This document shows, piece after piece, positions 1-33,114 of a stretch of 33,114 nucleotides of DNA (position 1 is its first letter; each line of letters opens with the position of its first letter). The notes beneath the pieces were generated by a model. It did not search any database. It had not been told where the DNA came from and saw nothing but the letters and a program-made list of their open reading frames with translations. The DNA comes from an uncultured Clostridia bacterium (GTDB lineage Bacteria > Bacillota > Clostridia > TANB77 > CAG-508): positions 1 to 33,114 of the forward strand of contig CANRBK010000006.1 of assembly GCA_947628845.1 (NCBI GenBank), given 5' to 3'. Position numbers and translations under genes: made by a program.

Positions 1-1
1 A

Positions 2-49
2 AAGGAAATTAATGAAAATAATATATTGAAGATAAAAGATAAAAATTAA
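2..49 (+). CDS. possible C-terminal tail of an upstream gene (partial)
   Basis: A reading frame open from the window edge encodes a 15-residue lysine/asparagine-rich tail (KEINENNILKIKDKN) and stops at TAA 47-49. It is followed within 9 bases by a strong palindrome, which is where the end of a transcription unit might lie. The stretch is too short to identify, and another frame could be the real one. Confidence 0.2.
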   Translation, partial: KEINENNILKIKDKN

Positions 50-57
50 TATTATAA

Positions 58-81
58 AAATGTCCAGACGTCTGGACATTT
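58..81. repeat. perfect 24-bp palindrome
   Basis: Bases 58-69 are the exact reverse complement of 70-81, with core TCCAGACGTCTGGA. It is the first of five inverted repeats in about 150 bp. The next one (87-104) repeats the TCCAGA/TCTGGA half-sites, so the pair could be binding sites of a dimeric regulator, or hairpins in RNA or single-stranded DNA. The perfect centre with no loop favours a DNA-level role. The function is inferred only. Confidence 0.6.
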
Positions 82-86
82 AAAAA

Positions 87-104
87 TTCCAGATGTGTCT
101 GGAA
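87..104. repeat. inverted repeat, 7-bp arms, 4-nt loop
   Basis: Arms TTCCAGA (87-93) and TCTGGAA (98-104) flank TGTG. The half-sites are the same as in the palindrome at 58-81. It is the second of the tandem set. Confidence 0.5.
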
Positions 105-105
105 C

Positions 106-126
106 ATTTGCGACATTGTCGCAAAT
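106..126. repeat. inverted repeat, 10-bp arms
   Basis: Arms ATTTGCGACA (106-115) and TGTCGCAAAT (117-126) are perfect reverse complements around a single T. It is the third of the tandem set and unrelated in sequence to the first two. It could fold as a hairpin after opening the two central pairs. Confidence 0.55.
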
Positions 127-133
127 ATTTGAA

Positions 134-171
134 AAGCTTTAGATTTAAAAATAAGTCTAAGGCTTATTTTT
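134..171 (+). terminator. terminator-like hairpin with T-rich tail
   Basis: The arm ending CTTTAGA (134-143) pairs with TCTAAGGCTT (156-165) through nine Watson-Crick pairs and one G-T pair, over a 12-nt AT-rich loop. The run after it (164-171) is T-rich. The shape fits an intrinsic terminator of a gene lying before the window. It is the fourth of the tandem hairpins, so the role is not certain. Confidence 0.45.
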
Positions 172-176
172 ATGGG

Positions 177-209
177 AATTTTATATCTACAACATTAAGA
201 TATAAAATT
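177..209. repeat. inverted repeat, 12-bp AT-rich arms
   Basis: Bases 177-188 (AATTTTATATCT) pair perfectly with 198-209 around a 9-nt loop. It is the fifth and last of the hairpin series that ends just before the helix-turn-helix remnant. There is no T tract after it. Confidence 0.5.
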
Positions 210-278
210 ATACTATCTTAACACTCAAAATTGAAATAAAGGCAATGTGGAGAAAAATAATTTAGGAGAAGGGAGGGG

Positions 279-377
279 ATGGCAATGTCGAATCTAAATT
301 TAAAAGGATTATGGATACCAATAGAAGTATTAACAGATAAAAATTTAACTCATATTATATTGTTCTACTTATTTTAA
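279..377 (+). pseudogene. truncated N-terminus of a helix-turn-helix / replication-type protein
   Basis: A strong SD (GGGAGGGG, 271-278) precedes ATG 279 and ATG 285 in the same frame; the second has better spacing. The frame encodes about 30 residues, including LKGLWIPIEVLTDKNLTHI, then hits TAA at 375-377. From general knowledge, an N-terminus of the type GLWIPIEIL followed by a helix resembles helix-turn-helix or replication proteins of clostridial mobile elements, which continue for 100 or more residues. Here the helix is cut at LTHIILFYLF and nothing recognisable follows. I read it as a decayed 5' end left by an element, but a genuine 30-residue peptide cannot be excluded. The family assignment is from memory. 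Confidence 0.4.
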
Positions 378-419
378 AATTTTTTTCATGTCTTTATCCT
401 GGTTAAAAAATAAAAAGTA

Positions 420-448
420 TTGTAATAAAATTTCAATTATGATATAAA
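420..448 (+). promoter_or_regulatory. predicted sigma-A promoter for the prepilin-like gene
   Basis: TTGTAA (420-425) and TATAAA (443-448) are separated by 17 bp. Start of transcription would fall near 455, about 30 bases before the ATG at 486, and the SD AGGAG (471-475) lies between. The complete promoter-SD-ATG series is the main reason to place the true start at 486, upstream of the AG repeat. Confidence 0.5.
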
Positions 449-485
449 TAAAAAAAGAAAAAACAAAAGAAGGAGTGAAAAAATA

Positions 486-551
<66 letters not shown>

Positions 552-621
552 TTTAGAGAACAAAAAAAGAAATTTATGCGAAAAGAAACAAAAAAATAAA
601 GGAATAACACTAGTAGCATTA

Positions 622-1626
622 GTGATAACAATAATAATTTTACTTATTTTAGCAGGAATATCAATAGCAAGTTTATCAGGAGAAAATGGACTATTAGGAA
701 AAACAATTAAAGCAGCTGAAGAACATAATAAAAGTGCAGCAAAAGAAGCATTAAATTTAAAACTAAGTGATATATTTTTAGAAAAAAAAGATAAAAATTT
801 AAGTTACTTAGACGATATGACAATAGAAGGATATAATGTAGAAGTAAGTGACATAGGAAGAATAGTAACAATGACAAAAGATAAAAGAAGTTATCAATTT
901 TTTGTAGACTCTGAATATAATGTGACAGAATTAGGAGAAGTAAATGCAACAACAGAAAGTGGAGGAAGTCAACAAAGAGAAGTAATTTATGGAGATTATA
1001 GAAATTCATTATTATATCAAGTGAATTTCAGGGATTTATTAAATAGTACAGATGAAAACATAACAAAAGTAGGAACAGGAATAGAAGTAGATGCAACAAA
1101 TACTTATGCAACATTTGATGGAAAAAGTGGAATAGTAGTAGATAATAGTATAGTAGATCCATATAAAAAATTACCCAAAAATACTTCTAAAACAATAACT
1201 TGTTGGTATAGAACAAAGGATAATAGTTCAAATCCTAGATGCCTAGTTTGCTTAGGAGATGTATATAAATCTGGAGAAGCTTGCATTTTATCATTTTTTC
1301 AAACAAGTATTGCTTTAGGAGTTGGTGATGGAAAATGTGATGGATATGTATATAATGAGACACGTTTTGATGGTAACTGGCATTTTTGGGTAGGAGTATT
1401 TAAAGATGGAAATACATCAGAGGGCTATTATGACAATGTAAGATATACTGCAAAAGGAACTTATTCTACTGGAGATGAAACGGATTTATTTATAGGCAGA
1501 TATATAGATAATAGTGGATGTTATACAGGAGACTTAGCAGATATACGTATATATTCTTCAGCACTAACTGATGAACAAGTATATCAACTATATGAATATG
1601 GAAAACATAATTTAAAAGATAAATAA
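622..1626 (+). CDS. prepilin-like protein with C-terminal LamG/lectin-like domain (frame disrupted at N-terminus)
   Basis: The first in-frame start codon here is GTG 622, but this cannot be the true start because it cuts through the signal segment. The same frame upstream (514-621) reads KKQKNKG, then ITLVALV and a long hydrophobic stretch ending ILAGISIA. That is a class III (prepilin peptidase type) signal with a basic leader, a cleavage glycine and a hydrophobic helix; the usual Glu at +5 is replaced by Ala. After a spacer, roughly residues 155-325 resemble a LamG/concanavalin-like fold: ATFDGKSG, the strand NWHFWVGVFKDG, LFIGRYIDN, and the closing ADIRIYSSALTDEQVYQLY. The inferred product is a membrane-anchored or pilus-like surface protein binding glycans. 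The real gene most likely starts at ATG 486 and is currently out of frame. A hairpin terminator follows at 1635, so the gene is monocistronic. Confidence 0.75.
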   Translation: MITIIILLILAGISIASLSGENGLLGKTIKAAEEHNKSAAKEALNLKLSDIFLEKKDKNLSYLDDMTIEGYNVEVSDIGRIVTMTKDKRSYQFFVDSEYNVTELGEVNATTESGGSQQREVIYGDYRNSLLYQVNFRDLLNSTDENITKVGTGIEVDATNTYATFDGKSGIVVDNSIVDPYKKLPKNTSKTITCWYRTKDNSSNPRCLVCLGDVYKSGEACILSFFQTSIALGVGDGKCDGYVYNETRFDGNWHFWVGVFKDGNTSEGYYDNVRYTAKGTYSTGDETDLFIGRYIDNSGCYTGDLADIRIYSSALTDEQVYQLYEYGKHNLKDK

Positions 1627-1634
1627 TGATATAT

Positions 1635-1672
1635 AAAATCACAAGTTTTTGAAAAAAATACTTGTGATTTTT
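1635..1672 (+). terminator. intrinsic terminator after the prepilin-like gene
   Basis: Bases 1635-1646 pair with 1660-1671 (stem including ATCACAAGT/ACTTGTGAT) around a 13-nt loop. The 3' side runs into T-rich sequence. It lies 9 bases after the stop codon. Confidence 0.75.
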
Positions 1673-1690
1673 ATTATTTATATATATAAT
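1662..1690 (+). promoter_or_regulatory. weak candidate promoter for pta-ack
   Basis: TTGTGA (1662-1667) and a perfect TATAAT (1685-1690) are 17 bp apart. The -35 lies inside the 3' arm of the preceding terminator, and the predicted transcript start (near 1697) almost touches the SD (GGGAGG, 1699-1704). The -10 is convincing, but the very short leader makes the site doubtful. Confidence 0.3.
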
Positions 1691-1710
1691 TATGATTAGG
1701 GAGGAAAAAA

Positions 1711-2712
1711 ATGAATTTTATAGAACAAATAAAAGAAAGAGCAAAGAAAAATATAAAAACAATAGTGCTTCCAGAAGCAGAAGATATAAGAACACTAAAA
1801 GCTACAGAAATAGTAATGAAAGAAAAATATGCAAATATAATTTTAATAGGCAATAAACAAGAAATATTAGATAAAGCAAAAAATAATAATATACATATTG
1901 AAAATGCAACAATAATTGAACCAGAGAAATCTGAAAATTATGAAAAATATGTAAATTTGCTATATGATTTAAGAAAAAATAAAGGAATGACTATAGAAAA
2001 AGCAAAAGAATTAGTTTTAGATCCTGTATATTTTGGAATGTTAATGGTAAAAGATGATGAAACAACCGCAGATGGCTTAGTTTCAGGTGCTATACATTCA
2101 ACTGCAGATACATTAAGACCAGCATTACAAATATTAAAAACAGCTCCAGATACAAAATTAGTTTCAGCATTTTTTGTTATGGTAGTTCCAAATTGCGAAT
2201 ATGGAGAAAATGGAGTATTTATCTTTGGAGATAGTGGGCTAAATGCTAATCCAAATTCAGAAGAATTATCAGAAATAGCAATATCTTCAAGTAAGAGTTT
2301 TACACAACTAGTAGGAAAAGAACCTAAAATTGCGATGCTTTCATATTCAACTTATGGAAGTGCAAAATCTGAATTGACTCAAAAAGTAGTTGAAGCAACA
2401 AGAATATTAAAAGAAAAAGAACCAAAATTAAAAGCTGATGGAGAATTACAATTAGATGCTGCAATTATACCAGAAGTTGCGAAATCAAAAGCTCCAGAAA
2501 GCAATATAAAAGGAGAAGCTAATGTATTGATATTTCCAGATTTGAATGCAGGAAATATAGGATATAAATTAGTGCAGAGATTAGCTAAAGCAGAAGCTTA
2601 TGGACCATTATGCCAAGGAATAGCTAAACCTGTAAATGACCTTTCAAGAGGTTGTAGTTATCAAGATATAGCAGGAGTTATTGCAATAACTGCTGTACAG
2701 GCACAAAATTAA
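1711..2712 (+). CDS. pta: phosphate acetyltransferase
   Basis: Interconverts acetyl-CoA and acetyl phosphate in the cytoplasm, the first step of acetate formation with ATP gain. The 333-residue length matches the short Pta form (about 325-335) without the extra N-terminal domain. Family segments are visible: IVLPEAEDIRTLKA at the start, DGLVSGAIHSTADTLRPALQ, VFIFGDSGLNANPN, MLSYSTYGSAKS, GELQLDAAI, and the closing NVLIFPDLNAGNIGYKL with GPLCQGIAKPVNDLSRGCS. GGGAGG lies 7 bases before the ATG. Acetate kinase follows 37 bases after the stop, as is usual for the pta-ack operon. Confidence 0.96.
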   Translation: MNFIEQIKERAKKNIKTIVLPEAEDIRTLKATEIVMKEKYANIILIGNKQEILDKAKNNNIHIENATIIEPEKSENYEKYVNLLYDLRKNKGMTIEKAKELVLDPVYFGMLMVKDDETTADGLVSGAIHSTADTLRPALQILKTAPDTKLVSAFFVMVVPNCEYGENGVFIFGDSGLNANPNSEELSEIAISSSKSFTQLVGKEPKIAMLSYSTYGSAKSELTQKVVEATRILKEKEPKLKADGELQLDAAIIPEVAKSKAPESNIKGEANVLIFPDLNAGNIGYKLVQRLAKAEAYGPLCQGIAKPVNDLSRGCSYQDIAGVIAITAVQAQN

Positions 2713-2749
2713 AAGACAAAAAATATATGTTGTCAAAGGGGGAATATTT

Positions 2750-3952
2750 GTGAAAATTTTAGTATTAAACTCAGGTAGTTCATCATTAAAATATCAAGTA
2801 ATTGATATGGACACAGAAGAAATGTTAGTAAAAGGATACTTTGAAAGAATAGGACAACAAAATTCTTTTTTAACACACAAAGTAAATGGAGAAAAAAGAA
2901 AATTTGAAAAATATGTTGAAAATCATCAACAAGCTCTTGAATTTATTTTTACTAGATTAATAAATGACCATTATGGTGTAATTAAAAGCTTAGATGAACT
3001 TGGTGGAATTGGGCATAGAGTTGTTCAAGGAGGAGAAAAATATTCTAAATCTGTACTTATAACAGATGAGGTAATTGAAGAAATAAAGAAATGTGCAGAT
3101 TTAGCACCATTACATAATCCAGCTTGCGTCTTAGGAATTGAAGCATGCAAAAAAATAGCACCAAAAATACCTATGGTAGCAGTTTTTGATACAGCATTTC
3201 ATCAAACTATACCAAAAGAAAGATATATATATCCTATAGATTATGAGTATTATAAAAAATATGGTATAAGAAAATATGGAGCACATGGAACATCACATCA
3301 ATATGTTTCTCAAAGAGTTGCAGAAATTATGAATAAAGATATAAAAGATTTAAAAATTGTAAATTGCCATTTAGGACAAGGGGCAAGTGTATGTGCTATA
3401 CAAAACGGAGAATCAGTAGAAACAAGTATGGGATTGACACCATTAGGAGGAATTCCAATGGGAACAAGAAGTGGAGACTTAGATCCATCTGTAATTACTT
3501 ATTTAATGAAAAAAGAAAATTTATCAGCTCAAGAAATGGAAGATATATTAAATAAGAAATCAGGAGTATTTGGAATATCAAGAGTTTCAGTTGATTTTAG
3601 AGACATAGAAAATGAAGCACTTGCAGGAGGAATACATGCACAACTGGCATTAGATGTATATCATTATTTAACTGCATCTTATGTAGCAAGATGTGCTGTT
3701 GCAATGGGAGGAATAGATGTGCTTACATTTACAGCAGGTGTTGGCGAAAAAGGCCCTATTTCTAGAAAAGCAATATGTGATCAACTTGAATTTTTTGGAG
3801 TAAAGATAGATGATGAAAAAAATAATGTAAGAGGAGAGGAAAGAGAAATTTCAACTCCGGATTCTAAAGTGAAAATTTTTGTAATTCCAACAAATGAAGA
3901 ATTAATGATAGCAAGAGAAACTTTACAAATAGTAAATAAAGGAGAAGAATAA
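2750..3952 (+). CDS. ackA: acetate kinase (first copy)
   Basis: Makes ATP and acetate from acetyl phosphate. The start is GTG, chosen because AAAGGGGG (2735-2742) is 7 bases upstream and the protein begins with the family's MKILVLNSGSSSLKYQ. 400 residues is the normal length. Visible active-site regions: Asn7 and the SSS loop, Arg90 in GHRVVQGG, VFDTAFHQT, YGAHGTSH, CHLGQGASV, GTRSGDLDP, and the terminal NEELMIA with the conserved Glu. Oddities: His-to-Gln in the usual GHRVVHGG and Phe-to-Ala in the usual YGFHGTSH. The segment GIS.VS.DFRDIE is canonical, unlike the second copy. Two bases separate it from the next ack gene. Confidence 0.93.
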   Translation: MKILVLNSGSSSLKYQVIDMDTEEMLVKGYFERIGQQNSFLTHKVNGEKRKFEKYVENHQQALEFIFTRLINDHYGVIKSLDELGGIGHRVVQGGEKYSKSVLITDEVIEEIKKCADLAPLHNPACVLGIEACKKIAPKIPMVAVFDTAFHQTIPKERYIYPIDYEYYKKYGIRKYGAHGTSHQYVSQRVAEIMNKDIKDLKIVNCHLGQGASVCAIQNGESVETSMGLTPLGGIPMGTRSGDLDPSVITYLMKKENLSAQEMEDILNKKSGVFGISRVSVDFRDIENEALAGGIHAQLALDVYHYLTASYVARCAVAMGGIDVLTFTAGVGEKGPISRKAICDQLEFFGVKIDDEKNNVRGEEREISTPDSKVKIFVIPTNEELMIARETLQIVNKGEE

Positions 3953-3954
3953 TA

Positions 3955-5145
3955 ATGAAAATATTAGTATTAAATTGTGGTAGTTCATCACTAAAATATC
4001 AATTGATAAATATGGATACAGAAGAAGTAATGGCTTCTGGAAAATATGAAAGAATAGGAGAAGCAGAAGCATTTATAACACATAAAGCAAATGGTAAAAA
4101 AATAGAAATTAAAAATCCAGCCTATAATCATTCTGAAGCAATAGATTTTACTTTAAAACAATTGACCAATCCTGAATATAAGGTAATAGATAGTTTAGAT
4201 GAAATAAATGCAATAGGACATAGATTAGTACATGGTGGCGAAAAGATTTCAGAATCTGTAGTAATTGACGATAGTGTTGAAGAAGTTTTAAAAGAATATA
4301 CAGATTTAGCACCATTACATAACCCAGCTTGTATATTAGGAATTGAAGCATGCAAAGAAGTTATGCCAGGAAAGCCAATGGTTGGAGTATTTGATACAGC
4401 TTTCCATCAAACAATGGAAAAAGATAAATTTATATATGCAATTCCTTATGAATATTATAAAAAATATGGAGTTAGAAAATATGGTTTCCATGGAACATCC
4501 CATCAATTTGTTTCTCAAAGACTTGCAGAAATTGAAAATATTTCTTTAGAAGGAACAAAAGTTGTTACATGTCATTTAGGACAAGGAGCAAGTATATGTG
4601 CAATTAAAGATGGAAAGTCAGTAGATACAAGTATGGGATTAACACCTTTAGGAGGACTTCCAATGGTAACTAGAAGTGGAGATTTAGATCCATCAGTAGT
4701 TACATATATTATGAAAAAAGAAAATTTAACACCAGAGCAAATGGAAGAAATGCTAAATAAAAAATCAGGACTTTCAGCTATGGCAAATTTAGATCCAGAT
4801 TTTAGAGTTATTGAAGAAAAATCTAATGAAGGCGATGAATTAGCAAAATTAGCTATTGAAAACTTCAATTATACAATAGCAAGTTATATTGCAAAATATG
4901 TTGTTGCAATGAAAGGAATAGATTATATAATTTTTACAGGAGGAATTGGAGAAAATCAAATCAATATTCGTAAAGGGATTTGCGAAAAACTAGCTTTTAT
5001 GGGAGTTGACTTAGATATTGATGCTAATAATATGAAAGGGGAAGAAAAAGTTATTTCAAAACCTAATTCAAAAATTAAAGTTTATGTAATTCCAACAAAT
5101 GAGGAATTAATGATTGCAAAAGAAACTTTAAGATTGATAAAATAA
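3955..5145 (+). CDS. ackA: acetate kinase (second, tandem copy)
   Basis: A second full-length (396-residue) acetokinase placed head to tail with the first; its SD (GGAG, 3941-3944) lies inside the end of the first copy. It keeps MKILVLNCGSSSLKYQ, GHRLVHGGEK, VFDTAFHQT, YGFHGTSHQ, CHLGQGASI, TRSGDLDP and NEELMIA. It differs from the first copy at several motif positions: LPMVTRSGD instead of the usual MGTRSGD, and GLSAMANLDPDFR in the segment that is GIS.VS.DFRD elsewhere. The copies are clearly diverged, so this is not a recent duplication. Different acyl-phosphate preference is possible but not readable from sequence. No terminator is evident before the next gene, 46 bases on. Confidence 0.92.
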   Translation: MKILVLNCGSSSLKYQLINMDTEEVMASGKYERIGEAEAFITHKANGKKIEIKNPAYNHSEAIDFTLKQLTNPEYKVIDSLDEINAIGHRLVHGGEKISESVVIDDSVEEVLKEYTDLAPLHNPACILGIEACKEVMPGKPMVGVFDTAFHQTMEKDKFIYAIPYEYYKKYGVRKYGFHGTSHQFVSQRLAEIENISLEGTKVVTCHLGQGASICAIKDGKSVDTSMGLTPLGGLPMVTRSGDLDPSVVTYIMKKENLTPEQMEEMLNKKSGLSAMANLDPDFRVIEEKSNEGDELAKLAIENFNYTIASYIAKYVVAMKGIDYIIFTGGIGENQINIRKGICEKLAFMGVDLDIDANNMKGEEKVISKPNSKIKVYVIPTNEELMIAKETLRLIK

Positions 5146-5155
5146 AATACAAAAA

Positions 5156-5191
5156 AAGGAGAGTTAGCCTTAAGACTGACATAAACCAAAA
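5156..5191 (+). promoter_or_regulatory. SD separated from start codon by a small hairpin
   Basis: AAGGAGAG (5156-5163) is the only good SD for the ATG at 5192, which is about 28 bases away instead of the usual 5-10. Between them, GTTAG (5163-5167) can pair with CTGAC (5176-5180), which would shorten the effective distance to about 11 bases. The start codon is fixed by family alignment, so the spacing is real. The same layout recurs at 11058-11100 before another GT2 gene. The structure is short and includes one G-T pair. Confidence 0.4.
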
Positions 5192-6184
5192 ATGGAAGAA
5201 AAAATAGATGTATTATTAACTACATATAATACAAAAATAGAATATTTAAAAAAACAACTAGATAGTATATTAAATCAAACATATACAAACTTCAATTTAA
5301 TAATTTCTGATGACTGCTCAACAAATAAAGAAGTAGTTGAAACTTTGAGAGAATACGAGCAAAAAGACAATCGAATAAAAATATATATACAACCACAAAA
5401 TTTAGGATATACAAAGAATTTTGAATTTGTACTTACAAAATCAACTGAAAAATATATAGCTTATAGTGATCATGATGATATATGGTATGAAAATAAATTA
5501 GAAGAAAGTTTAAAAATATTAAAAGAAAAAGATGTAGATTTAGTATATTGCGATGCAAAACAAATAGATGAAAATGGAAATACAATACACGAAAGTTATT
5601 TGAGATATAAAAATATGCCTATAATAAGCGGAAAAAACATTATATTACCATTTTCAAGACATATAGCAATTGGATGTAGCCAAATGTTTACAAAAGAAGT
5701 TAAAGATATAATGATACCATTTACTGAAAATACAATTGCACATGATTGGAACTCAGTATATATTGCTAATAGATTAAAAGGATTTTATTGTATAGATAAA
5801 GTTTTGTTAGAATATAGACTTCATAATAATAATGCTTTTGGAGGTCGAAATTTGAAACAAAACATGCAAATTTGGAAAAAAGAAAATGGTAATTCTTATG
5901 AATCTTATTTGAAATATAGACATAAGGTTATAACTGATACATATTTAGCAGGAGTTTTAATGTGTAAAGAATATTCTACTAAGATAAAAGATAATATTTT
6001 AGAATCATTAGAAAATGATATTATAGAATATTATAAAAAAGCACAAAAAGCAAAAATTATATATTTTCCAATTCATAAATATTTTAAGTATTTATATTTT
6101 AAAAACATTGGAAAAAGAAAATATAAGGAAATAATGATATTACATTTTCCACTTATAAGTTATATTATTTTTACTTTATTATAA
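5192..6184 (+). CDS. GT2 family glycosyltransferase
   Basis: Likely transfers a nucleotide sugar (perhaps rhamnose) to a growing cell-surface glycan on the cytoplasmic side. The N-terminal GT-A fold begins DVLLTTYNTKIEYLKKQLDS, followed by ISDDCSTNKE and the metal-binding region YSDHDDIWYENK (about residue 93), where most relatives have DQDD. A later HDWNSVYIANR segment fits the acceptor side. At 330 residues it is normal for the WbbL/RfbF-like group, and the start matches the family start. It resembles the GT2s at 11101 and 22225. The SD is unusually far away (see 5156-5191). The specificity is inferred. Confidence 0.88.
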   Translation: MEEKIDVLLTTYNTKIEYLKKQLDSILNQTYTNFNLIISDDCSTNKEVVETLREYEQKDNRIKIYIQPQNLGYTKNFEFVLTKSTEKYIAYSDHDDIWYENKLEESLKILKEKDVDLVYCDAKQIDENGNTIHESYLRYKNMPIISGKNIILPFSRHIAIGCSQMFTKEVKDIMIPFTENTIAHDWNSVYIANRLKGFYCIDKVLLEYRLHNNNAFGGRNLKQNMQIWKKENGNSYESYLKYRHKVITDTYLAGVLMCKEYSTKIKDNILESLENDIIEYYKKAQKAKIIYFPIHKYFKYLYFKNIGKRKYKEIMILHFPLISYIIFTLL

Positions 6185-6224
6185 AGTGCTTATATAAAAA
6201 AAATATTAGTATAAGGAGAGTAAA

Positions 6225-9200
6225 ATGAAAAAATATATAAGTATAGTTTTAATTTTAATGTTAGCAATTATTTTATGTGGAATAAATAATCAATATGCTA
6301 CACAAGGCATTCAAAATGAAAAAATAGATGTAATGTATAATACACATATACAAGACATAGGATGGGAACAAGATTTTTCTAAAAAAGATGGACAAACATC
6401 TGGAACAACAGGAAAAGAAAAAAGATTAGAAGCCATAAAAATAAAATTATCTTCAACATCACAAAATATTAGTGTTAAATATCAAGTACATGTAGAGAAT
6501 ATAGGATGGCAGAATTGGAAGAAAGATGGAGAAATGGCAGGTACATCAGGACAAGGACTAAGATTAGAAGGAATAAAAATTCAATTAGAAAATTCAGAAA
6601 AATATAGTATTATGTATAGAGTTCATGTACAAGACATAGGATGGCAAGATTGGAAATCAGATGGAGAAATGGCAGGAACAACAGGCCAATATAAAAGACT
6701 AGAAGCTATTGAAATAAAAGTTGTAGATAAAATAGAAAAAGGAGCAATGTGCATTGACACAACTATTTCAGATGAATATTATGAAAATACAACCATAAAT
6801 GTTTCTGGATGGAAAATGGCAAATGTTGCAGACACAAAAATAAAAGTTACTATAGATAATACAGAAGATTTGATACAAGACATTACTTATAGAGAAAGAC
6901 AAGATGTTATAAAATCTGTAGAAAACTATGGAACAATAAAAGAAAATCCTAAGCCAGGTTTTAATTTTACGATAAATACTGATGGAATATTAGATGGAGA
7001 ACATACAATAACTATAAATTTAATAACTAAAGAAAATAAAGTATTACAAACTTATAGTAAAAAATTTAAAATGGATAGAGGTATACATATACAATACCAA
7101 GCACATGTAGAATCTATAGGATGGCAAGGATACAAAGTTGATGGACAAACTTCAGGAACAACAGGTAAATATTTGCAAATGGAAGCAATAAAAATTAATT
7201 TAATTAATTTGCCAGAAGGGGTAAATATAAAATATAAAACACATGTAGAATCTATAGGATGGCAAGATTGGAAAAATAATGGAACAATAGCTGGAACAAC
7301 AGGAAAAAATTTACAAATAGAAGCAATAAAAATAGTTCTAGAAGGAAGCTCTGAATATTCTATAATGTATAGAACACATGTAGAAGATATAGGATGGCAA
7401 CCATGGTGCTATGATGGTGATACTGCAGGAACTGAAGGTAAAAGTAAAGCTATACAAGCAATTGAAATAAAAATAGTAGACAAAAAAGAAAAAGGAGTAA
7501 TGTGTATTGACACAACTATTTCAGATGAATATTATGAAAATGCAGCTATAAATGTTTCTGGATGGAAAATGGCAAATGTTGCAGACACAAAAATAAAAGT
7601 TATTATAGATAATACAGAAGATTTGATACAAGACATTACTTATAGAGAAAGACAAGATGTTATAAAAGCTGTAGAAAACTATGGAACAATAAAAGAAAAT
7701 CCTAATCCAGGATTTAAGTTTACAATAAATATTGAAGGAATATTAGATGGAGAACATACAATAACTATAAATTTAATAACTAAAGAAAATAAAATTTTGC
7801 AAACTTATAGTAAAAAATTTAAAATAGATAGAGGTATGCATATACAATATCAAGCTCATGTACAAGATATAGGATGGCAAGATTGGAAAAATGATGGAAA
7901 GACAGCAGGTACAATTGGGCAATATTTACAAATAGAAGCAATAAAAATTAATGCAATTAATTTACCAGAAGGTATGACTATAAAATATCAAACACATGTA
8001 GAATCTATAGGATGGCAAGATTGGAATTCAAATAATACAATAGGAGGAACTACAGGAAAAAAATTACAGATAGAAGCAATAAAAATTAAAATTGAAGGAA
8101 ATTCTGAATATTCTGTAGTTTATAGAACACATGTAGAAGATATAGGATGGCAACCATGGTGTTATGATAGTGAAACATCAGGTACTGAAGGTATAAGTAA
8201 AGCTATACAAGCTATAGAAATAAAATTAATGCCAAAAATATCACAAACAAAAATAGATATGTATATAGATTCACCACAAAATCAAGTTACAAATGTAAGT
8301 CAAAATATTAAAGGGTGGATAATGGCAAGCATAGACAATGTAAGTTTAAAAATTTTTATTGATGAGAAAGAAATTAGTACACAACAATTAAGAAGAACTA
8401 TAAGACAAGATGTGTTAAATGCTGAAAAAGGTTTTGGGGATTTTAATAAAACACCTGGTTTTGAGCTACCTATAGATTTTTCACAATATTCTTTAGGAAC
8501 ACATTCTATAAAAGTACAAGCTATAAGCCAAAATAATGTAATAAAAGAAATAAGTAATAATTTTATTATAAGAAAAAATATATATTATACTACTGGAACT
8601 TATGGATGGTCAGGATTAAAACAAGCAGGCGATCCTAGAGGTACAGACTTGCCATATTATCAATATGGCTCAGGTCCTAATGTATTTTTTGCTACATTTG
8701 CTATACATGGATTTGAAGATTTATGGGCAAAAGATGGCCAAGAATTAGTACAAATTGCAAATGATTTTTGGCAAAGATTATTAAATAGTAATGATTATAA
8801 TTTAGCTGATAAATGGACAATATATATATTTCCAGGTGTAAATCAAGATGGATTAAATCATGGAACAACATGTAATGGACCTGGTAGAACTACACTATTT
8901 AGTGCTGCACCAAATCGTAAAGGAATTGATATGAATAGATGTTGGCAAATAGGAAATTCTTATACAAGATATACAAATGATAGAAATTATAATGGAACAA
9001 GCGGTTTCCAAGCTTATGAAGCAGATTACCTAAAAACTTTCTTATTAAATCATAAATCAAATAATGGTCAAACAATATTAGTTGATTTACATGGATGGTA
9101 TCAACAATTTATAGGAGATGAAGGAATTTCTGCATATTATAATAAACAATTTCCAGAAAACGACAAATCATCTTTAGGTAGATATGGAACAGGATATCTA

Positions 9201-9368
9201 ATAAATTGGGCAAGAAGTTCATTAGGCTCAGCAGGAAGAACAGCTAGAACAGCTCTAGTAGAGCTACCATGGCAAGGAATAAATGGACATCAATCAGTTA
9301 TTAACCATAATTTTTCTAATAGATATATAGAAGCAACATTAGATATGTTAAGAAATATAAATGTTTAA
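6225..9368 (+). CDS. secreted ChW-repeat protein with C-terminal M14 zinc carboxypeptidase-like domain
   Basis: An N-terminal signal peptide (MKKYISIVLILMLAIILCG) targets it outside. Nine ChW repeats follow, of the type HVQDIGWQDWKNDGEMAGT...LRLEAIKIKL, in three groups of three. Each group is followed by an Ig-like linker of about 120 residues with a SGWKMA or KGWIMA motif. ChW repeats are known from clostridial surface proteins, with a proposed wall- or glycan-binding role. From about residue 785 the sequence resembles an M14 metallocarboxypeptidase: His828 and Glu831 (AIHGFED), Asn904-Arg905 (GIDMNRCW), His956 (LVDLHGW) and Glu1013 (ALVELPW) match the zinc ligands, substrate-binding Arg and catalytic Glu. 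Trimming of peptidoglycan stem peptides is a reasonable guess, but the substrate is unknown. SD AAGGAGAG precedes the ATG. Two internal blocks are near identical (see the repeat entries at 6735 and 7488). Confidence 0.88.
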   Translation: MKKYISIVLILMLAIILCGINNQYATQGIQNEKIDVMYNTHIQDIGWEQDFSKKDGQTSGTTGKEKRLEAIKIKLSSTSQNISVKYQVHVENIGWQNWKKDGEMAGTSGQGLRLEGIKIQLENSEKYSIMYRVHVQDIGWQDWKSDGEMAGTTGQYKRLEAIEIKVVDKIEKGAMCIDTTISDEYYENTTINVSGWKMANVADTKIKVTIDNTEDLIQDITYRERQDVIKSVENYGTIKENPKPGFNFTINTDGILDGEHTITINLITKENKVLQTYSKKFKMDRGIHIQYQAHVESIGWQGYKVDGQTSGTTGKYLQMEAIKINLINLPEGVNIKYKTHVESIGWQDWKNNGTIAGTTGKNLQIEAIKIVLEGSSEYSIMYRTHVEDIGWQPWCYDGDTAGTEGKSKAIQAIEIKIVDKKEKGVMCIDTTISDEYYENAAINVSGWKMANVADTKIKVIIDNTEDLIQDITYRERQDVIKAVENYGTIKENPNPGFKFTINIEGILDGEHTITINLITKENKILQTYSKKFKIDRGMHIQYQAHVQDIGWQDWKNDGKTAGTIGQYLQIEAIKINAINLPEGMTIKYQTHVESIGWQDWNSNNTIGGTTGKKLQIEAIKIKIEGNSEYSVVYRTHVEDIGWQPWCYDSETSGTEGISKAIQAIEIKLMPKISQTKIDMYIDSPQNQVTNVSQNIKGWIMASIDNVSLKIFIDEKEISTQQLRRTIRQDVLNAEKGFGDFNKTPGFELPIDFSQYSLGTHSIKVQAISQNNVIKEISNNFIIRKNIYYTTGTYGWSGLKQAGDPRGTDLPYYQYGSGPNVFFATFAIHGFEDLWAKDGQELVQIANDFWQRLLNSNDYNLADKWTIYIFPGVNQDGLNHGTTCNGPGRTTLFSAAPNRKGIDMNRCWQIGNSYTRYTNDRNYNGTSGFQAYEADYLKTFLLNHKSNNGQTILVDLHGWYQQFIGDEGISAYYNKQFPENDKSSLGRYGTGYLINWARSSLGSAGRTARTALVELPWQGINGHQSVINHNFSNRYIEATLDMLRNINV
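6735..7130 (+). repeat. internal near-identical block, copy 1 (Ig-like linker plus start of a ChW repeat)
   Basis: This block recurs exactly 753 bp later (7488-7883) with only scattered substitutions and no indels, roughly 93-95% identity by eye. The period of 251 codons equals three ChW repeats plus one Ig-like linker, so the array appears to have grown by duplication of a whole module. Confidence 0.8.
7488..7883 (+). repeat. internal near-identical block, copy 2
   Basis: Second copy of the block at 6735-7130, at constant offset 753. The third Ig-like linker (around 8240-8580) is clearly related in protein but diverged in DNA, so this duplication is younger than the third module. Confidence 0.8.
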
Positions 9369-9381
9369 TTAAGGAGATATG

Positions 9382-10125
9382 ATGAAAGTCAATAAAAAAA
9401 TAGCAACATGCATTATAATAATATTTATAATAATTTTAATACTTTTTGTAGTTTTTATTTTAAATAAAAAGAACAATAAACAAGATGGCATAGACTATAA
9501 TCCATATAGTCAAATAGATAAAAATCAAATAGCTTATCAAGAAAATGTAACAATAAATGATCTTATAGAAGAAACAGGAATGCAAGCAGATTCAAATATT
9601 TATGAAATTCAACAAGAACTCGATGGAAGAAAAGTTTTAGCAGTTAAGGCTAGCATAAAATATAAAGTAGCTTTTGCAGGCATTATGAAAGAAACTTTAC
9701 CTAAAATGCAAGAAATAGATGAGATTTATAATAATAATGTTCCAACAGAAAATGGAATCTGGATTGAAGAAAAAAGTAGAAATAAAGTTTTGGAAATGTT
9801 TAATAATAATGCAAAATCAAAATATACTATAGACAATAATGGTTATTTAAAAATACAAGATAAAAATTTACAAAATGATGTTGATAAAAAAATTGAAAGT
9901 ATCATAAATGGAGATAAACAATATATTATTGATATTTCAAGCGTTTGCTATATTATAGATAATGTGACTGGTGAAATTTTGGATTATAATTTTGAAAAAT
10001 TAGATAGATTTCAAACTTATGAATATTTTGAAGATAATGGTAAAATGATTATATTTGTTACAGAAAATACTAATAATTTGCTAACAGAGAATGAGATATT
10101 TAATAGTATAATAGATTTGATGTAA
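9382..10125 (+). CDS. membrane-anchored protein of unknown function
   Basis: I do not recognise this family. Two ATGs occur in a row (9379, 9382). The second sits 5 bases from AAGGAG (9371-9376) and is the better start, giving 247 residues. A single N-terminal hydrophobic helix (residues about 7-28) flanked by lysines predicts an extracellular domain held to the membrane. The rest is hydrophilic and rich in Asn, Lys and Glu, with the segments DGRKVLAVKASIKYKVAFAG, YIIDISSVCYIID and NVTGEILDYNFEKLDRFQTY. It has one cysteine in the mature part and no catalytic motif I can name. It follows the ChW-M14 gene by 13 bases and is followed by a terminator, so the two are probably co-transcribed and may work together on the wall. 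Confidence 0.7.
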   Translation: MKVNKKIATCIIIIFIIILILFVVFILNKKNNKQDGIDYNPYSQIDKNQIAYQENVTINDLIEETGMQADSNIYEIQQELDGRKVLAVKASIKYKVAFAGIMKETLPKMQEIDEIYNNNVPTENGIWIEEKSRNKVLEMFNNNAKSKYTIDNNGYLKIQDKNLQNDVDKKIESIINGDKQYIIDISSVCYIIDNVTGEILDYNFEKLDRFQTYEYFEDNGKMIIFVTENTNNLLTENEIFNSIIDLM

Positions 10126-10131
10126 AAAAAT

Positions 10132-10185
10132 GAGGGAAATGGAGATAGACACTTCAAAGCCCTCTTTTCTTTATTTCCCTTTTAT
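10132..10185 (+). terminator. terminator region with two mutually exclusive hairpins
   Basis: AGGGAAAT (10133-10140) pairs with ATTTCCCT (10173-10180), followed by TTTTAT. Alternatively GAGGG (10132-10136) pairs with CCCTC (10160-10164), followed by TTTTCTTT. The 5' arms overlap, so only one can form. Either would end the upstream transcript before the promoter at 10199. Mutual exclusion is typical of attenuators but may be coincidental here. Confidence 0.55.
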
Positions 10186-10198
10186 ACCTCAAAAACCA

Positions 10199-10227
10199 TT
10201 GACAAAATGTACTTTTATATATAAAAT
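10199..10227 (+). promoter_or_regulatory. sigma-A type promoter of the polysaccharide export operon
   Basis: A consensus TTGACA (10199-10204), 17 bp, and TAAAAT (10222-10227). Transcription would start near 10234, about 32 bases before the GTG start of the permease gene. The whole run of genes to 25498 has only short gaps and could be driven from here. Confidence 0.7.
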
Positions 10228-10265
10228 ATAGAGAGATTTTTTACGCAAATTGGGAGATGAAAAAA

Positions 10266-11057
10266 GTGGAATTCATAAAAATAGTTTGGAATAATAGAAA
10301 AATTGCTTGGAAATTAGGAAAAAGTGATTTTAAAAATAGATTTGCAAATACAAGTTTAGGCGCAATATGGGGTTTTTTACAACCATTTGTATTTATGCTA
10401 ACTTATGCAATAGTATTCCAATATATTTTGAGAACAGGAAGTAGTGGAGAATATCCTTATGCTGTATGGTTTTTTCCTGGAATGGCAATATGGCAATGGC
10501 TTAATGATAGTATAATGTCAGCAAGTAACTCAATTAGAACATATAGTTATTTAGTAAAAAAAATAGTTTTTCCAGTAGATATAATACCAATTATTTCAAT
10601 AATATCAGCAAGTTTTGTTGGATTATTTTTAATTGTGATTTCAATTGGCATATGTTTAATATATAAATATATACCAAATGCATTATTATTAATATATGTA
10701 ATAATAGCAACATATTGCTTTATTTTAGCGTTAACTAGATTAACATCAGCAATTACAACTATTTTACCAGATTTTTCAAATTTATTAGGAATAATGATGC
10801 AATTATTTTTCTGGTTCACTCCAGTTATATGGAATTTATCAATGCTTGCAAATCATCCTACTATATTAAAAATAATGCAATGTATGCCTTTTACATATCT
10901 AGTAACAGCATTTAGAAATTGCTTTATTGAGGGAAATATTGTAACACAAGGAAATGGAATTTATACAATTGTATTTTGGATAATTACAATAATACTATAT
11001 GTTTGGGGAAATTATATATTTAAGAAAAGTAAAAAAGATTTTGCAGATGTATTATAA
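10266..11057 (+). CDS. wzm: ABC-2 type polysaccharide export permease (Wzm/TagG family)
   Basis: Membrane half of an ABC exporter moving lipid-linked polysaccharide across the cytoplasmic membrane. Family hallmarks: KSDFKNRFANTSLGAIWGF near the N-terminus, QPFVFMLTYAIVFQYIL, YPYAVWFFPGMAIWQWLND, then about six hydrophobic spans and FWFTPVIWN near residues 185-195. About 263 residues is typical. I prefer GTG 10266 over the in-frame ATG 10257, because GGGAG (10252-10256) directly abuts that ATG but lies 9 bases from the GTG. The matching ATPase is two genes downstream with a GT2 between them, an order common in O-antigen and teichoic acid clusters. Confidence 0.92.
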   Translation: MEFIKIVWNNRKIAWKLGKSDFKNRFANTSLGAIWGFLQPFVFMLTYAIVFQYILRTGSSGEYPYAVWFFPGMAIWQWLNDSIMSASNSIRTYSYLVKKIVFPVDIIPIISIISASFVGLFLIVISIGICLIYKYIPNALLLIYVIIATYCFILALTRLTSAITTILPDFSNLLGIMMQLFFWFTPVIWNLSMLANHPTILKIMQCMPFTYLVTAFRNCFIEGNIVTQGNGIYTIVFWIITIILYVWGNYIFKKSKKDFADVL

Positions 11058-11100
11058 AAAAGGAGTGACAATTAGCATAAAAGCTAATTTAAAATAAAAA
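11058..11100 (+). promoter_or_regulatory. SD separated from start codon by a 7-bp hairpin
   Basis: AAAGGAG (11059-11065) is the only SD for the ATG at 11101, 35 bases away. AATTAGC (11070-11076) and GCTAATT (11083-11089) form a perfect 7-bp stem with a 6-nt loop between them; folding it would bring SD and ATG to about 15 bases apart. The start codon is fixed by homology. Compare 5156-5191. Confidence 0.5.
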
Positions 11101-12090
11101 ATGAAAGAATTTGTAACAATAGTTTTACCTACATATAATGGTGAAAAATATTTAGAAGAACAAATAGATAGTATTTTAAATCAAACTTATAAAGAAATAA
11201 AATTAATAATTTCAGATGATTGCTCAAAAGACAATACTATTTCTATATTAGATAAATATAAAGAAAATGAAAAAATACAGATATTTAAACAATCACAAAA
11301 TATAGGAGTTGTTAAAAATCTAGAATTTTTATTAAAAAAAGTAGAAACTCCATATTATATGCTAGCAGATCAAGATGATTATTGGTTACCAGAAAAAGTA
11401 GAAAAATCATTAGAAAAATTAAAACAAAATGATGCTGATTTGGTTTTTGGAGATTTAGAAGTCGTAGACGAAAATTTGAACACAATATATCCATCATTTG
11501 GCGACTTTATGCTTTTAAATAGAAAAATACAAAAATGTATAAACAAAGAAACATTAAATTATTTATATAATTGTGTAACAGGATGCACTATTTTGGCAAA
11601 AAAAGAAACACTAGATTATATATTACCATTTCCAAATAAATCAAAATATTTAATACATGATCATTGGATAGGAATAATGGTATCACTTAATGGAAAGTTA
11701 GCATATATGCAAGAAAAATATATAAAATATAGACAACATGGAAATAATCAAGTAGGTACAGATAAGATTTCACATGGCTTTAAACAATTGAATCAAGTTA
11801 GAGAATTATTTATAAATGTGAAGTTGGGAGTTTTCGGAACATATGTAGAAAATAATGATAGATTTCCAAAGAATATACAAGAGTTAAATACAAAGGCTTT
11901 GCAATATTTTGAGATGTTAGAGAAAAAGAAAAATTTTAATTTTAAAGGTTGGAAGGTCTTTCATAAGTTATATAAAACAGAAAAATTTATGTATTATATA
12001 GAAAATTTTATTATTATGAATATGCCTTTTTTAGCAAGGATAGTGTTTAAAATACGACTAGCAATTTTGAAGTTTAGAGGAAAAAGATAA
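11101..12090 (+). CDS. GT2 family glycosyltransferase
   Basis: Cytoplasmic sugar transferase building the exported glycan. The GT-A fold starts at FVTIVLPTYNGEKYLEEQID, with LIISDDCSKDN, the catalytic/metal region LADQDDYWLPEKVEKSLEKL (near residues 92-111), and LIHDHWIGIMVSLNGKLAYM downstream. The DQDD.W...K pattern is frequent in GT2s annotated as rhamnosyltransferases, which fits the rfb genes at the end of the window. The 329-residue length matches the GT2 at 5192, with which it shares both family and the unusual hairpin-spaced SD. It lies between the permease and ATPase genes. Linkage and donor are inferred. Confidence 0.88.
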   Translation: MKEFVTIVLPTYNGEKYLEEQIDSILNQTYKEIKLIISDDCSKDNTISILDKYKENEKIQIFKQSQNIGVVKNLEFLLKKVETPYYMLADQDDYWLPEKVEKSLEKLKQNDADLVFGDLEVVDENLNTIYPSFGDFMLLNRKIQKCINKETLNYLYNCVTGCTILAKKETLDYILPFPNKSKYLIHDHWIGIMVSLNGKLAYMQEKYIKYRQHGNNQVGTDKISHGFKQLNQVRELFINVKLGVFGTYVENNDRFPKNIQELNTKALQYFEMLEKKKNFNFKGWKVFHKLYKTEKFMYYIENFIIMNMPFLARIVFKIRLAILKFRGKR

Positions 12091-12125
12091 GAAACAATTG
12101 AACAAAGCAGATAGGAGGATTAAAT

Positions 12126-13424
12126 GTGGAGGATGATGTTATAATAAAGATAGAGCATCTTTATAAAAACTATAAAATGTTTGCAAGAAAAAAAGATAAG
12201 CTTTTAGAAACAATATTACCCAAATACCAAAAACATGGAGAATTTAGTGCAATAGAAGATTTGAATTTAGAAATAAAAAGAGGAGAAGTATTAGGAATAT
12301 TAGGTAAAAATGGAGCTGGTAAATCAACATTATTAAAAATGATAACAGGTGTTGTTATTCCATCTTCAGGTAAAATTGAGGTAAATGGAAAAATAAGTTC
12401 ACTTTTAGAATTAGGTACTGCTTTTAATATGGAATTAACAGGAATTGAAAATATATATCAACATGGTCAAGTTATGGGACTATCAGATGATGAAATTAGG
12501 TCAAAAGAAAAAGAAATAATAGATTTTGCTGACATAGGAGAACATATAGATCAACCTGTAAAAACATATTCTTCAGGAATGTTTGCTCGTTTAGCATTTG
12601 CATGTGCAATAAATGTAGACCCAGATATTTTAATAGTTGATGAGGTTTTATCAGTTGGAGATATGGCTTTTCAATTAAAATGTTTTAAAAAATTTGAACA
12701 ATTTAAAGAACAAGGCAAAACAATCCTTTTTGTAACACATAATGTTACAGATGTTATAAGAAATTGTAATCGTTCAATTATTATATCTTCAGGGAAAAAA
12801 ATTTTTGATGGAGATGTAAAAATAGGTGTAGATAAATATAAGAAAATGATAGTAGGACTAGAAGATGATAAAAATAATGAAGAAAATGTGAAAATTTTAG
12901 AAGATAATGGAGATAAAGAAATAGATATACATAAAAATGATAATGATGTATGGAAAAACAACTTTTTACAAAATGATGATATGCTAACATATGGAAATGG
13001 AAAAGCTGAAATAATAGATTATGGAATTTTTGATAATAAAGGAAATTATCAAACAACTATAAATAACGAGGACGAATATACTATAAAAGTAAAAATAAAA
13101 TTTAATGATTATATAGATGAGCCTATTTTTGCAATGTCTATAAAAGATTTTAAAGGGCTAGAATTAGGAGGTACTAATACAAAAGCATGTAAAATATTAA
13201 CTGGTACTTATGAAAAAGGACAAATAGCTATAGTTGAATTTAAACAATCTTTTCCATTGGCACCAGAAAAATATACTTTATCATTTGGATGCACAAAATT
13301 TAATCAAAATGGTGATTTAGAAGTATTTGATAGAAAATATGATGCACTATTTTTAGAGATAATTGCACATAGAGATTGCTTAGGCATTATAGATTTAAAA
13401 AGCGAAATAAATATAATAAGATAA
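12126..13424 (+). CDS. wzt: ABC exporter ATPase with C-terminal carbohydrate-binding domain (Wzt-like)
   Basis: Powers export with the permease at 10266. The nucleotide-binding domain (about 1-240) has Walker A GKNGAGKST (residues 60-68), signature YSSGM (148-152), Walker B ILIVDE with Asp172/Glu173, and the switch His205 (VTHN). After an acidic, Asn-rich linker (about 245-285), the C-terminal part (about 290-430) is a beta-rich domain like Wzt-C: AEIIDYGIFDNKGNYQTTI, FAMSIKDFKGLELGGTNT, FPLAPEKYTLSFGC. In E. coli O9a-type systems this domain recognises the modified end of the finished chain. Length is 432 residues. The start is GTG 12126, two bases into an out-of-frame ATG (12124), after AGGAGG. 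Confidence 0.93.
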   Translation: MEDDVIIKIEHLYKNYKMFARKKDKLLETILPKYQKHGEFSAIEDLNLEIKRGEVLGILGKNGAGKSTLLKMITGVVIPSSGKIEVNGKISSLLELGTAFNMELTGIENIYQHGQVMGLSDDEIRSKEKEIIDFADIGEHIDQPVKTYSSGMFARLAFACAINVDPDILIVDEVLSVGDMAFQLKCFKKFEQFKEQGKTILFVTHNVTDVIRNCNRSIIISSGKKIFDGDVKIGVDKYKKMIVGLEDDKNNEENVKILEDNGDKEIDIHKNDNDVWKNNFLQNDDMLTYGNGKAEIIDYGIFDNKGNYQTTINNEDEYTIKVKIKFNDYIDEPIFAMSIKDFKGLELGGTNTKACKILTGTYEKGQIAIVEFKQSFPLAPEKYTLSFGCTKFNQNGDLEVFDRKYDALFLEIIAHRDCLGIIDLKSEINIIR

Positions 13425-13451
13425 AGTAGAGAATAACGAAAGGGTAATTAA

Positions 13452-14573
13452 ATGAAAGTAAACTATGATTTTTATAATGGAAATGATACTTATTGCGATG
13501 GAGATACAGAAAAAGATGTCATTTCATATTTAGATGAATATGGTGAGGAAAATTATGCTGAAATATTCAAAAAAGATATAAGATGGCCAATTTTTTATCA
13601 TATTACACCTATTAGAAAAAATATATTAAATTGGTACCCATTAAAGGAAGACTCAGAAGTTTTAGAAATAGGTGCAGGAATGGGAGCACTAACAAGTATT
13701 TTATGTGATAAAGCAAAATATGTGACATCTGTAGAATTATCCAAACAAAGGGCATCTGCAATAGAAATAAGATGTAAAAATAAAAAAAATTTAGAGCTTA
13801 TAGTTGGAAATTTTAATGATATAAAATTTAATAAAAAATTTGATTATATTACATTAATTGGAGTATTAGAATATGCTCCTTTATATACAAATACAGAAAA
13901 TCCATTTAATGATTTTTTAGTACAAATAAAATCTTTATTAAAAGAAGATGGAAAACTATTGATAGCAATAGAAAATCAGTATGGGATGAAATATTTTTCT
14001 GGAGCATTAGAAGACCATACTGGAAAGTTATATGATGGAATTACTGGATATGAGAATAAAAATGGAATTAGAACATTTGGAAAAGAAGAATTAAAACAAA
14101 TATTAGAAAAAAGTGGATTTAAATATACCAAATTTTATTATCCAATGCCAGATTATAAATTACCAAATATAATATTTTCAGATGAATATGAGCCGGATGA
14201 GGACAAGCTAAAAGAATATACGCCGTATTTATCAGAAGAAAGTAATTTTGTTAAATATGATGAAAAAAAAGCATATTTGGATATAATAAAAAATAAAAAA
14301 TTTGACTTTTTTGCAAATTCATTTTTTATTGAAGCATCAATGCAAGAAATTGATACAGATATAGATTTATCAAAACAAAAATTGATAAAAATAGATGAAA
14401 GTATGAAGGCATTTTATGACAAACACTATAAAACTGAAGAAAACAATATACAAATAGAAAAACAATTATTAGAAGAAAATGAAAAATTAAAGAAAGAATT
14501 AAATGCAATGGCTAATTCTAAATCATGGAAAATAACAAAACCATTTAGAGATTTTAGAAGTAAAAATAAATAA
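13452..14573 (+). CDS. SAM-dependent methyltransferase with C-terminal coiled coil
   Basis: Predicted class I methyltransferase acting on a sugar or chain end. SAM motif I is intact: Glu72-I-G-A-G-M-G, then an acidic residue in SVELSK, IVGNFNDIKF, and the motif region YITLIGVLEYAP. Residues about 210-310 align with the linker of the larger paralogue at 15759 (shared YYPMPD..K..N.I..DE pattern), but the kinase domain found there is absent. The C-terminus (about 325-373) is a charged coiled coil ending NSKSWKITKPFRDF, a basic tail common in surface-glycan enzymes and possibly membrane-associating. It sits between wzt and metK, suggesting that methylation is coupled to export. The acceptor is not readable. 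Confidence 0.85.
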   Translation: MKVNYDFYNGNDTYCDGDTEKDVISYLDEYGEENYAEIFKKDIRWPIFYHITPIRKNILNWYPLKEDSEVLEIGAGMGALTSILCDKAKYVTSVELSKQRASAIEIRCKNKKNLELIVGNFNDIKFNKKFDYITLIGVLEYAPLYTNTENPFNDFLVQIKSLLKEDGKLLIAIENQYGMKYFSGALEDHTGKLYDGITGYENKNGIRTFGKEELKQILEKSGFKYTKFYYPMPDYKLPNIIFSDEYEPDEDKLKEYTPYLSEESNFVKYDEKKAYLDIIKNKKFDFFANSFFIEASMQEIDTDIDLSKQKLIKIDESMKAFYDKHYKTEENNIQIEKQLLEENEKLKKELNAMANSKSWKITKPFRDFRSKNK

Positions 14574-14593
14574 AATTTTAGGGGGAATAAAAA

Positions 14594-15730
14594 ATGAACA
14601 AACAAAGCAACTTATTTACATCAGAAGCAGTATCAATAGGGCATCCAGACCATGTATGTGATATGATATCAGATACTATTTTAGACGCATGTTTAAAAGA
14701 AGATAAAAATGCAAGAGTAGCATGCGAAACAATGGCTAAAGACGAATTTATAGTTTTAGCTGGAGAAATTTCTACAACTGCAAATATAAATGTAGAACAA
14801 ATAGCTAAAGATACAATAAAGAAAATAGGATATAACTATACACCAAGAGTATTAAATATAATTAGTAAACAATCTCCAGATATAGCTCAAGGCGTAGATA
14901 TAGGAGGAGCAGGTGACCAAGGAATAATGTTTGGTTATGCAAATACAGAAACACCAGAATATACACCACTAGCAATAACTATGGCACATGATTTAGTTAA
15001 ATTAGCAACTAATTTACGTCAAGAAGGAAAATTTTTATATGCAGGACCAGATATGAAATCACAAGTAACTTTAGAATATACAGAAGGAGAACCTACAAAA
15101 GTAGATACAATGCTAATGTCAATTCAACATTCAGAAGATTACGATGAAAAACAATTTAAAGATTATATAAAAAATGAAATAATGGTAAAAGTAGCAGAAA
15201 AATATAACTTAAATACAGATTTTAAAGTGTTAATTAATCCTACAGGAAAATTCGTAATAGGAGGACCAGAAGGAGATGCAGGTTTAACTGGAAGAAAAAT
15301 TATAGTAGATACATATGGAGGATATGCACCACATGGTGGAGGAGCATTCTCAGGAAAAGACCCAACAAAAGTTGACAGAAGTGCTGCATATATGGCTAGA
15401 TATCTTGCAAAAAATATTGTAGCTTCAGGAATAGCTAAAGAATGCCTTATTCAATTATCTTATGCAATAGGGGTAGCACAACCAATTTCTATATATGTAG
15501 ATTGCAAAAATACAAATAAAGTAGAATCTCAAAAAATTATAGATACTATATATAATAATTTTGATTTATCACCAAAAGGAATTATTGATAAATTAGAATT
15601 ACGCAGACCTATCTATTCTGAAACATGTAATGGCGGACATTTTGGAAGAAAATATTTAGATAAAGATAATAAAATAGAATGTACATGGGAAAAATTAGAT
15701 AGTGTAGATATATTTAAAAAATTAATTTAG
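14594..15730 (+). CDS. metK: S-adenosylmethionine synthetase (cluster-embedded paralogue)
   Basis: Makes S-adenosylmethionine from methionine and ATP. 378 residues, slightly short for the family (about 385-400). Conserved regions are clear: TSEAVSIGHPD at the N-terminus, GAGDQGIMFGYA, INPTGKFVIGGPEGDAGLTG, RKIIVDTYGGYAPHGGGAF, SGKDPTKVDRSAAY with the ATP/phosphate-binding lysines, and SYAIGVAQP. The N-terminal motif is unusual: VSIGHPDHV instead of the usual VSEGHPDK. It lies between two methyltransferase-type genes, 20 bases after one and 28 before the next. It may be a dedicated SAM source for the cluster or simply the only metK, which the window cannot settle. SD GGGGGAA precedes the ATG. 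Confidence 0.93.
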   Translation: MNKQSNLFTSEAVSIGHPDHVCDMISDTILDACLKEDKNARVACETMAKDEFIVLAGEISTTANINVEQIAKDTIKKIGYNYTPRVLNIISKQSPDIAQGVDIGGAGDQGIMFGYANTETPEYTPLAITMAHDLVKLATNLRQEGKFLYAGPDMKSQVTLEYTEGEPTKVDTMLMSIQHSEDYDEKQFKDYIKNEIMVKVAEKYNLNTDFKVLINPTGKFVIGGPEGDAGLTGRKIIVDTYGGYAPHGGGAFSGKDPTKVDRSAAYMARYLAKNIVASGIAKECLIQLSYAIGVAQPISIYVDCKNTNKVESQKIIDTIYNNFDLSPKGIIDKLELRRPIYSETCNGGHFGRKYLDKDNKIECTWEKLDSVDIFKKLI

Positions 15731-15758
15731 AGTGTTTTTATTTAAGGGGGATTAATAA

Positions 15759-17480
15759 TTGAAATTAAATCTTGATTTTTATAAAGAAAAACAAGAAAAT
15801 TTAACGCCAATTGAAGAAGAAATAATAGAAATAATAAACAATGAAAATGATTATCAAGAAATAATTAAGAATGAAGAAAGAGTAGAAGTTATACAAGCAT
15901 TATCAGATTTAAGAAAAAATATTATCAGTTGGTATCCATTTAAAGAAAATTGTACTATATTACAATTAAATTCAAACTTTGGAGAAATAACAAGTGAATT
16001 ATGCGAAAAGGCAAATAAAGTAGTTTCTATTGAAAGTTCAAAATTAAAATCACAAGCTTTGATGAAAAGATGTAAAACTTATGAAAATTTAGAAATTATT
16101 GTTGGTAATATAGAAGATATCAAATTCGAAAATAAATTTGATTATATTATAATGTTAGGGACATTAGAAAAAAATCAAGAAGAATATGAAAAGATATTAG
16201 AGAAGGTTAAATCTTTATTATCAGAAAATGGAACTATATTACTTACATTTGATAATAAATTAGGATTAAAATATTTAACAAAAACAGATGATACTTGGAT
16301 AACTACAACAAATGTAGAAAATAAGAAATTTATAAATATAAAAGATATATATTCTAAACTAGAAGAATTAGGCTTTAAAAATATTAAAAATTATTATCCT
16401 ATGCCAGATGATAAATTTACAAATGTAATATATACAGATGAAAAACCAATTTCAAAAAATGATATATCAAGAAATATTGTATATAATAAAGAATCTACAA
16501 TAACTTTGTGTGATGAAAATAATGTATATAGAGAAATACTTGATGCTAATAAAGATATGATAAAATATTTTATGAATAGCTATTTACTAGAAGTAAAAAT
16601 TCAAGACGAAAAAAATGATATAAAATTTGTATCATTTTCAAATATGAGAAAACCAGAATATAGAATAAAAACCATAATGAAAGATGGATATGTATACAAA
16701 TATCCTGTAAATGAACAATCAATTAACCATATAAAACAAGTAAAAGAAAATATTGATATAATAAGAAAATCAGGACTAAAAACGCTTGATGATTATAACC
16801 AAAATGTAATTATAAGTAAATTTTCATCAGAAAAAACTTTAGATGAAATTATTATAAATTTATTAAAAGAAAATAAAAAAGAAGAAGCAATAAATTTAAT
16901 ATTAGAGTTTAAAAATGAAATAATGCAAAAATTAGAAAAAGGAACAAAAGAAAATAATGTATTTAAAAGATATGATATTAGTTGTAATCAAGAACAATTA
17001 GAAGAAATGTATTTTATAAAAGATGGATTATGGGATTTAACGTTTCAAAATTGTTTTTATATAAATAATGAGTTTTATTTTTATGATCAAGAATGGAGAG
17101 AAGAAAATTTACCTATTGACTTTATTTTATATAGAGCTATTAAATATTTTGTAAGGTTAAAAAAATATATAAATGATGAGGAAATATATCAAATATTAAA
17201 AATAGATAAATCAAAAATACAAATATTTGAACAATTAGATGATAAAATACAAGAAAAAATTAGAAATTCAGTTTTATGGAAATTAAATAATCAAGGAAAA
17301 ACTATTAGAGATATAAAAATAGAGTTATTAACAGCTAACCATAAAATAAATTTATTAAGTATGGAAAAGAAAAACGAAGTTGAAAAATTAAATAAAGAAT
17401 TGCAAGATATATATAATTCTAGATCTTGGAAATTAGTACAAAAATTAAGAAAAATAAAAGGAAATAATAAAAGTAATTGA
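15759..17480 (+). CDS. methyltransferase-like / kinase-like fusion with coiled coil (WbdD-type architecture)
   Basis: A 573-residue protein in three parts. Residues 1-210 align with the methyltransferase at 13452, but motif I is eroded: residues 68-75 read LQLNSNFG where the paralogue has LEIGAGMG, so SAM binding is doubtful. Residues about 290-490 resemble a phosphotransferase/kinase of the APH or LPS-kinase type: candidate ATP lysine Lys314 (YVYKYP), Glu330, catalytic loop DLTFQN with Asp426 and Asn431, and metal Asp443 in FYDQEW. Residues about 515-573 are a coiled coil ending NSRSWKLVQKLRKI. This order matches WbdD, the enzyme that caps E. coli O9a chains with methyl phosphate and measures their length. 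Stop is TGA 17478. The kinase call rests on motifs only. Confidence 0.75.
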   Translation: MKLNLDFYKEKQENLTPIEEEIIEIINNENDYQEIIKNEERVEVIQALSDLRKNIISWYPFKENCTILQLNSNFGEITSELCEKANKVVSIESSKLKSQALMKRCKTYENLEIIVGNIEDIKFENKFDYIIMLGTLEKNQEEYEKILEKVKSLLSENGTILLTFDNKLGLKYLTKTDDTWITTTNVENKKFINIKDIYSKLEELGFKNIKNYYPMPDDKFTNVIYTDEKPISKNDISRNIVYNKESTITLCDENNVYREILDANKDMIKYFMNSYLLEVKIQDEKNDIKFVSFSNMRKPEYRIKTIMKDGYVYKYPVNEQSINHIKQVKENIDIIRKSGLKTLDDYNQNVIISKFSSEKTLDEIIINLLKENKKEEAINLILEFKNEIMQKLEKGTKENNVFKRYDISCNQEQLEEMYFIKDGLWDLTFQNCFYINNEFYFYDQEWREENLPIDFILYRAIKYFVRLKKYINDEEIYQILKIDKSKIQIFEQLDDKIQEKIRNSVLWKLNNQGKTIRDIKIELLTANHKINLLSMEKKNEVEKLNKELQDIYNSRSWKLVQKLRKIKGNNKSN

Positions 17481-17491
17481 AAGGACTAAAA

Positions 17492-19402
17492 ATGAAAAAT
17501 ACAAAAAGAATTAGAGATAGATTATTCCCAGAAGGTGGAAAGTTTAGAAATTATTTAAGAATAATGAATAGATTTGTAAAAAGTATTTGTAGTATAACAT
17601 TTTGGAAACAACAAAAACAAGCCATAAAAGAAAAAGGTTTTAAAAATGCTTTAATTGATTTAAAAAAATATATGGTAACAGGGTTAGTTGAAAATACGCT
17701 AGATGCTTATCAAAGCTGGATTAACTTAAATGAGCCAACTGAAAAACAATTAAAACAAGAGATTAATTTTAAATTCAAAATTAATCCTAAGATTAGTATT
17801 ATTATTCCATTGTATAATACTCCAAAAAAATTTTTTGAAGAATTAGTAGATTGTTTAATAAATCAAACGTATTCTAACTGGGAATTATGTTTAGCAGATG
17901 GTAGCCCTAAAAGAGATGAAGAAATAAATGTAATATGTGAAAAAGACGATAGAATTAAATATAAATTTTTAGGAGAAAATAAAGGGATTTCAGGAAATTC
18001 AAACGAAGCACTTGCAATGGTTACAGGAGAATATATAGCTTTATTAGACCATGATGATTTATTACCTAGAAATTCACTATTTGAAGTTGTAAAGTGTATA
18101 AATAACAATCCTCAAGTAGAATTTATATATACAGATGAAGATAAATTTGATGAAATAGGCGGAAAAAGATATGCACCATATTTTAAATCAGATTTTGCAC
18201 CAGACACATTAAGAGCAAATAACTATATATGTCATTTTAGTATTTTTAAAAAAGAATTAATAGAAAAACTAGGTGGATTTAGAAGTGAATTTGATGGAGC
18301 TCAAGATTACGACTTGATACTTAGAATGACTGAAGAAACTAATAATATAATTCATATACCTAAAGTTTTATATCATTGGAGAGTCCATGAATTATCTACT
18401 GCAAAATCTGGAGCAACTGCCAAACCTTATGCTTATGAAGCAGGAAAAAAAGCTATACAAGAACATATTGACAGATTAGGTTTAAAAGGTAATGTAGAAG
18501 ATGGAAATACATTAGGAACTTATAAAATTAATTATGAAATAATAGGAAATCCAAAAGTTTCTATTGTAATTCCAAATAAAGATTACATATCAACTTTGAA
18601 AGTTTGTTTAAAATCTATAAATAAACTTACAACTTATGAAAATTATGAAATTATAATTGTAGAAAATAATAGCGAAGAAAAAGAAACTTTTGATTTTTAT
18701 AAAGAAATAGATGGAAAAGATAAAATAAAAGTAATATATTATCCAGAAAAAGAATTTAATTATTCTAAAATAATTAATTTTGGAGTAAAACAAGCGGAAG
18801 GAGAATATATAGTACAACTTAATAATGATACAGAATTAATTACACCTAACTGGATACAAGAAATGTTAGGATATGCACAGAGAGAAGATGTTGGAGCAGT
18901 TGGAGCAGAATTATTTTATCCAGATGGAACTATACAACATGCAGGAATTATTATTGGAATTGGTGGAGTAGCAGGACATGTATTTAGAAATCTTCCTAAA
19001 AATATGCATGGATATTTTTCAAAAGATGCAATGGTACAAAATTTAAGTGCAGTAACAGCAGCTTGTATAATGACTAAAAAATCAATTTATGAAGATGTTG
19101 GATATATGGATGAAAAATTTAAAGTAGCATTTAATGATGTAGATTTTTGCTTAAAAATAAGAGAACAAGGTAAATTAATAGTATATAATCCATTTGTACA
19201 ATTTATACATTATGAGTCAAAAAGTAGAGGCCTAGAAGATACTTTTGAAAAACAAGAAAGATTTAAAGGAGAAATTGAAAGATTTAACAAAAAATGGAAA
19301 AAAATATTACAAGATGGAGATCCTTATTATAATATCAATTTAAGATTAGATAATGACCAATATGAAATAAAACAAGAAAAAGTAAAATTCGAGGAGAAAT
19401 AA
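17492..19402 (+). CDS. two-domain GT2 glycosyltransferase
   Basis: After an N-terminal region of about 95 residues with basic and amphipathic segments, there are two GT-A domains. The first (about 100-330) starts KISIIIPLYNTPKKFFEELV and has ALLDHDDLLPRNSLFEV and FIYTDEDKFDE. The second (about 350-610) starts KVSIVIPNKDYISTLKVCL and has VQLNNDTELITPNWIQEML and FNDVDFCLKIREQGKLIVY. Tandem GT2 proteins of this shape often make repeating or disaccharide linkages of rhamnan-type polymers; this one may add two sugars in turn. ATG 17492 is chosen over TTG 17477 because AAAGGA (17479-17484) is well placed for it and overlaps the previous stop. 636 residues. The next gene's SD lies in its last codons. 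Confidence 0.9.
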   Translation: MKNTKRIRDRLFPEGGKFRNYLRIMNRFVKSICSITFWKQQKQAIKEKGFKNALIDLKKYMVTGLVENTLDAYQSWINLNEPTEKQLKQEINFKFKINPKISIIIPLYNTPKKFFEELVDCLINQTYSNWELCLADGSPKRDEEINVICEKDDRIKYKFLGENKGISGNSNEALAMVTGEYIALLDHDDLLPRNSLFEVVKCINNNPQVEFIYTDEDKFDEIGGKRYAPYFKSDFAPDTLRANNYICHFSIFKKELIEKLGGFRSEFDGAQDYDLILRMTEETNNIIHIPKVLYHWRVHELSTAKSGATAKPYAYEAGKKAIQEHIDRLGLKGNVEDGNTLGTYKINYEIIGNPKVSIVIPNKDYISTLKVCLKSINKLTTYENYEIIIVENNSEEKETFDFYKEIDGKDKIKVIYYPEKEFNYSKIINFGVKQAEGEYIVQLNNDTELITPNWIQEMLGYAQREDVGAVGAELFYPDGTIQHAGIIIGIGGVAGHVFRNLPKNMHGYFSKDAMVQNLSAVTAACIMTKKSIYEDVGYMDEKFKVAFNDVDFCLKIREQGKLIVYNPFVQFIHYESKSRGLEDTFEKQERFKGEIERFNKKWKKILQDGDPYYNINLRLDNDQYEIKQEKVKFEEK

Positions 19403-19404
19403 AT

Positions 19405-21120
19405 ATGAAAAATATATTTAAAATTAATAAAAAAACAATAACAATTACTACAATAATTTTATATATAATAGCAATATTGAGTTTTGAATTTTTATATTGT
19501 AATACAACGTTAATAATAAATTTAACTCATGGACAAGATTTGGAATATAATTTTTCGTTATGTAGAATTGTAATGTATCTTCTATTTTTTGTATTATATT
19601 TTGTATTCAAAAATAAGTTTATAGATGAAGCAATTAATGTAGCAAAAAATAAATATAAAAGAATATTTATCTATTTATCATTAGTTGGAACTGGAATAAC
19701 AATAATTGCAACAATATTTATTATAATGAAATACATAATACTTATAAGAGCTATGTCAATTGCATTAATTGCAGTAGCTATGGGAACAGTTTTTATTATT
19801 TACGTATCAAATAATTTAATAAAAAATATTATTGTAACAATTTTTTCAATAGGATTGGTATTTTCTATAAGTACAAAATTCAATCATGCATTAGATGAAA
19901 AGAAGCACTTTATGTCAGCACTTAATATATCTTATTTTAACTTTAATTATGAAAAAGATCCTATTACTGATTTAAGTATCGAAAAATTACCACAATTATC
20001 TAAGTTTACAATAATAGATGAATTTTTAAAAAATAATTATGAACCAGAAAAATCAGAAGAAGTAAATTTAGAAGATTCTCCATCTACACCAGCGGGATAT
20101 TTAGCAATTTTTTATATTGTACCTGCTATTGGTATTCAAATTGCAAAGTTATTAGGTGGAAGTATTATAGATTTATATATTATGGGAAGAATTTTTAACC
20201 TGATGTTATATGGAGTATTAATATCAATTGCTGTTAAATTATTACCATATAAGAAAAATATATTTATGGTGGTATTTTTAATGCCAATGTCATTATTACT
20301 TGCAGCATCTTATTCTATAGATGGTATATGTATAGGTTTTGTTTCATTATTTATAGCATATTGTTTGAAACTAAAAAAAGAAAAAGAAGTTATTGGACTT
20401 AAAGATTTCTTTATTTTACTAGGAATGTTTATAATACTATTACTTGCAAAAACTATGGCATATATAATGGTTGGTTTTATAGTATTTATGTTACCAATTA
20501 TTCCAACATTGAAAAAAAACAAGAAATATTTACCAATAATTATAACAATATTTATTATAGTTTGTATAGTTTTAACTATTTTATTAGTTTATATAAAAGA
20601 AACAAAAATAGCATCAGATAGTAGAGCTCCTGGAAATGTAAATGTATCTGATCAGCTTACAAATGTTATAAATAATCCGCTATATACTGCAAGAGTTTTG
20701 ATTTTACATGTAAAAAATACATTATTTAATTTTAATTGGATAGCTATGTTACATTATGATGTATTTTTTGGTGCAACAGGACCAGCGGTAATGTTACCAT
20801 TAATGATATTTATATTATATGTGGCTCTAATAGAAGATGATTATAACTTTAAGATTAGTGATAAAATAATAATGATAACAAGTTTCTTATTAACATTTTT
20901 TATGACAAGTATGATATTATATTTAGTATTTTCAGAAGTAAAATCATTATCAATAAGTGGATATCAAACTAGATATATATTACCAATATTACCTTTATTA
21001 CTATTTTGTATTTCCAATAATAAAGTTAAAAGTGTTAGAAGTACAAATAGAAATATGAATATAAGTATAGTAAGCGCAGCTTTTATAATTATAAGTATAG
21101 CACAATCAATTATAGTATAA
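19405..21120 (+). CDS. DUF2142-family polytopic membrane protein
   Basis: 571 residues with about 11-13 hydrophobic spans and a larger outside loop near residues 150-235 carrying SPSTPAGYLAIFYIVPAIG, which resembles the DUF2142 family of surface-polysaccharide clusters. Members look like GT-C glycosyltransferases that use polyprenyl-phosphate sugars on the outer face of the membrane. No confirmed activity can be read here. Polyprenyl-phosphate sugar synthase-like genes at 24425 and 28241 could supply the donor. The ATG is 2 bases after the upstream stop and the SD GAGGAG lies inside the upstream gene, so they are translationally close. Confidence 0.75.
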   Translation: MKNIFKINKKTITITTIILYIIAILSFEFLYCNTTLIINLTHGQDLEYNFSLCRIVMYLLFFVLYFVFKNKFIDEAINVAKNKYKRIFIYLSLVGTGITIIATIFIIMKYIILIRAMSIALIAVAMGTVFIIYVSNNLIKNIIVTIFSIGLVFSISTKFNHALDEKKHFMSALNISYFNFNYEKDPITDLSIEKLPQLSKFTIIDEFLKNNYEPEKSEEVNLEDSPSTPAGYLAIFYIVPAIGIQIAKLLGGSIIDLYIMGRIFNLMLYGVLISIAVKLLPYKKNIFMVVFLMPMSLLLAASYSIDGICIGFVSLFIAYCLKLKKEKEVIGLKDFFILLGMFIILLLAKTMAYIMVGFIVFMLPIIPTLKKNKKYLPIIITIFIIVCIVLTILLVYIKETKIASDSRAPGNVNVSDQLTNVINNPLYTARVLILHVKNTLFNFNWIAMLHYDVFFGATGPAVMLPLMIFILYVALIEDDYNFKISDKIIMITSFLLTFFMTSMILYLVFSEVKSLSISGYQTRYILPILPLLLFCISNNKVKSVRSTNRNMNISIVSAAFIIISIAQSIIV

Positions 21121-21157
21121 ATGAAATATAAATAAAAAAATTATGGGAGAGTTATAT

Positions 21158-22207
21158 ATGAATGAACAACCAAAAGTAAGTATTATTGTTCCAGTATATA
21201 AAGTGGAAAAATATTTAAGAAGAAGCATGGATACTTTAGTTAATCAAACATTAGATGGCGTAGAAATAATTTGTATAAATGATGGTTCACCAGATAATTG
21301 TTTAGATATATTAAAAGAATATAAAGAAAAATATAAAGAAAAAAATATAGTAATAATAGATAAGAAAAATGAAGGCGTATGGAAAGGAAGATTTGACGGA
21401 ATAAAAGTTGCTAAAGGAGAATATATAGGTTTTACTGATTCTGATGACTATATTACTTTAGACTACGCAGAAAAGCTATATAATGCTGCAAAACAAAGTG
21501 AAGCTGATATATCTATTTGTGGATATTATAGAGTAGACACAGACACAGAACATATTTATTCAACTGAAATGACAAGTTATGAAGGTAAAACAATATATAT
21601 GGATAAGAACCCAGAAGATATATTATCTATAAATACTGCACTATGGAATAAATTGTATAAAGCTGAAATATTAAAAAATATGAAAAATTTAGAAAATCCA
21701 CCTAGAATCTTAGATGATATGATGTTCTTATTATTAATTTATTTGAATACAAAAAAGATTACATTTATTAAAGATCCATTATATTATTATATGGTAAGGT
21801 CAGATTCAATAATGGGACAAATAAAAAAAGAACAAATAGAATCTACACAAAATGCTATGATAGAAATAAAGAAAATATATAGTAAAGATGAAAATGGTAA
21901 AAACTTAATAGAAATAATTGATACAATGGCATTTTTACATTTTGGTATATCTTTGATGTTTAGAATTTCATATGATAAAAATTCTAATTTTAAGCAAAAT
22001 TTAAAAGAAAATAGAGAATACTTGGATAAGGAATTTCCATTATGGAGAAAATCTAAATATTTAAATATAATATATTCAATGAAACATAAATTTTCAAATT
22101 TTAAAGTAGCAATAGTAAAAAAATTATATGTTTTACATTTATATAGAGCATTTTTAGTGTTTTATAAATTTATAATAAATACATTAAAAATTGATATTAA
22201 ATGGTAA
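21158..22207 (+). CDS. GT2 family glycosyltransferase
   Basis: Sugar transferase of the capsule/exopolysaccharide type. The N-terminus reads KVSIIVPVYKVEKYLRRSMD, then VEIICINDGSPDNCLDIL and the metal site YIGFTDSDDYITLDYAEKLY (about 88-107). The C-terminal half has ALWNKLYKAEIL and PPRILDDMMFLLLIYL, typical of EpsJ/WaaV-like GT2s. I use ATG 21158 rather than the in-frame ATG 21143, because GGGAGAG (21145-21151) lies between them and serves the later start. The length is then 349. This subfamily differs from the DQDD.W type of the GT2s at 5192, 11101 and 22225. Confidence 0.88.
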   Translation: MNEQPKVSIIVPVYKVEKYLRRSMDTLVNQTLDGVEIICINDGSPDNCLDILKEYKEKYKEKNIVIIDKKNEGVWKGRFDGIKVAKGEYIGFTDSDDYITLDYAEKLYNAAKQSEADISICGYYRVDTDTEHIYSTEMTSYEGKTIYMDKNPEDILSINTALWNKLYKAEILKNMKNLENPPRILDDMMFLLLIYLNTKKITFIKDPLYYYMVRSDSIMGQIKKEQIESTQNAMIEIKKIYSKDENGKNLIEIIDTMAFLHFGISLMFRISYDKNSNFKQNLKENREYLDKEFPLWRKSKYLNIIYSMKHKFSNFKVAIVKKLYVLHLYRAFLVFYKFIINTLKIDIKW

Positions 22208-22224
22208 AAAGGAGTTAATGTTAA

Positions 22225-23148
22225 ATGGATCAACCAAAAGTTGCAATAATAGTTTCTACATATAATGGAGAAAAAATTATAAAAGAACAATTAGAAAGTT
22301 TATTAGAACAAACATATAGAAATATTGATATTTATATTCGTGATGATGGGTCTAAAGATAATACAATAGGCATTATAGAAAAATATATAAAGGATAATTC
22401 TAATATAAAATTGTTTAAAGGCGAAAATGTAGGTTTAGTTGATAGTTTTTATAAATGTTTAGAAGAAGCATTTAACACGGCGGATTATTTTGCATATTGT
22501 GATCAAGATGATAAATGGCATAAAGATAAAATCGAAAAAGCTTTAAAAATGATACAAGAAAATAAAATAGAAACAAATAAACCTTTATTGTTATTTACAG
22601 AATTTAATTATTGTGATGAAAATTTAAATTTTAAAGAAACATCAAAGATGAATAGAAAAGGCTATAGTTTTAGAAACTCTCTAGTAGAATGTATTAGCTC
22701 AGGAAATACAATGATGTTTAATAAAAAAATGGCAGAAATTGTTTTAAATACTAAAACAAAAGATGTTTGTTTGCATGATTGGTGGGCATACATGATAGCA
22801 ACTGGATTGGGAGAAGTTATATACGATTCTGAGCCAAGTATAGAATATAGAAGAACAGGAAACAACGTGACTCCAGGTGGTAGAGGAATTTTAAAATTAC
22901 AATTATTTAGAATAAAAAAGTTTTTATTTGGCGATTATTGCAAAAATATAAAAAAGCAAATACAAAAATTTCATGAATGTTTTTATGAACAATTATTGCC
23001 AGAGGATCAAAAATTATTAGATTTATTTAATATGAAAAAATATAATATAAAAATTGTTTTAAAAAAATTATTTTATCCAAAGATGTTTAGGCAGAAGATA
23101 TTAGATGAATTATTAGTCAGATTTATGTTTTTAATAGGAAAAATCTAA
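22225..23148 (+). CDS. GT2 family glycosyltransferase (rhamnosyltransferase-like)
   Basis: The GT-A fold starts KVAIIVSTYNGEKIIKEQLE, with YIRDDGSKDNTIG and AYCDQDDKWHKDKIEKALKM (about 92-111), then SGNTMMFNKKMAEI and CLHDWWAYMIATGLG. It belongs with the GT2s at 5192 and 11101 to the DQDD.W...K group often annotated as rhamnosyltransferase. 307 residues is normal. AAAGGAG lies about 10 bases before ATG 22225; a second, out-of-frame ATG (22218) is closer to the SD but leads nowhere. Donor and linkage are inferred. Confidence 0.87.
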   Translation: MDQPKVAIIVSTYNGEKIIKEQLESLLEQTYRNIDIYIRDDGSKDNTIGIIEKYIKDNSNIKLFKGENVGLVDSFYKCLEEAFNTADYFAYCDQDDKWHKDKIEKALKMIQENKIETNKPLLLFTEFNYCDENLNFKETSKMNRKGYSFRNSLVECISSGNTMMFNKKMAEIVLNTKTKDVCLHDWWAYMIATGLGEVIYDSEPSIEYRRTGNNVTPGGRGILKLQLFRIKKFLFGDYCKNIKKQIQKFHECFYEQLLPEDQKLLDLFNMKKYNIKIVLKKLFYPKMFRQKILDELLVRFMFLIGKI

Positions 23149-23163
23149 TAAAAAGGAGTAAAA

Positions 23164-24405
23164 ATGGTAAAAAAATCAGAATTTATATGGAACACAATAG
23201 GAAGTTTTATATCTGCTATTTTAAATGCTGTATTATTACTATTTTGTACTAGAATTAATGGAACTGAAATAGCAGGTATATTTTCAATAAGTTTTGCTAC
23301 AGCTATTATTTTAAATGCTATTGGTGATTTTGGTATAAGAATATATCAAGTTACAGACACAAATAGAAAATATACATTTGAAGATTATTTAATGTCTAGA
23401 ATAATTGCAATAACAATTATGGTTGTTATAGGAATAATATTTGTTATTTGTAGTGGATATGATGTTCAAAAATTAACTATTACAATGTTATTAATTTTAT
23501 TTAAAGTTATAGATAATTTAAGTGAAAGCTATCAAGCAGAATTTCAGATTAATAATAGATTAGACTTAGGTGGAAAATCAATTATAATAAGAAATTGTTT
23601 TTCCATGCTTGGATTTGTAATTACAGATTTAATTACAAAAAACATAATTTTATCTTGTATAACATTAGTTGTTACAAATATGTTATTTTACATAATTTAT
23701 GATAAAAAATTAATAAAAAAATTCGTTGTTAATAAATCAAAAATTAATTTGACTTCTGTAAAACACATAATAAAAGAATGTTTACCATTAGGATTATCTA
23801 CTTTATTAAGTATGTATATAACTAATGCTGTAAAATATGCGATTGATGCAAACAAAGATTATGATATGCAGACCTATTATAATATAATATATTTACCAAC
23901 TTTTATAATAAACTTAGTAAGCTTATTTGTAATAAAACCTGTGTTAAAACCATTAGGAGATTATTGGAATAGCAATAAACATAAAGAATTTATGAAAGTA
24001 ATTTTAAAAATATCAGGAATAATATTTGTTTCAACACTTTTAATAGAACTTATATGTAGTACTATAGCTTTACCAATATTAACAATATTGTATGGTGTTG
24101 ATTTATCAATGTACAAAAAAGAATTAATAATATTAGTTGCATCTGGATTTTTCTATGCTATGGCAACTTTAATGTTCTACGCTTTAAGTACAGTAAGAAA
24201 ACAAAAGCAAACAACAATAGGATATGCAATAACTGCTTTGTTTTCAATTGTTTTGCCATACTTTTTAGTTAAAAAATATAACATGATGGGAGTAGCTATA
24301 TCTAATTTGATGATAACAATTTTATTATTTTTTATACTATTTGTGTTTTTATTGAAAGCTTATTATAGTAAAAATACTATAAAAACAAAAAATAAAGAAA
24401 TATAA
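23164..24405 (+). CDS. wzx: Wzx-like polysaccharide flippase (MOP superfamily)
   Basis: 413 residues, almost entirely hydrophobic, with about 12 predicted membrane spans. It begins SEFIWNTIGSFISAILNAVL with GDFGIRIYQ after the second span, a layout typical of Wzx/RfbX proteins that flip undecaprenyl-diphosphate-linked oligosaccharides. Its presence beside an ABC exporter is unusual: one glycan would normally use one route, and no clear Wzy polymerase is visible. It may flip a lipid-linked side-chain sugar or serve a second polymer. It starts 15 bases after the preceding GT2 with SD AAAGGAG. Confidence 0.85.
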   Translation: MVKKSEFIWNTIGSFISAILNAVLLLFCTRINGTEIAGIFSISFATAIILNAIGDFGIRIYQVTDTNRKYTFEDYLMSRIIAITIMVVIGIIFVICSGYDVQKLTITMLLILFKVIDNLSESYQAEFQINNRLDLGGKSIIIRNCFSMLGFVITDLITKNIILSCITLVVTNMLFYIIYDKKLIKKFVVNKSKINLTSVKHIIKECLPLGLSTLLSMYITNAVKYAIDANKDYDMQTYYNIIYLPTFIINLVSLFVIKPVLKPLGDYWNSNKHKEFMKVILKISGIIFVSTLLIELICSTIALPILTILYGVDLSMYKKELIILVASGFFYAMATLMFYALSTVRKQKQTTIGYAITALFSIVLPYFLVKKYNMMGVAISNLMITILLFFILFVFLLKAYYSKNTIKTKNKEI

Positions 24406-24424
24406 AGGAATGAGAGAATAAATT

Positions 24425-25117
24425 ATGAAAGTATTAATAATCATACCAGCATATAATGAAGCCTTAAATATAGAAAAAACAGTAAAAGATGTAATAACAA
24501 ATACAAATTATGATTATCTAGTAATTAATGATTGCTCTAAGGATAATACTAAAGAAATATGTGAAAAAAATAATTTTAATGTAATATCATTACCAATTAA
24601 TTATGGTTTAACTAGTGGAATTCAATTAGGAATGAAATATGCATATAATAATGATTATGATGTAGTAATTCAATTTGATGGAGATGGACAACATGAAGCA
24701 AAATATTTAAAAGATTTAGTAGAAAGTATAGAAAAAGGAACAAATATTGCAATCGGCTCTAGATTTGTCACTAAAAAGAAACCTTTTTCATTTAGAATGC
24801 TTGGAAGCTCTTTAATAACCGCAGCAATTAAAATAACTACTGGTAAAACTATAAAAGATCCAACTTCTGGAATGAGAGCTTATGATAAAAAAGCTATTAA
24901 AGAATTTATAATAAATGCAAGTCTAACTCCAGAACCAGATACTTTAGTATATATGTTGAAAAAGAAAATGAAAATAGAAGAAATACAAGTAGAAATGAAA
25001 GATAGAGAATTTGGAGAAAGTTATTTAAATCCAATAAAATCAATGGAATATATGGTAAATATGTTTTTATCTATAATATTTATAAGAGCTATAACAAGAT
25101 CAAAAAATATTAAATAA
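24425..25117 (+). CDS. GT2 of the dolichol/polyprenyl-phosphate sugar synthase type
   Basis: 230 residues, single GT-A domain without membrane spans. It starts KVLIIIPAYNEALNIEKTVK and has VINDCSKDNTKEI, the metal/donor site QFDGDGQHEAKYLKDLVESI (about 92-111) and IAIGSRFV, with SGMRAYDKKAIKE later. This is the DPM1-like group, which loads a sugar from UDP/GDP onto a polyprenyl phosphate. The DUF2304 membrane protein immediately downstream is a common companion and may anchor it. The product would feed GT-C type enzymes such as those at 19405 or 31111. Confidence 0.87.
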   Translation: MKVLIIIPAYNEALNIEKTVKDVITNTNYDYLVINDCSKDNTKEICEKNNFNVISLPINYGLTSGIQLGMKYAYNNDYDVVIQFDGDGQHEAKYLKDLVESIEKGTNIAIGSRFVTKKKPFSFRMLGSSLITAAIKITTGKTIKDPTSGMRAYDKKAIKEFIINASLTPEPDTLVYMLKKKMKIEEIQVEMKDREFGESYLNPIKSMEYMVNMFLSIIFIRAITRSKNIK

Positions 25118-25144
25118 TATATAAAATAAGGAAGGAGCAATAAA

Positions 25145-25498
25145 ATGACTATAACATTAAGAATTATTTTAGTAATACTATCTGTAATATCATTTATATT
25201 ATGTGTAAAAAAAATAAAAGAATCGAAATTAAAAGTAATAAATTCAGTAACATGGATGATAGGGAGTTTTTTATTTGTTTTTATGAGTATTTTCTCAAGT
25301 GCGGTTGAATATATTTCAAGTAAATTAGGCTTTATGGCTCCAGTTAATTTTGTATTTTTAGTAATAATAGCTTTTTTACTAGTACAGAATTTTATAGATA
25401 ATATCAGAATTTCAACATTAAGTGAAAAAATAAAAGATTTAAATCACTATATAGCATTAGAAGATTATAAAAAAAATAATACTAGTAACGATAATTAA
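25145..25498 (+). CDS. DUF2304 small membrane protein
   Basis: 117 residues with three hydrophobic helices (about 3-21, 31-52, 64-83) and a charged C-terminal helix (DNIRISTLSEKIKDLNHYIA), as in DUF2304 proteins. Members usually sit directly after a polyprenyl-phosphate GT2, as here, and are thought to be its membrane partner. The function is inferred from context. SD AAGGAAGGAG precedes ATG 25145. It is the last gene before a new promoter. Confidence 0.8.
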   Translation: MTITLRIILVILSVISFILCVKKIKESKLKVINSVTWMIGSFLFVFMSIFSSAVEYISSKLGFMAPVNFVFLVIIAFLLVQNFIDNIRISTLSEKIKDLNHYIALEDYKKNNTSNDN

Positions 25499-25551
25499 AG
25501 TCAAAAAAATTTATTATGCATAAGTTGAAAAAACTTCCAACTAAAAATATA

Positions 25552-25580
25552 TTGACTAAATTAGTAGAAAAATATAAAAT
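25552..25580 (+). promoter_or_regulatory. predicted promoter of the ChW-lysozyme operon
   Basis: TTGACT (25552-25557), 17 bp, and TAAAAT (25575-25580) inside TATAAAAT. The layout is almost the same as the promoter at 10199. Transcription would start near 25587, about 29 bases before the ATG at 25616. It lies in the 114-base gap after the DUF2304 gene. Confidence 0.6.
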
Positions 25581-25615
25581 TAAATTGTAATAAAAAGTAT
25601 GGAAGGAGAAAATTG

Positions 25616-27760
25616 ATGAAAGTAAATAAATTTTTAGCTCTTATTATTTTAGCAATATTAATATCAAATATTTTATTAGGAATTACATATGAAATAAAAG
25701 CTGAAGAAATAATAGAAAATGAAATAATAGAGCAATCTCAAAATAATAAAACAGAAAGCAAGCAAGATACAGAAAATGTAATAGAAAATAATATAATCGA
25801 AAATGATGTAATAGAAAATGATGTAATCGAAAATGAAAGTATTGAAGATAATGTAGTAGAAGATGAAGTTACAGAAAATAATGTGATAGATAATTCAATT
25901 GATAATGAAGTAATAGATAATATAAACAATGATGAAATAATGCCATTATCAGCACCATCAGAAGAATTAGGAGTTACATATAAAACACATGTACAAGATA
26001 TAGGATGGCAAGATTGGAAAAATGATGGAGAAACTGCAGGTACATCTGGTAAGTATTTAAGATTAGAAGCAATTAATATTAAGTTAAAGGGAGATTTATC
26101 TAATTTAAATATAAAATATCAAACTCATGTAGAAAGTATAGGATGGCAAGATTGGAAAACAAATGGTGAAATGTCAGGTACATCTGGCAAGTATTTAAGA
26201 TTAGAAGCTATAAAAATTGAACTAGACTCATCTGAAGATTATTCAATTAGGTATAGGGTACATGTACAAGATATAGGATGGCAAGACTGGAAAACAGATG
26301 GTGAGATTGCTGGAACAGAAGGAAGATACTTAAGATTAGAAGCAATAGAAATAAAGATTGTTCCTAAAGTAAAGAAAGCAGTAATTAATATAGATACACC
26401 TAGAAATGGTGAATCACTTTATAATCCAAATATCATAAATGTATCTGGTTGGAAAATGGCAAATATTTCTAATACAAAAATAAAAGTTTATATAGATGAA
26501 AGTACAACACCTATTGATGACAATTTAATAACATACATAAAAAGAGATGATGTAATAAAAGCTGTAAAAGGATATGGTAATGAGATACAAAATTCAAATC
26601 CTGGTTTTTATTTTGCTATTAATGCAACAGAATTAGCAAGTGGAACACATAAAATACGTTTTGTAATATATACAAGTAATAATGAAATGCTTCAAGAAGT
26701 AACAACAAAAATAATTTTGGATAGAAATTTACATGTTCAATATAAATCTCATGTACAAGATATAGGATGGCAAGAACATGTTATAGATGGAAAAACTTCA
26801 GGAACTGAAGGAAGGCATTTAAGGATAGAAGCAACTGATATTAGATTAGTAAGTGCACCTTCAAATGCAAAAATAGTTTATAGAGCTCATATACAAGATA
26901 TAGGATGGCAAGATTGGAAAGAAAATGGGCAAGTAGCAGGAACACAAGGACAAGGCTTAAGAATGGAAGCATTACAAATAAAGTTAGAAAATTTTGATGA
27001 ATATACAATTGAATATCAAGTTCATGTAGAAGATAAAGGATGGACAGATTGGTATATTGATGGAGAAACAGCAGGTACAGTTGGGCAAGGAAAAAGAATA
27101 GAGGCTATGAGAATTAGACTAGTTCCTAAATATAAAAGACAATATAATGGAATAGATGTTAGTCAATTTAATGGAAGTATCAACTGGGGATTTGTTAAAA
27201 GATCTGGAATAGACTTTTCATTTATAAGAGTTGGTATTAGAGGATATGGTTCAGCAGGAAATTTTAGAGAAGATTCAAACTATAGAGCTAATATACAAGC
27301 AGCAAAACAAGCAGGAGTTCCAGTAGGAGTTTACTTTGTAACACAGGCTACAACAGAGGCTGAAGCTATAGAAGAAGCAAATTGGGTTATTGAAAGAGTG
27401 GAACCTTATGGAGTAGAGTATCCTATTGCAATAGATATAGAATCTCCAGGACTAGAAAGACCAACAGATATTCCAAGAACACAAAATTTAGACAAAAATA
27501 CTCGTACACAGCTAGCAAAAGTATTTTGCCAAACAATTCAAAATAATGGGTATACACCAATTATATATACAAATCTTAATTGGGCTAATAATTATTTAAA
27601 CATGTCACAATTAACAGAATTTGATACATGGATTGCACAATATAGAAGTGCAGGAACTACATATACTGGTGAATATTCAATATGGCAATATACAAGTTCA
27701 GGAACAGTAAACGGAATATTAGGATGTGTAGATTTAGATGCGTGCTATAAAAAATACTAA
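25616..27760 (+). CDS. secreted ChW-repeat GH25 lysozyme
   Basis: Peptidoglycan hydrolase (N-acetylmuramidase). A signal peptide (about 1-29, hydrophobic core LALIILAILISNILLGI) is followed by an acidic low-complexity spacer (residues about 30-110, repeated IENDV units). Then come three ChW repeats, an Ig-like domain with SGWKMA, and three more ChW repeats. The last 205 residues are a GH25 domain: YNGIDVSQFNG with Asp514, FIRVGIRGYGS, YPIAIDIESPG with the catalytic Asp607 and Glu609, and YSIWQYTSSG. ATG 25616 is preferred to TTG 25613, since GGAAGGAG (25601-25608) is 7 bases away. The ChW-Ig-ChW plan is the same as in the M14 protein at 6225, so the two enzymes probably bind the same wall ligand. 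Confidence 0.95.
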   Translation: MKVNKFLALIILAILISNILLGITYEIKAEEIIENEIIEQSQNNKTESKQDTENVIENNIIENDVIENDVIENESIEDNVVEDEVTENNVIDNSIDNEVIDNINNDEIMPLSAPSEELGVTYKTHVQDIGWQDWKNDGETAGTSGKYLRLEAINIKLKGDLSNLNIKYQTHVESIGWQDWKTNGEMSGTSGKYLRLEAIKIELDSSEDYSIRYRVHVQDIGWQDWKTDGEIAGTEGRYLRLEAIEIKIVPKVKKAVINIDTPRNGESLYNPNIINVSGWKMANISNTKIKVYIDESTTPIDDNLITYIKRDDVIKAVKGYGNEIQNSNPGFYFAINATELASGTHKIRFVIYTSNNEMLQEVTTKIILDRNLHVQYKSHVQDIGWQEHVIDGKTSGTEGRHLRIEATDIRLVSAPSNAKIVYRAHIQDIGWQDWKENGQVAGTQGQGLRMEALQIKLENFDEYTIEYQVHVEDKGWTDWYIDGETAGTVGQGKRIEAMRIRLVPKYKRQYNGIDVSQFNGSINWGFVKRSGIDFSFIRVGIRGYGSAGNFREDSNYRANIQAAKQAGVPVGVYFVTQATTEAEAIEEANWVIERVEPYGVEYPIAIDIESPGLERPTDIPRTQNLDKNTRTQLAKVFCQTIQNNGYTPIIYTNLNWANNYLNMSQLTEFDTWIAQYRSAGTTYTGEYSIWQYTSSGTVNGILGCVDLDACYKKY
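25771..25930 (+). repeat. degenerate 15-bp repeats encoding IENDV-type units
   Basis: Imperfect GAAAATGATGTAAT-type units encode IENxVIENxVIEN and then decay to DNSIDNEVID. The region forms an acidic, probably unstructured spacer between signal peptide and first ChW repeat of the lysozyme. It could expand or contract in 15-bp steps without breaking the frame. Confidence 0.65.
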
Positions 27761-27778
27761 TAATGAAGGGAAAATAAA

Positions 27779-28207
27779 ATGAAAAAAATAAAAGAATTAT
27801 ATAAAAAATATAAAGAAGTAGTAAATTATTTAATATTTGGAGTATTAACAACAATAGTAGCATTATTAGTATATTATATATGTGTATTTACGTTTTTAAA
27901 TCCAGAAAACGCAATACAACTTCAAATAGCAAATGTAATCTCTTGGGTAGCAGGGGTTACATTTGCATATTTTACTAATAGGAAATATGTATTTGAAAGT
28001 CAAGAAAAAAACAAAATGCAAGAAGCAAGCAAATTTGTATTTGCAAGACTTATTACTCTTATAATGGATATGGCAATTATGTGGCTAGGAGTAACAATAT
28101 TACAACAAAATGATAAAATAATAAAAATAATATCTCAAATAGCAATAATAGTTTCTAATTATATACTTAGTAAATTATTTGTATTTAGAAAAAATAAAAA
28201 AATATAA
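27779..28207 (+). CDS. GtrA-family membrane protein
   Basis: 142 residues with four hydrophobic helices. YLIFGVLTTIVALLVYYICV near the start, then VISWVAGVTFAYFTNRKYVF, and the tail ILSKLFVFRK are hallmarks of the GtrA/DPMS-like family, proposed to flip polyprenyl-phosphate sugars. It is followed 33 bases on by a GtrB-like synthase, the standard pair. A third partner (a GT-C transferase) is not adjacent, but candidates lie at 19405 and 31111. It follows the lysozyme by 18 bases and is probably in its operon. Confidence 0.9.
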   Translation: MKKIKELYKKYKEVVNYLIFGVLTTIVALLVYYICVFTFLNPENAIQLQIANVISWVAGVTFAYFTNRKYVFESQEKNKMQEASKFVFARLITLIMDMAIMWLGVTILQQNDKIIKIISQIAIIVSNYILSKLFVFRKNKKI

Positions 28208-28240
28208 TTTTCAATTAAAAAAGAAAGGATGTAGTATTAA

Positions 28241-29182
28241 ATGGAAAAGAAAAAAGTAACTCTAGTTATACCAATGTATTACGAAGAAAAGGTAGCAAAT
28301 GAATGTTACAAAAGAGTAAAAGAAAATTTATCAAAATTAGAAAATTATGAACATGAAATTATATTTGTAAATGATGGTAGTACAGATAGAACATTGGAGA
28401 TATTAGAACAAATAGCAAAAGAAGATAAAAATGTAAAAATAATATCATTTTCAAGAAATTTTGGGCATCAAGCTGCAGTTACTGCTGGACTTCAGTATAT
28501 AACAGGTGATGCAATAGTAATTATGGATGCTGACCTTCAAGATCCTCCTGAATTAATTCCAGATATGTTAAAACTCTGGGAAGAAGGAAATGAAGTTATA
28601 TATGGAAAAAGAAAGTCAAGAGAAGGAGAAAGTGTATTTAAACTATTTACAGCAAAAATGTTTTATAAAACTTTAAATGCATTATCGGATGTAGAAATTC
28701 CAAAGGATACAGGAGATTTTAGACTAGTTGATAGAAAAGTAGTTGATACTATCAATTCTTTGCCAGAACATAATAAATTTTTAAGGGGGCTTTTTAGTTG
28801 GGTTGGATATAAGCAAATACCTTTTGAATATGAAAGGAAAGAAAGATTTGCAGGAGAAACAAAATATCCATTAAAGAAAATGTTGAAATTAGCATCTGAT
28901 GGAATTATAAGTTTTTCTACAAAACCTTTAAAATTAGTTGGGGCTTTAGGAATTGTATCAATAATTATTTCAATTTTATTATTGGTATATGCATTAGTAT
29001 CTTTTACATTTAAATTAAATAATTTGTCTGCTGGATGGACATCTATTATGGTTGCTATTACCTTTTTTGCTGGAATACAACTGATTTCTATATGGGTTAT
29101 TGCTGAATATGTTGGAAGAATTTACGATGAAAGTAAACAAAGACCTCAATATATAGTTGATAAAAAAATAAATATAGAATAA
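28241..29182 (+). CDS. GtrB-like polyprenyl-phosphate sugar synthase (GT2)
   Basis: 313 residues. The GT-A domain starts KVTLVIPMYYEEKVANECYK, with FVNDGSTDRTLEIL, SFSRNFGHQAAVTAGL, the donor/metal site VIMDADLQDPPELI and DTGDFRLVDRKVVD. RKERFAGETKYPLKKM leads into two C-terminal membrane helices (about 232-255 and 265-290). This is the GtrB/DPMS type with C-terminal anchors, which makes polyprenyl-phosphate glucose or a similar donor. It is paired with GtrA just upstream. It differs from the shorter, soluble DPM-like protein at 24425, so the cluster may prepare two different lipid-linked sugars. Confidence 0.92.
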   Translation: MEKKKVTLVIPMYYEEKVANECYKRVKENLSKLENYEHEIIFVNDGSTDRTLEILEQIAKEDKNVKIISFSRNFGHQAAVTAGLQYITGDAIVIMDADLQDPPELIPDMLKLWEEGNEVIYGKRKSREGESVFKLFTAKMFYKTLNALSDVEIPKDTGDFRLVDRKVVDTINSLPEHNKFLRGLFSWVGYKQIPFEYERKERFAGETKYPLKKMLKLASDGIISFSTKPLKLVGALGIVSIIISILLLVYALVSFTFKLNNLSAGWTSIMVAITFFAGIQLISIWVIAEYVGRIYDESKQRPQYIVDKKINIE

Positions 29183-29207
29183 AAATACTTGTACTTTTTT
29201 ATATTTA

Positions 29208-29315
29208 ATGATATTATATGGAAGACCCAGAAGGGACGTTTACTTGTGGGTCATTTTAATAAATTAAATAATATCATATGAAAAAAGACCCACAAGTAAA
29301 CGTCCCTTTTGGGTC
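29208..29315. repeat. long interleaved inverted repeats between gtrB-like gene and rfbD
   Basis: A 29-nt arm (29224-29252) is the reverse complement of 29287-29315 except for one position (a G-T pair in RNA). Each arm also begins GACCCA and ends GGGTC, so each can fold alone. A second pair, ATGATATTAT (29208-29217) and ATAATATCAT (29268-29277), is perfectly complementary and interleaved with the first (order A-B-A'-B'). No T tract follows on either strand, so it is not a plain terminator. It ends 4 bases before the AGGAG of rfbD. It could be a miniature repeat element or an RNA structure controlling rfbD. Confidence 0.75.
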
Positions 29316-29329
29316 AAAAGGAGTAAAAA

Positions 29330-30190
29330 ATGAAAATATTGATAACAGGTGCAAACGGAATGCTTGCAAAAGAAGTAAGAGAAAAATTTGAACAAGGAAA
29401 TGAACTTACAATTACAGATGTTGCAGAATTAGATATAACAGATGAAAAAGCAGTTTTTGATTTTGTAAAAAATTTAAAACCAGAATATATAATAAATTGT
29501 GCAGCATTTACTGCAGTTGATAAAGCTGAAGATTGTTATGAATTAGCAGATAAAATAAATGGAGATGGTCCAACAAATTTAGCAAAAGCTGCAAAAAATG
29601 TAGGAGCTAAATTAGTACATATATCAACAGACTATGTATTTGGTGGAGATTTGGATTTATCTAAAGATTATAAAGAAGACGACGAAAAAACACCAGTAAC
29701 AGTATATGGTATTACTAAATTACATGGTGAACAAGGAATAGAAAAAAATATGGATGAATACTACATATTTAGAACAGCGTGGTTATATGGAGTTGGAGGA
29801 AACAATTTTGTAAAAACAATGACAAAATTAGGTTCAACAAGAGATGAAATAAATGTAGTATCAGATCAACATGGAAGTCCGACTTATGCAAAAGACTTAA
29901 CAGAAATAATATATCAAGCAATACAAAAGAAAATACCATATGGAGTATATCATGCAACAAATCAAGGATATACAACATGGTATGAATTTACAAAAGAAAT
30001 ATTAGAAAAACAAGGAATACAATGTAAAGTAAATCCTGTAACAACAGAAGAATATATAGAAATGATGAAAATTACTCAAGCTAAAAGACCATTCAATTCA
30101 CAATTATCAAAAAATAAATTACTAGAACAAGGAATCGAAATACCAGAGTGGAAAGATGGACTAAAAAGATATTTTGAAGAAAGTTGTTAA
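29330..30190 (+). CDS. rfbD: dTDP-4-dehydrorhamnose reductase
   Basis: Last step of dTDP-L-rhamnose synthesis: reduction of dTDP-4-keto-L-rhamnose with NAD(P)H. The N-terminal Rossmann motif is ITGANGMLAKEV. CAAFTAVDKAEDCYELADKI is the family signature, followed by VHISTDYVFGG and the catalytic YGITK (Tyr126, Lys130). RTAWLYGVGGNNFVKTM and SDQHGSPTYAKDL are also typical. 286 residues is normal. AAAAGGAG lies directly behind the inverted repeat at 29208-29315. rfbA follows 16 bases after the stop. Confidence 0.96.
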   Translation: MKILITGANGMLAKEVREKFEQGNELTITDVAELDITDEKAVFDFVKNLKPEYIINCAAFTAVDKAEDCYELADKINGDGPTNLAKAAKNVGAKLVHISTDYVFGGDLDLSKDYKEDDEKTPVTVYGITKLHGEQGIEKNMDEYYIFRTAWLYGVGGNNFVKTMTKLGSTRDEINVVSDQHGSPTYAKDLTEIIYQAIQKKIPYGVYHATNQGYTTWYEFTKEILEKQGIQCKVNPVTTEEYIEMMKITQAKRPFNSQLSKNKLLEQGIEIPEWKDGLKRYFEESC

Positions 30191-30206
30191 TAGGAGGTAA
30201 CTATTT

Positions 30207-31085
30207 ATGAAAAACAGAAAAGGAATAATTTTAGCAGGAGGAAGTGGAACAAGATTATATCCATTAACACATGCTATATCAAAACAAATAATGCCAGTAT
30301 ATGATAAACCAATGATTTACTATCCATTGTCTGTATTGATGGAAGCAGGAATAAGAGAAGTATTAATAATAACAACTCCTAGAGATTGTGAAACATTTAA
30401 AACTTTATTGGGAGATGGTTCACAATGGGGAATGCATTTTGAATATAAAATACAAGATAAACCAAATGGCTTAGCAGAAGCTTTTATCATTGGAGAAGAA
30501 TTCATTGGACAAGATAATGTAGCAATGATATTAGGTGATAATATGTTTTATGGATCTCATTTATCTGAAATGTTACGAAAAGCAAATGAAAGAGAAAATG
30601 AATCAACAATATTTGGTTATCAAGTTAAAGATCCAAGAGCTTATGGAGTAGTAGAAATTGATAAAGATGGAAAAGCTTTATCAATAGAGGAAAAACCAGA
30701 AAATCCAAAATCAAATTATGCAGTACCAGGTTTATATTTTTATACAAATGATGTAATAGAAATTGCAAAAAATGTAAAGCCTTCACCAAGAGGAGAATTA
30801 GAAATTACATCAGTAAATGAAGAATATATGAAAAAAAATAAATTATATGTAGAAACATTTGGACGAGGAATGACTTGGTTTGATACAGGAACACATGATG
30901 CACTTTTAGAAACAGCAAGCTTTGTGCAAACAATAGAAAAAAGACAAGGAATGCAGGTATGTTGCCCTGAAGAAATCGCATATCAAAAAGGTTGGATAAC
31001 AGCAGAACAATTGTCAGTTTTGGCAGATAAATATATGAAAACAGATTATGGGAAATATTTAAAAGATATATGCAAAAATAGTTAA
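30207..31085 (+). CDS. rfbA: glucose-1-phosphate thymidylyltransferase
   Basis: Makes dTDP-glucose, the first step toward dTDP-rhamnose. The nucleotide-binding start is [15 protein letters not shown] with [18 protein letters not shown]. Further family segments: [30 protein letters not shown] with the metal Asp, [40 protein letters not shown] and [13 protein letters not shown]. 292 residues is standard. SD AGGAGG precedes ATG 30207. rfbB (4,6-dehydratase) is not seen in the window and is expected just downstream. Confidence 0.97.
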
Positions 31086-31110
31086 AATATAAAAGGGAAA
31101 AATTTAAAAA

Positions 31111-32568
31111 ATGAATGAATTTATAGAAAAAATAAATAATATAATCTCAAAATCTATTTATATTTTTTTAATTTTATTATTTACTATGATAATAATAGGA
31201 ATGGCAATAGTAAATTCTATATATTTATATAATGATAGCCCAGATTTTATAAAAATAAATAAATTAAATTATATATCTATTATTATTAATATTTTTATTT
31301 TTATAGCGATTTTAAAAATTAACAAATTTATGAAAAATAAAATATGTGACTCAAAAAAAATAAATACGATAATAATAATATGTTTTTGTATGTATTTTAT
31401 TTTTGAAATTATATTTTTAAAGTTAATTCCTATTAAGCCATTTTCTGATATGTATTATGTAGCAGATATTGCACTATCAAACTTTACTCGAAATTTAGAA
31501 TATTTAGAGACACATCATAATAATTTAGCAACTATTATAGTGTTTAATTTAATATTTAAAATAACAACTTATGATGTTATCAGCTTGAAAATCTTTAATA
31601 TATTGTGCAATATATTAACAATATATTTTACATATAAAATATATTGTAATATTTTTAATAAAAAAAATAAGATGGTTTTATTTTTAGGAATGATTTTAAT
31701 ACCAATTTTTCTATATGTTAATAATATATACAATGATACAATATTTACAACTATAGTAACAATTGTTATATATTTAACAATAAAAAATGATAAAACCAAA
31801 AAAGACATTATTTTAATATCAATATTGTCATTTATCCAATTTATAATAAGACCAGTAGGAATTTTGTTAATTATAGCAATTTGCATGTATTACATATTAA
31901 AAAATAAAAATATAAAAAATCCAATAATATTATTATCGATTTTTATAATTTTAAATATTGCATATATACCTATAGAAAATATGTATATTCCAAAAAATAG
32001 TGAAAAAAAAGATTATCCAATATGGTCATTTATTCAAATTGGTTTAAATGAAGCTAAATTTGGATTTCAAGATGGTTCATATTCTAGTAAATGGACTTTT
32101 GAAGATGTTAAAGATAGGATAAATGAATTAGGACCAGTAAGATTAACAAAATTGTTATCCAAAAAGACATTTTGGCTTTGGACAGAAGGAACTTATCAAG
32201 CAGAAAGATATGCATTTGGTGCACATGAGACAGAATATTTTTATGATACGCGATTAACTGAAGAAGTAAAAAAAGTTGAAGATTCAGAACTAAGAAAAGC
32301 TATAGACTACATGATGAAAGGACAATATTTTGTAATAATTTTGTTATCTTTAATTGATATTCTTATAAAAGATAAGAAAGAAATAAATTGTAAGAAAGAT
32401 TTGTTATTATATATTATTGTAGGAACATTTTGTTTCTATATAATTTGGGAAATGAAGTCAAGGTACATTTATCATCTGTATCCAATATTTTTAATACTAG
32501 CAACAAGTGGAATAGAAAAAATAATAGAAAAAGGAGAGAAAAGAAGTGGGAAAATTCAAAAGAATTGA
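31111..32568 (+). CDS. polytopic membrane protein, probably GT-C type glycosyltransferase
   Basis: 485 residues with about 11 membrane spans. After the second or third span, IKPFSDMYYVADIALSNF places an acidic residue in a long outside loop, as in ArnT/PMT-like GT-C enzymes. An outside C-terminal-half loop (about 295-400: PIWSFIQIGLNEAKFGF, RLTKLLSKKTFWLWTEGTYQ) and a last helix near KSRYIYHLYPIFLILATSG also fit that family. A Wzy-like polymerase is an alternative. It would use the lipid-linked sugars made at 24425 or 28241. Its position between rfbA and rfbC suggests co-expression with rhamnose supply. Its last 23 bases overlap rfbC. Confidence 0.65.
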   Translation: MNEFIEKINNIISKSIYIFLILLFTMIIIGMAIVNSIYLYNDSPDFIKINKLNYISIIINIFIFIAILKINKFMKNKICDSKKINTIIIICFCMYFIFEIIFLKLIPIKPFSDMYYVADIALSNFTRNLEYLETHHNNLATIIVFNLIFKITTYDVISLKIFNILCNILTIYFTYKIYCNIFNKKNKMVLFLGMILIPIFLYVNNIYNDTIFTTIVTIVIYLTIKNDKTKKDIILISILSFIQFIIRPVGILLIIAICMYYILKNKNIKNPIILLSIFIILNIAYIPIENMYIPKNSEKKDYPIWSFIQIGLNEAKFGFQDGSYSSKWTFEDVKDRINELGPVRLTKLLSKKTFWLWTEGTYQAERYAFGAHETEYFYDTRLTEEVKKVEDSELRKAIDYMMKGQYFVIILLSLIDILIKDKKEINCKKDLLLYIIVGTFCFYIIWEMKSRYIYHLYPIFLILATSGIEKIIEKGEKRSGKIQKN

Positions 32569-33114
32569 TACATCAATTGAAGGTGTATGTATTATAGAAC
32601 CAACAGTATTTGGAGATAACAGAGGTTACTTCATGGAAACATATAGTAAGCAGGATTTTGAAGAAATAGGACTAAATTACAACTTTGTTCAAGACAATCA
32701 ATCAAAATCTAAAAAAGGTGTTTTAAGAGGATTACATTTTCAAAAAGAAAACACACAAGCAAAATTAGTAAGATGTATAAAAGGTGAAGTATTTGATGTA
32801 GCTGTTGATTTGAGACCAGGAAGCAAAACATATGGAAAATGGGAAGGTGTTATATTAACAGAAGAAAATAAAAAAATGTTTATGATACCAAGAGGATTTG
32901 CACATGGATTTTTAGTATTATCAAATGTTGCAGAATTTGCATATAAATGTGATGATATATATAACCATGAAGCAGAAGGCGGACTAGCTTGGAACGACCC
33001 AGATGTTGGAATTGAATGGCCAATGGGAGAGTTAAAGCCAGAAGATTTATTAACTTCTGAAAAAGATAGCAAATGGCCTTCATTAAAAGAATTAAAAGAA
33101 ACAGATTTATTTAA
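32546..33114 (+). CDS. rfbC: dTDP-4-dehydrorhamnose 3,5-epimerase (3' end outside window)
   Basis: Epimerises dTDP-4-keto-6-deoxyglucose at C3 and C5. The start is GTG 32546, with AAGGAG (32531-32536) 9 bases upstream, overlapping the previous gene by 23 bases; the first residues are GKFKRIDTSIEGVCIIEP. Family segments: FGDNRGYFMETYS, FVQDNQSKSKKGVLRGLHFQ with the catalytic-site His, LVRCIKGEVFDVAVDLR, MFMIPRGFAHGFLVLS, WNDPDVGIEWP. 189 codons are visible and the frame is still open at the last base, but the family is about 185-195 residues, so only a few codons are missing. Confidence 0.95.
   Translation, partial: MGKFKRIDTSIEGVCIIEPTVFGDNRGYFMETYSKQDFEEIGLNYNFVQDNQSKSKKGVLRGLHFQKENTQAKLVRCIKGEVFDVAVDLRPGSKTYGKWEGVILTEENKKMFMIPRGFAHGFLVLSNVAEFAYKCDDIYNHEAEGGLAWNDPDVGIEWPMGELKPEDLLTSEKDSKWPSLKELKETDLF

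Follow-up and report, generated by a model that had tools for sequence, protein, structure and literature searches.

A dispersed inverted-repeat doublet in the rmlD leader of an uncultured Clostridia bacterium, most likely spread by a radA-adjacent Y1 transposase

The doublet upstream of rmlD

The window, meaning the whole stretch of 33,114 nucleotides analysed here, carries rmlD behind two inward-facing copies of a short repeat unit, hereafter the doublet. The features of this interval are as follows.

29189-29217, + strand: promoter-like motif of rmlD (TTGTAC, 17 nt, TATTAT, with TG before the latter), conserved in relatives; its -10 part is the B arm described below
29223-29253, + strand: left repeat unit, with its GGGACG loop on the + strand (unit search; pattern match at 29226-29250 with 0 mismatches)
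29254-29285, no strand: AT-rich spacer of 32 nt between the two units, containing the B' arm (29268-29277)
29286-29316, - strand: right repeat unit, in the opposite orientation to the left one (unit search; pattern match at 29289-29313 with 0 mismatches)
29317-29323, + strand: Shine-Dalgarno sequence AAAGGAG of rmlD, immediately after the end of the doublet at 29316
29330-30190, + strand: rmlD, dTDP-4-dehydrorhamnose reductase (TIGR01214, 285.5 bits against a cutoff of 224; PF04321)

Just upstream of the rhamnose genes, at 25613-27760, lies a 715-residue protein with a GH25 lysozyme domain and six ChW repeats.

The near-perfect inverted pair reported in the initial annotation was confirmed by a repeat finder, which places 34-nt arms at 29224-29257 and 29282-29315 with 94% complementarity. 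The predicted folds of the doublet region lie far beyond those of shuffled sequences, both as RNA (z = -10.6) and as DNA (z = -9.9), with none of 200 shuffles as good in either case. The downstream arm does end beside the Shine-Dalgarno sequence, as had been noted. A second inverted pair, B (29208-29217) and B' (29268-29277), is also present, with 10 nt and 100% complementarity. As evidence for structure this match is weak, as one of at least 10 nt between the 60-nt left flank and the spacer arose in 223 of 3000 mononucleotide shuffles. Thus, the interlocked pair first described exists, but its role as a structural partner does not hold up, given its reach by chance and the position of B in the promoter -10. 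Within the doublet (29253-29300), the minus strand carries two promoter-like matches, which is chance level (three in the region against 1.7 expected).

The position of a G+C-rich hairpin between two co-directional genes, the upstream glycosyltransferase gene and rmlD, raises the question of whether the doublet is an intrinsic terminator or attenuator. The + strand terminator scan of the region gave no call and no T tract follows the hairpin, in agreement with the initial annotation. Moreover, the conserved terminator of this interval lies further upstream, where it overlaps the -35 element in 27 of the 43 other genomes described below (pattern match), and its left arm is missing from the window. 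A terminator function for the doublet is thus very improbable.

The rmlD upstream region in related genomes

The regions upstream of rmlD were read in 43 other genomes, comprising 15 and 29 loci with one genome in both sets. The set of 15 came from a search matching 20 of 36 genomes, with loci of other families, second copies and weak matches left out, and the set of 29 from 30 loci among the matches listed in a search that matched 199 of 210 genomes. A TTGTAC-like element followed after 16-18 nt by a TATTAT- or TATGAT-like element precedes rmlD in 37 of the 43 (pattern match). The consensus promoter scan did not list the rmlD promoter, and the evidence for it is conservation rather than consensus. 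From the -10 element, the rmlD transcript would start at about 29224, in the first bases of the doublet. In most relatives, the region corresponding to 29180-29217 holds a terminator hairpin (GTACAAG...CTTGTAC and a T-run) whose right arm is shared with the rmlD -35 element, and paired changes occur in it, such as GTGCAAG/CTTGCAC in G017.

Neither the repeat unit nor its loop motif was found in the rmlD leader of any of the 43 genomes. Among them, the leaders of the sister species G207, which has the same repeat family, and of G072 are short and lack the unit, and G072 has the same upstream gene as the window. Because the G207 leader lacks the unit, the doublet would either have entered the rmlD site after the split from G207 or have been lost in G207. 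A clean insertion and one accompanied by loss of the old leader are equally likely, since the flanking leader of the relatives can be aligned only loosely and no closer strain supplies the exact empty joint. At one locus of G016 (L094), the interval from the glycosyltransferase gene to rmlD holds a long inverted repeat of another kind, perhaps also a mobile palindrome.

Copies of the unit in the genome

The window's own genome (G000; 1.306 Mb in 87 contigs) contains many copies of the repeat. BLAST of the 130-base region returned 70 matches, many of which are a single place hit on both strands. With up to two mismatches allowed, a 25-base pattern of the unit matched 24 and 25 times on the two strands, 49 in all, against 0 for the reversed control, and a looser search of the fetched stretches found 51 units in 31 clusters. 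The consensus of the unit is TG(A/T)CCCAnnnGGGACGTTTACYTGTGGG(A/T)CA. The copies lie in intergenic gaps at many unrelated genes, often with a stop codon on one side and the following Shine-Dalgarno sequence on the other.

Adjacent units are inward-facing in 17 of 20 pairs, the others being two ++ and one --. In 16 of the 17 doublets, those with units of equal length, arms are more alike within a doublet (92.9% identity) than between doublets (85.4%; 0 of 5000 permutations), as would be expected if doublets are copied or corrected as a unit. The spacers of the other doublets are AT-rich, 1-44 nt in length, and different, none containing the spacer sequence of the rmlD doublet. More elaborate arrangements are also seen: one doublet carries an extra half unit on each side in mirror symmetry (L060:1429-1541; G000:C7:23928-24040), and at the start of contig C8 a unit is followed by short direct repeats, ACGCCCTCTTGGGACA, as if the assembly were broken by an array (L062:1-90). 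At several loci, L065:1375-1439 among them, the gap to the upstream gene is negative (-3 to -11 nt), the unit extending over the final codons or stop of that gene; such units may supply a new stop codon.

Many clusters in this genome abut AAAGGAG. Within limits chosen after looking, a start codon follows at a distance of 10-27 nt in 19 of 28 (null 0.197, p = 4e-8); three of the 31 clusters were dropped from this test (one contig end and two transposase flanks), and the background comprised 57 intervals with 3691 bases. However, 16 of the 28 are also within 10 nt of a stop, and most tandem gaps are short. The start-codon placement was not repeated in other species (5 of 29, null 0.128; 3 of 21, null 0.177; 9 of 19, null 0.44), and 4 of 11 lie before a start codon in G056, where the background, a single interval, is useless; another 39 elements were excluded as being inside an ORF, without a neighbour or with N in the interval. 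Copies in these species lean toward the stop side, as REPs in general are described to do in the available text of PMC3733652. Given the stop proximity, the short gaps and the failed replication, targeting to Shine-Dalgarno sequences was dropped as an explanation. Two of the six divergent intervals holding copies in G000 rest on ORFs of 51-56 amino acids, which may be false.

The doublet as a leader RNA

The initial annotation also proposed an RNA switch controlling rhamnose supply, in which A-A' and B-B' pairing would alternate in a conserved cis-acting element or attenuator. The fold is very stable and lies beside the Shine-Dalgarno sequence, as such a device might. However, since B lies upstream of the predicted transcript start, the A and B pairings could not compete in RNA made from the rmlD promoter, and B-B' is within chance. 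Scanned against Rfam, the window yields no family at or above the gathering score. The related suggestion that folding hides or exposes the ribosome-binding site is not borne out by the predicted leader fold, in which the Shine-Dalgarno sequence has a mean unpaired probability of 0.99. The genome-wide search for further copies and the reading of the relatives' leaders, which had been put forward as checks, both argue against a switch: there are about fifty copies at unrelated genes, and all 43 other leaders lack the unit. As a conserved device the switch is refuted, and we give it next to no weight. Because about fifty copies are scattered through the genome and the doublet stands before rmlD in one species only, the feature is better read as a mobile repeat.

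Co-option of a mobile palindrome in this species is a further reading: forming the 5' portion of the rmlD mRNA, it would alter stability or translation and be retained for that effect. The predicted start in the first bases of the doublet, after a conserved promoter motif, is consistent with this. So is the predicted fold, which with 60 coding bases reaches -59.7 kcal/mol against a mean of -7.2 in 28 relatives and leaves the Shine-Dalgarno sequence more open than the relatives' mean of 0.71 (n = 28). On the other hand, the arrangement is found in a single species, and copies at many unrelated genes are what would be expected without selection for a role. Co-option is unlikely, though considerably less so than a switch or a terminator. 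Some influence on how rmlD is expressed is plausible; slower mRNA decay owing to a 5' hairpin would be one guess.

The radA-adjacent transposase and related genomes

G000 has one gene for a Y1/HUH transposase (Y1_Tnp), located next to radA. The protein has 257-271 amino acids with NHVH and YIHQNP motifs (L068), and its best NCBIfam match, the REP-associated tyrosine transposase, falls below the cutoff (68 against 80 bits). A C-terminal extension of about 130 amino acids is present. No significant helix-turn-helix match was found in this protein; in two of the four transposases scanned, HTH_23 (E 0.0066) and HTH_11 (E 0.0011) were matched, all below the Pfam cutoffs. A sequence search of solved structures with the transposase gave no match at E 0.01. 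Two inward-facing units, at 1716 and 2732 of L068, flank the transposase ORF (1902-2717). In effect, the doublet in the window has the layout of the transposase element without the gene.

Among 210 genomes of the genus, the unit occurs in number only in G000 (49) and G207 (60). In G207, a transposase with 61% identity occupies the radA site and is flanked by the same unit as in G000, while G212 has an equally similar transposase whose repeat shares the outer stem and differs in its interior. Site sharing between G207 and G000 was assessed for 15 clusters in 13 G207 loci. The sites aligning with element sites of G000 are the two transposase flanks, L337, L340 (one side only), L357:2064, L359 and L361. 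In addition, L332 aligns with positions 2751-5141 of the window, where unit searches found nothing, and the remaining seven clusters have no match among the G000 element loci. This mix of common and unshared sites fits slow movement since the two genomes split.

Transposases and repeats across the genus

A Y1_Tnp match was found in 51 of 58 sampled genomes of the genus. Sixty transposase loci were taken from this list, mainly those with long open frames, and 59 contain an ORF matching the transposase of G000, the exception being L125. The motif residues (H at 149 and 151, Y at 210, N at 214 and P at 215 of the alignment) are present in 60 of 60 sequences. Seven genomes of the genus also carry short, high-scoring IS200-type Y1 transposases (L106-L112), distinct from the RAYT-like ones of 260 amino acids.

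Most of the 60 loci show inward inverted repeats, but L140, L154, L160, L163, L165, L168, L174, L176, L179 and L184 gave nothing beyond short or unconvincing matches. Where clear, the repeats form hairpins whose loop is of the GGGGAC type and whose stem varies by locus. For the 37 loci whose repeats were judged clear, by our own choice, repeat similarity tracks transposase identity (Mantel r 0.71, 0 of 5000 permutations). Of 58 genomes, 43 contain the loop pattern TTGGGGACRKKYC, with as many as 109 occurrences, against 0-2 for the control; it is found 0 times in G000 because the loop there continues GTTTAC.

The radA gene and upstream neighbours of the G000 transposase recur at 20 of 63 loci (its own, those of G207 and G212, and 17 of the 60), and because of this recurrence the transposase branch is taken to be one kept at a single chromosomal site. 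The stems at this site differ, with TGTCCCA in G000, TGTGAAA in G010, TGTCGCA in G018 and TGTCC in G049. The latter three were searched for in seven genomes. Exact or one-mismatch matches to the G010 stem occur in G010, with 47 matches in all, plus a single one-mismatch match in G018; those to the G018 stem occur in G018 only, and those to the G049 stem, among the matches listed, in G049 only. Matches with two mismatches cross genomes, and for the G010 pattern they lie mainly in G007 and G049, where they are TGTCCAATT, the own version of each.

These observations suggest, at somewhat under even odds, that the radA-site transposase re-specifies its palindrome in each species, with the GGGGAC loop fixed, the stem changing and the whole dispersed population following the stem of its genome. 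If true, the genus would hold a naturally occurring set of enzyme-repeat recognition pairs, their recognition of the stem drifting while the loop stays fixed. A changing stem with a constant loop at one orthologous gene is not described in the available portions of PMC3733652, PMC6006769, PMC3116915 and PMC8049555.

Origin and significance of the rmlD copy

The feature in front of rmlD is most likely a non-autonomous mobile palindrome of two inward 31-nt hairpin units, spread by the radA-adjacent Y1/HUH transposase of the RAYT/TIRYT kind (probability about 0.88). The miniature mobile repeat that the initial annotation offered beside a switch is thereby favoured, by the many dispersed copies, the inverted doublets, the units flanking one transposase gene and the empty orthologous sites. 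The doublet in effect corresponds to the transposase element minus its gene, with the same units in the same orientation. The single radA-side transposase would move it, probably as single-stranded DNA, as its relatives do. One copy lies in the rmlD leader of this species, between promoter and Shine-Dalgarno sequence, and the rmlD mRNA would now begin within a few bases of a hairpin while the ribosome site stays free.

The false lead of a rhamnose switch is in this way replaced by a mobile repeat that comes with a transposase, dispersed copies, sites empty in relatives and numerous versions specific to individual species. Lying behind a conserved promoter motif and ahead of the Shine-Dalgarno sequence, the rmlD copy would represent a clear case of a palindrome turned mRNA leader. 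More broadly, dozens of transposase-repeat pairs are available within the genus, with the stem as their main difference, making repeat recognition by a domesticated Y1 transposase directly testable.

Comparison with known systems

In REPIN-RAYT systems, as defined in the text available of Bertels and Rainey (2011; PMC3116915), inverted doublets surround a spacer and the arms are more conserved than the spacer, as is the case here. Both features of that arrangement are present, namely dispersed inverted doublets and repeats flanking the RAYT gene of the same genome. There is likewise one transposase gene per repeat family, and the gene is maintained vertically, RAYTs being described as single-copy and vertically inherited in the part available of PMC8049555. 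Unlike the REPs of these systems, the units have no GTAG/GTGG tag at the hairpin foot, and the part constant across the genus is the loop rather than the foot; no GT[AG]G at the foot, the canonical mark of GTAG REPs, is shared in the unit consensus or in the flanks of the 17 doublets. With CGTC REPs, the units share the CGTC sequence and the predominance of inverted doublets. However, as far as the text available of PMC3733652 goes, CGTC REPs bear this tag where their 8-9 bp stem ends, form a loop of 4-5 nt and lack an associated transposase, whereas here CGTC is internal and a transposase is flanked. Membership in that group was rejected, as the features differ.

TIRYTs are RAYT-like transposases with flanking inverted repeats, many with the motif GGGGWSAS, and some of their families are dispersed as dimers and clusters (Di Nocera, 2013; PMC3733652, text available in part). 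The present system resembles them in its RAYT-like HUH transposase of about 260 amino acids, its flanking inverted repeats that are not GTAG REPs, its conserved motif containing GGGG and its HUH and Y---NP motifs (NHVH and YIHQNP). The sequence GGGGACAG found in several species fits GGGGWSAS, while GGGGACGT or nGGGACGT of G000 fits it incompletely. It differs from the TIRYT/TIR system, as far as that text extends, in that the conserved motif is the hairpin loop, the stem varies by species and the dispersed families are large, in what appears to be one Clostridia genus. In the available part of PMC6006769, 20 of 26 TIRYTs are placed in subclass 2.1, which has an HTH-like C-terminal extension and near whose genes no REP-like sequences were found; here, by contrast, repeats flank the transposase. 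From its sequence, the transposase is a probable member of subclass 2.1. Taken together, the system would work like a REPIN-RAYT pair, while its parts appear to fit the TIRYT kind best.
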